This document shows, piece after piece, positions 1 through 64,000 of a DNA stretch of 64,000 nucleotides. How positions within the stretch are numbered: the stretch's first letter is position 1; the number at the start of each line of letters is the position of its first letter. This stretch comes from Brenneria bubanii (lineage in GTDB: Bacteria > Pseudomonadota > Gammaproteobacteria > Enterobacterales > Enterobacteriaceae). The stretch covers positions 461,531 through 525,530 of the forward strand of contig NZ_JAKMAJ010000001.1 in the NCBI RefSeq assembly GCF_022378355.1. Direction: 5' to 3'. Under the pieces are notes generated by a model that saw only the letters and a list, made by a program, of their open reading frames with translations, was not told the origin of the DNA and did not search any database. The translations under genes were made by a program, and so were the position numbers.

Positions 1-465
1 GGCAATGAAGCCGACGATCTGGCGGCGACGTTAGCCAGCAAAGTAGCGGAATCCGGCTATCAGGCAACGATTGTCTCCACCGACAAGGGGTACTGTCAGC
101 TACTGGCGCCAACGATCCAAATCAGAGATTACTTTCAAAAACGCTGGTTGGATTTGCCTTTTGTCGAGCGGGAGTTTGGCGTATTACCGCAACAGCTCCC
201 CGACTATTGGGGTCTGGCGGGGATCGGCAGCAGCAAGATTCCGGGAGTTAGCGGCATCGGCCCCAAAAGCGCGGTGCAGCTGCTGCAACAGAGCGGTAGT
301 CTGGATGCGCTTTATCAGCAGTTGGACAACGTGCCGGAAAAGTGGCGCGCCAGGCTTCAACAACAGCAGGAAATGGCATTTATCAGCCGCAGGGTCGCGA
401 CGCTCAGTAAGGATCTATCGCTGCATGGCAATCTTCAGCAGTTAAGGCTGCCGCCCGCGCACTGA
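1..465 (+). CDS. xni: Flap endonuclease Xni (exonuclease IX), 3' part
   Basis: The reading frame is open from base 1 and ends with TGA at 463-465, so the N-terminus lies outside the window. About 154 residues are visible. They begin with the acidic helix [12 protein letters not shown], continue with a metal-site strand [10 protein letters not shown], and then show a helix-hairpin-helix stretch around [16 protein letters not shown], all typical of 5' nuclease/flap endonuclease folds. Xni is a Pol I small-fragment-like structure-specific nuclease in the cytoplasm and lacks one of the two metal sites of the polymerase-linked enzymes. Next to rlmM and ygdD it sits in the same place as E. coli xni. 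Identity is secure; only the missing 5' end limits the call. Confidence 0.93.
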
Positions 466-521
466 GAGCAGCCAAATCCGGCAGAAGATTTTGCCCAAGG
501 GGGCGCGCCGGATTCTTACGC

Positions 522-544
522 CGGCGTATGCAGCGCATACGCCG
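522..544. repeat. Perfect inverted repeat downstream of xni
   Basis: Arms CGGCGTATGC (522-531) and GCATACGCCG (535-544) pair perfectly around a 3-base loop. No T-run follows on either strand, so it is not a classical rho-independent terminator. It lies between the convergent ends of xni and rlmM and may protect or terminate the transcripts, or be a REP-like unit. Confidence 0.5.
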
Positions 545-670
545 TTTACCTTAGCAAGCCAGGCCGGCGGCAAAAGCCAGATTCTGATGAGATTCATCTT
601 CACTCATTTTTTACGCCCCAAACGCAAACTGCAGGGCATACGGCGAGCCGTTAAATCACACCACGACGCG

Positions 671-1771
671 CTAGCGCTCATCGCGCCTGCCGGGCACCGC
701 TGACCATAAGCGGCGGGCATGGATGGTCACCTCTTCGCGGTCATGGTAGAGCTGCTTGGCATGAACTTCCGCATTGATGCCGTTTTCCGCCAGCCGCTCG
801 CGCAATAACGCCAGGTTCTGAGAAACTTCCTCATAACGTTTTTTCATCGGCAGTTTCAGGTTAAATATCGCTTCCCGACACCAGCCTTTTACCAACCAGT
901 CGGCGATCAGGCTGGTAACCTTGGCCGGTTTTTCCACCATATCGCATACCAGCCAGTAAACGTTATTACGCGGCGGTTCGAAACGAAAACCGTCGGCCTG
1001 ATGATGCATTACCTGCCCGGTATCCATCAGGCTTGGCGCCATCGGGCCGTTATCCACTGCGTGAACCATCATGCTGCGTTTTACCAACTGATAAGTCCAA
1101 CCGCCGGGACAGGCGCCCAAATCGACGGCATACATACCGCTGCCCAAACGCTCATCCCACTCGTCGTCGGGAATAAAAACGTGAAAAGCCTCTTCAAGTT
1201 TTAGCGTGGAACGACTGGGCGCGTCGGAAGGGAATTTGAGGCGGGGAATGCCCATATAAAACGGTGAATTATTGTTGCCGTAGGAATATCCCACATAGCA
1301 ACAGCCGGGCGCGATAAACAGCACATGCAGCACCGGACGATCGGCTTTCTCATGGCCCAACAGAATTTTATTCTCACGCAACGCGGCGCGCAAAGGGACG
1401 GTGAATTTGCGGCAGAACTTCATCAGTTCCTTGCTTTCATTGGTATCCGGAACCTCAACCCGCAGATCGCCGGCCCGCGCAATCGCGCCGGTCAGCATGC
1501 CGACAATCGGAGTGATGCGATCATCAGGCGAAAGATCGCGCAGCAGTTCACCGCTGACAAACATTTGACGGGCAAAAATCAGCTCATGAAAAGGCAGTTC
1601 TTTTATCAAGCGATCGGCATCTTCATGCTGATAGCACTCAAAGATCACATAGCCGCTGTTATCTTTCACCCGAACAAAACCGTAGGCGTTATATTGCGCG
1701 GCTTTTTCGGTAATTTCCGCGGCGCACTCTTTTTCAAACCCAGGACGGCAGTACAAAATAACTTTATTCAT
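671..1771 (-). CDS. rlmM: 23S rRNA 2'-O-ribose C2498 methyltransferase RlmM
   Basis: 366 residues starting [16 protein letters not shown], the same length as E. coli RlmM. A longer reading to 1807 is open, but the family start is the ATG at 1769-1771. An N-terminal THUMP-like RNA-binding part is followed by a Rossmann methyltransferase with the SAM loop [15 protein letters not shown], the catalytic Lys/Asp positions in VCDMVEKP and [14 protein letters not shown], and a conserved end in GGRRDER-like residues (PGRRDER here). RlmM methylates the ribose of C2498 in 23S rRNA before subunit assembly. The start overlaps the end of ygdD by 8 bases, so the two are translationally coupled. Confidence 0.96.
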
Positions 1772-2159
1772 GGCGTTCAGCCTTCCTCTTGAGACGCAAT
1801 GCGCCAACCAACATCAATAACCACCCGGCGAGAAAACAGAATCCGCCAATCGGCGTTACATAGACCCAGAGCTTCAGATTAGAAAGCGCCAGGCAATATA
1901 AGCTGCCGCTGAACAATACCGTGCCTAATGCCAGAAAAACGCTGCTCCAGTAAAACCACAAATTGGTACGCTGATGCATCAGAATAGACAACGCCAGGAT
2001 AGCCAGCGTGTGAAATGCCTGATACTCCAGCCCGGTACGCAACCAGGCGAGCTCCGACGTCCCCAGCGTTTTGCTTAACACATGCGAAGCGAATGCCCCC
2101 AGGGCAACAAAAATAAAACCGCTGATAGCGGAAAAAATCAGCATAAAACGACTATTCAT
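1764..2159 (-). CDS. ygdD: DUF423 inner-membrane protein YgdD
   Basis: 131 residues with four predicted membrane segments: residues about 5-25 ([18 protein letters not shown]), 50-65, 70-92 and 98-122. The [10 protein letters not shown] motif near residue 25 is characteristic of the DUF423 family. The function of the family is unknown. The gene precedes rlmM on the same strand and overlaps it by 8 bases, an arrangement conserved in enterobacteria. Confidence 0.93.
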
Positions 2160-2266
2160 TATCGATATCCGATTTGATGCCTACTCCGTAGGCGTAAATT
2201 GTCTCAAGACGGCACCCGGATCCATTCTCGCAGTTTTGTAAGGCGTATTGATTACGCCTTTTCTTC

Positions 2267-3190
2267 TCAGCGCATACCGTTATTGTAACGAAAACGAAAC
2301 TTTTCCTGCTCGCTGGCTGCCCGAGCCAGAATCCAGTGCCGAAAGGCGGCTATTTTACCCAGTTCTGCCTGGCTGTCATGACATACCAGATAAAAAGCAT
2401 TTTTACTGACCAGAACATCGTTAAAGGGGCAGACCAATCGTCCCGCTTCCAGTTCGCTCTGCGCAATCACGTTATTCGCCAATGCCACCCCCTGACCGTG
2501 GATTGCCGCCTGTAATACCATGGCGCTGTGGCTGAAGATCGGCCCTTGCTGCACATTTATCTGAACGCCTAGCTGCCGGGTATAGGCCAACCAGTCACGC
2601 CGCGAGGCATCATGCAACAACGTATGCGCGCCCAGATCGGCCGGCGTTTTCAAAGGATGATCGCCGGTTAGCAGCGCGGGCGCGCAGACGGGCAGCAGAT
2701 ACTCGGCATAGAGTTTCTCGACCCGCAGTCCCGGCCAGTTGCCGCGCCCATAGAAAATGGCGACGTCCACGTCATCCGACAGGCGATCCTCATCGCGATC
2801 CACCGCCTGAATGCGCACATCGATTCCCGGGTATTCGGCATTAAAGCTCAGTAATCGAGGCACCAGCCAGTGAATAGCGAAGCTGGGAAGCAAACTAACG
2901 GTCAGCGCGCCCTTGGCGCTACGAGACTGCAACTTGCGCGTAGCCTCATTAAGCGAAGAAAAAATTTCTTTTATATCAAGATAATAACTTTGCCCCTCTT
3001 CCGTCAGCAGCAGAGAACGATTGCGCCGACGAAACAGTTTAAGCCCCAGGAAGTCCTCCAGCGACTTGATCTGATGGCTGACCGCCGCCTGGGTGACAAA
3101 TAACTCTTCCGCCGCTTTGGTAAAGCTCAGATGGCGGGCTGCCGCATCAAATACACGCAGGGAATTGAGCGGAGGGAGACGTTTCGACAT
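2267..3190 (-). CDS. gcvA: LysR-type regulator of glycine cleavage, GcvA
   Basis: 307 residues starting MSKRLPPLNSLRVFDAAARH. The open frame extends to 3226, but the ATG at 3188-3190 matches the family. Residues about 8-65 form the winged helix (LSFTKAAEELFVTQAAVSHQIKSLE is the recognition region) and the remainder is a LysR effector domain. GcvA activates gcvTHP when glycine is abundant and represses it with GcvR when it is scarce. It also activates the divergent sRNA gene gcvB, which starts 128 bases away here as in E. coli. Confidence 0.95.
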   Translation of the reverse strand: MSKRLPPLNSLRVFDAAARHLSFTKAAEELFVTQAAVSHQIKSLEDFLGLKLFRRRNRSLLLTEEGQSYYLDIKEIFSSLNEATRKLQSRSAKGALTVSLLPSFAIHWLVPRLLSFNAEYPGIDVRIQAVDRDEDRLSDDVDVAIFYGRGNWPGLRVEKLYAEYLLPVCAPALLTGDHPLKTPADLGAHTLLHDASRRDWLAYTRQLGVQINVQQGPIFSHSAMVLQAAIHGQGVALANNVIAQSELEAGRLVCPFNDVLVSKNAFYLVCHDSQAELGKIAAFRHWILARAASEQEKFRFRYNNGMR

Positions 3191-3282
3191 GAATGAAATT
3201 CTTTTATTTCCCGATAAATAACCCATGCAGGATGGTTACTTATCTATTAGTTTTTATAATCCGAAACATTATAATTTGTCCA

Positions 3283-3311
3283 TTGAGGATGTACCAGCAA
3301 ATACCTATATT
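3283..3311 (+). promoter_or_regulatory. gcvB promoter (sigma-70 type)
   Basis: A TTGAGG -35 box (3283-3288), a 17-base spacer and a TATATT -10 box (3306-3311) end six bases before the first base homologous to GcvB. The interval to gcvA also holds CTATTAG at 3244-3250, reminiscent of the GcvA half-site CTAAT read on the other strand. Confidence 0.65.
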
Positions 3312-3317
3312 AGCGCG

Positions 3318-3508
3318 ACTTCCTGAGCCGGAACGAAAAGTGCGGAGGGGTGACCTGAAGGGCTTTTGGCTTGTGGTTGTGATGTTGTGTTTGCTATTTT
3401 CTTGTCTGCCTGGACGGAGAAGGCAGCCTGGCTGCCTTTTTCAATTTCTGTGCATTTATGTTGTCTTCCTGACTTTATTACAGCACCGCAGATGCGGTGC
3501 TTTTTTTT
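3318..3508 (+). ncRNA. gcvB: Small regulatory RNA GcvB
   Basis: The 5' end ACTTCCTGAGCCGGAACGAA matches the start of E. coli GcvB. It is followed by the G/U-rich R1 seed region (about 3362-3395, containing TTTTGGCTTGTGGTTGTGATG), which base-pairs with mRNAs of ABC amino-acid and peptide transporters. A second stem (AAGGCAGCCTGGCTGCCTTT, 3420-3439) and a 3' terminator complete the RNA at about 191 nt. GcvB is Hfq-dependent and represses transport genes under rich conditions; its transcription depends on GcvA encoded divergently. The gene lies exactly between gcvA and ygdI, as in E. coli. Identity comes from sequence and synteny together. Confidence 0.95.
3483..3508 (+). terminator. Rho-independent terminator of gcvB
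   Basis: Stem GCACCGC (3483-3489) / GCGGTGC (3494-3500) with loop AGAT, followed directly by eight T residues (3501-3508). Confidence 0.92.
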
Positions 3509-3544
3509 GTTCCGCAGACGAAATGGTTTTTGCTGTCAATGCAA

Positions 3545-3766
3545 TTATTTGATTTCAACCATTTCTTTCACATTATCACGGTTGATCTGCTGATTCTGTC
3601 CGTATGCATCGGTATAACTGATCAAACCGGTTTCGTTATCAACCGCCGGCTTACCCTCGGAAACAATGGTGCGTCCATCATTAGTGTGCATGACGTAATT
3701 ACTCGAACAGGCGGTCAGAGAGAACGCCATGATAATAGCGGCAAAAATAGAGATTTTATTCTTCAT
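3545..3766 (-). CDS. ygdI: YgdI/YgdR-family lipoprotein (DUF903), YgdI position
   Basis: 73 residues. A lipoprotein signal with lipobox LTAC places the acylated Cys at residue 20. It is followed by a short DUF903 SH3-like domain with the family motif SSNYVMHTNDGRTIVSEGKP. It is expected to be anchored in the outer membrane; its function is unknown. A paralogue with the same domain, ygdR, lies at 46399-46620. The location after gcvB identifies this copy as YgdI. Confidence 0.9.
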   Translation of the reverse strand: MKNKISIFAAIIMAFSLTACSSNYVMHTNDGRTIVSEGKPAVDNETGLISYTDAYGQNQQINRDNVKEMVEIK

Positions 3767-3949
3767 AGTTAACTCCGATTGAACAAAAACGCTGTATTTT
3801 TAATTCTTAACATCAATAAATTCTAAAAATTAACAATTTAAAGCATAGTAAAATTTGGTCAGTTTGCCAGAAAATAACGTCAAGAATCATCCTAAACTTG
3901 TTTCACTCATGAAAATGGGACAGGATCTGACGCCTAAAAGAGGATGCTC

Positions 3950-5155
3950 ATGACACCGTTCAACGCCACAACTTTCCGCCGGCAGTTTCCTGCGCTCACA
4001 CACCCCGGCGTATACCTTGACAGTGCGGCCACCATATTAAAACCCCAGACGGTCATCGATACCGTCCAACAGTTTTATTGCGAGGAGAACGGCACGGTTC
4101 ATCGTAGCCAACACCGGGCGGCCCAGAGCCTGACCCGGCGCTTTGAGCAGGCCCGGGAGCAGGTTGCGGCGCTAATCGGCGCCGCCGATCCGCGCGCCAT
4201 CATCTGGACCAAAGGCGCGACGGAAGCCATTAACCTGGTCGCCCAGAGTTATGCCCGCCCGAGACTGCATCCTGGCGATGAGATTGTGGTCAGCGAGGCT
4301 GAACATCACGCTAACCTGATCCCCTGGCTGATAGTGGCGGAACAAACCGGCGCTCGCGTGATAAAGTTGCCCATCGGCCCGGATTTATTGCCTGATATCA
4401 AGCAACTACCTCAGCTATTGAATGCCAGAACGCGAGTTCTGGCGCTGGGTCACATGTCCAACGTCACCGGCGGCGTCCCCGACCTGGCCGCCGCGATTCA
4501 ACGGGCTCATCAATATGGCGCGGTGACCATGATCGATGGCGCTCAGGGCATGGCGCACGCGCCTCCCGATGTACAGGCATTGGATATCGATTTCTATGCG
4601 TTCTCGGGGCATAAACTGTATGCGCCAACCGGTCTCGGTGTTTTGTATGGCAAGCCGACGTTGCTGGAAAGCATGGCGCCATGGCAAGGGGGCGGAAAGA
4701 TGATGACGCAGGTCTCTTTTGACGGCTTCACGCCCCAGCCGATTCCTCATCGGTTTGAAGCCGGTACGCCGCATATCGCCGGAGTTATGGGCCTGTCCGC
4801 CGCAATGACGTGGCTATCCCGACAGGACTGGCGGGCGGCGGAATACTATAGCCGACAGTTGGCGCGACAGGCGGAAGAGCGGCTGGCGCAATTTCCCGGC
4901 TTTCGCAGCTTTCGTTGTAGTGATGCCAGCGTACTGTCTTTTGAGTTTTCCGGCCTTCACCACAGCGATCTGGTAACGTTACTGGCTGAAAGCGGGATCG
5001 CGCTGCGCGCCGGTCATCATTGCGCCCAACCATTAATGGCGGCGCTGGGCGTCAATGGCACGCTGCGTGCTTCATTCGCCCCTTATAATAATGAGCAGGA
5101 CATCGACGCCCTGATTGCCGCCGTCGGCACGGCGTTTGATTTACTGACGGACTAA
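3950..5155 (+). CDS. csdA: Cysteine desulfurase CsdA
   Basis: 401 residues. Two in-frame ATGs (3944 and 3950) follow the Shine-Dalgarno AAAAGAGG (3935-3942); 3950 has the better 7-base spacing and fits the family start. It is a PLP aminotransferase class V fold with a His-rich cofactor stretch ([11 protein letters not shown]), the PLP-binding Lys in [10 protein letters not shown], and the persulfide-forming Cys358 in RAGHHCAQP. CsdA removes sulfur from cysteine and passes it to CsdE and on to TcdA/CsdL, a sulfur relay separate from Isc and Suf. csdE follows 11 bases downstream. Confidence 0.96.
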
Positions 5156-5166
5156 CGAAGCCAACC

Positions 5167-5613
5167 ATGAGTGATATGACCCAGACTCGCCATCCCTTCG
5201 GTCATCTGATAAGTGCCGATGACCTGAAAATACGTTTTGATGCCTGCCGTTCATGGGAAGAGCGCTATCGGCAGTTGATTTTATTAGCCAAACAACTCCC
5301 GCCCCTGCCGGAAACATTAAAGACCGATACGATTTCGCTGTCCGGCTGTGAAAATCGGGTCTGGCTGGGGTATCAACGTCAGGAAAACGGCGTTCTACAT
5401 TTTTATGGCGACAGCGACGGGCGGATTGTACGTGGATTGCTCGCGGTATTATTAACCGCGGCGGAAGGGAAAACCGCGGACGCGTTACTCAGAGAAGATC
5501 CGCTGGCGCTGTTCGATACGCTGGGACTGCGCGCGCAGCTCAGCGCATCGCGCTCAAGCGGTTTAGCCGCGCTGGCCGACAGAATACAGGCCATCGCGGC
5601 AGCATGCGACTGA
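5167..5613 (+). CDS. csdE: Sulfur acceptor protein CsdE
   Basis: 148 residues of the SufE/CsdE fold. The sulfur-accepting Cys61 lies in the loop [12 protein letters not shown], as in E. coli CsdE. It accepts persulfide sulfur from CsdA and stimulates its desulfurase activity. It forms an operon with csdA and ends 25 bases from the convergent tcdA stop codon, with no hairpin between them. Confidence 0.96.
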
Positions 5614-5638
5614 TAGCCGCATCGCTCATACAAGGTGG

Positions 5639-6469
5639 TTATTTTGTCGCCTGACTTTCGCTAATCGACTGACGCTTGGCTCTGGCCATCATTTTTTTCA
5701 GCGCGTGGGAAACCGCGACAAAGCCGAACGTCGCCGTGACCATCGCGGCGGCGCCGAAACCAGACGCGCAATCCATGCGTTTCACTCCCTCGGCGGTGCT
5801 GCGTGACGCGCATACCGAGCCGTCGGGCTGCGGGTAAACCAGCGGCTCGCTGGAAAATACGCAATCAATACCCAGCCGCCCTTTACCATTTTTCACCACC
5901 TTAAAGTCATGCTTCAGCCGTTCACGCAGTTTGGCCGCCAGCGGATCCTGTATGGTTTTCGCCAAATCGGCCACTTCAATACGCGTAGGGTCGATTTGTC
6001 CGCCGGCGCCTCCGGTGGTCACCACCGGTATTTTATAACGACGGCAATACGAGAGCAGCGCGGCTTTCGGCCGCACGCTGTCTATGGCGTCAATCACATA
6101 GCTGAAATTACGATCCAGTAGCGCCTCAACATTCTCAGCGCTGATGAAATCATCCACACAGGTCACGTTGCATTCCGGATTAATCGCCAGAATACGTTCA
6201 GCCATGACTTCCGTTTTCGCCTGTCCGGTATGCTGACGCAACGCATGAATCTGCCGATTGGTGTTACTAACGCACACATCATCCATATCAATCAGGGTGA
6301 TGGCGCCGATGCCGGTTCGCGCCAGCGCCTCCGCCGCCCATGAACCGACGCCGCCGATACCAATCACACAGACATGCGCTTCGGAAAACAGCCTCAGCGC
6401 CTGCCGACCATACAAACGTGCAGTGCCGCCAAAGCGCTGTAAATAGGCTTCGGATAATTGCGTGCTCAT
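5639..6469 (-). CDS. tcdA: tRNA threonylcarbamoyladenosine dehydratase TcdA (CsdL)
   Basis: 276 residues from the ATG at 6467-6469 (MSTQLSEAYLQRFGG); three more codons upstream are open. It has an E1/ThiF-like ATP-binding fold with the nucleotide loop VIGIGGVGSWAAEALARTG, the metal/adenylate-binding stretch MDDVCVSNTNRQIHAL and a VIDAIDSV strand. TcdA converts t6A37 of ANN-decoding tRNAs to its cyclic form using ATP, with help from the CsdA-CsdE sulfur relay encoded convergently. A hydrophobic C-terminal segment (FGFVAVSHALKKMM) is shared with the E. coli protein, which associates with the membrane. Confidence 0.95.
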   Translation of the reverse strand: MSTQLSEAYLQRFGGTARLYGRQALRLFSEAHVCVIGIGGVGSWAAEALARTGIGAITLIDMDDVCVSNTNRQIHALRQHTGQAKTEVMAERILAINPECNVTCVDDFISAENVEALLDRNFSYVIDAIDSVRPKAALLSYCRRYKIPVVTTGGAGGQIDPTRIEVADLAKTIQDPLAAKLRERLKHDFKVVKNGKGRLGIDCVFSSEPLVYPQPDGSVCASRSTAEGVKRMDCASGFGAAAMVTATFGFVAVSHALKKMMARAKRQSISESQATK

Positions 6470-6550
6470 TACAACCAACCTTTATGAGAAAATAAGGGAA
6501 TTAACGACAATCTTTGACATCAGCCGTACGCTCGCCATAAGCGAGCGGCA

Positions 6551-6585
6551 AAAAGCCGCGCCAATCATAAAGGATTGGCGCGGCT
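6551..6585 (-). terminator. Terminator of the bisC-like molybdoenzyme gene
   Basis: A perfect 13-base-pair stem, AGCCGCGCCAATC (6554-6566) / GATTGGCGCGGCT (6573-6585), has a 6-base loop. Read on the minus strand it is followed by a T-run (A residues 6551-6554 on the plus strand). It lies 83 bases beyond the stop codon. A second hairpin, CGCTCGC (6529-6535) / GCGAGCG (6541-6547), sits just behind it. Confidence 0.85.
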
Positions 6586-6667
6586 GATGACAAACCGGAA
6601 TCGAAATACGCGCGCGACCAGCGCAACGAAATGGCCATGCGCATTCCCGTCATTCAGTATCCGGCAC

Positions 6668-8926
6668 CTATACCGGCACCACCTCGACCAGACAACTCAT
6701 GGCGTTCGGGCCTTGCGTCAGCGAGGAGGTGCCGATATCCAGCGTCAGTACGTTAGCATTGCCGGCCTGCTCGATCGAATGCCATTTTTTCTGTCCGAAA
6801 CCAGGTTCAAACCAGGCGCCGGTAGACATGATCACCACCCCTGGCATCACGCCGTCGGTAATCTGAACGCCGGCCAAAATACGCCCGCGCGCGTTTTTGA
6901 CTTCAACCTGGGTACGATCGCGAATATTGCGCGCCGCCGCATCCTGCGGATGCATATACAGCGTCTCCTTGCCGGCGGTTTTATTGGCCTCAACCTGCGG
7001 CGTCGTCGCCAGTTGGCTATGCAGCCGATCCGCCGGCTGAATGGAGATAAAGTGCAGCGGCCAGCGCTCCGCGGCAGGCGCGCCTAGCCATTCAACCGGC
7101 GGCCGCCATTCGGGATGCGGGGCGAAATCGGCATAGTCATAACCGGCGATGGCGGCGCTGAACAGTTCGATCTTGCCGCTTGGCGTTTGCAGCGCATGCT
7201 GCTGCGGGTCACGGCGAAAATCCTCAAATAAAACAAAGGGTTTATCATCCATCGGAATCTCAACATAACCTTTTTGCCAGAACGCATCGAATGACGGCCA
7301 GGATTGTCCGCTTTCCTGCTGTCTGGCCCGGCAGTCATCATAGAGCGTTGTCAGCCACTGCCGCTCGCTGCGGTTCTGAGTAAACTCGCCCCAATAGCCA
7401 AGCCGTTCCGCCAGCTCACTGAAAATGTCAAAATCATGGCGCGCCTGATGCCGGGGCGCGATCGCCTGGTGCATGGCGAAAATAAAACGATCGCGTGAAG
7501 AACCGCCAATATCATTACGCTCCAGCGTGGTGGTCACCGGCAGCACGATATCCGCCATCTGCGCCGCCGGGGTCCAGACGATATCCTGTACAATCACCGT
7601 ATCAGGCTTGCTCCATCCCGCCACCAGCCGGTTCAACTGCTGATGATGGTGGAACGGGTTTCCCCCGGCCCAGTGGATCAAATGCACATCAGGATAGGTA
7701 TGCGTCTCCCCTTGAAAGCTATATTCCTCACCGGGGTTGAGCAGCATATCGGCGATACGCGCCACGGGGATCGCTCGCCCGGCATTGGCGCTGGACGGCG
7801 AGGCCGGCGCAGGCGTCGCAATACGCTCATTGCCGACGCTGTTCATTGAACCATGACCGAACGAGAAACCGCCGCCCGGCAATCCAACCTGCCCCAGCAT
7901 CGACGACAGGGCAATCATCATCCAATAAGGCTGCTCGCCGCGATGCGCCCGCTGGACGGAATAGGAGCAGGTAATAAAGCTGCGCACGCCGATTAATTGC
8001 CTGGCCAGTCGTTCGATACGCGCGACCGAAATCCCGGTGATGTCGCTGGCCCAGGCCGGCGTTTTCGCCACCCCGTCGCTGCGGCCGCTGAGATAATCCG
8101 CCAGTTGTTCATAGCCGACGCAGTAGCGTTGCAAAAAGTCCCTGTCGTCAGCGCCCAGCCGTTGAATTTCGTATCCCAATGCCAGCATCAACGCGACATC
8201 GGTATTCGGACGGATCGGGATCCATTCCGCATTGACGAATTCCGGGCAGTCATCGCGCATCGGGCTGATGTTAATGACCGGAATGCCTTTCGCCACCAGC
8301 GTTTCCAGTGCCGGCTTCAACGTATGATGCCCGGCGCCGCCGGAGGCCACCTGCGCGTTTTTCAGCGCTAAACCGCCAAACGCGAGAAAAATATCACAAT
8401 GCTCGGCGACGCTGCGCCACTCCGTTACTTTCCCGGTCAACGGATGAAAGGTGCCGATAACATACGGCAGAAAAAACTGCGCCGCGCCCCAGCTATAGTT
8501 GCCCTGCTGATCCACCGCGCCGCCGCCGGAAAAGTAGAATCGCCGAACCTGGGAACGCGCATGGTGAAAGCGCCCGGCGGAAGACCAGCCATAAGACCCG
8601 GCGAATAACCCGTCAGCGCCATAGCGATCGCGGACGCGACGGTTCTCTTCGGCAAACAGATGCAGCGCGACATCCCAGTCGACCTCAATAAAATCCTCTT
8701 TGCCGCGCAGCGAACCATCGCTTTTCTCACGTTTTTGCAGCCAGGAACGACGTATCGCCGGCCGCCGGATACGACGATCCGAATAGACTAGCGGAGCAAT
8801 GGAATCAAGCATGGCCGAGGGGGCCGGATCGTCAGCAAAAGGCTCACAGCGAATCAATTTGCCATCTTCAACAACGGCGGTAAACGCGCCCCAGTGAGCC
8901 AGGTGTGGATAACGCTTAATCGGCAT
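6668..8926 (-). CDS. BisC/TorZ-type molybdopterin oxidoreductase (probable S- or N-oxide reductase)
   Basis: 752 residues starting MPIKRYPHLAHWGAF, with Shine-Dalgarno GAGG 6-7 bases upstream. It belongs to the DMSO reductase family, biotin sulfoxide/TMAO reductase branch. A Ser at the Mo-ligand position lies in GSYGWSSAGRFHHA (about residue 116). Later blocks are INISPMRDD, RPNTDVALMLALGYE, HRGEQPYWMMIALSSMLGQ, IHWAGGNPFHHHQ, DIVLPVTTTLERND and a C-terminal cofactor-binding domain. There is no Tat signal and no N-terminal Fe-S cysteine motif, so it is probably cytosolic like BisC, with thioredoxin-like or NADPH-dependent reduction. The natural substrate cannot be read from the sequence; biotin sulfoxide and methionine sulfoxide are the likeliest from the family. 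E. coli has no gene here between tcdA and mltA. Confidence 0.85.
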   Translation of the reverse strand: MPIKRYPHLAHWGAFTAVVEDGKLIRCEPFADDPAPSAMLDSIAPLVYSDRRIRRPAIRRSWLQKREKSDGSLRGKEDFIEVDWDVALHLFAEENRRVRDRYGADGLFAGSYGWSSAGRFHHARSQVRRFYFSGGGAVDQQGNYSWGAAQFFLPYVIGTFHPLTGKVTEWRSVAEHCDIFLAFGGLALKNAQVASGGAGHHTLKPALETLVAKGIPVINISPMRDDCPEFVNAEWIPIRPNTDVALMLALGYEIQRLGADDRDFLQRYCVGYEQLADYLSGRSDGVAKTPAWASDITGISVARIERLARQLIGVRSFITCSYSVQRAHRGEQPYWMMIALSSMLGQVGLPGGGFSFGHGSMNSVGNERIATPAPASPSSANAGRAIPVARIADMLLNPGEEYSFQGETHTYPDVHLIHWAGGNPFHHHQQLNRLVAGWSKPDTVIVQDIVWTPAAQMADIVLPVTTTLERNDIGGSSRDRFIFAMHQAIAPRHQARHDFDIFSELAERLGYWGEFTQNRSERQWLTTLYDDCRARQQESGQSWPSFDAFWQKGYVEIPMDDKPFVLFEDFRRDPQQHALQTPSGKIELFSAAIAGYDYADFAPHPEWRPPVEWLGAPAAERWPLHFISIQPADRLHSQLATTPQVEANKTAGKETLYMHPQDAAARNIRDRTQVEVKNARGRILAGVQITDGVMPGVVIMSTGAWFEPGFGQKKWHSIEQAGNANVLTLDIGTSSLTQGPNAMSCLVEVVPV

Positions 8927-9435
8927 GACGACCTCATGGCGGATAGTTAGCAAGATATGTAATATCCTGAACTATATCCAATCAATGAAACAGTGAATAG
9001 TTTTATATAAATAGCAATAAATCAGGTAACGAAAGTTAATTATCGACAATGAGTGATTTACCGCCTTAATAACCATGAAGAAACTAATGCCACAGGAAAT
9101 ACATTTTGCATTACAGGGCAACACCTCGTCGTTTTGAACAAGGCAAGGCCGGCTCATTCAACGCCGATAGCCTCCTGTCATTTGACAGGATAAAGGTCTT
9201 TCGGCCAGGTAAATAACATCGCCCGGATAGCGATAATCCGACAGCGCAAAAGCAAATGAATAACCTTATAAATACCCGGTTATTCTTAATGCCATATAAA
9301 GCGGAAGGTAATTAAAGCGACGGCATCCCGGTAGAAAAATAAATGATCGCGGCGTTCGGATAAGAAATTAAAAATAAGCATGGCGCTTACCCGCAGCATA
9401 AGTGCCTGCCGCGGGCAGATGAAATAACAGGAAGG
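8927..9435. other. AT-rich intergenic region between the bisC-like gene and mltA
   Basis: No credible gene in 509 bases; a 61-codon minus-strand frame (8972-9157) is Cys-rich and has no ribosome binding site. The stretch is richer in A and T than its flanks and should carry the promoter of the bisC-like gene. It contains a perfect palindrome (listed separately) and a small hairpin CTGCC/GGCAG at 9406-9418 just beyond the mltA stop. Confidence 0.5.
9173..9190. promoter_or_regulatory. 18-bp perfect palindrome upstream of the bisC-like gene
   Basis: TCCTGTCA (9173-9180), TT, TGACAGGA (9183-9190): a perfect dyad of operator size, about 250 bases upstream of the molybdoenzyme start. No T-run follows. 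It could be an operator for an unlinked regulator; this is inference. Confidence 0.35.
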
Positions 9436-10608
9436 TTAATTCTGCGGATGGCCAATCAATAACGACGGTGAATTGTTGTTACCTATTAGCGGGCCAGTTT
9501 GAGAGGCGCTGAACAAAGTTCCATTACTCTGCGTATTTTTCAATACCCATACCCGCCCATAGTGATTATAGAAACCCGCCGCATGGCCGGCCTCATGTCC
9601 GATTCCCTGGTAAATATCGAAATGCTGGCCTTTAATTGCCCCGCCGACATCCAACGCCACCATCAAACGCATTTCGTATTGTCCGGTGAATTTTCCTTCA
9701 TTATTCAATAAAGGCACTTCGGCCAATAACGCCGTCCCGGCCGGAATCAGCGAACGGTCGGAAGCGACGGAAGCTTTGGCCACCAGCGGCACCGCGCTCG
9801 CCCCCTTAACCGGCGACGTCATCATCGGTTTAAAGAACACAAAGGACGGGTTCTGCTCCAACAGCTCGCGCACCTCATATTCCGAGTGCCGCTCGGCCCA
9901 TTTACGGATAGCCTGCATGGACATGTCTTCACGCGCTACTTCGCCGCGGTCGATCAGCACCTTGCCGATACTGCGATAGGCGTGGCCGTTTTTACCGGCA
10001 TAGCCAAAGAACGTTAGCGGGCGACCATCGCCAAAATCGATATAAGCGCTGCCCTGCACTTCCATCATAAAGTTATCCACCAGCGAGTTTGTCCAGGCCA
10101 GGGCTAAACCATCGTCCAACGCGCCGGAGTATATGGATGCTCGGTCCGGCAGCCGACGATTCTTCTTGCCGCGCGAGGGCATCGCATAAAGCGGATAGCG
10201 AAATTCTCCCTGACGGGTGTAGCGGGCTTGCAGCACCGGCGTGTAGTAACCGGTAAACTGAACATTGCCGAAGTTATCCACGCCCTCCATCTGCCAGGCG
10301 CTCAGACCGAATTTGCTCAGTTCACGCGTATCGGCGCCCGACATCATCCAGTTTTGGATCGCCTGAAAGGTATCATTATTGCTGGTATAAAGGTTTGGTG
10401 AGGCATTCCTGATTTCAGCGACCTGGTCGACAAAGTCTCTGGCATTAACCGGTTTACCGGTCGCGCTCGGCTCATTCACCAGAGCCAAAGGCTGGTTGAG
10501 GTGTCCATCCTTATATTGCTGTCCACGATCGGTGGGCTTGGATTGGCACCCGGCGAGAATGGCAATCACCACGCCGGTCAGCAAATATTTTCCCCAACAT
10601 CCTCTCAT
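9436..10608 (-). CDS. mltA: Membrane-bound lytic transglycosylase A
   Basis: 390 residues from the ATG at 10606-10608. An upstream-extended frame crosses a repeat and is rejected. The lipoprotein signal MRGCWGKYLLTGVVIAILAGC puts the lipidated Cys at about residue 21. The MltA barrel domain contains VQFTGYYTPVLQARY, and the C-terminal 3D domain carries the Asp-rich catalytic stretch VALDVGGAIKGQHFDIYQG. It cleaves the MurNAc-GlcNAc bond of peptidoglycan, forming 1,6-anhydroMurNAc, at the inner face of the outer membrane. It is about 25 residues longer than the E. coli enzyme, partly through a Ser/Asn-rich C-terminal tail. Confidence 0.95.
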   Translation of the reverse strand: MRGCWGKYLLTGVVIAILAGCQSKPTDRGQQYKDGHLNQPLALVNEPSATGKPVNARDFVDQVAEIRNASPNLYTSNNDTFQAIQNWMMSGADTRELSKFGLSAWQMEGVDNFGNVQFTGYYTPVLQARYTRQGEFRYPLYAMPSRGKKNRRLPDRASIYSGALDDGLALAWTNSLVDNFMMEVQGSAYIDFGDGRPLTFFGYAGKNGHAYRSIGKVLIDRGEVAREDMSMQAIRKWAERHSEYEVRELLEQNPSFVFFKPMMTSPVKGASAVPLVAKASVASDRSLIPAGTALLAEVPLLNNEGKFTGQYEMRLMVALDVGGAIKGQHFDIYQGIGHEAGHAAGFYNHYGRVWVLKNTQSNGTLFSASQTGPLIGNNNSPSLLIGHPQN

Positions 10609-10694
10609 CTTCTTGCGCTCTCTTTTGACATTGATGGATTCACCGCAGAACGATAACAAACGCCTATAAAGAAAGAAACGACGCCCGATAAAAA

Positions 10695-10793
10695 ATCGTT
10701 GGGAGCGATTTTTAACGTCCTGTCGCGACGGCCCAAAGGGCAAGCCCCAGGGATGGGGCGCGTCATATATCGTCGGGAGCGATTTTTAACGTC
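10695..10793. repeat. Direct repeats flanking a hairpin-rich unit upstream of mltA
   Basis: Two 25-base copies of ATCGTYGGGAGCGATTTTTAACGTC (10695-10719 and 10769-10793, one mismatch) flank about 50 bases. That interval holds two short hairpins, GCCC-AAA-GGGC (10731-10741) and GCCCCA-GGGA-TGGGGC (10744-10759). No gene is present. The structure looks like a dispersed intergenic repeat element of plant-associated enterobacteria; the family assignment is inference. Confidence 0.6.
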
Positions 10794-10908
10794 GCCTATG
10801 ATGAATATCCCGCAATGCTGAAATCGGCCATTAACGTTTAAAAAATAGCCCACTCGCTGGTAAATTCAGCACCCGTGCGGCTTATGCCGTATTTTTTACA
10901 GAAATAGG

Positions 10909-10936
10909 TTGCATAGAAGTTCATGTCGAGTATAGT
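10909..10936 (+). promoter_or_regulatory. Promoter of the initiator tRNA gene
   Basis: TTGCAT (10909-10914), a 16-base spacer and TATAGT (10931-10936), with the tRNA beginning 13 bases after the -10 box and a GC-rich stretch (GTGCGC) immediately following. Confidence 0.6.
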
Positions 10937-10949
10937 GCGCATCCACGGA

Positions 10950-11026
<77 letters not shown>

Positions 11027-11045
11027 ATTGATTATCACCAACGGA

Positions 11046-11068
11046 ACACCCTTAACGGGTGTTTTTTT
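11046..11068 (+). terminator. Terminator of the tRNA-fMet transcript
   Basis: Stem ACACCC (11046-11051) / GGGTGT (11057-11062) with loop TTAAC, followed by a run of T residues to 11068. Confidence 0.88.
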
Positions 11069-11172
11069 GTTTCCGGCGGCCGACTGCCGATAAATACCGT
11101 ACAGCGCTACGCACCTTCCCTCATAATACCGCCATAGCGGCATCAATTCGCCAGCGAACGTTGCCGATAGGG

Positions 11173-12414
11173 CTAACGTCCCACCTGACTGGCGAAATAG
11201 GCCTTGATCCCATCCAGGATCGACTGAGCGATCTGCTGTTGAAAGTGGCTGGTACGCAGCTTGCGTTCTTCCTCCAGGTTACTGATAAACGCCGTTTCCA
11301 CCAGAATGGAAGGGATATCCGGCGCTTTAAGCACCGCAAACCCGGCCTGGTCGACGCTGTTTTTATGCAGACGATTAACTTTGCTCAACCGGGTCAGTAT
11401 TTCCTTACCGAACTTCAGACTGTCATTGATGGTAATGGTCTGGACCAGATCGAGCATGGTATGGTCCAGATAGCGATCGCCGCTCATGCTGACCCCGCCG
11501 ATTAAGTCGGACTCATTCTGCGTCTGCGCCAAAAAACTCGCGGCGGTGCTGGTTGCGCCCTTCTTGGATAACGCAAACACCGACGACCCTCGCGCGGCCC
11601 GGTTGGTGAAAGCATCCGCATGAATGGAAACAAACAGATCGGCTCGCTGCTTGCGCGCTTTGGCGACCCGCACGCGCAATGGAATAAACACGTCTTCATT
11701 ACGCGTCATATAGGCTTTCATATTCGATTCACGCTCGATTAAGGCGCGCAGACGACGGGCAATTTGCAACACAATATCTTTTTCGCGGGTTTTATTTTTA
11801 CCGATCGCCCCGGGATCCTCACCGCCGTGACCGGGATCCAGCATAATAACCAGAGGACGATCGCGCCCGGCTTTCCCAGCCTGCGGCGCTTCCGCCGGCA
11901 GCGTCCGTTCCAGGTCGCCCTTATTATAATCTTCCAACAGCGCCAGCAGCGGATCGTCTTCATTATCGTAACGTCCCGCCAGCGGATAAAGATCCATCAC
12001 CAGACGATGCTTGAATTCCGCAACCGGATTCAGCGTAAAGATTTTGGCATCAACGCCCTGCTTAAGCTCCAGAACCAAACGCACCGTATCTTTATCAAAC
12101 TGACCGATTCTGGCGTTTTTAATCAGCGGATCGTTTTGGTTAAACTGGCTGGAGAAGGTTTGCAGAACGTGATTAAGACGAATATTCTTAATGTCCACCA
12201 CAATCCGATCGGGGTTGCCCAGGGTGAACTGCTTATATTTAAGCGGCTGACTAGACTCCAGCGTTACCCGGGTATAGGAAGATGATGGCCAAACGCGCAC
12301 GGCAATCACCTGCGCAACGGCGGCCATGCTGATGCCGCTTACACTTAATAGCCAGGTTGCCGCGGCGCCTTGCAGCAGACGCCGCCGAGTCAGATTGTGA
12401 TTCGAGTTAGACAT
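11173..12414 (-). CDS. amiC: N-acetylmuramoyl-L-alanine amidase AmiC
   Basis: 413 residues from the ATG at 12412-12414. The N-terminus [20 protein letters not shown] is a twin-arginine signal, as for E. coli AmiC. Next comes an AMIN septal-targeting domain (about residues 35-150), then an Amidase_3 zinc domain with [31 protein letters not shown] and the catalytic Glu in LVETAFISN. AmiC is exported folded, is activated by NlpD at the septum and splits peptidoglycan during daughter-cell separation. It is divergent from argA. Confidence 0.96.
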
Positions 12415-12600
12415 GCAACTCCGGTTGATGACAGTGCCGTTGCTAAATGCGGAAAGCATAAATAGTGGAATTGTCAAAAACTTTAACTAATCTCTACTCT
12501 GGTGTCATGCAAAATAAATTTTGCGCGTGATTTCCTCGCCCATGACAAATGACAATAGCGTGGGCCTTGCGTGCGACATACCCCTTGCCTTTTATCTCTT

Positions 12601-12639
12601 AAAGAATAAAAATACACAAATTACGAATAAAAATTCAAA
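12601..12639 (+). promoter_or_regulatory. Tandem ARG boxes (ArgR operator) upstream of argA
   Basis: Two 18-base boxes, AAAGAATAAAAATACACA (12601-12618) and TACGAATAAAAATTCAAA (12622-12639), are separated by exactly 3 bases, the spacing used by ArgR hexamers. They match the consensus WNTGAATWWWWATTCANW at most positions. They end 12 bases before the GTG start of argA and overlap its expected leader, so arginine-dependent repression is very likely. Confidence 0.85.
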
Positions 12640-12651
12640 AAAGGAGTCGCA

Positions 12652-13977
12652 GTGAAGGAGCGTAGTACAGAACTGGTCGAGGGCTTTCGCCATACCGTTC
12701 CCTATATCAATGCCCACCGTGGCAAGACCTTTGTCATCATGCTCGGCGGAGAAGCCATTGAGCATGAAAACTTCGCCAACATCGTCAACGATATCGGACT
12801 ACTGCATAGCCTGGGTATTAAGCTGGTCGTGGTTTACGGCGCGCGTCCCCAGATCGACAGTAACCTGACGACACACCACTACGAGCCGATTTACCATAAA
12901 AATGTTCGCATCACCGACAGAACAACGCTCGAACTGGTTAAGCAGGCGGCCGGAATGTTGCAACTGGATATCACCGCCCGTCTATCCATGAGCCTGAATA
13001 ATACGCCGTTGCAGGGCGCGCACATTAACGTCGTCAGCGGCAACTTTATCATTGCCCAACCTCTGGGCGTCGATGATGGCGTCGATTATTGCCACAGCGG
13101 ACGAATTCGCCGGATTGATGAAGAAGCCCTGCACCGCCAACTGGATAACGGCGCAATCGTACTGCTCGGCCCGGTAGCGGTTTCCGTCACCGGAGAAAGT
13201 TTCAATCTGACCTCCGAGGAGGTCGCCACCCAGTTGGCGATCAAACTGAAAGCGGAAAAAATGATTGGCTTCTGCTCATCACAGGGCGTTACCAATGAAG
13301 AAGGGAAAATCGTTTCCGAGCTATTTCCCGATGACGCTCAGCAACGAATCGAAGCCCTGGAAAAAGACGGCGACTACCAGTCAGGTACGGTCAGATTTCT
13401 GCGCGGCGCGGTCAAGGCCTGCCGCAGCGGCGTACGCCGCAGCCACCTGATCAGCTATCAGGATGATGGCGCCCTGCTGCAAGAGCTGTTTTCTCGCGAC
13501 GGTATCGGTACGCAAATCGTGATGGAAAGCGCCGAGCAGGTGCGTCGGGCCACGATTAACGACATCGGCGGCATTCTCGAGCTGATCCGCCCGCTGGAAC
13601 AGCAAGGCATTTTGGTCAGGCGTTCCCGCGAACAGCTGGAAATGGAAATCGATAAGTTTACCGTTATCGTGCGCGATAACCTGACGATCGCCTGCGCCGC
13701 GCTCTATCCGTTTCCTGAAGAGAGCATCGGTGAAATGGCCTGCGTAGCGGTACACCCGGACTACCGCAGTTCCTTACGTGGTGACATGCTGCTACAGCGC
13801 ATTGCCTCGCAAGCGCGTTTACAGGGGTTGAAAAAGCTTTTTGTCCTGACCACACACAGCATTCACTGGTTCCAGGAACGCGGATTTTTGCCTGCTGAGG
13901 TGGAAATGCTGCCGAGGAAAAAACAGGAACTGTATAACTACCAGCGCCGGTCCAAAATTCTGGTGCTGGATCTCTGA
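12652..13977 (+). CDS. argA: Amino-acid N-acetyltransferase (N-acetylglutamate synthase)
   Basis: 441 residues from a GTG start at 12652, with Shine-Dalgarno AAGGAG upstream. The N-terminal amino-acid-kinase-like domain (about 1-290; [33 protein letters not shown]) binds arginine for feedback inhibition. The C-terminal GNAT domain (about 295-441; [23 protein letters not shown] holds the acetyl-CoA loop) acetylates glutamate. This is the first step of arginine synthesis. Two ARG boxes precede the start. It is convergent with recD. Confidence 0.96.
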
Positions 13978-13995
13978 TCCCGCCCGCGAGCATGC

Positions 13996-14020
13996 CCGCA
14001 GCAGGCTCTTACTGCTGCGG
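13996..14020. terminator. Hairpin between the convergent argA and recD ends
   Basis: A perfect 9-base-pair stem CCGCAGCAG (13996-14004) / CTGCTGCGG (14012-14020) with a 7-base loop lies 18 bases after the argA stop codon. No strong T-run follows, so termination by it alone is uncertain. Confidence 0.5.
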
Positions 14021-14147
14021 AACAAACATCCGCTCGGTTCTTACCGCCAGCTACGCCCCTTGCCGGGATACCGTCAACCAATCAAGCGTCAATGATTATT
14101 GGGCCCGCGTCGCCGTCAATTTATCAAGCGCCTTCACCGCATTACCA

Positions 14148-16010
14148 TCAGCCGAACGGCGTGCTTAGAATATTGATTCGTTCAACCAGACCACTGTGGC
14201 GCTGAGTGGGCGTATTCACCGCCCTGCACAATATCTTTACATCGGTATACAGCGACAAACGCTGGCGGGCGCGGGTGATGGCGGTATAAACCAGCTCCCG
14301 CGTTAATACCGGCAGGTACTGGTTTGGCAATACCAGCGCGGTATGTTCGAACTCTGACCCCTGCGATTTATGTACCGTCATGGCATAGGCCGTATCATGG
14401 GGAGGCAGACGGCTCGGCGCCACAGACTTGGTATGACCGCCAGGGAGCTGGAAATAGACCCGCAGTTCGCTCTTTTCGTTCATCATGGTGATGCCGATAT
14501 CGCCATTAAACAGTCCCAGCACCGCATCGTTGCGTTCGATCATCACCGGGCGGCCGATATACCAGCGATTAAGCGGATTACGGCTGCGTTGAATCAACCG
14601 GGCTCGATGCAAGGCCTGTTCGATGCGTTGATTAAGCCCCGACACGCCAAACGGTCCTTCACGCAGCGCGCACAGCTGGCGATAACGTTGAAAAGCCGAC
14701 AGCACCGCCTCAGGCGCGGCATCGTCGGCAATAAGCTGCAAATAATGCCGATAACCGGCGACACATTGCGCCATCATCTGCTGGTAATCCTCCGTCGCCG
14801 TCAAAGGATTGCAGGCGATATCGCTAAACCCGCCGTTCAAAACCGCAAGCACCCGCCTGTCGTCGCCGTTATTCACCGCCTGCGCCAATTGCCCGATGCC
14901 GGACTGCTGGTCAAAACGATAGCTTCTGCGCAGCAAACAAATACTATCGCCGACGGTTACCTGATTTTCATGCCCGTCATCTTCAAGCTGACAGCCGGTC
15001 AAGCGCTGCAGTTGCCGCGCCCTCCCCCGGCTGTAGCCCGCTTCCGCGAAGCGGCAGATATCGCCCAGCACCGCCCCGGCCTCGACCGACGCCAACTGAT
15101 CGCGATCGCCCAGAAAGATAACGCGCGCCTGCATGGGCAAAGCGGCAATCAGGTTCGCCATCATCGGCAAGTCAACCATCGAGGCTTCATCCACCACCAG
15201 TACGTCAAGATGCAGCGGATTCCCCTGATGATGGCGCAAACGCTGACTATCGGGTACGGCGCCCAATAAGCGGTGGAGGGTTGTCGCCTCCCGAGGGAAA
15301 TAGTCGCGATCACCCTGGTCCAATGAGAGGTGGCTTAACGCCACGCCGAGCGACTCCGTTAACCTGGCCGCCGCTTTCCCGGTCGGCGCCGCCAGTTGGA
15401 TACGCAATGTCGCCCCCGCCTTGAGTTTAATCAAGGCGGCCAGCAGCTTGGCGACGGTAGTGGTTTTCCCGGTTCCCGGCCCGCCGGAAATAATGGCGAT
15501 ACGTCGGGTCAGCGCGACGGCCGCCGCCACCTTTTGCCAGTCAACCTCTGCGCCGATCGGCGGGAACAGGCTGTCAAGGACGGTGCGTATAGGTTGATCG
15601 TCGAGCGAAGAATCCTGACATGCGCCAGCGATAAACCGAGCGACCCGTCCCTCGCTCTGCCAGTTTCGCTGTAAATAGAGATTTTGCTGCTGTAGCACCA
15701 GCGGCGTCGGACCGTCGCCATCGCTAACCGCCGCGGAAGCCGACAGACGCTGCCGCCAACCGGCGGCGTCCAGTTTACCGGCCGCCGCCCACGCCAAGTG
15801 CGCCAGCTCGCGATCCCGGCCTTCGAACAGTTGCGAAGGCTGCAGTTCCGACAGCGGCAGGCAAACGTTGCCGGCGCCGGACTGTGCGCTCAAACAGGCT
15901 GCGGCCAGCAGTAACGGCGGGTCGTCGTCATCCGCCAGCATTCTGGCGAACTGAATATCCAACGGACGCAGAAGCCGGCGCAGCAATGCCGTTTCCAGTA
16001 GCTCAATCAT
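14148..16010 (-). CDS. recD: RecBCD alpha subunit, 5'-3' helicase RecD
   Basis: 620 residues from the ATG at 16008-16010. An upstream ATG (16017-16019) abuts the AGAGG ribosome site directly, so the inner ATG with 9-base spacing is preferred. It is a superfamily 1B helicase with Walker A ISGGPGTGKTTTVAK, Walker B LVVDEASMVDLP, motif FLGDRDQLASVEAGAVLGD and the C-terminal motif VI region ELVYTAITRARQRL. RecD drives the fast 5'-3' motor and keeps nuclease activity on until Chi is met. The start overlaps the recB stop by 8 bases. Confidence 0.96.
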   Translation of the reverse strand: MIELLETALLRRLLRPLDIQFARMLADDDDPPLLLAAACLSAQSGAGNVCLPLSELQPSQLFEGRDRELAHLAWAAAGKLDAAGWRQRLSASAAVSDGDGPTPLVLQQQNLYLQRNWQSEGRVARFIAGACQDSSLDDQPIRTVLDSLFPPIGAEVDWQKVAAAVALTRRIAIISGGPGTGKTTTVAKLLAALIKLKAGATLRIQLAAPTGKAAARLTESLGVALSHLSLDQGDRDYFPREATTLHRLLGAVPDSQRLRHHQGNPLHLDVLVVDEASMVDLPMMANLIAALPMQARVIFLGDRDQLASVEAGAVLGDICRFAEAGYSRGRARQLQRLTGCQLEDDGHENQVTVGDSICLLRRSYRFDQQSGIGQLAQAVNNGDDRRVLAVLNGGFSDIACNPLTATEDYQQMMAQCVAGYRHYLQLIADDAAPEAVLSAFQRYRQLCALREGPFGVSGLNQRIEQALHRARLIQRSRNPLNRWYIGRPVMIERNDAVLGLFNGDIGITMMNEKSELRVYFQLPGGHTKSVAPSRLPPHDTAYAMTVHKSQGSEFEHTALVLPNQYLPVLTRELVYTAITRARQRLSLYTDVKILCRAVNTPTQRHSGLVERINILSTPFG

Positions 16011-19000
16011 CGCTGACATCCTCTATCCGTCCGTCGGCAAACAGCCGATCCAATCCGGTGATAAGGGCCTGCGGTGGCCGGAAATAAAAGACCCCGTTGC
16101 CGGGCATCTCTTCATCAACCCCGCGTAAAAACAGGTAAAAAACGCCGCCGAAATGACGTTCATATTGATAATCGGCAATGCGATGGCGCAGATAGCGGTG
16201 CAGCGCCAGGCTATAAAGCTGGTACTGCAAATCATAACGGTGCTCAGCCATGGCTTGCGCCATGGCTGATTGGGTGTAAGCGCTGGCGTCAGCGCCCAAC
16301 CAGTTGGATTTATAGTCCAGCAGGTAATAACGCCCTTCCCAGCAGAAAACCAGATCGATAAATCCCTTCAGCATGCCTTTGACCTGTTGAAATGATAAGG
16401 GCGGACACTGGGCCGACAAAGGATCATCGCGTTTTGCCAGGCGATCGAACGACGCCGCCTGCATCGGAGCCTGAATAGGCAGGTAAAACTGCAGCTCCGA
16501 CTGCTTATGGCGTGCGTCCAGCGCCGACAGGGTTATGCCGTCCTCATTAAGCGGCGTCGTCAGCACCGCGTCCATCCACTGCCGCAGCACCGGCAGCCAG
16601 ACATCCTCCAACCCCTGCGACGCTAATTGTTCTGCCAGCCAGACGTCATCAATCGGCTGGGTGAAATCCAGCGTCTCGAACAGGCTGTGTAAAAAGGTGC
16701 CGGGACTGGCGCCTCGCGGAAAAGTATGCCGCGTAAACTGCGTTTCCGGTTCCTCCCGACGCTCGCCCATCGCCTCAATATCCAAACGCGGGAACAGTTC
16801 CTGAACGGCGGAAGAACCATGCTGTTGCAGGCCGGAATAGCTGGTCACCCGCCAGCCGTCGCGCAGCATCCCTTCACTATGACGAGCCTGCAACTCAGCC
16901 GTTTGTCGTTCGCCAGGTCGCCAGGGTGGCGTATCGCCGGGCTCTACCCTCGTTAACGCCACGCCATCGCCCACCATGGCTTCAAGCTCGGCGATCAGCG
17001 TCGCCGCATCCGCTTCTTCTCCGCGCTGCAGCAGATATCCCAGCGCGCTCTGATGCATATCGCTATTGGCCGCTTTTTTGCGCGAGCGCTGAAGCGGAGC
17101 CACGCCGACGCTACAGTGATAAATGGAACGGGTAAGCGCCACGTACAGCAAACGCAGGTCCTCCGCCAGACGCTCTTCCTCCGCCAGCGTTTTGCTCTCA
17201 TCGCCGTTATCCAGATCCAGTAACGCCTGATAGGTGTCTCTATCGTGATAAATGCCCTGCGTTTGTTCACGGAAATTACTGATAAACGGTAGCCAAACCA
17301 GCGGATATTCCAATCCTTTGGATTTATGGATTGTGACAATCTGCACCAGATGCCGGTCGCTTTCCAGACGAAGCTGCTGATTATCGGCCTGCGGGTTTGG
17401 TTGGGTAATCTGTTGCGATAACCAGCGCACCAGCGCGTGCTCGCTGTCCAGCGTCGAGGCGGCGTCCTGCAATAATTCGCCAAGGTGCAGAACATCCGTT
17501 AACCGGCGCTCGCCATCGGCGCTGGCCAACAGGTTTTCCGCCAGTTGGTGGCGGCTCATCAACGCGCGCAGCATCGGCAACACCCCGCGCTGCCGCCAAA
17601 GCGAACGATAGTCGGCAAATTCATCAACCAGCGCATCCCATGCGGTTTCGCTGCGGCTTAACGCATCCACCGCCGGCGCGTCCAACCCCATCAGCGCGGT
17701 CGCCATAGCGCTGCGCAAGGTTCTTTCCTGCTCCGGCGTCAGCGCCGCCTGCAACAGCCATAGGATGTCTCGGGCTTCCGGGGTGGTGAAAACGCTATCG
17801 CGGTTGGAAAGGTAAACCGACGGGATCGACAGACGGCTGAGCGCATCGCGCACCAACGCGGCTTCATGGCGGCTTCGCACCAGCACGCTCATGTCAGAAG
17901 CCTGAACCTGGCGCCGCGTTTCACCGTCTTCCAACCAGGCCTCATCCCGCTGACTGGCCGTCAGCCAGTCTCGGATTTGCGCGGCGCATTGCCAGGCCAT
18001 CAGCTGCTGATAGTCGCCCACGCCGATAGATTCGTCGCCCGTCAGCCAGAACTGAAGCGCCGGTTGAGGTTTCCCGGCAAGCGTAAAAGCCAGATCGCGT
18101 TTCGGCGCCGCCGGGGACACGGCCAGAAAAGGAATATCCTTAAAGATAAACGGGCTAGCAAGGCGCTGAAATAAGCGGTTAACGCCCTGCACCATCTGGT
18201 GTGATGAACGCCAGTTGGTATCCAGCGTATAATGAGCGCTCACCTCGGAGCGCGCGCGCATATAAGTGAAAATATCGGCGCCGCGGAAGGCGTAGATCGC
18301 CTGTTTGGGATCGCCAATCAACAGCAGACCGCATTGCGGTTGCCCAACGTACAAAGTACGAAAAATCCGGTATTGCTGGGGATCGGTATCTTGAAACTCA
18401 TCAATCATCGCCACCGGATAGCGTTCCCGAATGGATCCGGCCAGTAGTTCTCCCTGCGGTTGCCGCAAGGCTTCGTCCAACCGACTGAGTAAATCATCAA
18501 ACCCCATTTCCGCCCGCTGGCGTTTTTCCGCCCGCACGGAACGGCGAATTTCGCTCAGCGCCCGCACAATCACCAAATCACGCAGGGAAAGCGCGCTATC
18601 GAGCAATGCGTCGGTTGCCGCAAAGATCGAGTGTAGCGGCGGCTCTCCCTTTTTGGTTTTTTCCATCAACGTCAGTTGGCTAAAGCGGTCCAGATCTTTA
18701 GGCAACTGGTAATCCTGCGTCGATTGTTCAGCCCACAGGGTGACTTTTTGCAGCCAGTTGGGCAGATGCTTACTGCTGTAGCTACGTTTATCCACGCCGG
18801 ACGCGTTAATCAGCGTCGCCACGTCAGCCGAGGCGGCCAGCCATTGGCGCTTAAACTCATCAATCAGCGCAATATTTTTCTCATGGCGGCTCAGCAAGGT
18901 TTCATCATCCTGCGGGGAGCGACGCAAAGCGGGCGTTTCACCATGCAGATACGGCATCAGGTCGGTCAGCAAACTCTCCGGCCCGCTCCATTCCTGCCCG

Positions 19001-19551
19001 ATGACGCGCGCCACATCGACCGGCAAAGGATAACAGTAACGGCGCCAGAAATCGGCGCAGGCCCGGCGCCGCAATGGTTGTTCATCTTCGAGCAGTTCCT
19101 GTTCGAACAGGACGCCCGATTCGAAAGCATTAGTGCTTAACATCCGCTGACAAAAGCCATGAATGGTATAGATGGCGGCTTCGTCCATTTGCCGCTCGGC
19201 GGCAAGCAACACATCGGCCGCATCGTTGAGATCGGCTATCTCCGCCAGCAGCCTGGCCAGCAGCGGACTCTTGCTCTCCCCGCGAATACAGGCGATGCGC
19301 AGGGCGTGGATATTCTCGCGGATACGTTCGCGCAGCTCTTCTGTGGCGGCTTCGGTAAAGGTCACCACCAGAATTTCCTCGACCAGCAATTGGCGCGGAT
19401 AGGCTGACTCGCCGCCCAGACCCAGCAGCAGGCGTAAATAGAGCGCGGCGAGAGTATAGGTTTTCCCGGTTCCCGCCGACGCCTCAATCAGCCGCTCACC
19501 AACAAGCGGCAACGTCAGAACGTTTAATGATTGCGGCGCGACCGGCTTCAT
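16003..19551 (-). CDS. recB: RecBCD beta subunit, helicase-nuclease RecB
   Basis: 1182 residues, against about 1180 in E. coli. It is a UvrD-like helicase with Walker A IEASAGTGKTYTLAA near residue 23, motif II MIDEFQDTDPQQY, motif III LLLIGDPKQAIYAFRGAD and motif VI LRLLYVALTRS. The C-terminal nuclease domain carries GFIDLVFCWEGRYYLLDYKSN, with the metal-binding Asp residues and the catalytic Lys of the DYK triad. It unwinds DNA 3'-5', cuts it and loads RecA after Chi. Its ATG overlaps the ptrA stop by 4 bases (ATGA), and its stop overlaps recD. Confidence 0.97.
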   Translation of the reverse strand: MKPVAPQSLNVLTLPLVGERLIEASAGTGKTYTLAALYLRLLLGLGGESAYPRQLLVEEILVVTFTEAATEELRERIRENIHALRIACIRGESKSPLLARLLAEIADLNDAADVLLAAERQMDEAAIYTIHGFCQRMLSTNAFESGVLFEQELLEDEQPLRRRACADFWRRYCYPLPVDVARVIGQEWSGPESLLTDLMPYLHGETPALRRSPQDDETLLSRHEKNIALIDEFKRQWLAASADVATLINASGVDKRSYSSKHLPNWLQKVTLWAEQSTQDYQLPKDLDRFSQLTLMEKTKKGEPPLHSIFAATDALLDSALSLRDLVIVRALSEIRRSVRAEKRQRAEMGFDDLLSRLDEALRQPQGELLAGSIRERYPVAMIDEFQDTDPQQYRIFRTLYVGQPQCGLLLIGDPKQAIYAFRGADIFTYMRARSEVSAHYTLDTNWRSSHQMVQGVNRLFQRLASPFIFKDIPFLAVSPAAPKRDLAFTLAGKPQPALQFWLTGDESIGVGDYQQLMAWQCAAQIRDWLTASQRDEAWLEDGETRRQVQASDMSVLVRSRHEAALVRDALSRLSIPSVYLSNRDSVFTTPEARDILWLLQAALTPEQERTLRSAMATALMGLDAPAVDALSRSETAWDALVDEFADYRSLWRQRGVLPMLRALMSRHQLAENLLASADGERRLTDVLHLGELLQDAASTLDSEHALVRWLSQQITQPNPQADNQQLRLESDRHLVQIVTIHKSKGLEYPLVWLPFISNFREQTQGIYHDRDTYQALLDLDNGDESKTLAEEERLAEDLRLLYVALTRSIYHCSVGVAPLQRSRKKAANSDMHQSALGYLLQRGEEADAATLIAELEAMVGDGVALTRVEPGDTPPWRPGERQTAELQARHSEGMLRDGWRVTSYSGLQQHGSSAVQELFPRLDIEAMGERREEPETQFTRHTFPRGASPGTFLHSLFETLDFTQPIDDVWLAEQLASQGLEDVWLPVLRQWMDAVLTTPLNEDGITLSALDARHKQSELQFYLPIQAPMQAASFDRLAKRDDPLSAQCPPLSFQQVKGMLKGFIDLVFCWEGRYYLLDYKSNWLGADASAYTQSAMAQAMAEHRYDLQYQLYSLALHRYLRHRIADYQYERHFGGVFYLFLRGVDEEMPGNGVFYFRPPQALITGLDRLFADGRIEDVSDD

Positions 19552-22487
19552 TTTTCCCCACCCGTGCTGCTTGAATGCCCGGCATCGGTGGGCGAACCAT
19601 TCATTGATGACGCCTTCAGCAACGGCAGCGTTTTTTGCAGCGAAGAGGCATCAGGATAAGTATGCCACCCCTGCGGCGCGGCATAGTCCGCCTGGCCATG
19701 GCGGCTGCCAGAGATTTGCGAGAGTACCGCCAACCCTTCGGGTTTCAGCGCCTGATGGAAGAAATCGGCCAGTTGCGTCACCGTTAACAGTTTAGTTTCG
19801 GCAATAATTTTGTCTCGGGTATCAAAGGCGAAGTTCTCCCGATTCAGGTCGTTGCGCAGACGGCTCATTTCCTCATTCAGCGTTTGCGGTCGCTGACTTA
19901 ACTCATTAATCATACCTTGTTTATACTGAGCGAAATCTTCCGCGCTCATGGCACGCAGCCGTTTCTCGGCTTTCTGATAGAAATCCTGATAACGCTGGTA
20001 CAAATACGCCGGCTGCTTGCTGTTGCTCTGCAGCAGGAAACCTATCCCCCATTGCCGCCCGACAGATATCGGGAAAGCAAACACCGCATAGCCGAGTTGC
20101 TCCTCCGTTCTCAGTTGGCTATAGAACCAGGGCTGAATAATCTGCCCCAGCATCGAGCTATAGGCCATGCTTCGCGTTTCGCTATACCCGGTCGGGACAT
20201 AGACCGCGGCCAGCGCGGAGTCGGTGCTGCTGCCCGCCTTTTGCAGATTGGCCCGCTGCGGTTTACTGACCTTGACGTCGTCGCTGCGCCGCAGGTCGTT
20301 CCCCGCGTTCTTCAAATGCGCTTTCAAGGTTTGCGCCAGCTCAGTCACCTTCTCCGGCGGTAAATTCCCCACCACCAGCATTTCCGGCGCGGCTTTTTGC
20401 ACTAATGCATTGCGATAATCAATAACGTCTTGCAGACGGATATCTTTTATCAGGCTGCGGCGTTCGGAACGTTCGGTGTAGGGTACCTGCGACAGAACCT
20501 GTATCGGCTGAATGGCCTGTTCAAACGCTTTCGCCTTTTCTACCGCATCCAGCTGTTCCAGATACCAGGATTTCGCCTGCTGGAGCTGATCTTCCGTTGG
20601 AGAAAAGGAGGCATAGCCATCCACCAGCGCCAGCAGCAGCTGAGGCAGCCGCTGGGTGTAGCCATTGGCGTTAATGACCAAACCATCATTGCTACCGGTT
20701 GAGAAGCTGATCCCGCCGATTGACGCCTGATAGTTCAGTTCATCCAGCGCGAGGCCGGCCAAATAGTCATTCAGCGCGAACAGCACCTGCTGGCGAGCGG
20801 TGCTTCTGGCTTCGCTATTGCGCAAAAGCAAGGTGATTTCCGCTTTAGGCTCATCGGCAAAATAGCGGCTGGGCATATACAGCACGCGCAATCCCGGCTG
20901 TTGCAGCAACATTTTTGGCGACGTGATGCCGGTATCCGCTTTGATCAAAGAAAAATCATCGGGGATATAAGGATTGATCGCGGGTAAGGTAAGTGAAATT
21001 TGCTGACCTAAACGCCGCCACTCGGCAAACGTTGCGTCAGAGATAGTGTCGACCTCATAAGGCGCATCGACAAAATAAGCGACTTTATTGTGTGGCTCGT
21101 TCGGGCTGATTAACCAGATACGGGCATTTTGCGGTGTCATGTCATCCAGCCGCTCGGCTATCGCTTTGGGATCGTACCGATCGGCCAGATACATGGCGTC
21201 CAGCGTGTGCTCTACCGGCACCCGCAACATGGTATCCACCAGCCATTCAATATAATCCATATCACGGCTAATCGAGGGGTAACGGAAATCCAGATCCAAC
21301 ACGCGCGCGATTTCATCAAAATAGCGCGATTGGATCCCTTCACGCCGTATCTGCTGCAGATAATTGAATATCGCCGCGATCACCTGGTCGCGCTGCGCCA
21401 GCCCTTTGTCCGTCAAGGAAACGGAGATAGAGAACACGCCGCCATTGCGATCGATAACCGGATCCGATCCCGCGCCGATGGATTCAACCAGCCCTTCCTT
21501 TTGTAACCAGTCGGATAACGTGTTCTGACTGCGGTTGCCGATCAGATAACTGATATAGGTATCCGTTTTACTGCGAAATGCCTCACTGTTGTTCTCCACG
21601 CGGAACTCGATGCGCAGCTGTTTGCGCGGCTGAGCGGGAACATAGTGGATCAGGATGCCGCGCTGTTGCTTCGTGGTTACCGGTTCAGCGATCGGCGCTA
21701 CGCTGGCATCATGATTGTCGATGCGGCCAAAGGTGTCCGCCGCCAATTTTGCCAGCGCCGGCAGCGGCTGATTGCTGTAAATCACGCCCTTCATCAGATT
21801 GGCGGAGTAATAGCGTTGATAAAACTTCACCAGCTCATCGTGCAGCTTGCTGCCGGGCTTATCACTCAGCGTATCAAGATTCCCGCCGGAAAAACGCGAG
21901 CTGGGATGCGCGGGGTTCAGCGTTTCCGCTCCGACCTGCCCCATGCGATGACCGTCGTTCGCGCGCGCCATCGTCAGTTCCGCATTAACGGCATGACGTT
22001 CACGATCGGCATTGGCCGGGTCGAGCAAGGGTTCGGCAATGGCATCGGCCAGACGATCTATCGCCGGCTGCAGCGCATCGTTTTCAACTTCCAGATAAAA
22101 TGCCGTGCGGTAAGAGGCGGTACTGGCATTGTGGCTGCCGCCGTGTTTTTTCAGAAATTCGGCCAGCGCTTCCGGCTGCGGGTAGCGTTTGGATCCCATC
22201 AACACCATATGTTCAAGATAATGGGCCAGCCCCAACTGACTGTTCGGATCCTCCAGCGAGCCGACCGGCAAGGCCAGCGACGCCAAAGACTTGGTTGCCA
22301 GCGGATCGGAAACCAGCAATACGGTCATGCCGTTATCCAGTTTTATCGCCTGATACTGACGAGGATCTTTCTCGCTTTTACGGATAGTTTGAGCCAGGGG
22401 CTGCCAACCGGTCTCAGCCCAGCTTAACGGAAGCCAGAAAGTAAATAAAAAAAACAATCCGGTAATCCAGACAAACTGCTTACGCAT
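19548..22487 (-). CDS. ptrA: Protease III (pitrilysin)
   Basis: 979 residues from the ATG at 22485-22487, which has a GGAG ribosome site 7 bases upstream; ATGs at 22499 and 22517 are alternatives. A cleavable signal peptide (FVWITGLFFLFTFWLPLSWA) sends it to the periplasm. It is an M16 metalloprotease with the inverted zinc motif HYLEH and the distal Glu in AVNAELTMAR. Three further M16 half-domains complete the clamshell. It degrades small peptides such as insulin fragments. It lies inside the rec gene cluster, as in E. coli, without a known link to recombination. Confidence 0.96.
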   Translation of the reverse strand: MRKQFVWITGLFFLFTFWLPLSWAETGWQPLAQTIRKSEKDPRQYQAIKLDNGMTVLLVSDPLATKSLASLALPVGSLEDPNSQLGLAHYLEHMVLMGSKRYPQPEALAEFLKKHGGSHNASTASYRTAFYLEVENDALQPAIDRLADAIAEPLLDPANADRERHAVNAELTMARANDGHRMGQVGAETLNPAHPSSRFSGGNLDTLSDKPGSKLHDELVKFYQRYYSANLMKGVIYSNQPLPALAKLAADTFGRIDNHDASVAPIAEPVTTKQQRGILIHYVPAQPRKQLRIEFRVENNSEAFRSKTDTYISYLIGNRSQNTLSDWLQKEGLVESIGAGSDPVIDRNGGVFSISVSLTDKGLAQRDQVIAAIFNYLQQIRREGIQSRYFDEIARVLDLDFRYPSISRDMDYIEWLVDTMLRVPVEHTLDAMYLADRYDPKAIAERLDDMTPQNARIWLISPNEPHNKVAYFVDAPYEVDTISDATFAEWRRLGQQISLTLPAINPYIPDDFSLIKADTGITSPKMLLQQPGLRVLYMPSRYFADEPKAEITLLLRNSEARSTARQQVLFALNDYLAGLALDELNYQASIGGISFSTGSNDGLVINANGYTQRLPQLLLALVDGYASFSPTEDQLQQAKSWYLEQLDAVEKAKAFEQAIQPIQVLSQVPYTERSERRSLIKDIRLQDVIDYRNALVQKAAPEMLVVGNLPPEKVTELAQTLKAHLKNAGNDLRRSDDVKVSKPQRANLQKAGSSTDSALAAVYVPTGYSETRSMAYSSMLGQIIQPWFYSQLRTEEQLGYAVFAFPISVGRQWGIGFLLQSNSKQPAYLYQRYQDFYQKAEKRLRAMSAEDFAQYKQGMINELSQRPQTLNEEMSRLRNDLNRENFAFDTRDKIIAETKLLTVTQLADFFHQALKPEGLAVLSQISGSRHGQADYAAPQGWHTYPDASSLQKTLPLLKASSMNGSPTDAGHSSSTGGEK

Positions 22488-22652
22488 GTATTTCTCCATA
22501 GCCTTCACGTCAATCACGCAATATCACCTTTATCTTTCAAGTCGCTGATGTGCTGGCCCTCACTTTTGAAAAAGACCGGGACGCTTCTCAACAACGCAGC
22601 GCCTCGGCCCGGAGGAGACAGGATAACCCGCCATAAGTCCATCGGGTATAAA

Positions 22653-25600
22653 TCAAACCAGATTAGAACGGATTGGCGGCAGTAACCAGATTTGCGCCGC
22701 TTCGATAATTTCGTCCATCCGATCGGCATCCAATTCGCGGATGATTCGCTGTAGATAGTAATCTTCTCCCTCGCCCATCATCCCCATGTTGCCCTGCCAG
22801 GCCTGCAGAAGCTTGGCGCGCGCCTTGCTTTGCACGTCGTCATCCCATTGAATACTGTCGCTTTCGCGGTCATAGCATTGGGATAACCAGGCGCTACCCG
22901 ACTTATTCAACAGCAGCAGCGGTTTATTCATTCCTTGCTGGTAGCCTGACAACATCAGTCGCAGATATTCCTGAGCCTGTTCAACGGCCATTGGGGCAAA
23001 GCGCCAGGCGCTGTCATCGCGGCCAAACATTCGGCTTTCCCCTCGGCCGCCGGCCAGACAGTAGGCCAGATGCTCCAGCCAGAGCGTGATGCCGTCCGTC
23101 ATGCCGAGTTTCCCCGGACGCCAGCGCAATAGGCCGTCGGGCTGAACCTGAGCCAACCAGCCGCTGATGCGAACGTCGTCAAGGCGGATATCCACCTCCA
23201 GACTGTCCGCCTTGTCCGGCGACAGCTCTTCGCGTATGCGCTCGGCCAGCGCCGACATCTCCTGCTGCTGAGTCTGCCAGTATAGTTCACCGAATGCGCC
23301 GTACGGCAACCCGCCAGCGGCGCGAATTCGCCGATACAATCGTTCAGACTCGCCCTGCTCTATCAGGGTGTTGAGCAGCTCGGTATTCAGCTGATAGCGG
23401 CTCAAGTTATCGACGATAAAGGGCTCTTCATCAAGCAGTTCATCATTTTGCAGCATAAAGCTAACGCCGAGCCGAAGCTGGAAAAACGCCCTGACTGGAT
23501 GGCGATAGAACCGTTTCAGATCGTCCAGATTGATGTCGGTATAACGCTCCAGAGGCAGTTCCCGATCGAAATCAGGTTGCGCTTGCCCCTGCCGATTCGC
23601 CGCCGCCAGCCACTCAGCCGCAAAGCTTTGCGGCTGAGGCGGAAGAAAGTTGCGCTCGTCAAACGGCATCCGGGTATGCTCATGACGCAAATGCCGGGCG
23701 ACGCGTTCGGCGCTGGTATCAATGTCACAGTCGCGATCCTGCGGCAGATAATGGCTTTGCGCGATGTACTCAACCAGTTCACTGACCAATACGGAAGGAT
23801 AACGGCGGGTATTGTCCTGTATCGAACGCCCGATATAGCTGATATAGAGCTTGTGCTGCGCCGACAGCAAGGCTTCCAGAAACAGGTAGCGATCGTCGTC
23901 TCGTCGACTGCGATCGCCGCGCTGAATTTTCCGCGCCATCAAATCGAATCCCAACGGCGGTAACGTGCGAGGGTATACGCCGTCGTTCATTCCCAGCAGG
24001 CACACGACTTTGAATGGAATGGAACGCATCGGCATCAGAGTACAAAAGTTGATGGATCCGGCCAGAAAACGCTGACTCAACCGTTCCTGATCGAGCCGAT
24101 GGGAAAGTTCATCCCGCAACAAAGATACCGGCACCCGTTGCGGATAACGGGCGGCGCTGCCGGTGCTGATTATCTGTTGCCACTGCTTTTCGATCAGCGC
24201 CAGAGCGGCCTCGGTATCGCCGTCCGCCGCAAAAAATGTATCGATCAATTGGCGGCATAACGGCAGCCAGTCGTTTAGCGTGCGGGATTGCTGCAAACGA
24301 TGGCGCCATTGATTAAGCTGCATCAGCAATTCCGCCAGTTGACCGGCAAGCTCAGCGACCAAACCGCTGGATTCGTCGTAAGGCAGCACCCCCTGCCAGT
24401 CACCGGCGTTGCTGTCCATGGCATAGCCCAGCAGCATTCTCGTCAGCCCAAAACGCCAGGTATGCTGGCCGGTGGCCGGCAACATCAACTCACGCACGTT
24501 GTCATCATCCAGCCCCCAGCGGATGCCGGATTCCACGACCCACAGGCGTAAACGCCGCAGCCCTTCCTCCTTGATGCCGAAACGCGCCGCCAGTGCCGGC
24601 ACCTCCAGCAACGCCAGCACTTCTTCAGCGGTAAACCGGCTATTGGGTAAATCAAACAGGCTGATAACGGCCTGCAATGCCGGGTGCGCATGCCGCGCCC
24701 GCTGATCGGAAATGGCGAAAGGCAGATAGCTGTCTCCCGCGGCATTGCCGAAAACCGCTTGAATAAAAGGGGTATAGCTGTCGATATCCGCCATCATGAC
24801 GATGATATCTCGCGGCGTGAGCTCCGGATTGTCGGTCATCATGGCCAGCAGTTGATCGTGCAGCACTTCAACTTCGCGCTGCGGGCTGTGGCAGGCATGT
24901 AAATCAATGGATCGGTCGTCTGGCGCCAGGCGCCGCTTCTGGCCGCTATTTTCCAAAGAGGCTTTACTGAACGCCACAATGCTGCGATCTTCCAATTCCA
25001 GGATATCGCGCTGGATCGTTTGCAACAGATTGACGTTATCCAGTTCAACAAACGCATCCACTTCCTGCACATCATCAAGTTCAGCAAGCAGATACAGGTG
25101 ATCGCGGCCTAACTTGCCCCAGGATGCCAACAGCGGGTTATTCACCCACTGCCGTCCTTCAGGGTCAAACAGCGAATCAGCCTGCTGCGGATCCTGAAAC
25201 AGCGGCCGCACATCCTTCGATTGCGGGTTATCCCAGCGATGCAGTCGACGGTTACGGGTTTTCAGCCGGGATAAAAATTTATAATCCTGAATGTCGCTCC
25301 AGTAATCCCGGCAGGGGTTGGTAAACAGCAAATGAACATCGATATGCCGCGCCAGCGCTCGCAAAGCCTGCAAATAGACCGGCGGTAAGGCGGAAATACC
25401 GCAGATAAATACGCGCGGCGGCAATCCCGGCGGACAGGTTGTCGCCTGCTCCAGCTTTTTGATAAAACGCTGGTACAAATTAGCATGATGCCACTCAGGC
25501 TGCTCCAGCGCCCGGGTATAGTTCAGCAGCGCGCGCCAGGAGGCCGACTGCCACAGTTGGTTGCTCCCTAACTCGTCAACCAGTTGTCCCTGCTGCCAGC

Positions 25601-26042
25601 GTTCAATCCATTTGGGACGATAAATAAGATATTGGTCGAAAAGATCGGCGATACGGCCGGCAAGCTGATGCAATTTACGCTGATCGCCGTCATCCTCAAG
25701 ATAGTGCCGCAATGGGGCAAAATCAGGCTGCGTCAGTTGCTCAGGCAGCAGCTGCATCAATTTCCAGGTCATGGAATCTTTGCTGAATGCGCTTTCCTTC
25801 GGGATCCCCGGCAGAATATGGCGGCACATGTCCCAGAGAAAAACGCCAGGCAGCGGAAAATGGATATTGGCGGCGATGCCGAAATTTTCAGCCAGCTCAA
25901 TTTGCAGCCACTGCGCCATGCCTGGACTTTGCACCAGCACAACTTCCTGCTGAAAAGGATCCTCAAGCGGCTGAAGTTTAATCAGCTCAACCATCAGCTG
26001 TTTTAAGATATCAAGCTGATTTGAATGATAAACCCTGAACAT
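22653..26042 (-). CDS. recC: RecBCD gamma subunit, Chi-recognising RecC
   Basis: 1129 residues starting MFRVYHSNQLDILKQLMVELI. It is the inactivated helicase/nuclease-like scaffold of RecBCD. The N-terminal helicase-like domains contain VQSPGMAQWLQIELAENFGIAANIHF without a working Walker A, and the degenerate nuclease-like C-terminus reads the Chi sequence. Length and motifs match E. coli (1122 residues). A 165-base gap without a gene separates it from ptrA, so ptrA-recB-recD may have its own promoter. Confidence 0.96.
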   Translation of the reverse strand: MFRVYHSNQLDILKQLMVELIKLQPLEDPFQQEVVLVQSPGMAQWLQIELAENFGIAANIHFPLPGVFLWDMCRHILPGIPKESAFSKDSMTWKLMQLLPEQLTQPDFAPLRHYLEDDGDQRKLHQLAGRIADLFDQYLIYRPKWIERWQQGQLVDELGSNQLWQSASWRALLNYTRALEQPEWHHANLYQRFIKKLEQATTCPPGLPPRVFICGISALPPVYLQALRALARHIDVHLLFTNPCRDYWSDIQDYKFLSRLKTRNRRLHRWDNPQSKDVRPLFQDPQQADSLFDPEGRQWVNNPLLASWGKLGRDHLYLLAELDDVQEVDAFVELDNVNLLQTIQRDILELEDRSIVAFSKASLENSGQKRRLAPDDRSIDLHACHSPQREVEVLHDQLLAMMTDNPELTPRDIIVMMADIDSYTPFIQAVFGNAAGDSYLPFAISDQRARHAHPALQAVISLFDLPNSRFTAEEVLALLEVPALAARFGIKEEGLRRLRLWVVESGIRWGLDDDNVRELMLPATGQHTWRFGLTRMLLGYAMDSNAGDWQGVLPYDESSGLVAELAGQLAELLMQLNQWRHRLQQSRTLNDWLPLCRQLIDTFFAADGDTEAALALIEKQWQQIISTGSAARYPQRVPVSLLRDELSHRLDQERLSQRFLAGSINFCTLMPMRSIPFKVVCLLGMNDGVYPRTLPPLGFDLMARKIQRGDRSRRDDDRYLFLEALLSAQHKLYISYIGRSIQDNTRRYPSVLVSELVEYIAQSHYLPQDRDCDIDTSAERVARHLRHEHTRMPFDERNFLPPQPQSFAAEWLAAANRQGQAQPDFDRELPLERYTDINLDDLKRFYRHPVRAFFQLRLGVSFMLQNDELLDEEPFIVDNLSRYQLNTELLNTLIEQGESERLYRRIRAAGGLPYGAFGELYWQTQQQEMSALAERIREELSPDKADSLEVDIRLDDVRISGWLAQVQPDGLLRWRPGKLGMTDGITLWLEHLAYCLAGGRGESRMFGRDDSAWRFAPMAVEQAQEYLRLMLSGYQQGMNKPLLLLNKSGSAWLSQCYDRESDSIQWDDDVQSKARAKLLQAWQGNMGMMGEGEDYYLQRIIRELDADRMDEIIEAAQIWLLPPIRSNLV

Positions 26043-26139
26043 TCTGGCTCCTGTCTTGCTGATTATTTATCCCTTTATCCTTCAGGCCGCGACACGATGA
26101 CGCAGCCGTCTGAGATCGATAGGGTTGATTGCCCATAGG

Positions 26140-26532
26140 TTACGGATGATGCGACATTGTCGAAGCCGACCGGCAAACCCAGCGGGTGAGTTTCGCCTGG
26201 TACTGTCGCGGCGTGGTCGCCGTCGCCGTTATCCTGAGACAGTCGGCGCCATGCGTTTGTTCCAGCAGATGAAACCGCCATCCGGCTTCCGGCGTCGCAA
26301 CGGTTGCCCCGTCATTCATCCCTGTCTCATAGGCGTCCAACTGCTGGGAAGCCAGTCGCCATGCCTGACGCTGCTGCCATTGATGCCGGAAGGCCTGTTG
26401 CAGAACCTCATGGTATTGCAGCAACCCCAATAGCGACACCGAAAAAAATAGCGCCGCCGCCAGCGTTTCCGGCAAGCTGAAACCGCATTGCGGCAGCGCG
26501 GCGCCTTTACCTGGCTTATTCCATATCGGCAC
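26140..26532 (-). CDS. ppdC: Prepilin-like protein PpdC
   Basis: About 130 residues if translation begins at the GTG at 26532, which overlaps the ygdB end by 17 bases; no ATG is well placed. A type IV prepilin signature is present: the basic leader before CG^FSLPETLAAALFFSVSLLGLL, with processing expected after Gly and Glu5 in the mature protein. The rest is short and poorly conserved. It is the last gene of a four-gene minor-pseudopilin operon. The similarity to E. coli PpdC is strongest at the leader; the start codon is uncertain. Confidence 0.75.
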   Translation of the reverse strand: MPIWNKPGKGAALPQCGFSLPETLAAALFFSVSLLGLLQYHEVLQQAFRHQWQQRQAWRLASQQLDAYETGMNDGATVATPEAGWRFHLLEQTHGADCLRITATATTPRQYQAKLTRWVCRSASTMSHHP

Positions 26533-26971
26533 AGCGCGCCCAATCCTTATCCGGACAAAAGTCCAGCCACCCATGCGATACCGACTGAAGCGTAACATGC
26601 CCGGATACCGACGTTAAGGAGACGGCGCGCTGGTACAGCATCAGCGGACGCGCCGATGCCGGCAATATCCCCTCGCCACGCAGCAGCCATTGCCCCTCAT
26701 CGGAAGCCGTTCTCACACAGCTTTTCAGATTTTCCGCGGCGAGCGTCTGACATTGCCAGCCGACGTCTTCATCGCGCCAGCGCAAACTCAGCGCCCAACT
26801 CAAGGATGACGACGCCTGATTAAAGGCTTGCAGATAATGACGTTCATCATTTGCCATTCGTATCGCCGCATCGAGCTGGCGTTGCAGACCCGACATTAAC
26901 AGTAGTCCAGTGATTGATATCAGCATCACCATCGCCAGCGTACTGCTGCCGGACTGATTGCATGTCCTCAT
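26516..26971 (-). CDS. ygdB: DUF2509 pseudopilin-operon protein YgdB
   Basis: 151 residues. A short N-terminus is followed by a hydrophobic segment (TLAMVMLISITGLLLMSGL) without a full prepilin cleavage motif. The C-terminal GWLDFCPDKDWARC matches the conserved end of E. coli YgdB. Its start overlaps ppdB by 4 bases (ATGA) and its end overlaps ppdC. PilX/YgdB-like proteins are thought to help prime assembly of pseudopili. Confidence 0.85.
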   Translation of the reverse strand: MRTCNQSGSSTLAMVMLISITGLLLMSGLQRQLDAAIRMANDERHYLQAFNQASSSLSWALSLRWRDEDVGWQCQTLAAENLKSCVRTASDEGQWLLRGEGILPASARPLMLYQRAVSLTSVSGHVTLQSVSHGWLDFCPDKDWARCADME

Positions 26972-27549
26972 TGATTGCGTCCCATAACCAGACGAGAAAT
27001 CCTTTGCTGAATGAGTGGTCGTTTAGTCCAATAGCCGGCTAACTGCAGCTGATATAACGCGGCGTTCGAACGCGGGCTGAGGCGCTGTATGCGAAATAGC
27101 GTGATCGTCACTTCCTGAGAATCAAAAAGCTTTTCCCAGCGATCGCCACGACAGTTATGCGCCCCGCTCTGAATCTCCAGCGCTGCGGCCCGCAGGCGAT
27201 AGCCAAAAGATTCATCATTCTGCATTTCCCCGCCATCCCAACGGCCATTATGGTTCAAATCATACGACACGTTGAGGCAACTTTGCGGCATTTCCCCCGG
27301 ATATTCGCCAATGCTGATGGCCTGCCCCTGACACTCGCCGGCGCAGAACCCCGCGCGACGCACATCCTTTTCGATGCCGGAGGCAATCTGACTGAGCAGT
27401 TGTTCCAGCCTGAAATATTGAGCGCTATTCTGACTTTGCGCGCGCAACAGCGGATAGAGCTGTGCCGCAGACAACAGGATCAGACTGCCCAGACTGAGGG
27501 CCAGCAGCATCTCCGGCAGGGTAAAGCCCTGTTGCTTAACGTTTAACAC
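26968..27549 (-). CDS. ppdB: Prepilin-like protein PpdB
   Basis: 193 residues. The type IV prepilin leader is MLNVKQQG^FTLPEMLLALSLGSLILLSAA, with the cleavage Gly at residue 8 and Glu at position 5 of the mature protein. Paired Cys residues follow (AGFCAGECQG, and later QSCLNV and HNCRGD). It is PilW-like and probably part of a minor pseudopilus tip with PpdA, YgdB and PpdC. It overlaps ppdA by 7 bases. Confidence 0.9.
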   Translation of the reverse strand: MLNVKQQGFTLPEMLLALSLGSLILLSAAQLYPLLRAQSQNSAQYFRLEQLLSQIASGIEKDVRRAGFCAGECQGQAISIGEYPGEMPQSCLNVSYDLNHNGRWDGGEMQNDESFGYRLRAAALEIQSGAHNCRGDRWEKLFDSQEVTITLFRIQRLSPRSNAALYQLQLAGYWTKRPLIQQRISRLVMGRNQ

Positions 27550-28064
27550 AGGGGAATCGCCAGCACCTGCCGCATTTCACTACACAGGCGCATGCGGCCG
27601 CGTACCGAGATAACCAAACGCACTCTCCCCGCCGGATTCGACAACGTAATATGCCCAGCCTGAGCCGCATTACGCACGCCATAAAACGTCAACACGTCGC
27701 CAGTGGATTCGACCAGGGAAAGTGCTTTCGACATCCGCGTAAACTGCAGTCCGTCGTCGTCGCAACAGCCGTTGCGCGCAAAACACCCCAGCGCCCCACG
27801 CTCATCGCCTGCGGCGCTGTCCATGCACCAATACTCCCCCTGCCGCATCAGCCGGACAGTACGGGTTTCATTGTGCCAATACGCCCTGGCCTGAACCCGG
27901 CTTAAAAAATAGAGCAGTTGCTGCGCGCCTTGCTCCAAACGCAGCGCCTGTTGATAACCACGCCAGGCGCCCAGACTGCCGCCCGCCAGTAGCGCAACAA
28001 TGGTCATCACCACTAATAATTCCAGCAAGGTAAACCCCCGCGATTGTTCATTGATGGTTTTCAT
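27543..28064 (-). CDS. ppdA: Prepilin-like protein PpdA
   Basis: 173 residues. The leader MKTINEQSRG^FTLLELLVVMTIVALLAGGSL is a GspH/FimT-type prepilin motif. Cys pairs occur at WCMDSAAG, LGCFARNGCC and near the C-terminus. It is the first gene of the ppdA-ppdB-ygdB-ppdC operon downstream of thyA; all junctions overlap. A prepilin peptidase would have to come from elsewhere in the genome, since none is in this window. Confidence 0.9.
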   Translation of the reverse strand: MKTINEQSRGFTLLELLVVMTIVALLAGGSLGAWRGYQQALRLEQGAQQLLYFLSRVQARAYWHNETRTVRLMRQGEYWCMDSAAGDERGALGCFARNGCCDDDGLQFTRMSKALSLVESTGDVLTFYGVRNAAQAGHITLSNPAGRVRLVISVRGRMRLCSEMRQVLAIPLC

Positions 28065-28201
28065 GCCGCGAGTGTAGTTTTTTTAGCCAGAAAAAACAGA
28101 GGACTAGCTATTTAATCCGTAGCAATACGCAATCTTTGACGGCAACGATGCAACAACACGCAAAAGATGCGGGAAAGCAGGAAAAACAAGGTAGGACAGC
28201 G

Positions 28202-28227
28202 AAAAAAAGGCCGCATAAGCGGCCTTT
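28202..28227 (-). terminator. Rho-independent terminator of thyA
   Basis: Stem AAAGGCCGC (28206-28214) / GCGGCCTTT (28219-28227) with loop ATAA. Read on the minus strand it ends in a T-run (A residues 28202-28208 on the plus strand). It sits 20 bases beyond the thyA stop codon. Confidence 0.9.
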
Positions 28228-28246
28228 CCCTTTCAGCTTAACGACA

Positions 28247-29041
28247 TCAAATCGCCACCGGCGCTTTGATGGCCGGATGAGGATCGTAGCCTTCGATGTC
28301 GAAATCTTCAAAGCGGTAATCAAACAGCGTATCGGGACGGCGTTTAATCACCAGCTTCGGCAAGGCGCGCGGTTCACGGCTCAGCTGTAAATGGGTTTGT
28401 TCCATATGGTTGTTATAGAGATGCGTATCTCCGCCGGTCCAGACGAAATCACCCACGTCCAGATCGCACTGTTGCGCGACCATGTGCACCAGTAAGGCAT
28501 AGCTGGCGATGTTGAAAGGCAGCCCCAGGAAAACATCGCACGAGCGCTGATACAGCTGACAGGATAATTTACCGTCAGCGACATAAAACTGGAAAAACGC
28601 ATGACAGGGCGCCAGCGCCATTTTATCCAATTCCCCGACGTTCCAGGCTGAAACAATGATGCGGCGCGAATCAGGATCCTGTTTCAACTGAGTAAGCACG
28701 TTTTTCAACTGATCGATTTCGCGTCCGTCGGCCGCGCCCCAGGAACGCCACTGTTTACCGTAAACCGGGCCGAGATCGCCATTTTCATCCGCCCACTCAT
28801 CCCAAATACTCACTTTATTATCATGTAGATAGGCAACATTGGTATCGCCATTGAGAAACCACAGCAGTTCGTGAATAATTGAACGTATATGGCAACGTTT
28901 AGTCGTTACCAGCGGAAAACCTTCCTGTAAATTGAAACGCATCTGATGACCGAAAATCGACACCGTGCCCGTGCCTGTGCGATCGGCTTTCGGCGTTCCT
29001 TCATCGAGCACTTTTTTCATCAGATCCAGATACTGTTTCAT
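28247..29041 (-). CDS. thyA: Thymidylate synthase
   Basis: 264 residues, identical in length to E. coli ThyA. It shows the nucleophile Cys in [12 protein letters not shown] (residue 146), the phosphate-binding Arg in DRTGTG and [10 protein letters not shown], the folate/dUMP residues in [12 protein letters not shown] and the conserved C-terminus IKAPVAI. It methylates dUMP to dTMP using methylene-tetrahydrofolate. lgt lies 36 bases upstream on the same strand and the two are probably cotranscribed. Confidence 0.98.
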
Positions 29042-29077
29042 ACTACCTCACCACAAAAATTAAAAAATTACGTCCGA

Positions 29078-29944
29078 CTATTGTCGCGCAGGCTGACGTC
29101 GATAGGCCCAGACCATCATCAGAATACCGGCTATCACCATCGGCAGAGACAGAATCTGCCCCATGCTGAGGATATTGCTGAACAGCCCCAGCTGCGCGTC
29201 CGGCTGACGGAAAAACTCTACGATGATGCGGAAAATGCCATAACCAATCAGGAATAACCCCGAAACGCTTCCCATTGGCCGGGGTTTGCGAATAAAGAGA
29301 TTCAGAATAATGAACAGGACAACCCCTTCAAGCGCCATTTCATAAAGCTGGGATGGGTGGCGCGGCAACAGACCGTACTGGTTGAAAATCGCCTGCCACT
29401 GCGGATTTCCGACCGCCAGCGCCAGATCTTCACCGCGCGATCCGGGGAACAGCATGGCCCACGGCGTATCTGTGGTCACGCGCCCCCAAAGTTCGCCGTT
29501 GATAAAGTTGCCCAGACGCCCGGCGCCCAGGCCGAATGGAATAAGCGGCGCAATAAAATCAGCCACCTGGAAGAAATGACGTTTGGTGCGATGAGCAAAC
29601 CACAGCATGACGCAGATTACGCCCACCAGACCGCCATGGAACGACATTCCGCCATCCCAGACTTTAAATAGATAGAGCGGGTTTTCTAAAAATGACGAGA
29701 GCGCATAGAAGAAGACATAGCCCAGGCGACCGCCGATAAATACCCCGAGGAAGCCCATATACAGCAGATTTTCGACCTCGTCTTTGGTCCAACCGCTGCC
29801 GGGTTTGTTGGCCCGGCGAGTAGCCAGCCACATGGCAAAGACAAACCCGACCAAATACATCAGCCCATACCAGTGCAGCGCCACCGGTCCAATCGAAAAA
29901 ATCACTGGATCAAACTGAGGAAACGCCAGATAGCTCGTCGTCAT
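29078..29944 (-). CDS. lgt: Prolipoprotein diacylglyceryl transferase
   Basis: 288 residues with seven membrane segments. It carries the essential His in [11 protein letters not shown] and the Lgt signature [18 protein letters not shown], including the catalytic Arg and Asn. It transfers diacylglycerol from phosphatidylglycerol to the lipobox Cys of prolipoproteins at the inner membrane. Clients in this window include MltA, MltC, YgdI and YgdR. It is followed by thyA. Confidence 0.97.
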
Positions 29945-30110
29945 CGTTCACCACATAATTTATTGTATTGCCCCGATTACGGGACCCTGATAAAGCCGGA
30001 TTATTCATTATCCGTCCGCAAACCGCGGTTGCGCATCATAACATAGCGCACCGGACTCATAGGTTATTCAGATAGGGAAAGTTCTGTAAAACATTTTCAA
30101 TATTGATGAA

Positions 30111-32357
30111 TTAACGACCGCCCCGGATCAACCCCCCCAGCCCGCGTTCTTCAATAAAAAGAGAGGCCCATTGGCGAACTTCGGCGGCGCTCTGGGCTTT
30201 CAGCAATTGTTGCACCAGCGTTTGCACCTCGGTTAAATCCAACTGACGCAGCAGGTATTTAATGCGCGCCACGCTGCGCCCATTCATACTGAGCGATCGA
30301 TATCCCAGCCCCATCAGCATCAACGCGCCCAGAGGTTCCCCCGCCATTTCGCCACAGACGGAGAAGGAGATATCAAGCCGTCGGCACTCGGTCGAGATGA
30401 TATACAATACCTGTATCATCGACGGGTGCAGGCTGTCATACAGCGAAGCGACATGGGTATTGTTACGATCCACCGCCAGTAAATATTGGGTCAAATCGTT
30501 GGTGCCGACGGAAACAAAGTCAACGCGTGAAGCCAGATGCGGCAACAGAAAAACCATGGCCGGCACTTCGATCATAATGCCGATTCGGGGTTTAGGCTGA
30601 GGAAAACCCATCAGCTCTTCGACTTCGCTTACCGCCTGGGCGATCAAACCGCGCGCCTCGTCGATCTCATCCAGACTGCTCACCATCGGCAATAGAATAT
30701 TCAAATTCCCGATGTGCGCGTTCGCGCGCAGCATAGCCCGAATTTGAATTAAAAATATTTCCGGCTGATCGAGGGTTATACGAATGCCGCGCCAGCCAAG
30801 ACAAGGGTTCTCTTCACTGATTGGTAAATAAGGCAACGGCTTATCCGCGCCGATATCCAAAGTGCGCAACATCACCGGACGAGTAGGATAGAGCTGCAGC
30901 ATGCCCAGATACTGCGACATTTGTTCATCTTCGGACGGAAAACCGCTCTGGAGCATAAAAGGAATTTCAGTTCGATACAGACCTACGCCATCGACCTGAT
31001 TAATAAAAAGCTTTTCATGATCGGTGCTTAGGCCGGCATTCAGCATCACCTTGATACGCTCACCGCTTTTCAAAACGGCCGGGCGATCCATATCATCTTC
31101 GGCTAAACGCGTTAGCTCATTTTCCTCAACCAACAGACGCTGGTATTCCTGCACCAGCGAAGGTTCAGGATCCACCAACAGTTCGCCGCGATAGCCATCG
31201 ATAATCAGTAAACGCTGATTAAGCTGATCCGGTTCAATATCCACGCCCACCAGGGTGGGGATCCCCATGGCGCGCACCAGAATTGCCGCATGCGAATTCG
31301 CGGCGCCGTCGAATACCACGACGCCCGCCAGCCGCTCCTGCGGCAGCTCGGCCAACAGCGTGGCCGTCAGTTCATCGGCCACTAGGATGAAACGTTCCGG
31401 CCACTGCCCGATACTTTGCGCATTATCGTCAAGATGGAACAGCAGACGTTGTCCTAAGGCGCGCAGGTCGCCGGCCCGTTCACGCAGATAGGTATCCTGC
31501 AAACTGGAAAACTGGGCGGCAAAACGCTCAATCACCAGCTTAACCGCCCACTCGGCCGCATGACCGGCATCCACTTCCTGAAACAGCTCCCGCTTCAGGC
31601 GGGCATCGTTCAGCAGGTGAGAGTACAAATCAAAAATAGCGGCGCTTTCTTTTTGCGCGCTGGCGCTGAAGCGTTTACTGAAGCGCCGGAACTCCGTCGT
31701 CGCTTCTTCTAAAGCCTGCGTTAACCGCGCCCGTTCCCGTTCGCCGTTCAGATTCGAGGCCGGAAAAACGTGATCCAGCGAAGGCTGAGTACAGTCTCGC
31801 CAGCCGGGCGCCAACGCGACGCCGGGCGACGCCACCAGCGCCTTAATCCGCGCCTGACGGTATCGACCAAATAATGTTTTAATCTGCGATAGTGAAAGAA
31901 TGGCCGCCATCTGGGTCGCCAGCGTGACCATGAACGACTCTTCATTTTTATCAAACTGACGGTGCTCGCGCTGCTGCACAACCAATACGCCGAGCAATTG
32001 ACGACGGTGGATAACCGGTACGCCCAGGAAAGAGCGAAAGTGCTGTTCTTGTACCGCGGGAATGTATTTGAAGCTGGGATGGGCGCGGGCATCGGCCAGG
32101 TTAATCAGCTCGGCGCGCTGCCCCACCAGACCGACCACGCCTTGTCCGAATGCCAGCGTAACGGCGCGTCCGCGCGGTTTTTTCAAACCACGCGTCGCCA
32201 TCAGGTAATAACATTGATGATCGTGATCGGCCAGATAGATGGAACAGACTTCCGTGTCCATTGCCTGGCAGGTTTCATTGACCAGAATTTCCAGCGCATC
32301 ATTAAGGCGGGCCGCCGCCGCTACTTTTTCGACAATTTCTCGCAAGCGCGTGAGCAT
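30111..32357 (-). CDS. ptsP: Phosphoenolpyruvate-protein phosphotransferase PtsP (EI-Ntr)
   Basis: 748 residues, the E. coli length. An N-terminal GAF domain (about 1-165; CSIYLADHDHQCYYLMATRG) senses glutamine. The enzyme I body follows, with the phosphorylated His in FDGAANSHAAILVRAMGIP (near residue 356), a PEP-binding barrel with MLRTLDIGADKPLPY and the acid/base Cys in SFSVCGEMAGEP. It feeds phosphate to NPr and EIIA-Ntr, which regulate potassium uptake and stress responses. It begins 12 bases after rppH and forms an operon with it. Confidence 0.97.
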   Translation of the reverse strand: MLTRLREIVEKVAAAARLNDALEILVNETCQAMDTEVCSIYLADHDHQCYYLMATRGLKKPRGRAVTLAFGQGVVGLVGQRAELINLADARAHPSFKYIPAVQEQHFRSFLGVPVIHRRQLLGVLVVQQREHRQFDKNEESFMVTLATQMAAILSLSQIKTLFGRYRQARIKALVASPGVALAPGWRDCTQPSLDHVFPASNLNGERERARLTQALEEATTEFRRFSKRFSASAQKESAAIFDLYSHLLNDARLKRELFQEVDAGHAAEWAVKLVIERFAAQFSSLQDTYLRERAGDLRALGQRLLFHLDDNAQSIGQWPERFILVADELTATLLAELPQERLAGVVVFDGAANSHAAILVRAMGIPTLVGVDIEPDQLNQRLLIIDGYRGELLVDPEPSLVQEYQRLLVEENELTRLAEDDMDRPAVLKSGERIKVMLNAGLSTDHEKLFINQVDGVGLYRTEIPFMLQSGFPSEDEQMSQYLGMLQLYPTRPVMLRTLDIGADKPLPYLPISEENPCLGWRGIRITLDQPEIFLIQIRAMLRANAHIGNLNILLPMVSSLDEIDEARGLIAQAVSEVEELMGFPQPKPRIGIMIEVPAMVFLLPHLASRVDFVSVGTNDLTQYLLAVDRNNTHVASLYDSLHPSMIQVLYIISTECRRLDISFSVCGEMAGEPLGALMLMGLGYRSLSMNGRSVARIKYLLRQLDLTEVQTLVQQLLKAQSAAEVRQWASLFIEERGLGGLIRGGR

Positions 32358-32369
32358 GATGTGCCTGTA

Positions 32370-32903
32370 TTATCCTCTTTTTCGCCGAAAGCCTGACGGC
32401 GGCGCCGTCCGAACCGCAGCATTCTCCTGAAGCTGTATCACCGGGCTGATAAACTCCTTCATCACCCGACGATAAACATCGCGTTTGAAAGAGACAACCT
32501 GGCGTACCGGATACCAGTAACTGACCCAGCGCCAGCCATCAAACTCAGGTGTGCCACTGCTTTGCATATTGATATCTGACTCATTACACATTAACTGTAG
32601 CAGAAACCATTTTTGCTTTTGGCCGATACATACCGGTTTTGTATCCCAACGCACCAAACGTTTTGGTAATTTATAGCGTAACCAGCTGCGGGTGGATGCC
32701 AGAATACGGACATCTTTTCTCCGTAAACCCACTTCTTCATACAGTTCGCGATACATCGCCTGTTCTGCGCTTTCTCCGGGGTTAATCCCCCCCTGGGGAA
32801 ACTGCCAGGAGTGCTGACCGTAACGACGGGCCCACAAGACCTGCCCCAAGCGATTACAAATTACAATGCCAACATTCGGGCGGTAGCCATCATCATCGAT
32901 CAC
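32370..32903 (-). CDS. rppH: RNA pyrophosphohydrolase RppH
   Basis: 177 residues. The Nudix box reads [23 protein letters not shown] (about residues 38-60), a perfect GX5EX7REUXEEXGU. The [16 protein letters not shown] segment before it and [12 protein letters not shown] after it match RppH. The enzyme removes pyrophosphate from 5'-triphosphate mRNA ends and triggers RNase E decay. It is the first gene of the rppH-ptsP operon. Confidence 0.97.
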
Positions 32904-33590
32904 CGGACTACCTCGATAGACTTAAATGCAAAGATGACTTGATTGTTTCACACTCCCGCCAGACGGTAAACCACTGCTTGGAACAGTTATCGTTCTAATA
33001 AGAATTAGATAACCCACAGACTTAACCAAAGTTATAAACATGTAAACTTCAATACAGGCGTTTTATTCACTATTTCTGTGGACATCTTTGTGCAGAACCC
33101 ATGAAAAAGTGAGTAAAACTTATTTTTACGTTAAAAAACGCCTCGCGGATAAAAATAAAATAATCCTTTTTTTTCATAAAATTAAGCCTTTCAACAACCA
33201 CCGAATCACGCTGATATCCCGCGACTAAATCGTCGCCATCGCAATAGTGGCGAAAGATCGCACTATGTCGGTTTTATCCACAGAAGCGCCCCCCTCTTCA
33301 GGCAAAAAACAGACAAAAACAGCAAAACCCCCCTACGTCAAGGCTGTAAATCAAACCAGTGATCCATCTTTATACGGGTTATCCAAGAAATCTGTGGATA
33401 AGATGGTGTAAGATCCTGTTCATTGTTGGTGTCTACAAGTGCACAGTTTGCCAAACCAGATCCGGCGAGCCTAATCAGACGAAAAAAAACCGCTATGAAT
33501 CATGCTATTATTGAGCGTATCAACAGGCTCTACGGTTGTGCATTAATCGTTTTCAAACGTTGTATTTTTTTTGAGCGAAAAAATCAGGCT
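32904..33590. promoter_or_regulatory. Divergent rppH/mutH region with DnaA boxes and clustered GATC sites
   Basis: There is no gene in 687 bases. Two perfect DnaA boxes TTATCCACA lie at 33274-33282 (+) and 33393-33401 (-), with weaker matches at 33379-33387 and 33077-33085. An A/T-rich tract spans about 33118-33188. Four GATC sites occur within 207 bases (33256, 33361, 33412, 33459). Promoters for both divergent genes must also lie here. Confidence 0.6.
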
Positions 33591-34286
33591 ATGGATTTTA
33601 TCAATTCCCCCTCCGTTTCCACTACGCCGCCACGAAGTGAGCAGGATCTGCTGCTGCGGGCCGAATCGCTTGCGGGCTACAACCTGGCCGAGCTGGCGGA
33701 TATCGCGCGACTGCCCCTACCGGCGAATCTGAAACGGGATAAAGGGTGGATAGGCATACTGCTCGAGCTTTTTCTCGGCGCCAGCGCCGGCAGCAAGCCA
33801 GAGCAGGATTTCGCCGATATCGGCATTGAGCTGAAGACTATCCCCATCGACGAACAGGGGCGGCCGCTGGAGACCACTTTCGTTTGCGTTGCGCCGCTGA
33901 CCGGCAACAGCGGCGTCACTTGGGAAAGCTGTCACGTGCGTCACAAGCTGGCGCGGGTGCTGTGGATCCCGGTTGAAGGATCGCGGCATATTCCGCTGGG
34001 CGAACGTCGAATCGGCGCGCCGCTTATCTGGAGTCCCAGCCGGGAAGAGGAAGAGCAACTGCGGCGTGACTGGGAAGAGCTGATGGACTTGATTGTACTT
34101 GGCCGGGTTGAAAGCATCACCGCGCGCCACGGCGAGGTGCTGCAATTACGCCCCAAAGCGGCAAATAGCCAGGCATTGACGGAAGCGATTGGGGAGTTTG
34201 GACAACCGATTATGACCTTGCCCCGGGGGTTCTACCTAAAAAAAACCTTTACCGCTCCCCTGCTGGCGCGCCATTTTCTGCTGTAA
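33591..34286 (+). CDS. mutH: DNA mismatch repair endonuclease MutH
   Basis: 231 residues from the ATG at 33591. An open extension reaches 33423, but the family start is here. It has a type II restriction-endonuclease-like fold with the catalytic D..E.K in [13 protein letters not shown], the KRDKGWIG motif upstream, and the C-terminal [21 protein letters not shown]. MutH nicks the unmethylated strand at hemimethylated GATC after activation by MutS-MutL. In E. coli the next gene is ygdQ; here it is a Ter island. Confidence 0.97.
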
Positions 34287-34376
34287 CAGGACACGTCAAG
34301 CTTGCCTTCAGGCGACTGGGATTTAACGTTTTTATTCAGCGCGCTAAGCGAGTACCGTTTTTGTTGATAATTACGG

Positions 34377-34850
34377 TTACTGCGAAATATTACTTTGAGA
34401 TAACGCGGAGGTGAACTCGGCGATGCAACGATCGACTAAAAGCTCCACGGCATCACTCCTTGTGGTATCGGCAAGAATAGCGAGTCGATCGATTTTGCGC
34501 AGCACAGACATCCGCAAAGAGAGCGATACCGCCTTTTTCTTTTCCTTATCCAGTGAAACTTTGCTAACGACCTCACCGGTTTTATGCTCAATGCTTGACA
34601 CCAAGGCTTCATGCATTCTGCGAATGGTTTTCTTATCAAGAAAGCCATGCCCAACGAGCTGATAAGAGTGTGTGGCTTTGCGGTATTTTATCTCGGCAGA
34701 ATAGGTTTCCCGCAATTCCTTTAGCGCGCGAGTTAAGGTGGGCTCGGAACAGGCAAGCTGAATGATGATCTTTTTGGTGGGCACCGGCAGACCTGAACCT
34801 AGCAGGATAGCCAGCCGAAAAATACGAGCCTGTCTTGTACTGAGTTGCAT
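34377..34850 (-). CDS. terW: TerW-like tellurite-cluster regulator
   Basis: 157 residues from the ATG at 34848-34850. The N-terminal half is a winged-helix-like segment (LSTRQARIFRLAILLGSGLPVPTKKIIIQLACSEPTLTRALKELRETY, described by its ends). The C-terminal 45 residues form a ribbon-helix-helix-like motif (AVSLSLRMSVLRKIDRLA). This combination and the wording at the N-terminus match TerW of the E. coli O157 and R478 ter islands, reported to bind ter promoters. It is convergent with mutH and borders the Ter block. Identification is from recalled family sequence, so moderately sure. Confidence 0.75.
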   Translation of the reverse strand: MQLSTRQARIFRLAILLGSGLPVPTKKIIIQLACSEPTLTRALKELRETYSAEIKYRKATHSYQLVGHGFLDKKTIRRMHEALVSSIEHKTGEVVSKVSLDKEKKKAVSLSLRMSVLRKIDRLAILADTTRSDAVELLVDRCIAEFTSALSQSNISQ

Positions 34851-35207
34851 GGTTAGTGAGTGCCTACTGTCGTTTTGTGGTGGCCGATAGAACAAAAAAC
34901 ACCGCTTGTAGCCATGTTTCTCACGCAATGAAATGGTGCTGGCGCCTCTATCGGATCAATCTGCTCAGGAGCGTGGTAACAGAGCCTATCAGGCATAACG
35001 TCAATCCCAGCTAAATCAACGCCCGGAAACACAACAGACAGACCAGTATCTACCTGATAACGCAGGGTATCATGAGGTCATATCCTCTGTTTTTTAAAGC
35101 CCCGCGAGGCTTGATACTCAGACCTGGGGCGACCTGGCGCAATTTCCGGCGTAAGCCTGGAATTATACTGACTGATTGTCGAGCCCCGAATTCCACCGCG
35201 CTTCCCT
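34851..35207. other. Intergenic region between terW and the Ter metabolite operon
   Basis: No supported gene in 357 bases. It should contain the terW promoter and the end of the minus-strand operon. A weak hairpin AAGCC/GGCTT around 35096-35112 could end the operon. A plus-strand GAGG/CCTC hairpin followed by TGTTTTTT (35074-35095) is also seen. Neither is strong. Confidence 0.4.
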
Positions 35208-36164
35208 TTATTGTTGGTTTGTGAGGGTCACCAGACGCACGCCTTCCGGCGCGCCGTCCTGTGCGATGCCATAGACCTGAGCCTGCTCGAGAACCCTTGC
35301 CGCCCAGCGCCGATGGGTTGTCGGCTCACACATTGCGCCTTGCGATTTGAACACAGCCTGACTGGAGTTCAGGATCCTAAGGGCATCCTCATGATCCTCT
35401 GGAGTGATCATCAGAGCCCGCTCAATCTTTGCCACCTGGTTGGGATGAATAGCGGTTTTCCCCACCAGTCCGTGCGCCATATCGAGCGCCAACTCACGTT
35501 CCATCACGTTATGGTCATCAATGTGCTCGCAGACCGGTGAAGTCAGAGCAAAATCACGTGAGCCGAAAACGGCCACCAGCATTTTGATGACGTAGCCCAT
35601 CGGACTGTCATACAGCGTGAGATTACGCGGGCGGCGCAGCGAGATAACATTCATCAGATCGTTGCCGCCAATGCGCAGCGCAATGATGCGATCATGACAG
35701 GGATGCCCGGCCAGCGTGGCGGCGAGTTCACGCATCCGTATGACATCGAAGACATCTTCGGTTTCCAGCGTCGGCATCATGCAAAGGTGTGTATCCTGCA
35801 TGATTGCCCACCATTCCGGCAGGGAAGCAAGGGTGAATTTGGGCAGGACAAGCCCGTCGACCGGCGATAGGTCCAAAGACTCCGTCAGGTATTTACCCAT
35901 CGGTAGGTGGCGGGGACGAATAAAAACGAGCGGCCATTCGGCACCTTGCCCATCAGCCTTGGCGGAAAGTAATGCCGCCAGCACCCGTTTTAAATTTTCT
36001 ATGGCCGCAGGCACGTCGGCATCACTGACCGCATCCTCAAGACAAATGACAATGGAACGTAGCCCTTCGATTTCATTGTTCAGCACGCTTTTGGCAATAT
36101 CAGTACGCGTTGCGGGCATGTAGAGCGTAGCGCCCAGCCGGTATGGCGATAGTCTTTTTGTCAT
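35208..36164 (-). CDS. HpcH/HpaI-CitE-like aldolase/lyase of the Ter metabolite module
   Basis: 318 residues. It is a TIM-barrel CitE-like protein with the metal/substrate motifs IVICLEDAVSDAD, FIRPRHL, GLVLPKFTL, MMPTLETEDVFDV, LRIGGNDLMNVI and GKTAIHPNQV. Family members cleave or form C-C bonds using Mg2+ and a CoA-thioester or keto acid. In Ter clusters a CitE-like enzyme is part of a predicted pathway for a nucleoside-like or modified-sugar compound. It is the last gene of a five-gene operon and overlaps the preceding gene by 1 base. The substrate is unknown. Confidence 0.82.
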   Translation of the reverse strand: MTKRLSPYRLGATLYMPATRTDIAKSVLNNEIEGLRSIVICLEDAVSDADVPAAIENLKRVLAALLSAKADGQGAEWPLVFIRPRHLPMGKYLTESLDLSPVDGLVLPKFTLASLPEWWAIMQDTHLCMMPTLETEDVFDVIRMRELAATLAGHPCHDRIIALRIGGNDLMNVISLRRPRNLTLYDSPMGYVIKMLVAVFGSRDFALTSPVCEHIDDHNVMERELALDMAHGLVGKTAIHPNQVAKIERALMITPEDHEDALRILNSSQAVFKSQGAMCEPTTHRRWAARVLEQAQVYGIAQDGAPEGVRLVTLTNQQ

Positions 36165-37243
36165 CAGCGAACCTTTTTGATAATGGTGACGGCCCGATAC
36201 TGCCCGATGCGGTCGCCGACCTCAGTAATGGTGATGTTTTTTTCACGGGCTAAATACACCAACAGGGCAACGTCCTGATCATGAACCGAACGGACAAGAA
36301 CGTGTTCGGGGACCCGGCGTAAAACGGCGCGCGTGGCTTCGGCAATGCCGGGTTTAATTCGGTTAATGCTGCAAATATTGTACTCCGCGGCCAGCGACGA
36401 AATAATCAGCTCGCTCTGTGATTTCAACGGCGCGAAATCCGCAGGACTCCACTGGCTGGCGGGGATTTCATTCATATCCAGTTGGTTACGGCACTCGGCA
36501 ACGGTGTCGACCAGTAGGCGGCTGCATTCAAACTGGCGAAGGTGATCGCATTGCACGCAGCCGTGTAATCCCTCTGATGACCAGATGGATCGTGAAATCA
36601 GCCCGGATACCGGCGCGCCCATAATACCGAAGGGGATCAACCAGTCATCGTTACTGGCGGCAAGCCATGACGCGCCACAAGGGTCGGCCAGGACAACCAG
36701 CCGAGGATCTTCCGGATAGCCTGAACGTGACGCCAGAGAACGGCGAAGCTCCCCCGTAATTGCGCCCTTACCCGTCCAACCATCGACAAACACCACGCCC
36801 TCTTTGCCATGCCGGGCCTCAATCCAGTCCATCGCGGTGTCGTCAATGCCACGATCCCGAATAATGCTCACCCCATAGTGATAGGATCGTTTCCCCATAG
36901 CCCGGAGAGTCTGATGCAGCATCACGCCAAGGGGCACCCCCGCCCGGACCAAACTGACCAAGACAATCGGCGTATCGCCAAAGCGGTCTGACAGGGCTTT
37001 GGCCAACATCACCGTTTCTCTCGCCAGACGCGCGGCGCCCTGCTCCAAGGCGCGAGCGAACAGATCCAGATGCCAGCGGGTCGGTTCAGGTTCCTGACTC
37101 AGCATCTCGGAGTAATGCTTTTCGCCCGACTGAATAAGCCGTTCTTTTTGATCTACCGGCGTCATTTCCATTTCGACCGGCTGAAGAAGGAAATGCACGT
37201 CGTCAGTAAGATAGGATCCCGAAAAGGGGGTAAATGGCCGCAT
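36164..37243 (-). CDS. StiP-like phosphoribosyltransferase-fold protein of the Ter cluster
   Basis: 359 residues from the ATG at 37241-37243, 1 base after the HAD gene. The N-terminal two thirds show a PRTase-like fold: VLVSLVRAGVPLGVMLHQTL, then the PRPP-loop-like segment GVVFVDGWTGKGAITGELRR. The last about 100 residues (INRIKPGIAEATRAVLRRVPEHVLV ... EVGDRIGQYRAVTIIKKV) resemble the PELOTA-like RNA-binding domain reported for these proteins. Databases often name the family 'cysteine protease StiP'. The PRTase reading is the better one from the motifs. It likely attaches a base or another group to PRPP. Confidence 0.78.
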   Translation of the reverse strand: MRPFTPFSGSYLTDDVHFLLQPVEMEMTPVDQKERLIQSGEKHYSEMLSQEPEPTRWHLDLFARALEQGAARLARETVMLAKALSDRFGDTPIVLVSLVRAGVPLGVMLHQTLRAMGKRSYHYGVSIIRDRGIDDTAMDWIEARHGKEGVVFVDGWTGKGAITGELRRSLASRSGYPEDPRLVVLADPCGASWLAASNDDWLIPFGIMGAPVSGLISRSIWSSEGLHGCVQCDHLRQFECSRLLVDTVAECRNQLDMNEIPASQWSPADFAPLKSQSELIISSLAAEYNICSINRIKPGIAEATRAVLRRVPEHVLVRSVHDQDVALLVYLAREKNITITEVGDRIGQYRAVTIIKKVR

Positions 37244-37244
37244 A

Positions 37245-38018
37245 TTAGCTTTCTCCGAAAACATGGCGACTGATATGTTCGGCAAACTGGCTCTGTTGAG
37301 GCAGACCAAACCAGTTACACAGCTTCATAAACCGATAGTCACTCAGGCTGTCGCCCAGACCAATCACCGGAAAAACGCCGCGTTCGGCCCGCAGTTTGTC
37401 CAGCAGATACCGGGTCGCCAGGCCTTTTTCAACCGGCGTGGGCAACCACGCAATATTGTTGCTGTTGCGATGGATGTAAAAACCAGCGGTCGGAAAGCGG
37501 GTTTCGATTTCATCGCCTATGGCATAAAGTTCCTCAAGCCGGGTGCTGTCCGTATGCTTCATCACCAGATACACCGGCGTATCGTCATATTCATAATTGA
37601 TACGGGCCCACCCCTTGATGCCGCGTTCCGCCATTAGGGTGGTAATGCCCCGCTGCATGGCAAGCAGCGGTTCCCGATAGGCAGACAGGCTGGCCAGCAT
37701 CTGTGCTTTCCACTCTTCGTCAGGTTTTCCTTCCGGCGTGAGGATCACCGCACCGTGCGTAACGATGGCCCATGAGCTAAACGGAATGGTCACACGGCTG
37801 ATTTCTTCCGTCCCCCGGGCGGTGACCGGAATGAAGTCGGCGTGCTCAAGCAACCAGTCCACCAGCATGGCTTGCTCCTCGGTCATAAAACTGCGGGCAT
37901 TCAGAGTGCGGTCTAAAGCCCCCGGTCGATAAGGCTCAAGCGCCAGCTCATCCACCATTTTCCGGCGTGTCTGGAAGAGGGTATCGTCGAGGTCCGAGAG
38001 AACGACAGGCTTATTCAT
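37245..38018 (-). CDS. HAD-superfamily phosphatase of the Ter metabolite module
   Basis: 257 residues. HAD motif I is VVLSDLDDTLFQTRRK (nucleophile Asp at residue 9, acid/base Asp at 11). Motif II lies in FIPVTARGTEEI, and motifs III/IV in PVEKGLATRYLLDKL and VIGLGDSLSDYRFMKL. The large cap domain (about residues 90-190) is of the HAD-IIB (Cof/sucrose-phosphatase) type. It probably removes a phosphate from the pathway intermediate. It overlaps the preceding PRTase gene by 8 bases, which points to coupled translation. Confidence 0.82.
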   Translation of the reverse strand: MNKPVVLSDLDDTLFQTRRKMVDELALEPYRPGALDRTLNARSFMTEEQAMLVDWLLEHADFIPVTARGTEEISRVTIPFSSWAIVTHGAVILTPEGKPDEEWKAQMLASLSAYREPLLAMQRGITTLMAERGIKGWARINYEYDDTPVYLVMKHTDSTRLEELYAIGDEIETRFPTAGFYIHRNSNNIAWLPTPVEKGLATRYLLDKLRAERGVFPVIGLGDSLSDYRFMKLCNWFGLPQQSQFAEHISRHVFGES

Positions 38019-39147
38019 AAACGATCACCTCGACGACAGGCGCTACCGCTTTTAAGGCATAAAGCAGCGCGGGATCGACGCTCTCGGCGGGCGTTTCGAT
38101 ACACAACAGAATGCGGTCGAATTGCTGATGGGCGACGTTATAGACAAAATTAGGAATACCCAGTCCATAATTATCCGTAAAGGCAATCACCGACTCGATG
38201 GCGAAACCGGTGGAAATCGGCGACCGCGTTGTGCAACTGAACCTGACCTCAGCCCCCTCCATTTCCAGACGCTCGGCCAGCAGTAACGGCTCCCAAACAA
38301 ATTCCCCGGAACCCAGCACCAGAATGTTTTCTCCGGCTGATGCCGTAATTTCCGTTCCCAAATCTCTTGCCGGCGCCGCCATACCGAGACGTCCCCAGCT
38401 TTGTTTTCCCGTGATCGCTACGCTGCCTGATGCGGTGATGTTGACGTTCGGCATCACCGGAACGGGGGCATCGGTTTTTTTCTCCCAGAACCAGTCGCCC
38501 TGGGCGAGAGAAACCGGCGTAACCGGCAATGGGCACTGTTCTGTGATGGCGTTTCCACTCCAGTCGGTAAGCGTTACCGTAACGACCCGTTCTACTGCGC
38601 TCAGGCCCGCGTCGGTGCGCAGCGCGTTCAGCAGGTTAATGAAGGTGTTGCCGGTGGTGGCTTCATCATCGATAAGCACCAGAGTTCGGGCGTCGCGTAC
38701 GCGAGTCCGAAGCGCGGGATCGGTAGGTTGATAGAGCAAATGATCAGTCGCGTGTGAGTGATCTTCTTTAAATTCACACATCAATTGGCCGTCGACGGGA
38801 TGACGAGTTGAGGTCAGATAGACCACGTCGTCGAAACGCCTTAACGCCTCATCAAAAACCCCGGCCCCCAACCCAACAGCGGTTTCAGCCATGCCGATAA
38901 ACAGTACCGGCTGCGGCAAATCAGCCGGTAGCTGTTGAGCAAGTTGCCGGTAAGCAGCGCGCATAACGGCGGGAGAAATAGGAATATGTCGTCCCAGCAC
39001 TTTGCTGACAAACAGAAAAGCCCGCTTGGGATTACGGCGCTCTGCGATATCGAATAGCGAATCCAATGGCAGGGAGCCGCCGGTCGGGGTCACCGTCAGT
39101 GTCCCACCGGACAGCTCTTTACGATAGACGGCTGGTCTGTTAAGCAT
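38011..39147 (-). CDS. Orotate-PRTase-like protein with C-terminal TRSP-type domain, Ter cluster
   Basis: 378 residues. An N-terminal type I phosphoribosyltransferase fold carries LFIGMAETAVGLGAGVFDEALRR and the PRPP loop TLVLIDDEATTGNTFINL. The C-terminal domain starts near residue 235 (ITGKQSWGRLGMA) and contains ILVLGSGEFVWEPLLLAERLE, RFSCTTRSPI and a final TDNYGLGIPNFVYN block, as in the TRSP domain fused to PRTases in Ter clusters. It presumably makes an N-glycosidic bond from PRPP. It lies 2 bases from the ATP-grasp gene. Confidence 0.8.
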   Translation of the reverse strand: MLNRPAVYRKELSGGTLTVTPTGGSLPLDSLFDIAERRNPKRAFLFVSKVLGRHIPISPAVMRAAYRQLAQQLPADLPQPVLFIGMAETAVGLGAGVFDEALRRFDDVVYLTSTRHPVDGQLMCEFKEDHSHATDHLLYQPTDPALRTRVRDARTLVLIDDEATTGNTFINLLNALRTDAGLSAVERVVTVTLTDWSGNAITEQCPLPVTPVSLAQGDWFWEKKTDAPVPVMPNVNITASGSVAITGKQSWGRLGMAAPARDLGTEITASAGENILVLGSGEFVWEPLLLAERLEMEGAEVRFSCTTRSPISTGFAIESVIAFTDNYGLGIPNFVYNVAHQQFDRILLCIETPAESVDPALLYALKAVAPVVEVIVYE

Positions 39148-39149
39148 GA

Positions 39150-40232
39150 TTATACGCCCCCGACGCTGACAGGCAGATTATCGAGAATGGGGTTGTAGCG
39201 GATGACGTCGGTCATGGTGCGTACAACCGCAGGAGAGAAACTTTCTGTCGCCAGCGATTTCACCTGCGACGCATTCATCAGACCGAGCTGACGCAGCGCA
39301 AAAAAAGCAGGCAGGTTGACACCGCCGTGACGGGTATACCCGATACCGCCAGACGGCCGCATGTTGATTTCAAGCAGAACGGGTTCGCCCTGATCGTTAT
39401 CGCGCGTCTGTACATTTACCAGACCATCGGCCTGCATTATTCGGGCGCACATTTTGCCAAGCTCATAGGCGGAGCCGGATTGTTCAAGATATTGCAGCGC
39501 TCCCTCTTTACGGCGAGCGACCGCCGCCATGACGTCGCCTTTTTCAACCAGCATATCGACGGAGTATTCAGGACCAGGTAGGTAAGGCATCAGTACCAAT
39601 GGCTCAAACGCTTCCTGCCGTTCCAATGCATGCAGGTAGATCTCAGGGTGCACTTTTCGGCTATTCGGATGCGTAAACGCGGCCATCGGGGCGATGCTGT
39701 CATCAAAGCGCCAGAATCCCATGCCATAAATACCGGATACCGGTTTTACGCAGAGTAACTTTTTGTCGTCTCCTGCCTGACGATTGCTGACGATCTGGCG
39801 GCGCAGTTGATCAGCACTGTCGATACGCTGTGAAGGCACCACCGGCAGACCATGCGCTTGCATTGTATCGGCGAACTCGACCTTGTCGTCTGCCAGGGCA
39901 AACATCGCGGCGCTGGTGGCTCCGGTGGTCAGAGAAACGCCCAGAGATTCGATATCCTGACGGTGAGCTTCAAACCACTGACAGTTGCGGCCGGTATGCA
40001 GGGCCTGAACGCCAAATTGCTTCACGGTGGCGGCGATGAAATCCAAACGCTGTTCATCATCAGGCGGTTCAATCAGCGCGATATCCGCCAAAGAAAGTAT
40101 TTCATTTCGATTATGACGATGAGAGGCAATAACCGTGACCGTTTTATTGGTATTTTTAAAAAATTCTTTAATGCCTAAAATAATATCGCGCTGTGAGGAC
40201 AAACCTTCCATTAACCAAATTGCGTGACCCAT
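39150..40232 (-). CDS. ATP-grasp ligase of the Ter metabolite module
   Basis: 360 residues. It has an ATP-grasp fold: an N-terminal preATP-grasp (MGHAIWLMEGLSSQRDIIL), the central KKLLCVKPVSGIYGMGFWRF lysine/glycine-rich ATP loop, VLMPYLPGPEYSVDMLVEKGD, and the C-terminal metal-binding EPVLLEINMRPSGGIGYTRHG with the Glu-Asn pair. It should form an amide or similar bond to a carboxylate at the cost of ATP. It is the first gene of the minus-strand operon, so its leader faces the terZ promoter. Confidence 0.84.
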   Translation of the reverse strand: MGHAIWLMEGLSSQRDIILGIKEFFKNTNKTVTVIASHRHNRNEILSLADIALIEPPDDEQRLDFIAATVKQFGVQALHTGRNCQWFEAHRQDIESLGVSLTTGATSAAMFALADDKVEFADTMQAHGLPVVPSQRIDSADQLRRQIVSNRQAGDDKKLLCVKPVSGIYGMGFWRFDDSIAPMAAFTHPNSRKVHPEIYLHALERQEAFEPLVLMPYLPGPEYSVDMLVEKGDVMAAVARRKEGALQYLEQSGSAYELGKMCARIMQADGLVNVQTRDNDQGEPVLLEINMRPSGGIGYTRHGGVNLPAFFALRQLGLMNASQVKSLATESFSPAVVRTMTDVIRYNPILDNLPVSVGGV

Positions 40233-40554
40233 CGGCTTTAATTTTCCCGGAATGAGAGGACGAGAGGATTTAAGATATGAGTCTAGGGAGGCATTATATG
40301 CATGTCAATCATAATATGATGAATATAATTCCCCACGGAATTACAGGTTAATCACTGAAAAACCTAAGTTTATTACGTCAATAAATGTAAATTAAAAAAT
40401 AAATATCCAGTTAAATCACATTGTTAATTTATACCTACAAAAATAGGGGAAAAATGAGGGTTGTCGTGCAACTTCGTCATGATATGCTTTTTAAGCACAC
40501 GGATTTTTGATTTAAAAAAAATAATGGCTCAACCTATCTCTGAAGGAATAAATA
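40233..40554. promoter_or_regulatory. Divergent Ter control region
   Basis: A 322-base A/T-rich gap lies between the ATP-grasp gene and terZ. It contains a perfect dyad ATCATA-A-TATGAT (40308-40320) next to a near-repeat of it, CATTATATG (40292-40300). Promoters for both arms must lie here, and it is the natural place for a TerW or other operator. Confidence 0.55.
40461..40488 (+). promoter_or_regulatory. Probable terZ promoter
   Basis: TTGTCG (40461-40466), a 16-base spacer and TATGCT (40483-40488), about 67 bases before the terZ start. Confidence 0.5.
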
Positions 40555-41142
40555 ATGGTTTCATTAAGCAAAAACCAAACTGTTTCACTCAGCAAAGAAA
40601 CAGCATCATTAAACCAGCTTCAATTCGGTTTAGGCTGGGATCCATTAAAAAAGAAAAAAGGATTTCTAGGCAGTCTTCTGGGCGGTGGCAGCGATTCAAT
40701 TGATTTAGACGCCGGTTGCGTGCTGTTGGACCATGCCGGTAAGACCATCGATACCATCTGGTTTCGTCAGTTGAAATCAAGCTGCGGCGCCGTGGTTCAT
40801 CAGGGTGACAACCTGACGGGCGAAGGGGATGGCGATGATGAAACGATCGCCGTCGACCTTACTCGCCTGTCACCACAAGTTGAGTATCTGGCCTTCACGG
40901 TTAACAGCTTTCGTGGCCAAACCTTCAATGAAGTCGATAATGCCTTTTGCCGCGTGGTCGATCAGTCACGTAAAGAGCTGGCCCGCTACCAACTGACAGA
41001 ACAGGGTTCCCACACCGGCATCATCATCGCCTCGCTGGCGCGTAATAACGGGAACTGGGACTTCACCGCCCATGGTAAAGCCTCAACCGGCCGTACCATT
41101 GATGATATGCACGCTGACATTGTGGCTACGGTGGTACGCTAA
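40555..41142 (+). CDS. terZ: TerD-family protein TerZ
   Basis: 195 residues, start preceded by GAAGGA. A single TerD/CABP domain shows the doubled N-terminal repeat SLSKNQTVSLSKETASL, LGWDPLKKKKGFLGSLLGGGSD (a lysine/glycine-rich insertion typical of TerZ), SIDLDAGCVLLD and the calcium-site loop [14 protein letters not shown]. TerD-domain proteins bind Ca2+ and are thought to form membrane-linked sensor complexes. terZ is the first gene of terZABCDE and its stop overlaps the terA start (TAATG). Confidence 0.9.
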   Translation: MVSLSKNQTVSLSKETASLNQLQFGLGWDPLKKKKGFLGSLLGGGSDSIDLDAGCVLLDHAGKTIDTIWFRQLKSSCGAVVHQGDNLTGEGDGDDETIAVDLTRLSPQVEYLAFTVNSFRGQTFNEVDNAFCRVVDQSRKELARYQLTEQGSHTGIIIASLARNNGNWDFTAHGKASTGRTIDDMHADIVATVVR

Positions 41143-42284
41143 TGACCATGACGCCGGGGGGCAATGCCCCCGTTCCCTCGCAGGTGCTGACGGTGCGCGT
41201 TCTCTCCGGCGTCCCGGTAGACGCTTCTTCGTTCCGTCTTTATGCCTCAGGTAAAGTGCAAGGCGATCCGGATATGGTGTTTTACGGCCAGCCGGTCAAC
41301 GACGACGCCTCGGTGAAACTTGCCGGTAGCGGCACGGATACCGCCTTTACGGTCGATATCAACCGTCTTCGCCCTGAGGTGCAAAAACTGGCCTTCACGG
41401 CAACCTGTGACGGCAATATAACGCTCTCGGGTCTGAAGCACCTCTCCATTCAGGTCGAACTTAACGGCAGTGTTTTGCTGTCCGGCAATGTGGATGTATC
41501 GGGCCGTCAGGAAGCGGCGCTTATCCTCGGCGAGATATATCGCCGCAATGCGGAGTGGAAATTCCGCTTTATTGCACAGGGTTTCAATGGTGGACTAAAA
41601 CCGCTGGCGGAACATTTCGGCGTAGACATTTCAGACGCGCCGGCGCCCGAACCGACGCCGGCGCCTGCAAAAATCAGTTTGAGCAAAGTTTCCCTGACCA
41701 AGGAAAAGCCGTCGATCAGCCTTGCCAAGCGGGATAATTTTGGTGAAATCAAAATCAATCTCAACTGGAATCAGGCCAGCGTCGCTTCAGGCGGCATGTT
41801 TGGCGGCATGTTTAACAAATCAAAAGGCATCGATCTGGATCTGGGCGCATTTATCGAACTTCAGGACGGCTCCAAAGGGGTTGTTCAGGCGCTTGGAAAC
41901 ACCTTTGGCCGACTCAACTCAGAACCCTTTGTCGAATTGCAGGGTGATGACCGCACGGGACAAGTTTCCGACGGAGAGTGGTTGCGCATCAACGGGCGCG
42001 AATGGAAGAAAATCCGCCAGGTGCTGATTTATGCCTTCATCTATGAAGGCGTGGCAAGCTGGGATAAAACGGACGGCGTCGTCACGCTGCATGTTCCCGA
42101 GCAACCGCCGATAGAGACACGTTTAACAGAGGGGTCTAACCGCCACAATATGTGTGCGATCGCCCGGCTGGTGAATGACAATGGAGCCATCAAAGTTGAA
42201 CGAATCAACCAGTTCTTTGGTGGTCATAAAGAGATGGACAAAGCACTGGGCTGGGGCTTCCGTTGGTCCGCCGGCTCTAAATAA
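41142..42284 (+). CDS. terA: Tellurium resistance protein TerA
   Basis: 380 residues, near the usual 385. It has two TerD-like halves: an N-terminal one (VLTVRVLSGVPVDASSFRLYASGKV, ILGEIYRRNAEWKFRFIAQGFNGGL) and a C-terminal one beginning KISLSKVSLTKEKPSISLAKRD, joined by a proline/alanine linker (DAPAPEPTPAPA). The C-terminal calcium loop is weaker (DDRTGQVSDGEW). TerA is a soluble scaffold partner of the other Ter proteins. It is translationally coupled to terZ. Confidence 0.92.
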   Translation: MTMTPGGNAPVPSQVLTVRVLSGVPVDASSFRLYASGKVQGDPDMVFYGQPVNDDASVKLAGSGTDTAFTVDINRLRPEVQKLAFTATCDGNITLSGLKHLSIQVELNGSVLLSGNVDVSGRQEAALILGEIYRRNAEWKFRFIAQGFNGGLKPLAEHFGVDISDAPAPEPTPAPAKISLSKVSLTKEKPSISLAKRDNFGEIKINLNWNQASVASGGMFGGMFNKSKGIDLDLGAFIELQDGSKGVVQALGNTFGRLNSEPFVELQGDDRTGQVSDGEWLRINGREWKKIRQVLIYAFIYEGVASWDKTDGVVTLHVPEQPPIETRLTEGSNRHNMCAIARLVNDNGAIKVERINQFFGGHKEMDKALGWGFRWSAGSK

Positions 42285-42308
42285 TTTCAATATTTTGAGG
42301 GTAATCAA

Positions 42309-42764
42309 ATGAGTTTCTTCGACAAGGTAAAAGGCGCGTTCAATGCCGGTCGCGATGAGCTGACGAAACAGGTCGGGCGCTTTAAAAATAAAAAATTCAT
42401 GCAGGGCACGGTGGCGGTTTGTGCCCGTATCGCGGTCACCAGCGACGGCGTCAGCGCAGAAGAAAAACAAAAGATGATTGGCTTTCTTCAGGCGTCCCCT
42501 GAGCTGAAAGTGTTCGAGACTAAAGACGTGATCGCCTTCTTCAATGAACTGGTGACCAGCTTCAGCTTCGATTACGAAATCGGCAAGGGCGAAACCATGA
42601 AATACATTCTGGCGCTGAAAGATCAGCCGGAAGCTGCACAGCTGGCCCTTCGTGTTGGTATCGCCGTGGCGAAAAGCGACGGTGACTTCGATCAGGCTGA
42701 ACAGACGGCCGTTCGGGAAATTGCGCTTGCGCTTGGCTTTACTCCGGCCGAATTCGGCCTTTAA
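42309..42764 (+). CDS. terB: Tellurium resistance protein TerB
   Basis: 151 residues. A helical TerB domain contains VAVCARIAVTSDGVSAEEKQKMIGFLQ and, in pseudo-repeat, RVGIAVAKSDGDFDQAEQTAVREIALALG, with the two conserved acidic metal sites. It is cytoplasmic, membrane-associated through TerC, and shown in other bacteria to bridge TerC and cytosolic partners. Shine-Dalgarno TTGAGGGT stands upstream. Confidence 0.95.
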   Translation: MSFFDKVKGAFNAGRDELTKQVGRFKNKKFMQGTVAVCARIAVTSDGVSAEEKQKMIGFLQASPELKVFETKDVIAFFNELVTSFSFDYEIGKGETMKYILALKDQPEAAQLALRVGIAVAKSDGDFDQAEQTAVREIALALGFTPAEFGL

Positions 42765-42792
42765 TTTTTACACTCTGGCTTAAGGGCTAATT

Positions 42793-43836
42793 ATGGTATC
42801 CACGCATATTGGTTTCCCGGCAGAAACCGTCATCGTTTTTGTATTGCTGTCCGTCGGGGCGATCGTCATCGACCTGTTCATGCATCGTCATGACAAGCCG
42901 ATTTCTTTAAAAAGCGCTTCGCTCTGGACGGTGTTCTGGATTGTCGTGGCGATGGTCTTTGCTGGTTTTCTCTATATTCACCACGGGGCTGAAGTCGCCA
43001 GCCTGTTTATTACCGGTTATGCGCTGGAAAAAGTCCTGTCCGTAGATAATCTCTTCGTGATGATGGCCATCTTTTCGTGGTTCGCCGTGCCCGATAACCT
43101 GCGCCACCGCGTGTTGTACTGGGGGGTCATTGGCGCAATCGTATTCCGCGGGATTTTCGTGGCCATCGGCGCCAGCCTGCTGACATTAGGGCCCTGGGTC
43201 GAAATCGTCTTTGCCTTAGTCGTCTTGTGGACGGCGGTTATGATGCTTAAAAGCGGCGACGATGACGATGTGATTGAAGATTATTCTCAGCATATCGCCT
43301 ACCGCATGGTGAAGCGCCTCTTCCCTATCTGGCCGAAATTAAAAGGGCACGCCTTCCTTTTAAACCAGAAGGAAGTCGATGCCGAACTGGCAAAACCGGA
43401 GAACAAAGACATCAAGGTAGGCCGAGTGGGCAAAGCCGCACTCTATGCAACGCCGCTGATGCTATGCCTTGCTGTGGTGGAGCTGTCCGATGTGATGTTT
43501 GCGTTTGACTCCGTACCGGCCGTTATCGCCGTAAGTCGTGAACCACTGATCGTATACAGCGCCATGATGTTCGCCATTCTGGGTCTGCGTACCATGTACT
43601 TTGTTCTGGAAGCGCTTAAACAGTACCTTACTCACCTTGAGAAGGCCGTCATCGTGCTGTTGTTCTTCATTGGCGTGAAGCTGGGACTGAATGCAACCGA
43701 CCATCTCTGGCATCACGGCTACAATATTTCAGCCAATACCAGCCTTTTCGTGGTCCTGGGCGTCCTGGCCGTGGGGATTATCGTCAGCGTACTGTTCCCC
43801 GGAAAAACTGATGCAAAGGAAGGTAAAGAGGGTTAA
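42793..43836 (+). CDS. terC: TerC-family integral membrane protein
   Basis: 347 residues with about nine membrane segments. Signature intramembrane acidic motifs are present: ALEKVLSVDNLFVMMAIFSWF near residue 80 and VVELSDVMFAFDSVPAVIAV near residue 227. A cytosolic loop (about 165-210, acidic then basic) separates the halves. TerC proteins are linked to metal (Mn2+) handling at the membrane and anchor TerB/TerD. E. coli has the TerC relative YgdQ at this locus; this protein follows the Ter-operon TerC architecture. Confidence 0.94.
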   Translation: MVSTHIGFPAETVIVFVLLSVGAIVIDLFMHRHDKPISLKSASLWTVFWIVVAMVFAGFLYIHHGAEVASLFITGYALEKVLSVDNLFVMMAIFSWFAVPDNLRHRVLYWGVIGAIVFRGIFVAIGASLLTLGPWVEIVFALVVLWTAVMMLKSGDDDDVIEDYSQHIAYRMVKRLFPIWPKLKGHAFLLNQKEVDAELAKPENKDIKVGRVGKAALYATPLMLCLAVVELSDVMFAFDSVPAVIAVSREPLIVYSAMMFAILGLRTMYFVLEALKQYLTHLEKAVIVLLFFIGVKLGLNATDHLWHHGYNISANTSLFVVLGVLAVGIIVSVLFPGKTDAKEGKEG

Positions 43837-43887
43837 TTCCCGACACCTTCACTTTGATGATAAACGTTAACTATTGAGGATAGAACT

Positions 43888-44466
43888 ATGGGTGTATCTC
43901 TTTCTAAAGGCGGAAATGTTTCTTTAAGCAAAGAAGCGCCAACGATGAAGAATATGCTAGTCGGCCTGGGATGGGATGCCCGCTCAACCGACGGTCAGGA
44001 CTTCGATCTTGATGCCTCGGCATTCCTGCTTAACAACTCGGGTAAAGTGCGCGGCGATACCGACTTCATTTTCTACAACAACCTGAAGTCCACCGATGGC
44101 TCGGTTATGCACACCGGCGACAACCGTACGGGCGAAGGTGACGGCGATGACGAAGCGCTGAAAATCAAACTCGACCAGATCCCGGCAGACGTAGACAAGA
44201 TCGTTTTCGTCGTGACTATCCACGATGCAACCACCCGTCGTCAGAGCTTTGGGCAGGTTGCCGGCGCGTTCATCCGTCTGGTTAATGATGATAACCGGCA
44301 GGAAGTGGCCCGCTACGACCTGACTGAAGATGCATCAACCGAAACCGCCATGTTGTTCGGTGAGCTGTATCGCCACAACACGGAATGGAAGTTCCGCGCT
44401 GTCGGTCAGGGCTACGCCGGTGGACTGGCGTCAGTATGCGCGCAGTACGGCATCAACGCGTCTTGA
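43888..44466 (+). CDS. terD: Tellurium resistance protein TerD
   Basis: 192 residues. A canonical TerD domain begins [20 protein letters not shown] and continues [38 protein letters not shown] (calcium site), [18 protein letters not shown] and [21 protein letters not shown]. It binds Ca2+ and probably coats the inner face of the membrane with TerB/TerC. It is closely similar to the next gene, terE, so the pair arose by tandem duplication. Confidence 0.95.
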
Positions 44467-44563
44467 TAGTTGAAAGTGACTTTACGACGTTAGGCTTCAA
44501 CGGCAAGCAGGCGGTAACCGCCGTCTGCTTTTATCAATATTCCTTATTGCAGGAGTTTCATAA

Positions 44564-45139
44564 ATGGCAGTATCTCTGATTAAAGGCGGCAACGTATCCT
44601 TAACGAAAGAAGCACCGACCATGAATATTGCCATGGCGGGACTGGGCTGGGATGCGCGTGTAACTGATGGTGCGGACTTTGACCTCGACGCTTCGGTATT
44701 CATGGTCGGGGACGACGGCAAAGTTATTTCCGATGCGTCCTTCATTTTCTTCAACAACAAAACCAGCACCTGTGGCTCAGTAACGCACATGGGTGATAAC
44801 CGCACCGGTGAAGGCGACGGTGATGACGAGCAGGTTAAAATCGATCTGGCGAAGATCCCTGCTGAAGTGAAAAAACTGGTGTTTGCTGTGACTATCTATG
44901 ATGCAGAATCACGTAAACAAAACTTCGGCATGGTCAGCAACAGCTATATGCGCGTATTCAATAACGATAACGGCACTGAAATTGCTCGTTTTGATCTGTC
45001 TGAAGATGCGTCGACCGAAACCGCCATGGTATTCGGCGAGCTGTATCGTCACAACGCGGAATGGAAATTTAAAGCGGTAGGTCAAGGCTTTGCCGGCGGA
45101 CTGTCCGCCCTGGCTTCACAACACGGCGTAAACATTTAA
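44564..45139 (+). CDS. terE: Tellurium resistance protein TerE
   Basis: 191 residues of the TerD family: [40 protein letters not shown], calcium site [14 protein letters not shown], and the end [21 protein letters not shown]. It is the last gene of the operon, with a strong terminator 18 bases after the stop codon; terF, found after terE in other ter clusters, is absent. Confidence 0.95.
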
Positions 45140-45157
45140 CCTTGACGTTGGTCGGAC

Positions 45158-45190
45158 AGCCCCATTGGTAAAACATTGGGGCTTTTTTTT
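45158..45190 (+). terminator. Terminator of terZABCDE
   Basis: Stem AGCCCCA (45158-45164) / TGGGGCT (45177-45183) with a 12-base loop, followed by a run of T residues to 45190. Confidence 0.9.
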
Positions 45191-45376
45191 ATAAAAAATA
45201 ATCATTCGATGAAAAAACACCGCGACAGCAACGCATTCAGCTTCGCCGCTCGCGTGGTTTAGACGATTAGTTTTTCATGCAGTTACAATCCGGCCCACAT
45301 GCCTTATCAGAAAAAAGCCGCCTGTTTGCAGTCGACCTGAACCACATCGACAGCGCCCCGCTTTCAGCTATTCCGG

Positions 45377-46045
45377 TTACTTAAGGAGGCCTTTAATTTT
45401 GGCAAGCGGAGGATTGCGTCGCCCCCAGGCACTGTGAAAATACCGCCAGTAGGGTTCCTGTGCAGCCGCAAGCATTTCATAGTCCCCTCGGGTATCGCCC
45501 CACACACGCAGATGATATGAAGAAAGTGGTCCGTACTCGGCTTCCAACCTCTTCACCTTCTGGGCACACCGGCAATTATATCCACTTATCCGCCCCGTCA
45601 GCACGCCGTCTCTGACTTCCAAATTCGTCCCTATCAGATGTATTCCCAACTTATCGGCGAAAGGCTTGAGCACCAATGCGGGGGATGCTGAACAGATCGT
45701 CACAATGGCATCGGAGTTGACTTGCGATGCCACGGCAATCAGCCCGGAAGGCCGCATCAAACGCGTCCAGTATTTATCACAAAACTCTACGGCCTTCTTC
45801 TCCACCCACTGGGACTCAACCCCGGTGAGGAAGGTGCGAATCAGAACTTCTTTTAGTTCATCTCGGGTGACCCGGCGGCCTATGCATTTGAGAGTAGGGA
45901 TCGCCAAACGAACTAGATGCTGGGCAAACTTTTGTTTCCCAAAAGAAAAGAGCAGGAAGGGGATAAAGCTGTCACGTTTGGTAAGGGTTCCGTCGAAATC
46001 AAAGACTGACAGTGTATTATCAGTATTTACAATACCTTTAGCCAT
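45377..46045 (-). CDS. HAD-IB (SerB-like) phosphatase beside the Ter operon
   Basis: 222 residues. Motif I is LSVFDFDGTLTKRDSF (Asp nucleophile near residue 15), motif II TICSASPALVLKPFADKLG, and motif IV VWGDTRGDYEML. The small helical cap (about residues 35-110) is typical of HAD-IB enzymes such as SerB and YfhB-like phosphatidylglycerophosphatase C. It is convergent with terE and could be part of the Ter island or a core neighbour. YfhB-like PGP phosphatase is the nearest named relative I can suggest, without certainty. Confidence 0.75.
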   Translation of the reverse strand: MAKGIVNTDNTLSVFDFDGTLTKRDSFIPFLLFSFGKQKFAQHLVRLAIPTLKCIGRRVTRDELKEVLIRTFLTGVESQWVEKKAVEFCDKYWTRLMRPSGLIAVASQVNSDAIVTICSASPALVLKPFADKLGIHLIGTNLEVRDGVLTGRISGYNCRCAQKVKRLEAEYGPLSSYHLRVWGDTRGDYEMLAAAQEPYWRYFHSAWGRRNPPLAKIKGLLK

Positions 46046-46398
46046 CGAATCATGTGCTCCGCGAGTCTTGGCAGACTCTTTTGTTCATTAGCAATATGTC
46101 ACGCCGTCATTTTACAGATTGCATTAACCATTGTAACTGTATTCGAAAATTACCCGTTACTCATGCCGACAACGGGTTATCGGCAAGTTTGTGGATCGTG
46201 CCCATCGGTTAAGATTAATCATCAACGCGCCGACGGGCGCTTTCTTCCTGAGGAGCCCGATAAGAGGGCCACAACCTGAACGCCAGCGATTAACCGCCCT
46301 GCACAGGTCCATTTTTTCCATTATTCTTACTTAACCTTGACAATCTATTTGTTAGACTCGCCAATAACCCCGTTTTTTACTAACAGTAACAGGTAATT
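46046..46398. other. Intergenic region upstream of ygdR
   Basis: No gene is supported in 353 bases. A consensus -35 box TTGACA lies at 46337-46342, but no good -10 follows at 16-18 bases. This gap marks the right junction between the Ter block and the conserved ygdR-tas core. Confidence 0.4.
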
Positions 46399-46620
46399 AT
46401 GATGAAAGTTCGGATGAAAATAGCGATAACGCTCGCGTTATTATTCACCCTGTGCGGTTGCGCCAGTAACTATGTGATTGCGACAAAAGAGGGACAAATG
46501 CTGCTGACGCACGGTAAGCCGACCCTGGACAAAGATACCGGTATGATCGGTTACATTGATGAAGCAGGTAATGAGAAACAAATCAACAACGACCGGGTAT
46601 CCCAGATAATCGAACGCTGA
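46399..46620 (+). CDS. ygdR: YgdI/YgdR-family lipoprotein, YgdR position
   Basis: 73 residues; the second ATG (46402) could also serve. Lipobox LCGC places the lipidated Cys at residue 21. The DUF903 motif [37 protein letters not shown] follows (only its ends are diagnostic). It is paralogous to ygdI at 3545-3766. Placed immediately before tas, as in E. coli. Function unknown. Confidence 0.9.
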
Positions 46621-46905
46621 TTTTCAGCGTTTTCGGCACCGCCCCGCAGTTTTAAACAACAAAGACGCTTCCCCACATGGCACGGCTTCGTTATAGTCAA
46701 ACTCAGGTGTTGATACTCATTATATTTTGGGTCCTCCTGGGCCTGAAAAAAGGCGAGTAGGTGCCCAATAGATTTCGAGAGACGGGATGCGGCAACCGGG
46801 CGACGAGGCGTCGTAAACGAATTTAACCAGCCAACGCACCTGCAACTTGAAAGTTCACGGGTATAGATGTGCACCTGCCATTCTCAGAGATAAAGGAAGC
46901 TGGCA

Positions 46906-47946
46906 ATGCTATATCACCGAATTCCCCATAGTTCTTTAGAAGTGAGCGTTCTGGGTCTTGGCACGATGACCTTCGGCGAACAAAACAGCGAAGCTGAAGC
47001 GCATGCCCAGCTGGATCACGCCATTGCCGCCGGTGTTAACCTGATCGACACCGCAGAGATGTATCCGGTACCGCCGCGCCCGGAAACCCAGGGATTGACC
47101 GAGAGCTACATTGGTTCCTGGCTGAAATCGCGGGGCGGACGTGAAAAGCTGATTCTGGCAAGCAAAGTGGCTGGTCCGGTGCGCGGTAATGATAGCGGCA
47201 TCCGCCCGCAGCAGGCGCTGGATCGAAAAAACATTCGTGACGCGCTGGATGCCAGCCTGACTCGCCTGAATACTGATTATCTCGACTTATATCAACTACA
47301 CTGGCCGCAGCGTCAAACCAACTGCTTTGGCAAACTGAATTATCAATATAGCGACGAAAAGCCGGTCGTTACCTTACTGGAAACCCTGGAAGCCCTGAAT
47401 GAACAGGTGCGGGCAGGAAAAATCCGCTATATCGGCGTATCCAACGAAACGCCCTGGGGAGTCATGCGTTATCTGCATCTGGCGGAAAAACACGACCTGC
47501 CGCGCATTGTCTCGATTCAAAATCCCTACAGTTTGCTGAACCGCAGTTTTGAGGTCGGTCTGGCGGAAATCAGTCAGCATGAAGGTATTGAGCTATTGGC
47601 CTATTCCGCACTGGCGTTCGGCACGCTGACCGGAAAATACCTTAACGGCGCGAAGCCCGCTGGCGCGAGAAATACGCTGTTCAGCCGCTTTGTTCGTTAT
47701 AGCACCCCGCATACCGAACAGGCGATTGCCGAATATGTGGCGCTGGCTCAGAGACAGGGTCTGGATCCGGCGCAAATGGCGTTGGCCTTCGTCCGTCAGC
47801 AGCCGTTTGTCGCCACCACGCTGCTGGGCGCCACGTCGGTGAAACAGCTGCAAACCAATCTCGACAGCCTGAATCTCACATTGGATAAAGAAACACTGGA
47901 CGAGCTGGAAGCGATTCACCGCCGATTCACCATCCCCGCGCCTTAA
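46906..47946 (+). CDS. tas: Aldo-keto reductase Tas
   Basis: 346 residues, the E. coli length. It is an AKR barrel starting MLYHRIPHSSLEVSVLGLGT, with the catalytic tetrad visible as DTAEMYPV (Asp, Tyr), ILASKVAGP (Lys) and LYQLHWPQR (His). The NADP(H) pocket lies in IQNPYSLLNRSFEVG and TTLLGATSVKQL. The substrate is not known; the E. coli protein was found as a suppressor of tyrosine auxotrophy. It follows ygdR after 285 bases. Confidence 0.96.
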   Translation: MLYHRIPHSSLEVSVLGLGTMTFGEQNSEAEAHAQLDHAIAAGVNLIDTAEMYPVPPRPETQGLTESYIGSWLKSRGGREKLILASKVAGPVRGNDSGIRPQQALDRKNIRDALDASLTRLNTDYLDLYQLHWPQRQTNCFGKLNYQYSDEKPVVTLLETLEALNEQVRAGKIRYIGVSNETPWGVMRYLHLAEKHDLPRIVSIQNPYSLLNRSFEVGLAEISQHEGIELLAYSALAFGTLTGKYLNGAKPAGARNTLFSRFVRYSTPHTEQAIAEYVALAQRQGLDPAQMALAFVRQQPFVATTLLGATSVKQLQTNLDSLNLTLDKETLDELEAIHRRFTIPAP

Positions 47947-48085
47947 TCCATGCCTATTCTCGGGCGCTATTCCGCTCCTCTCCTTCACCGGAGGGGAGAC
48001 TGGCTATAATCGCTTCATTCTGGCAAGGTTGAAACAGGAAACGGGAGGAGCACACCGGCATGTCAGGATGGTGCGCCCAGGCCAC

Positions 48086-48805
48086 TCAGTTCCGGTTCAA
48101 CGTTTGCAGCAGGCCCTTGCGCTGATTTTCCAGCGATGTAACCCGATTGCACACGTCGCGGCCGAAACGCTGAAACTCAATTTCCTGATTGTTCCATTCG
48201 GTCTGAATCGCTTTCTGTAACCCGCCGAGATTGCCCATCATTACCTGTAGCGGATTACCGCCGTTCGACATTTGCCTAACGCCCATTTCGTTCAGGCTGT
48301 CTTGCAATACGCCGCCCATACTTTGTTCGACGATTTGTCTGCCGTCCTGCTCCACCTGCTTAATCGCCTGGTGGTGGAAGGTCAGCCCATCGTTGCGATG
48401 TTCAATAATGCGGTTCATTTGCTGCTTGAGCTGTCCATTCAGCGTGGTCAGCCGGTTACGCACATTACTGCCGCTTCCCAACTCCTGCACAATGACTTTA
48501 TCCAGCGCCACGCGGGCTTTTTCCAGATGCTGCTGCGCGCCCTGACCAATCCAGGGAAGCTGCTGTCGGATATCCGCCTGGTAGGCTTTGGACTGCTGGC
48601 GCTGTTCGTCGGTAAGCGTCAGCGGCGCGCCGTTACGAATAATATCGCCCTGCGGAGATATCTGTAGATTGCCGCTGGCGCCGATAACCTGCACCTGTTG
48701 CGGGCTGATAACGATATCGTCCTGCGGATTAACGTCACACTGGTAGGCGGCCTGAACCTGCCAGGACAACATCATGAATAAACCCAGAGTTATTTTACGC
48801 AGCAT
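48086..48805 (-). CDS. yggN: DUF2884 periplasmic protein YggN
   Basis: 239 residues from the ATG at 48803-48805, the E. coli YggN length. It has a Sec signal peptide MLRKITLGLFMMLSWQVQAA with cleavage after AQAA-like residues. The body is helical and rich in Gln, with Cys near both ends (YQCDVN, RDVCNRV). It is expected in the periplasm; function unknown. Downstream of trmB-yggL on the same strand. Confidence 0.9.
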   Translation of the reverse strand: MLRKITLGLFMMLSWQVQAAYQCDVNPQDDIVISPQQVQVIGASGNLQISPQGDIIRNGAPLTLTDEQRQQSKAYQADIRQQLPWIGQGAQQHLEKARVALDKVIVQELGSGSNVRNRLTTLNGQLKQQMNRIIEHRNDGLTFHHQAIKQVEQDGRQIVEQSMGGVLQDSLNEMGVRQMSNGGNPLQVMMGNLGGLQKAIQTEWNNQEIEFQRFGRDVCNRVTSLENQRKGLLQTLNRN

Positions 48806-48905
48806 ATTTTCTCCTGAGGGAAACCGCGGGGGAAGGGGGAACAATCCACCCATTGCAGGCGGAAAACAGCTGGATAACAGCGCGGTTATCCAGCCGCAGT
48901 AAAAT

Positions 48906-49250
48906 TTACATCAGTTCCTCTGGTAAATCCCACCAGATATCAAACAGCTCGCTGACCTTAACATCCGTCAGGCTTTGACCTTCCAACCAATGGCCGACCA
49001 GCAAACGGTGCTCATCCGTGCAGTGACCGATCTTCTGTAGGCAGACCAGCCCCTGCCAGTGCAGATAACCACTGCCTTCAAACGCCAGGCCGTTAGGCTC
49101 AATCACGTCATCAACGAACTTATCCATCATCCGATCGATATCTTCAACGCTTGTCCCTTCAGGGAAACGCCAATTCACGGAGAAACCCAGTTCCTGAAAC
49201 TCATCAATGTGTAGTTTTTTACGTAAACGACGGCTACGAGCTTGTGCCAT
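48906..49250 (-). CDS. yggL: DUF469 protein YggL
   Basis: 114 residues. A basic N-terminus ([20 protein letters not shown]) is followed by the YggL fold with FSVNWRFPEGTSVEDIDRMM and the ending WWDLPEEL. YggL is reported to bind the 50S ribosomal subunit. The ATG overlaps the trmB stop by one base, so they are coupled. Confidence 0.92.
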   Translation of the reverse strand: MAQARSRRLRKKLHIDEFQELGFSVNWRFPEGTSVEDIDRMMDKFVDDVIEPNGLAFEGSGYLHWQGLVCLQKIGHCTDEHRLLVGHWLEGQSLTDVKVSELFDIWWDLPEELM

Positions 49251-49969
49251 TATTTCATCCTCTCAAACATCAGATCCCAAACACCATGCCCTAAACGCTG
49301 GCCGCGAGCTTCAAATTTTGTCAACGGGCGGGATGCCGGCCGCTCGACATAGTCATTATTGTCCGAAATATTGCGATATCCAGCGACGGAGTCCATCACT
49401 TCGAGCATATGCTGAGCATAAGGTTCCCAATCCGTCGCCATGTGGAAAACGCCGCCGATCTTCAGTTTACGCAGCACCAGTTCAACAAAGGGTATCTGCA
49501 CAATACGACGCTTATTATGGCGAGCCTTATGCCACGGGTCGGGGAAGAACAGCTGCACCATAGCCAGAGATCCGTCGGGAATCATGGTTTCCAGCACTTC
49601 CACCGCGTCATGGCACATTACGCGCAGGTTGCCGACATCGGCCTCATGCGCCGAAGAAAGGCAGGCGCCGACCCCCGGCAGGTGAACTTCAATCCCGAGA
49701 AAATTCTGCTCCGGGTGCTGCGACGCCGTGGTTACCAGCGACGCGCCCATGCCGAAACCGATCTCCAGCACTACCGGCGCATCCCGGCCAAATAAAGCGC
49801 TAAATGCCAACGGCTCGGCCTGAAACTCTACGCCCATCACCGGCCAATAGTTATCCAACGCCAGTTGCTGTCCGTGGGTCAAACGCCCCTGACGGCGAAC
49901 AAAACTGCGGATACGACGCAGCGGGCGTCCGTTTTCATCAAATTCCGGTGAGATGACGTTGTTAATCAT
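49250..49969 (-). CDS. trmB: tRNA (guanine-N7)-methyltransferase TrmB
   Basis: 239 residues, the same as E. coli. The SAM-binding loop is [16 protein letters not shown], the catalytic acid/lysine region is [21 protein letters not shown], and the ending carries [21 protein letters not shown]. It methylates G46 in the variable loop of tRNAs. It is divergent from mutY across a 168-base gap. Confidence 0.97.
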
Positions 49970-50136
49970 AAAGAGTGCTTACTGTCAGTCCGATTTCATA
50001 AAGGAAACGCGCATTATGCAAGGATACTGTGGTTTAGCAAGAGCGCTGCCTCGGAAAGTTCCGGTTTACAGCACATTCACTCTGTGCTGGAATCGCTGTC
50101 AGACTTTTTACCTGCCGGATAGTGATCCCTTTTATG

Positions 50137-51240
50137 ATGCAAGCGCAACAGTTCGCGCACCAGGTGCTGAACTGGTACCACCGCTATGGCCGAAAAACCC
50201 TGCCCTGGCAGCTTGAGAAAACGCCCTATAAGGTATGGTTGTCCGAAGTGATGCTGCAACAAACGCAGGTCACGACGGTCATCCCTTATTTTCAACGTTT
50301 TATGTCGCGCTTTCCGGATGTGGAAACGCTTGCCGCCGCGCCGCTTGATGAAGTGCTGCACCTGTGGACCGGGCTGGGCTATTACGCCCGCGCCCGCAAT
50401 TTACACAAGGCGGCGCAGACTATCGTTGCCCGGCATGGCGGCGTCTTTCCTGGCACATTCGACGAAATAGCCGAATTGCCTGGCATTGGTCGTTCGACCG
50501 CCGGCGCCGTACTGTCGCTATCGCTCGGTCAGCGCTATCCCATTCTTGATGGCAATGTTAAGCGCGTGCTGGCGCGCTGCTACGCGGTCGACGGCTGGCC
50601 GGGGAAAAAAGAGGTGGAGAAGACGCTGTGGGCATTAAGCGAATCGGTAACGCCCGCAGAGGGCGTCAGCCAGTTTAATCAGGCGATGATGGATCTGGGC
50701 GCGATGGTGTGCACCCGCAGCCGCCCCAAGTGCGAACTTTGTCCGCTGAATACCGGCTGCCTCGCCTATGCCAACAACAGTTGGCCGCAATATCCCGGCA
50801 AGAAACCCAAACAGACGCTGCCGGAAAAAACCGGCTGGTTTCTGCTGCTGCAACAGGGGACGACCGTATGGTTACAGCAGCGGCCTGCCGCTGGGCTATG
50901 GGGCGGATTGTTTTGCTTTCCACAGTTCAATCAGCGCAGCGAATTGGAACTCTGGCTGCGACAACGTGGTCTGAACGCTGATGGGTTGCAACAGCGGGTC
51001 GCTTTCCGGCATACGTTCAGCCATTTCCATTTGGATATCGTCCCCTTATGGCTGGATCTTTCACCCGCAGGTATCCCACAACAGGGGTCTTGCATGGATG
51101 ATGGTCCGGGTCTCTGGTATAACTTAGCACAGCCGCCTTCAGTCGGATTGGCCACCCCGGTTGAACGTCTGCTGCGCGAGTTGGCCCAATCGCAGCCTGC
51201 ACTATTGAATGCCTGCAACATTGATGAGGAAGAAGCATGA
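50137..51240 (+). CDS. mutY: Adenine DNA glycosylase MutY
   Basis: 367 residues from the ATG at 50137 ([20 protein letters not shown]); ATGs at 50122 and 50134 are in frame upstream. The helix-hairpin-helix/GPD motif [30 protein letters not shown] holds the catalytic Asp. The [4Fe-4S] cluster is formed by the Cys set in [19 protein letters not shown]-terminal Nudix-like domain recognises 8-oxoguanine. It removes A opposite 8-oxoG. Its end overlaps yggX by 4 bases (ATGA). Confidence 0.97.
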
Positions 51241-51509
51241 GCAGAACCATTTTTTGTACTTTTTTACAACGCGAAGCCGAAGGTCAGGACTTTCAGCTCT
51301 ATCCGGGTGATTTGGGAAAACGTATCTATAACGACATATCCAAAGAAGCCTGGGCGCAGTGGCAAACCAAACAAACCATGCTGATCAACGAAAAAAAACT
51401 GAGCATGATGAATGTTGAAGACCGAAAACTGTTGGAACAGGAAATGGTCAAGTTTCTGTTTGAAGGTAAGGACGTACATGTCGAAGGTTACACGCCTCCG
51501 AGTCATTGA
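51237..51509 (+). CDS. yggX: Fe(II)-trafficking protein YggX
   Basis: 90 residues. The start [19 protein letters not shown] carries the functional Cys7, and [20 protein letters not shown] is the family signature. YggX protects Fe-S proteins, fittingly next to the Fe-S enzyme MutY, with which it overlaps. In E. coli it is induced by SoxRS. Confidence 0.96.
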
Positions 51510-51562
51510 TATTGCCGGGCCGGATGGCCCTTTTGCGCCCTTATTCCGACACGGCTTTTTAT

Positions 51563-52636
51563 ATGAAGAAAATTTTAGCTCTGCTAATCATCGCACCGTT
51601 ATTGGTTTCCTGTTCGGGAAACAAAAGCGCGGACAATAATGAAGAATTCATCAAGGATACCAATGCCTTTGACATTCTGATGGGGCAGTTCGCCCATGAC
51701 ATTGAGAATATCTGGGGCATGAATGAAGTCCTGATTGCCGGGCCGAAAGACTACGTAAAATATACCGATCAATATCAGACCCGTAGCCACATCAACTTTG
51801 ATGCCGGTACCATCACCGTTGAGACCATCTCGGCAACGAACTCCGTCGCCAGCCTGCGCCAGGCGATTATCACCACCCTGCTGATGGGCGACGACGCCAG
51901 CAACACCGATCTGTATTCGGATGCCAACGACATTCAGATCAGTCGCGAGCCGATGCTGTACGGTCAGGTGCTGGACAACACCGGCGAACCGATCCGCTGG
52001 GAAGGCCGCGCCGCTGGCTTCGCCGATTACCTGATACAAAATCGGTTGCAAAAACGGAATTCCGGGCTGCACGTCATCTGGTCGATTACCATCCAGTTAG
52101 TGCCAAACCACCTGGATAAGCGAGCACACAAATACCTGCCGCTGGTGCGCAAAGCCGCGGAGCGCTATGGCGTCGAAGAATCGCTGATCCTTGCCATTAT
52201 GCAGACCGAGTCCAGCTTCAACCCTTATGCCGTCAGCCATGCGGACGCACTGGGGCTGATGCAGGTCGTCCAGCACAGCGCAGGGCGCGACGTATTCAAA
52301 ATGAAGGGGAAATGGGGACAGCCAAGCCGCAGCTATCTGTTCGATCCGGAAAATAACATTGATGCGGGAACGGCCTATCTGTCAATTCTGAAGAATAGCT
52401 ATCTGGTCGGCATCAATAACCCGACCTCGCGGCGCTATGCGGTCATTACCGCCTATAACGGCGGTGCGGGCAGCGTCCTGCGGGTATTCTCCAGCGATAA
52501 AGATCGCGCGGTCGGTATTATTAACAATATGTCGCCGGGCGAGGTGTATGACACGCTGTCCACTAAGCACCCGTCAGCAGAGTCTCGGCGTTATCTGTAC
52601 AAAGTCAATTCCGCACAGAAGAATTACCGCCGATAG
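51563..52636 (+). CDS. mltC: Membrane-bound lytic transglycosylase C
   Basis: 357 residues from the ATG at 51563; an open extension runs into yggX. The lipoprotein signal is [17 protein letters not shown] with Cys at residue 17. A family N-terminal domain is followed by an SLT domain with the catalytic Glu in [27 protein letters not shown], then [15 protein letters not shown]. It cleaves peptidoglycan at the outer membrane. A large hairpin follows the stop codon. Confidence 0.96.
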
Positions 52637-52657
52637 CCGTAATGGCAATAGGATCGA

Positions 52658-52694
52658 CAGAGCCTCTGGCCGGCATGACTGCCGGCAGGCTCTG
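52658..52694 (+). terminator. Two-tier hairpin after mltC
   Basis: The outer stem CAGAGCCT (52658-52665) / AGGCTCTG (52687-52694) encloses an inner stem GCCGGCA (52669-52675) / TGCCGGC (52680-52686) with a CTG bulge and a TGAC loop. It is the likely 3' end of mutY-yggX-mltC, although only a weak T-tract (TATCT) follows. Confidence 0.65.
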
Positions 52695-52729
52695 TATCTA
52701 AGTCCCCCCGACAGCTTAAGGGAACTGGC

Positions 52730-53788
52730 ATGCCCGCAATACCGCTACCTTTTATCACCGCATTCCTGCTGGTCGTTCTGTTTCTGCGAATTCGCCACGC
52801 CAAGGGAAAACGCCGCTCGACAAAAACGGAAGTCGCATTCATTGCCGCCAGCTGTCTGACTATCACCCTGAGCGGATTTCACTGGGGTACATCGCTTTCA
52901 CTGCCGACCTTTTTTCAGCCGATTGCCGCCGCCCTTGTGCCGCCGCTGTTTTGGCTTTACGCCATACCGGGCGGCGGCGATAAAGCGCGGCGCATACGTT
53001 ATTTTTGGCATATGGGTGCCGTGCTTATGGTCGCCCTTTTTGTCGCGCTGAGAGCCTATGTCAACCTGCCGCTGATCGATTTTTCTTTACTGTTGATTTA
53101 CGCCGGTTATGGCGTGGCATTGGTTCGCTCGACGCGCAATACGCCATCTGAGGGCGCCAACGGCGCCCGTTGGTGGAAAAAACTCCCCTTTCTGGCCGGC
53201 GTTTATTTCATTTTTTCCGGCATGGCCGACCTCGCCATCGCGTTGGATCTGGGCGTGCTAGGCGGCCGGCAGGCGCCGGGAATGATCGCCATCGCCCACA
53301 TTGCCACGCTCATCATCCTGACGTTTCTTATTGTGACGAGGAATCCCGCAGCGGAAAAAAACGGGATAAAGGATAAAAGCGGCGCCGAAGCACCGCCCGT
53401 CAGCCCGCAAGATCAGGAACTGGCGAATAAATTGGATCAATTGATACGTGACAATAATCTCTATACCGATCCCAACCTCACCATCCAACGCCTTGCGCGG
53501 CGACTAGGCATCCCTACCCGGCAACTTTCGGAAGCCATCAATCGCGTTTATGGGCGCAATATCTCTCAGATCGTAAATGGCTATCGTATCGACGAGGCTC
53601 GGCGTCTGCTCAGTCAAACGGATTTACGTATCACCGACATTATGCTGACCTGCGGTTTTCAGACCAAATCAAACTTCAATCGGGAGTTTTTAAAATCCAC
53701 GGGGATGAGCCCCAGCAACTGGCGACGCGCCTTCGCCTCAGCGGCATCCGCTACTTCTGTTGCCAGGTCTGCGTCAGAAAACCGCTAA
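52730..53788 (+). CDS. Membrane-anchored AraC-family regulator
   Basis: 352 residues, Shine-Dalgarno AAGGGA upstream. Six or seven hydrophobic segments fill residues 1-205 (PFITAFLLVVLFLRI, TFFQPIAAALVPPLFWLYAI, MGAVLMVALFVALRAYV, and so on). A linker and a C-terminal AraC helix-turn-helix domain follow (about 225-345; LTIQRLARRLGIPTRQLSEAIN and ITDIMLTCGFQTKSNFNREF). Such proteins sense signals through the membrane part and bind DNA at the inner face. The gene overlaps the 3' end of the following convergent hydrolase gene by 38 bases. In E. coli nupG occupies this position. The target is probably the neighbour, but this is inference. Confidence 0.85.
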   Translation: MPAIPLPFITAFLLVVLFLRIRHAKGKRRSTKTEVAFIAASCLTITLSGFHWGTSLSLPTFFQPIAAALVPPLFWLYAIPGGGDKARRIRYFWHMGAVLMVALFVALRAYVNLPLIDFSLLLIYAGYGVALVRSTRNTPSEGANGARWWKKLPFLAGVYFIFSGMADLAIALDLGVLGGRQAPGMIAIAHIATLIILTFLIVTRNPAAEKNGIKDKSGAEAPPVSPQDQELANKLDQLIRDNNLYTDPNLTIQRLARRLGIPTRQLSEAINRVYGRNISQIVNGYRIDEARRLLSQTDLRITDIMLTCGFQTKSNFNREFLKSTGMSPSNWRRAFASAASATSVARSASENR

Positions 53789-54791
53789 TCGTCTCGAAGA
53801 GCGCATGATGAATGGCCTCACGGGCGCCCGCAACGCCATCCATGCAGACAATGCCTTCTCCCGGATCTGACTCATTAATCAGATCTGCCGCTCCCGGCTT
53901 GCAAAGCTGCATAAAACTAAAATGCGTGGCATTGGCGACTTCCCCATACTGAGCCGTTTTTTCAGGCAAAAACGCCATCAGAGACCGTGATTCCAGCGCG
54001 GCAGGAATCGCGGGATTAGGCACCCCGGCGGCCACCACCAGCACGGGGATCTTCACCGCAGCAAGGCTCTCGGGAGTGAATCCTCTTGCCAGACCGAGAT
54101 CGAGCGAAACGACCGCGCTGACCCGTTCGTCGCGCGCCGATGCATTAAGTCGCGCCCGCGACGCGTCGTTTTTCCCCGCGCCAATCGCCTGATAAACCAT
54201 ACAGGATTCAAGCTTTTTCTGCGTCAGGCAATCCGTTTCAAACCGCGCGGCATCAAAACGCGCGCCGGCGATAGCCAGCGCCGTCCAGCCGCCCAGCGAA
54301 TGTCCGATAACGGCAACCTGTCCAGGCGCGGTATTCCCCGCGATCGATGAGTCCGCCTGTAAGGCGGTAATCACCCGGCTGACATCTTCAGGTCGCAGCC
54401 ACAATTTCGCCGCTACCGCAGGTTTCATATCGTTGGAGGTGGTTCCAGGATGATTTGGCGCGGCGACCACATACCCTTTTTTCGCCAGCTGGTGCGCCAA
54501 CCAGAGTTGGTTACGCCAGTTTCCGCCATAGCCGTGAGAAATAATCACTAAAGGATGTAAACCGGCCTGCGGCGGCGCCTGCTTAATTACCGGTACGCCG
54601 AAGAAAGCGGGATTTTCGCCAAGCGATTCGGTCACCCCATTTATCGCCGTCGGATACAGTACCACTACGCTAAGCGGCCGCCCGTTATTTTCATCGGCCA
54701 GTTCCAGATGCCGATACCCCACGGATGCAGAAGCCAGCAGAGGGAAACACAGCAGGCAACTCCAGATAACGGCGTTAAATAAAAACTTCAT
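53751..54791 (-). CDS. Secreted alpha/beta hydrolase, PAF-acetylhydrolase-like
   Basis: 346 residues from the ATG at 54789-54791. The Sec signal peptide MKFLFNAVIWSCLLCFPLLASA predicts a periplasmic or secreted enzyme. The alpha/beta hydrolase fold shows VVVLYPTAINGV, the oxyanion strand LVIISHGYGGNW, and the nucleophile elbow VAVIGHSLGGWTAL. A later Asp and the His in NATHFSFMQL complete the triad. The family includes platelet-activating-factor acetylhydrolase II and dienelactone hydrolases; the substrate is unknown. It is convergent with and overlaps the AraC-type regulator. Confidence 0.82.
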   Translation of the reverse strand: MKFLFNAVIWSCLLCFPLLASASVGYRHLELADENNGRPLSVVVLYPTAINGVTESLGENPAFFGVPVIKQAPPQAGLHPLVIISHGYGGNWRNQLWLAHQLAKKGYVVAAPNHPGTTSNDMKPAVAAKLWLRPEDVSRVITALQADSSIAGNTAPGQVAVIGHSLGGWTALAIAGARFDAARFETDCLTQKKLESCMVYQAIGAGKNDASRARLNASARDERVSAVVSLDLGLARGFTPESLAAVKIPVLVVAAGVPNPAIPAALESRSLMAFLPEKTAQYGEVANATHFSFMQLCKPGAADLINESDPGEGIVCMDGVAGAREAIHHALFETISGFLTQTWQQK

Positions 54792-55194
54792 AAACGGCAG
54801 ACTCCTGTAAATATCCAGTAAAGGTCGACGAGTAAAATATAAACGCGGCGACGGCATGAAGAATAAAAGAGATGAACATCAATGCCGGTTTTACGACAGG
54901 CCAGCATCAACAGCGACCTAAAACGCTATTTAGTACTTTTTATTTTAGAATTCGCTTGTCCGGCGACATTGAGAAAGGTGTCAGACTGGTTGCAAGGTAG
55001 GATGTCCCTTCGGTGCCGTCCCAGAATCACAGCGCGCACTTATTGACCACTTAGTTTGGAAATACAGTGACATAAAACACTAAGCAACGTATCTTACCGT
55101 CGGATTACCCTTGGCGTTTCACACACGAAATGCATAAGAGTAACGCCGGATATGACCCATTCAAATTGGTTAACAAGGGATAGAGAGTCATTTT
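54792..55194. other. Intergenic region between the hydrolase and the DUF2628 gene
   Basis: 403 bases with divergent genes on both sides. No ORF with a ribosome site and no strong hairpin is visible. It must hold the promoters of both genes. Confidence 0.4.
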
Positions 55195-55605
55195 ATGCAC
55201 ACAAATGAAATACATAAATATTCAGAAAAATGGAACACGCGATTTGCATTCTTTGAACAACACGGCGCGCCAAAAACAAAAGAATATAAAGCCGCCATCA
55301 GAAAGGAAAAGTTCTTCCGCAGATATCTTTTCAATATGAACTTCATTGCGTTTTTCTTTGGTTTTATCTACTTCTTTATTCTTGGCCTGTGGAGAAAAAA
55401 CCTGTCGCTGCTGGCAATCGCTGTTACTATTGACATCATCATCACTATGGTTGAAATGACCATGGATACGCCAATTCCCCGCGGCATTGATACCTGTATC
55501 AGTATCGCGCTGGCTTCGATGTGGGCGTCAACGGCAAATTACGCTTATTATCTCAAAGAGCGAAGAGGCAGTAAAAGCTGGAACCCGTTTGAAGGCATGC
55601 TGTAA
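55195..55605 (+). CDS. DUF2628 membrane protein
   Basis: 136 residues. The N-terminal KWNTRFAFFEQHGAPKTKEYKAA is the family signature of DUF2628. Then come an FRRYLFNMNFIAFFFGFIYFFILG segment and at least two more membrane helices (LSLLAIAVTIDIIITMV and ISIALASMWASTANYAYY). Function unknown; such proteins are small inner-membrane proteins in enterobacteria. A 9-base-pair hairpin 47 bases after the stop may end its transcript. Confidence 0.8.
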   Translation: MHTNEIHKYSEKWNTRFAFFEQHGAPKTKEYKAAIRKEKFFRRYLFNMNFIAFFFGFIYFFILGLWRKNLSLLAIAVTIDIIITMVEMTMDTPIPRGIDTCISIALASMWASTANYAYYLKERRGSKSWNPFEGML

Positions 55606-56057
55606 AAACAAGCACGCGTTGCGGTTAAATACGGCAACGCCACACCCAGAGGAGAGTAAGGACAGCCATCCTGCCTTACTCTATTTACGGCCTGGCTTAT
55701 CAAATAACCTGCAGGAGCGGCGTTAACGCCTCCCTGCCCTTATTATTGCGCAACGCATTTCCCCTTGCCAAACGGCAGCAATTATCAATACGCGCCAAGA
55801 AATAAAATTAACATATTGATTTATAATATTAAAAAATGATCCCTGGCCTTAGTCCTCTGCAGTGTCCTCCGTTATCGAAATGCATTTTTGCCACCTATGC
55901 CGATAAAGAGTAATATTGACGCCGTTTTTTGAGTGTCATCAACAATGAATTGGCAACATCGGTTAAAAAATTACAGGCAAAATAAAAAAAACAAAATATT
56001 TAAATTCAATACCTTATTTAATCAAAAATGAGTAACCGACAGGTATACGGGTAAGTA
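55606..56057. other. Intergenic region upstream of ansP
   Basis: 452 bases with no gene. A hairpin AGAGTAAGG (55653-55661) / CCTTACTCT (55674-55682) is the probable terminator of the DUF2628 gene. The right half (from about 55790) is A/T-rich and is the likely promoter zone of ansP. Confidence 0.5.
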
Positions 56058-57518
56058 ATGACTCAAAGTAAAAAAACGAATAGCGGACATGATACAAAAC
56101 AAAGACGTTGGCTGGACTCTCATGAAAAAGGTTATCACAAGGGCTTAGGCAATCGTCACGTTCAAATGATCGCCATTGGCGGTTCCATTGGCACCGGTCT
56201 TTTTCTTGGCGCAGGCGCGCGTTTGCAAATGGCGGGGCCGGCACTGGCGCTGGTTTATCTGACCTGCGGTATTTTCGCTTTCTTCATATTGCGCGCGCTG
56301 GGCGAGCTCATCGTCCATCGCCCGACCAGCGGCAGCTTTGTCTCTTATGCCCGTGAATTCTTAGGCGAAAAAGCCGCTTACATGGCGGGTTGGATGTACT
56401 TCCTTAACTGGGCCATGACAGGCATCGTCGACATCACCGCGGTCGCGCTTTACATGCACTACTGGGGAACCTTCGCCGACATACCGCAATGGCTTTTTGC
56501 ATTGGGCGCGCTGTCTATCGTCACCATGATGAACCTGATCGGCGTGAAGTGGTTTGCTGAAATGGAGTTCTGGTTCGCACTAATCAAAGTCGCCGCCATC
56601 TCTCTGTTTTTAGTGGTGGGGAGCATCTATCTCGGCATAGGAACGCCGGTGGATGGAAACCAGACCGGCTTGCATCTGATTACCGATAACGGCGGTATCT
56701 TCCCACACGGACTTTTACCCGCGCTGGTGCTGGTTCAGGGGGTGATTTTTGCCTTCGCCGGCGTTGAAATGATCGGCATTACCGCCGGAGAATGCCGGAA
56801 TCCGGAAACCGTGCTGCCAAAAGCGGTGAACAGCGTGATCTGGCGTATCGGCGTCTTTTATGTCGGATCCATCATCCTGCTCGTCTGCCTGTTGCCGTGG
56901 AACGCCTATCAGGCAGGGCAAAGCCCTTTCGTGACCTTTTTCAGCAAACTGGGCGTGCCTTACATTGATTCGATGATGAACGTCGTGGTGCTATCCGCCG
57001 CGCTGTCGAGCCTGAACTCAGGCCTTTACTCCACCGGACGCATTTTACGCTCGTTGTCTCTGGGCGGCTCAGGCCCGAAGTTCCTGTCGAAAATGAGCAG
57101 CCAGTCCGTACCTTATACCGGCATTTTAGTGACGGTAAGCATTCATGTTATCGGCGTTGTTCTTAACTACATCGTACCGTCCCAAGTGTTTGAAATCGTA
57201 CTCAATGTAGCGTCGCTGGGCATTCTCTCCTCATGGGGGTTTATCATCGTTTGCCAGATGAAGCTGCGTAAAGCCATTCGTCAGGGAAAAGCCGAGCCGG
57301 TGACTTTTAAAATGCCCGGCGCGCCCGTGACGTCCTGGCTGACGTTGGCCTTCCTGTTGGGCGTGCTGACGCTGATGGCGTTCGACTATCCGAACGGCAC
57401 CTGGACTATCGCCTCTATCCCTGTTCTGGGCCTGATGCTGGTTGCCGGATGGCTGGGACTGAACAAACAGAAAACGGCTCAAGACAAACAAAAAACGCCG
57501 CAGGACCCCGCGGCCTGA
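56058..57518 (+). CDS. ansP: L-asparagine permease AnsP
   Basis: 486 residues, amino acid-polyamine-organocation superfamily, with twelve membrane helices. The N-terminal RRWLDSHEKGYHKGLGNRHVQMIAIGGSIGTGLFLGAGAR closely follows E. coli AnsP (only its ends are diagnostic). GWMYFLNWAMTGIVDITAVALYMHYWG and SVIWRIGVFYVGSIILLVCLLPW are further matches. It imports asparagine with protons. Other members (PheP, GabP, CycA) differ in the residues above. It is convergent with speC. Confidence 0.9.
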   Translation: MTQSKKTNSGHDTKQRRWLDSHEKGYHKGLGNRHVQMIAIGGSIGTGLFLGAGARLQMAGPALALVYLTCGIFAFFILRALGELIVHRPTSGSFVSYAREFLGEKAAYMAGWMYFLNWAMTGIVDITAVALYMHYWGTFADIPQWLFALGALSIVTMMNLIGVKWFAEMEFWFALIKVAAISLFLVVGSIYLGIGTPVDGNQTGLHLITDNGGIFPHGLLPALVLVQGVIFAFAGVEMIGITAGECRNPETVLPKAVNSVIWRIGVFYVGSIILLVCLLPWNAYQAGQSPFVTFFSKLGVPYIDSMMNVVVLSAALSSLNSGLYSTGRILRSLSLGGSGPKFLSKMSSQSVPYTGILVTVSIHVIGVVLNYIVPSQVFEIVLNVASLGILSSWGFIIVCQMKLRKAIRQGKAEPVTFKMPGAPVTSWLTLAFLLGVLTLMAFDYPNGTWTIASIPVLGLMLVAGWLGLNKQKTAQDKQKTPQDPAA

Positions 57519-57530
57519 TTAGCCTATAAG

Positions 57531-57556
57531 AAAAAATCGGGCCCGGCGGCGGGCCT
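57531..57556 (-). terminator. Terminator between the convergent ansP and speC ends
   Basis: Stem GGCCCG (57540-57545) / CGGGCC (57550-57555) with loop GCGG; read on the minus strand it runs into a T-tract (A residues 57531-57536 on the plus strand). It serves speC and may also stop ansP. Confidence 0.8.
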
Positions 57557-57566
57557 GTAAACAGGG

Positions 57567-59726
57567 TTAGCTCGATGGTTCAACCACATAGCCATAAAGA
57601 CGTTTGCCGCCATCCACCTCCGGCACGCTGTAAACGCCTTGCAGCTCGGGAGAAAATCCCGGCAATAGATTGATGCCGGCTTCCAGCGCCAGAAAATAAC
57701 GCTGCACCGCCCCACCCCAGACTTCGCCCGGCACCACGCACAACACGCCGGGAGGATAAGGCAACGCGCCTTCCGCCGCGATACGTCCGGCGATTTGAGC
57801 TATCGGCACCAACGCTATATTGCCCCGCACAAACTGGCTGTTGGCTTCCTGCGGCAACATGACCGCCGCGGGAAAATCCGCTTTACGAAACATCGCTTTT
57901 TGCAGGTCCTTCACCTTGTGGCTGGCATAGAAATCATGCATTTCCTGACACAGGCGCCGTAAGGTGTAACCGCGATAGCGCTGTTCGTACTTCTGGTACA
58001 GGCTGGGCAACACCTCACTCAATGGCGCGTCTCTGGCGATAAGCCGTTCAAAATAGACGATGGCCTCCACCAGACGCTGCATTTTGACGCTATCTTCCGC
58101 GGGCGTCAGCAGGAACAATATCGAGTTCAGGTCACATTTTTCAGGAATAATGCCGTGCTCGCGCAGATAATTGGCCAGGATAGTGGCGGGAATGCCAAAG
58201 TCGGTATATTCGCCGCTGATCGCATCGATTCCCGGCGTGGTTAATAGTAATTTACAGGGGTCGATAAAATATTGATCCTGCGCGTAACCATCAAACGAGT
58301 GCCATTTCTCACCCGGTTCAAAATTAAAAAACCGCACATCATGAGCAATAATGTCCGTGTCGTGATCCTGCCATGGGATCCCCGCGACCGTTGGCGGAAC
58401 AAACGGCTGAATCAAGTCACAACGCGCCAGCAGCTGCTTACGCGCCTCAATACCGACCTTCACGCACTCCAGCCATAGCCGACGTCCGCTGCTGCCCTCA
58501 TGCATTTTCGCATTCACGTCCAGCGCGGCAAACAGCGGATAGAACGGGCTGGTAGACGCATGCAGCATAAACGCGTTATTAAAACGTTTATGATTACAGA
58601 AACGCCGCTGACCTTTAATGTGGGTATCTTTTTTATGTATTTGCGACGTCTGTGAGAACCCGGCCTGCTGCTTATGTACCGATTGAGTGACAAAAATTCC
58701 GGGATCGTTTTCATTCAGATCCAGTAACAACGGCGAGCATTGCTCCATCATCGGAATAAACTGCTCATACCCGACCCAGGCAGAATCAAACAGAATGTAG
58801 TCACACAGATGGCCGATACTGTCGACGACCTGCCGCGCGTTATAAATCGTCCCGTCATAGGTGCCAAGCTGAATTACCGCCAAACGGAACGGGCGCTGTT
58901 CATTGGCGCGTTCCGGCGCCACTTCTCTCACCAGATTACGCAGGTAGGCTTCGTCAAAACAGCGTGCGTCAATCCCGCCGATAAAACCAAACGGGTTACG
59001 CGCGGTTTCCATATACACGGGCGTGGCGCCGGCCTGAATCAGCGCGCCATGGTGGTTGGACTTGTGATTATTGCGATCAAACAACACCAGGTCGCCGCGG
59101 GTCAGCAGCGCGTTAGTTACCACTTTATTCGATGCGGATGTGCCGTTCAGTACAAAATAGGTTTTATCGGCATTAAACACGCGTGCGGCGAATTTCTGCG
59201 CCTTCTTGGCGGCGCCCTCGTGAATCAGCAAATCGCCTAACTTCACATCGGCGTTGCAAATATCTGAGCGGAAAATATTTTCGCCATAAAAATCAAAAAA
59301 CTGCCTTCCGGCCGGATGCTTGCGAAAAAACTGACCGCCCTGATGGCCCGGACAGGCGAAGGTGGTATTTTCCATTTCGACATACTTGATTAGCGTATCG
59401 AAAAATGGCGGCAACAGCGTATCCTGATAACGTTGCGCGGCGCTTTCCAACATCTCGGCCGCCTTGTTATTATCCAGCGGCAGCCACTCGCTGCCGGCGG
59501 GCAACATGTCAGAAAGTGAAGCCGCATTATTCTCCAGCGCCACAAAAGCCGGAATAGTAAAACCGGTGTGGTGCAATATCGACAAAATACCGCTGCGGGC
59601 CTCTTCAATCGAAACGACGACCGCTGCTACGTCGGTAAAATCAGTCTGACTTAGCGCAACAATTTCACGTGCAGTGATTAAACGGGCGGCAACCGCAGTA
59701 TTAGCCGCAATTTTTAACTGTTTCAT
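57567..59726 (-). CDS. speC: Ornithine decarboxylase (constitutive type) SpeC
   Basis: 719 residues, against 711 in E. coli. An N-terminal receiver-like wing domain comes first. The PLP fold type I core follows, with TYFVLNGTSASNKVVTNALLTRGD, FDRNNHKSNHHGALIQAGATPVY, DSAWVGYEQF and the PLP Lys in FVTQSVHKQQAGFSQTSQIHKKDTH (only the centre is diagnostic). The C-terminal EGALPYPPGVLCVVPGEVWG is conserved. It decarboxylates ornithine to putrescine, the entry to polyamines. A long leader precedes it. Confidence 0.97.
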   Translation of the reverse strand: MKQLKIAANTAVAARLITAREIVALSQTDFTDVAAVVVSIEEARSGILSILHHTGFTIPAFVALENNAASLSDMLPAGSEWLPLDNNKAAEMLESAAQRYQDTLLPPFFDTLIKYVEMENTTFACPGHQGGQFFRKHPAGRQFFDFYGENIFRSDICNADVKLGDLLIHEGAAKKAQKFAARVFNADKTYFVLNGTSASNKVVTNALLTRGDLVLFDRNNHKSNHHGALIQAGATPVYMETARNPFGFIGGIDARCFDEAYLRNLVREVAPERANEQRPFRLAVIQLGTYDGTIYNARQVVDSIGHLCDYILFDSAWVGYEQFIPMMEQCSPLLLDLNENDPGIFVTQSVHKQQAGFSQTSQIHKKDTHIKGQRRFCNHKRFNNAFMLHASTSPFYPLFAALDVNAKMHEGSSGRRLWLECVKVGIEARKQLLARCDLIQPFVPPTVAGIPWQDHDTDIIAHDVRFFNFEPGEKWHSFDGYAQDQYFIDPCKLLLTTPGIDAISGEYTDFGIPATILANYLREHGIIPEKCDLNSILFLLTPAEDSVKMQRLVEAIVYFERLIARDAPLSEVLPSLYQKYEQRYRGYTLRRLCQEMHDFYASHKVKDLQKAMFRKADFPAAVMLPQEANSQFVRGNIALVPIAQIAGRIAAEGALPYPPGVLCVVPGEVWGGAVQRYFLALEAGINLLPGFSPELQGVYSVPEVDGGKRLYGYVVEPSS

Positions 59727-60333
59727 TTAACCAAACCCAAACGGTTAAGGATGAGTGTACGTGCCCGGAAGGCACGGCGCAGGGATAACAATCCCGACCA
59801 ATTACAGTGCCAATCACTAACGACAAGCACATGATCCCTACAGTTATTACTGTAGGTTAAGAATGGATAAACTGAAGCCAGCACCATCCGATAGACATCA
59901 GTAAAATCAGAGTGGACTCTATTTTTAATCATGCCTAACAGTGAGCGTATGAACGCCTCACCGCATGGTGACGGGAAATAATCGAAGAGGCAGGAAAAGG
60001 CGACCGAAACGAGAACCGCACCGCGCCATCATCACGGATCCGGCGCAGACATTTCGCACCATGAACAATGAATCCGACATATCAGCAGCCCTCTTAAGCC
60101 ACGGGTGAACAAGGCGTTCAAGCGAACAGGAAGTTAAAAACCGCGCAATATTGGCATTATTTATCATCGAATTCAAGAAACAGACGGTTTTCGTTTTGGT
60201 TCTAAACGCGACCACATCACATTGATCGGCGGCAGGCGTCGCGCGCCGGCTGCCGAAAAATCGGCCAGAATGCGCGCCCAGAGCAATATTGCCTGAAAAT
60301 AGAGCAGGCGCGCGGCTTTGTGACAGAAACCCG
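59727..60333. other. Long leader/intergenic region upstream of speC
   Basis: There are 607 bases before the tRNA-Phe promoter with no convincing gene. Two hairpins would lie in the speC 5' leader: CGTGCC/GGCACG (59760-59776) and a perfect CCTACAGT-TATT-ACTGTAGG (59837-59856). Frames of 69 and 85 codons on the minus strand have no ribosome site and no similarity I recognise. In E. coli yqgA stands near this point; it is missing here. Confidence 0.5.
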
Positions 60334-60362
60334 TTGACGACACGCGGGCAATACGGTTTAAT
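60334..60362 (+). promoter_or_regulatory. Promoter of the tRNA-Phe gene
   Basis: TTGACG (60334-60339), a 17-base spacer and TTTAAT (60357-60362), followed by a GC-rich discriminator GCGCCCC, typical of stringently controlled stable-RNA promoters. Confidence 0.75.
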
Positions 60363-60372
60363 GCGCCCCGTT

Positions 60373-60448
60373 GCCCGGATAGCTCAGTCGGTAGAGCAGA
60401 GGATTGAAAATCCTCGTGTCCTTGGTTCGATTCCGAGTCCGGGCACCA
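60373..60448 (+). tRNA. pheV: tRNA-Phe (GAA), integration site
   Basis: 76 bases with encoded CCA: acceptor GCCCGGA/TCCGGGC, anticodon loop TTGAAAA with GAA, and T-loop TTCGATT. The anticodon stem differs from E. coli by compensated changes (AGGA/TCCT). The locus beside speC corresponds to pheV. A tyrosine recombinase gene begins 160 bases downstream, so the 3' end of this tRNA is the likely left attachment site (attL) of an island. Confidence 0.96.
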
Positions 60449-60608
60449 CTTCTTCTTTTTTATGCTTTCTTATGAATCCCTATGCTATTGCAATTCAATA
60501 AGTTGGCGTAAAAACCCTTTCCGATACGTTTTGATTTATCCCTAGGTATCCGGAAAATGTGGGGTCAAATTGCGGGTCATTCAGTTCGATGAATGGAGTG
60601 ACCCTCAT

Positions 60609-61880
60609 ATGGCTCTGACCGACAGTAAAATCCGCGCTGCAAAAATCTTGGTAAAATCCTACAAAATCACCGATGCTAACGGCCTGTATCTACTGGTATC
60701 CACCAGCGGCTCGCGTCTGTGGTATTTCCGCTACTGCTTCGGTGGTAAAGAATCCCGCCTGGCCTTTGGCCCCTATCCTCAGACTACACTGGCGGAAGCA
60801 CGCGAAAAGCGCGACGCCGCGCGCAAGCTGCTGGCATCCGGCATCTGCCCTTTCCTGCCCCGCGAATCCGAAAAAACCGCTGCAGACGAAACCCGCACCT
60901 TTAAACACATTGCTACCTCATGGCACACCAGCAGCCTCAGGCTCTGGTCGGAAAGCCACGCGGATAAAATTCTTACCTGCCTGAAACGCTATGCCTTTCC
61001 CAACATTGGCGAAATGGATATCGCGGAGGTCGAAACCCGTCATCTGACGCAACTCATCAAAGCCATCGACGACAAAGGCGTGCATGACGTGGCCGGGAGG
61101 ATGCGCCAGTATCTGACCAAAATCATGCGTCACGCCGTGCAACAGGGCCTAATCAAATACAACCCCGCGTTCGACCTGGGCGGCGTCGTGAGGCCGATCG
61201 TGGCCCAACATCTTCCCGCGTTGCCGCTGCGACGCTTGCCTGAACTGCTGGTGAACATAGAAAACTACCAAGGCCGGGTACTGACCCGTTTGGCGCTGGA
61301 ACTGAATCTGCACGTCTTTCTACGCTCAAGCGAGTTGCGCTTCGCTCGCTGGGAAGAGTTCGACCTGAAAGCACATATCTGGACGGTGCCAGCGCAGCGC
61401 GAAACCGTAAAGGGCGTGAGATTTTCAGAGCGTGGCGCAAAGATGAAGGACGAGCATCTGGTGCCACTATCCAATCAGGCAGTTGCTCTGCTAAATCAGA
61501 TCAAGGCGCTTACCGGCGAGTCGGTCTTCGTTTTTCCGGGTGCGCGTGGTCTGGACAAACCGATGAGCGAAAACACCATTAATAAAGCGCTACGTGTGAT
61601 TGGGTATGACACCAAAATCGAGGTTTGCGGCCACGGATTCAGAACGATGGCCTGTAGCGCCCTAAACGAGTCCGGGTTGTGGTCAAGGGATGCCATCGAA
61701 CGTCAGATGAGCCATAAAGAGCGTAACGGCGTGCGGGCGGCCTATGTGCACAAAGCGGAGCATCTGGAAGCACGGATGGAAATGATGCAATGGTGGTCGG
61801 ATTATCTGGACGTAAACCGTGAGAGTTATGTTGCACCGTATATTTACGCACGGCACGACAAGTGCCAGCTGAATAACTAA
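60609..61880 (+). CDS. P4-type tyrosine integrase
   Basis: 423 residues from the ATG at 60609 (MALTDSKIRAAKILVKSYK), with GGAG 9 bases upstream; an upstream frame to 60570 is open. DUF4102-type N-terminal DNA-binding arm (about 1-90), SAM-like core-binding domain (about 95-195) and a catalytic domain with R in LRSSELRFARWEE, HGFRTMACSAL (HxxR) and the nucleophile Tyr in VRAAYVHKAEHLEAR. It is of the same group as the integrases of CP4-57 and pathogenicity islands at tRNA genes. It looks intact, so excision may still be possible. Confidence 0.93.
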   Translation: MALTDSKIRAAKILVKSYKITDANGLYLLVSTSGSRLWYFRYCFGGKESRLAFGPYPQTTLAEAREKRDAARKLLASGICPFLPRESEKTAADETRTFKHIATSWHTSSLRLWSESHADKILTCLKRYAFPNIGEMDIAEVETRHLTQLIKAIDDKGVHDVAGRMRQYLTKIMRHAVQQGLIKYNPAFDLGGVVRPIVAQHLPALPLRRLPELLVNIENYQGRVLTRLALELNLHVFLRSSELRFARWEEFDLKAHIWTVPAQRETVKGVRFSERGAKMKDEHLVPLSNQAVALLNQIKALTGESVFVFPGARGLDKPMSENTINKALRVIGYDTKIEVCGHGFRTMACSALNESGLWSRDAIERQMSHKERNGVRAAYVHKAEHLEARMEMMQWWSDYLDVNRESYVAPYIYARHDKCQLNN

Positions 61881-62043
61881 CTGATAAAAAGCAGACCCCA
61901 CTGGAAGGGGACTTATTTTTATAATCTTATAAAAAATAAAGAATTAACAAGTGTAAAACAGTTAGGAAAATGTGTCATAATCACTGAATGAAGTATGATA
62001 AAGGGAATATACACGAGAAACTCAAATATATCCCCTCAAAAGA

Positions 62044-62661
62044 CTAAAGATTGATAGATTTAATAGTATTTGAAATAGTATCCACAATTGTCCTTGTCAT
62101 CTGATCGATTTCATAATTTAAAAGGGTGCCAACTTTTATTTTATCGAAATTAGTTAAACGTATAGTCTCAGGTATTATGTCTAACTCTATTGTATTATTA
62201 TTTGGATTAACACCATTGACAGTTAAACTGCATCCGTGTAATCCGATGAAACCTTTAGGGGAAAAATATTTAATATCCTCAGAGGAAATTTCGATTTCAA
62301 TATGAATTGTTTCTCCTTTTTCTGAGAAATTTATTACTCTAGCGACACCTGCAACATGGCCATATAAACTATGACCACCGTTTTCTTTGCCAGTTATATG
62401 AGACCTTTCAATATTAACTAAATAGCCGATTTTGAGATTTTTTAGTGTGGTAACTTCAGAAGTTGCATCTGAGATATCAAAGGTAGCTATATTTTTTTCA
62501 AAACCAGTTAATGTTAAGCAGGTACCATTCAGAGAAACACTTGCCCCAATAAAAACATCATCAAAAAAATGATGGTCGTTACTGACACAAGCCGTTTTAT
62601 ATCCATTCTTGGCGATAATATTTATAATTCTCTCAGTACCTTGAACAATACCAGTATACAT
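62044..62661 (-). CDS. Riboflavin synthase-like protein (RibE/RibC paralogue) in the island
   Basis: 205 residues from the ATG at 62659-62661, with Shine-Dalgarno AAAGG; a GTG 9 bases upstream overlaps the previous stop. Two lumazine-binding barrels are visible. The first has MYTGIVQGTERI, SVSLNGTCLTLTGF with Cys48 of the active site and GGHSLYGHV with His97 and His102. The second has GFIGLHGCSLTVNGV with the Ser-x-Thr and EIDQMT with the Asp. So nearly all catalytic residues are kept, although Phe2 is Tyr. It could make riboflavin, or be a lumazine/flavin-binding or modified-flavin enzyme. Strongly A/T-rich, unlike the core. Confidence 0.8.
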   Translation of the reverse strand: MYTGIVQGTERIINIIAKNGYKTACVSNDHHFFDDVFIGASVSLNGTCLTLTGFEKNIATFDISDATSEVTTLKNLKIGYLVNIERSHITGKENGGHSLYGHVAGVARVINFSEKGETIHIEIEISSEDIKYFSPKGFIGLHGCSLTVNGVNPNNNTIELDIIPETIRLTNFDKIKVGTLLNYEIDQMTRTIVDTISNTIKSINL

Positions 62662-62666
62662 AGTAA

Positions 62667-63449
62667 TCACCTTTTTTCTAAGAGGAATAGACCCGTAGAA
62701 TACGAAACCTTGTGTTCACCAGATTTATATCGCTCATAAAGAATATGATAAAATTCGTTTACGGCATCATTCTGTTCTTTTATACTAAATTGTTGATAAA
62801 GAACGGAACCACTTCCTAGATGCCAATCGCAGAAATCTTCATATGATGAAAACTCGACGACTTCCTCTATACGATGAGATTTAATTATATCAAACCCATT
62901 AACATACGTCACTAACTTCTCGTTACTGAACCTGTAATTATCAAAAACAACAAAAGGTGATATTGGCTTATATTTATTTCTAATGATATTTAAGACTATA
63001 GCTTGTATATCTTTCTCACCCGGTAGAAAGTCGAAATTGAAGGCACATGACAGAAATAGTTTTCCGCCGGGACGCAACAAATTAGAAATTTTTTCAATTA
63101 CTTTTTTTTCATGCGGAATAAACCAATGTAAACATGCAGCACAAATAACATTGTCAAATACATGAGTTTCAAGAGTATTTTCTTTAAGAAAATCGGATAA
63201 AATAAATCTAATATTTTCACCTTGATGTTTAGTCTCGGAAAAAGAAATCATATCTTGCGAAATATCAATTCCAAGATAATTTTTCAACCCTTTCTTATCT
63301 ATTATGGCTAGCGCATTGCCTGTTCCGCAACCGACATCAAGAACATCACCTTTTATATCAGAAAATCCCAATAATGTTTCTAGGCATTTGAATTGAAGTT
63401 TCTTTGATGTGCGCTGGTAGCCTTCAGGTTTAAACCAAATATTTTGCAT
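62667..63449 (-). CDS. SAM-dependent class I methyltransferase in the island
   Basis: 260 residues, Shine-Dalgarno GAGG. The Rossmann SAM loop is GDVLDVGCGTGNALAI (about residues 34-49), followed by YLGIDISQDMISFS (motif II), the acidic region FILSDFLKEN (motif III) and VFDNVICAACLHWF. The C-terminal half is unlike common tRNA or ubiquinone methyltransferases and resembles trans-aconitate/small-molecule O-methyltransferases. It stands 5 bases ahead of the riboflavin-synthase-like start, forming a two-gene operon. Low GC marks it as acquired. The substrate is unknown. Confidence 0.82.
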   Translation of the reverse strand: MQNIWFKPEGYQRTSKKLQFKCLETLLGFSDIKGDVLDVGCGTGNALAIIDKKGLKNYLGIDISQDMISFSETKHQGENIRFILSDFLKENTLETHVFDNVICAACLHWFIPHEKKVIEKISNLLRPGGKLFLSCAFNFDFLPGEKDIQAIVLNIIRNKYKPISPFVVFDNYRFSNEKLVTYVNGFDIIKSHRIEEVVEFSSYEDFCDWHLGSGSVLYQQFSIKEQNDAVNEFYHILYERYKSGEHKVSYSTGLFLLEKR

Positions 63450-63497
63450 ATTAGCCTCAATATGAAAAGTAGATCTAAGTTTAAATATTGAACGAAA

Positions 63498-63720
63498 TTA
63501 ATGAAATTTCAGACCGTATTTCCCATTGCCTTCCGCTAAACCCAGCTTCTCACGAACATCTACTGGACTAGCCGGAATTAGCCCTAATTCCTGTGCAAAC
63601 TTTACTAATCGTTGGATCAAAGATTTATTAGAGGCAAGTACCGTTCTATTTGAATCATACCAAACGTTATCCTCAAGTCCGATCCGCACCCCTGCCCCAT
63701 TAATAAGACCCATAAGAGTA
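63498..63720 (-). pseudogene. 3' fragment of a BKACE (DUF849, beta-keto acid cleavage enzyme) gene
   Basis: About 73 residues only: GVRIGLEDNVWYDSNRTVLASN, then LIQRLVKFAQELGLIPASPVDVREKLGL. This is the C-terminal end of the DUF849 family, whose full length is about 270-310 residues and whose zinc and catalytic residues lie upstream. The 5' part is missing because an IS end begins at about 63720. The ATG at 63713 is internal and not a real start. Confidence 0.8.
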
Positions 63721-64000
63721 GGCTGTGTCCCTCAATTACATAATCTTCTGAGAAAAAGCCGGATACAGCCTAATTTCACCATCGAAAGATAATTTCTGGC
63801 CGTTTTTTCATAACGGGTGGCAACCCGGCGGCACTCTTTTAAAAAGCCGAAACATCTTTCAACGACATTGCGGGATTTGTATGACTCCATGTCAATTTGA
63901 CATCGTCTGTCACTTGCCGCTTTCTCATTGATTTTATAAGGAATAACAACTTTTATCCCTCGTCTTTTCAAGGCGCTACGCAGCACTTGAGAGGAATACC
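63721..64000 (-). mobile_element. IS element, 3' part (IS5-like), truncated by window edge
   Basis: The end of the element begins about GGCTGTGTCC (63721-63730), just after the BKACE fragment, and contains the transposase C-terminus. The opposite inverted repeat lies outside the window, so the exact boundary and the target duplication cannot be seen. Confidence 0.65.
63732..64000 (-). CDS. DDE transposase, C-terminal part (IS5-family type)
   Basis: The frame is open through the right edge of the window, so the N-terminus is missing; a GTG at 63986 is internal. About 89 residues are visible. They include RRGIKVVIPYKINEKAASDR and SYKSRNVVERCFGFLKECRR, the latter with the catalytic Glu of the DDE triad in the NVVERCFGFLK pattern, then RVATRYEKTARNYLSMVKLG. 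This is typical of IS5-related transposases whose gene is often split in two. Confidence 0.8.
   Translation of the reverse strand, partial: YSSQVLRSALKRRGIKVVIPYKINEKAASDRRCQIDMESYKSRNVVERCFGFLKECRRVATRYEKTARNYLSMVKLGCIRLFLRRLCN

Follow-up and report, generated by a model that had tools for sequence, protein, structure and literature searches.

The window, by which we mean the whole 64,000-nucleotide stretch of DNA analysed here, contains a faithful copy of an already known, unexplained Ter-associated biosynthetic operon. Compared across genomes and loci, the strict core of this operon is the pair PRTase_2 and StiP, usually joined by a HAD phosphatase, with a CitE-like lyase and an ATP-grasp enzyme as optional outer layers. 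The chemistry is most likely PRPP-dependent ribosylation followed by dephosphorylation of the resulting glycoside. Taken as a whole, an explanation that combines ribosylation, a second transfer, dephosphorylation, optional late steps and a link to the Ter system is the best available to us, and we hold it to be slightly better than an even bet. The operon is not a chance grouping, since other genera and plasmids carry the block too, and phages carry its core. What is newly added here is the distinction between the strict core and the optional steps, the tie between the phosphatase and a solved and assayed family, and O-ribosylation as a testable alternative to the nucleoside idea.

A compact operon divergent from terZABCDE

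All five open reading frames were found intact (Table 1). Read from the ATP-grasp gene to the lyase gene, the junctions are a gap of 2 bases, an overlap of 8, a gap of 1 and an overlap of 1, in agreement with the tight packing claimed in the preliminary description (gaps of 1-2 bases, overlaps of 1-8). The start of StiP was taken as the ATG at 37243, the listed TTG at 37309 being merely the mechanical first start. Four of the five proteins lie far over their Pfam cut-offs (PF15632, PF15609+PF12500, PF11202+PF15608 and PF15617); the PRTase_2-TRSP and StiP-PELOTA pair is thus present together by Pfam, and the HAD, the C-C bond lyase and the Ter-type ATP-grasp enzyme all lie within the same operon. 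The closest StiP found is that of Lonsdalea, at 89% identity, and the plant-associated host is accordingly taken to be Lonsdalea-like. The locus is probably chromosomal, since the window is the final 64 kb of a 525,530-base contig.

Table 1. Features of the Ter locus in the window, with positions counted from its first letter
Feature	Position	Strand	Remarks
terW-like regulator gene	34377-34928	-	downstream of operon; named by position and by PMC7843439 (available part)
Five-gene Ter-linked operon	35208-40232	-	all five ORFs intact
CitE-like C-C bond lyase (PF15617)	35208-36164	-	last gene of operon; Pfam 365.9 bits
StiP (PF11202+PF15608)	36164-37243	-	PRTase fold, PRPP loop VDGWTGKG; C-terminal L7Ae/PELOTA domain
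HAD-IIB phosphatase	37245-38018	-	family of Pseudomonas 'trehalose phosphatase' 6d3v/6d3w/6cj0, by profile match
PRTase_2 + TRSP domain (PF15609+PF12500)	38011-39147	-	canonical PRPP loop IDDEATTGNT; loop motif ExHSHA
ATP-grasp ligase, Ter family (PF15632)	39150-40232	-	gene 1 of operon; Pfam 130.7 bits
Operator-like palindrome ATCATAnTATGAT	40308-40320		touches operon -35 box
terZABCDE	40555-45139	+	divergent from five-gene operon; Pfam TerD, TerB, TerC
terZ	40555-41142	+	
terA	41142-42284	+	
terB	42309-42764	+	
terC	42793-43836	+	
terD	43888-44466	+	
terE	44564-45139	+	
HAD-IB (phosphoserine-phosphatase-like) gene	45377-46045	-	wider locus, outside the five-gene operon

The preliminary description also called the set complete, which is right for the divergent operon and wrong for the wider locus, because a second phosphatase gene, of the HAD-IB type, lies beyond the ter genes and belongs to the Ter locus. 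On a Pseudomonas plasmid the corresponding gene sits inside the operon itself (L053, 12015-12743). Among 21 genomes, drawn from 21 of the 26 loci of the StiP-relative set, a strong HAD-IB match was found in 12/12 that bear the ATP-grasp gene and in 0/9 Xenorhabdus. A strict module of ATP-grasp plus HAD-IB looked perfect at those counts and was then broken by five loci (L084-L086, L088 and L089), in which HAD-IB genes stand beside StiP without ATP-grasp.

On the other side of the operon, a homologue of the terW-like gene occupies the same place in the gene maps of enteric loci, and a Pfam search with its product gave no match. The promoter-like site of the operon has the -35 box TTGACA on the minus strand at 40308-40303. 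In an alignment of intergenic regions from the window and 11 chosen of 26 related loci, the palindrome ATCATnnnATGATTGAC, three central bases of which vary, is present in 12/12 and runs into this box. The putative operator agrees with what has been suggested as a TerW site in Pectobacterium. Direct repeats were sought between the divergent operons and none was found.

Core and optional genes across genomes and loci

StiP and PRTase_2 exceed their cut-offs in the identical seven of 249 Pseudomonadota genomes, an agreement with a chance of about 1e-13 if the genomes are treated as independent, which they are not fully. The HAD profile also marks seven genomes, namely six of the seven with StiP and, by a fragment, G043; G114 has none. 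TerD is present in 7/7 StiP genomes and in 30 others. Lyase matches above 250 bits occur in four of the seven and ATP-grasp matches above 130 bits in two, neither being found in any other of the 249; the next-best lyase match, broken and scoring 99 bits, is in G024, a genome without StiP. Left out of these counts were weak broad-family matches at E 0.001 (lyase in 110/249 genomes, ATP-grasp in 235/249) and sub-cut-off matches of StiP (2 genomes) and PRTase_2 (12 genomes). In wider samples, StiP passed its cut-off in 10 of the 197 genomes taken from the order and in 8 of the 274 taken from the class.

Gene maps of 54 StiP loci, which are not independent (12 are from Xenorhabdus) and some of which lie on short contigs, show PRTase_2 in 53, HAD in 49, the lyase in 42 and ATP-grasp in 22. 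The sole locus without PRTase_2, L054, is a fragment. HAD is not strictly required, being missing from five of the 54 loci and from genome G114. The lyase is present in all 22 loci with ATP-grasp, and ATP-grasp is absent from 20 of the 42 with the lyase, two of these 20 (L043 and L054) being cut or fragmentary. On the StiP tree, which is unsure in parts because of long branches (L097, L050 and others), ATP-grasp changes four times and the lyase five times, so few independent events lie behind this nestedness. Since many loci that are otherwise intact lack the lyase and ATP-grasp, the earlier implication that all five genes are needed is not supported.

The membrane partner of the core also varies. 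A Na/Ca exchanger lies near the core in eight loci (L040, L041, L047, L084, L085, L086, L088 and L089), as judged by a profile built from four of the same eight, and none of the eight has a lyase, an ATP-grasp enzyme or a TerC-family protein within the stretch read. A TerC-family protein is found in 38 StiP loci, 34 by the window-type profile and four of the DUF475 type; L050 and L096 both carry a DUF475/TerC-type protein. The lyase is present in 37 of these 38, the exception being phage ME3, and the eight remaining StiP loci have neither exchanger nor TerC-family protein. There is a hint in this distribution that TerC may be replaced by the exchanger, each of them belonging to a family of membrane proteins for divalent metals. 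Statistically the swap is weak: the exchanger state changes three times on the StiP tree, giving two to three independent pairs with the lyase, and a sign test does not fall below 0.25.

Enzyme chemistry and the nature of the product

The enzyme classes named in the preliminary description, two PRPP-type transferases, a sugar-phosphate-type phosphatase and an ATP-grasp enzyme, are borne out, as is its claim of intact active sites, the catalytic residues being kept across divergent relatives in alignment. The PRPP-loop residues of StiP and PRTase_2 are conserved among their relatives. In the operon HAD, D9, D11, T66, K198, D223 and D227 are kept in 34/34 sequences; in the ATP-grasp enzyme, which is closest to carbamoyl-phosphate-synthase-like proteins, K163, E288 and N290 in 17/17; and in the lyase, E43, D44, R83, K109, E134 and D169 in 28/28. 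Structure models were compared using VIA-align. PRTase_2 resembles adenine-PRTase among the matches listed, its TRSP domain being modelled poorly, and StiP consists of a PRTase fold with an L7Ae-like domain. Loss of PRPP-binding geometry in both models had been named beforehand as evidence against the proposal; both were found to keep the PRTase fold, a statement made at the level of the fold. In a Foldseek search with the StiP model, the leading matches were to unrelated models and to PLP enzymes (E from 4e-4), at an rmsd of about 19 and a TM of about 0.2, which is chance.

The operon HAD has no Pfam match at E 0.01, and its NCBIfam matches, all HAD-IIB, are all sub-cut-off. A profile of 20 operon HADs searched against solved structures finds 6d3v/6d3w/6cj0, filed as Pseudomonas trehalose phosphatase, at E ~1e-89, the next solved relatives being mannosyl-phosphoglycerate and sucrose phosphatases at E ~2e-5. 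The Ter-operon HAD of the Pseudomonas plasmid pPUV-5 (L053) aligns with 6d3v from end to end (E 5e-161) and differs from it at 18 of 251 residues (93% identical). It has only two cysteines, and these match Cys85 and Cys231, the two named for an extra-chromosomal trehalose-6-phosphate (T6P) phosphatase of P. aeruginosa with phosphatase activity (PMC6838324, in the part available). We infer that the operon HAD is the same kind of protein as this enzyme and as that of the three PDB entries.

PRPP and glycoside-phosphate chemistry is thus indicated by the conserved PRPP loops, by the retained PRTase folds and by solved HAD relatives named as trehalose, sucrose and mannosyl-phosphoglycerate phosphatases. 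In the pathway that we propose, PRTase_2 would attach ribose from PRPP to an acceptor that is probably base-like, and StiP would carry out a second PRPP-dependent transfer of ribosyl-5-phosphate, its L7Ae-like domain perhaps holding RNA or the substrate; the glycoside so formed would then lose its sugar phosphate to the HAD phosphatase. Where the outer genes are present, as in the window, the CitE-like enzyme would form or cleave a C-C bond in an acyl moiety, and the ATP-grasp enzyme would ligate an acid to an amine. Their placement as late steps fits the occurrence of ATP-grasp only with the lyase and of the lyase also without ATP-grasp. The product may act with the TerC/TerD membrane system, which has a link to divalent metal ions. 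Gene content, conserved catalytic residues, the optional outer genes, the phosphatase family and, at the level of models, both PRTase folds are shown by the analysis; substrates, step order and the metal link are what we infer, the last of these from protein family.

A 2012 analysis by Anantharaman reportedly proposed that the Ter-associated operon makes a nucleoside-like metabolite. That comparative work had put forward such a product, as the preliminary description stated, is confirmed by the available portions of papers that cite it (PMC7843439, PMC8115787, PMC7824862); in the literature on Ter loci that we searched, no function, substrate or product of the companion enzyme operon was found. 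An O-riboside is considered here as well as a nucleoside because the top structural match of StiP is an O-ribosyltransferase domain and the HAD relatives are glycoside-phosphate phosphatases by name. The nucleoside proposal, in which both PRTases would make N-glycosidic bonds and the HAD would free the nucleoside, is a candidate that we hold to be less likely than not. Against it stand the PRPP loop of StiP, which lacks a second acidic residue (G155 in 28/29 sequences), the identity of the top match, which among those listed is CriT and not a nucleobase PRTase, and the names of the nearest solved HAD relatives. CriT takes ribose-5-phosphate from PRPP and attaches it to a hydroxyl (PMC10299916, as far as its available text goes), and StiP might accordingly be a PRPP-dependent O-ribosyltransferase of this type, with the HAD removing the 5-phosphate and the product, or part of it, a ribofuranoside, the acceptor maybe being RNA held by the L7Ae domain. 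This we regard as unlikely: the match to a second chain of the same CriT protein, at 10.6, is level with that to HPRT, at 10.5, no Bcs3 sequence was picked up by a StiP profile even at E values as high as 1, and the partner phosphatase of CriT has a mostly helical cap (same source, same part), unlike the IIB-type operon HAD. Slightly less probable again is the fuller version, in which the product is an O-linked ribofuranoside and not a nucleoside, made by a free-standing CriT-like StiP steered by its L7Ae domain, possibly to RNA, with the plasmid 'trehalose-phosphate phosphatase' as its partner.

The database names suggest two further functions. The HAD might truly act on trehalose-6-phosphate and the operon might serve trehalose, as the filing of the protein 93% identical to the L053 enzyme would have it; an assayed panel of T6P phosphatases moreover included the P. 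aeruginosa extra-chromosomal enzyme, and the available part of PMC6838324 names T6P as the substrate of the nematode enzymes. It is nonetheless improbable that trehalose is the pathway substrate, given that the host genome carries an otsB-otsA pair of its own on contig C15, away from the operon. No trehalose-phosphate synthase was found in the operon, the only match in the genome lying beside otsB on that contig, and otsB is the only PF02358 match in the genome. The absence of such a match in the operon HAD, together with the separate pair, also rules out a housekeeping OtsB. Least credible of all, to the point of being very nearly discounted, is StiP as the cysteine protease of its Pfam name. 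The best cysteine column, C229, is kept in 25/29 sequences and lies near H227, kept in 28/29, but no cysteine is invariant, which with the PRTase fold and the conserved PRPP loop led us to reject the protease reading.

A phosphatase family that has been both crystallised and assayed, together with the known PRPP chemistry proposed for StiP, offers concrete substrates to try, and the strict core (PRTase_2 and StiP, usually with HAD) names the genes to reconstitute first. Many plasmids and pathogens carry Ter genes.

Relation to known systems

A StiP homologue occurs on 2568 of 72,556 plasmid records and in 3 of 50,697 phage records. Among 5426 complete E. coli genomes, 957 match at least part of the locus, and none does so over 80% of it at the sensitivity used. 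Eight proteins of the locus searched against PADLOC (2023 library) gave no match at E 0.001. The nearest solved structure to the lyase is 3qll, filed as 'citrate lyase' (E 2e-14), which we take to be RipC. The operon lyase shares CitE-type motifs with the RipC and CitE lyases; it differs from them in scoring 38.5 bits against a RipC cut-off of 375 bits (NCBIfam), and in an operon of five genes without one for CoA activation.

With the P. aeruginosa extra-chromosomal T6P phosphatase the operon HAD shares its family, by a full-length profile match, and the pPUV-5 copy lies in a Ter operon; the P. aeruginosa enzyme is, however, filed and assayed as a trehalose enzyme, and the Ter operon goes unmentioned in the available text of PMC6838324. 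Bcs3 of the Haemophilus influenzae type b capsule (CriT plus CrpP) likewise sets a PRTase-fold transferase and a HAD phosphatase to work on ribosyl-5-phosphate. It is, in contrast, a single fused polymerase with a mostly helical-cap HAD, the operon HAD being IIB-type by sequence, and no L7Ae domain is described for it in the part of PMC10299916 available, whereas the StiP of the window has an L7Ae-like domain.

The jumbo phage ME3 carries a version of the Ter operon (PMC7824862, available part). In this Acinetobacter phage (vB_AbaM_ME3, L050), PRTase_2, HAD and StiP stand in a row, accompanied by a TerD gene and a DUF475/TerC-family gene, but neither lyase nor ATP-grasp was found by profile in the 21 kb read. 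The Klebsiella ter cluster has a putative biosynthetic set opposite terZABCDEF, then a HAD gene, with a nucleoside-like metabolite predicted; its set numbers 14 genes and differs from the gene set recognised in the window (PMC8115787, available part). Pectobacterium versatile has an uncharacterised five-gene operon (OA04_37930-OA04_37890) that diverges from terZABCDE, has terW in its neighbourhood and is separated from the ter genes by a region with putative TerW sites, in a locus of 18 genes in four or five operons (PMC7843439, available part), whereas the five-gene operon, terZABCDE, the terW-like gene and HAD-IB are what is recognised in the window. Both loci share with the window the divergent placement of biosynthetic genes beside the ter genes.

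The HAD-IB gene and the borders of the ter locus

The HAD-IB phosphatase gene next to terE belongs to the ter locus. Its relatives adjoin StiP in five loci that lack the ATP-grasp gene (L084-L086, L088 and L089), and on the Pseudomonas plasmid pPUV-5 (L053) the HAD-IB gene is located within the operon itself. The ter locus of the window is flanked by two genes which, judged by eye, we take to resemble mutH and an aldo/keto reductase.

Window features at the borders of the ter locus
Feature	Position	Strand	Remark
HAD-IB phosphatase gene	45377-46045	-	neighbour of terE
Flanking gene	33423-34286		
Flanking gene	46906-47946		

Divergent and split StiP

Very divergent PRTase_2- and StiP-like genes lie side by side in L097 (8571-10473), with no match to HAD, lyase or Ter within 19.6 kb. 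The loop of this pair has the sequence DGWTSGG, with an L7Ae helix motif that is incompletely kept. In an uncultured Cedecea (L030, 9935-11079), StiP is shared between two ORFs, reflecting either a genuine break or a sequencing error.

Other loci

Two contigs of Xenorhabdus hominickii (L018, L022) both carry the locus, with identical gene map and coordinates. In Acinetobacter phage vB_AbaM_ME3 (L050, 1028-3359), one gene for an NAD synthetase and one for an Appr-1-p processing protein stand a few genes away from the Ter locus.
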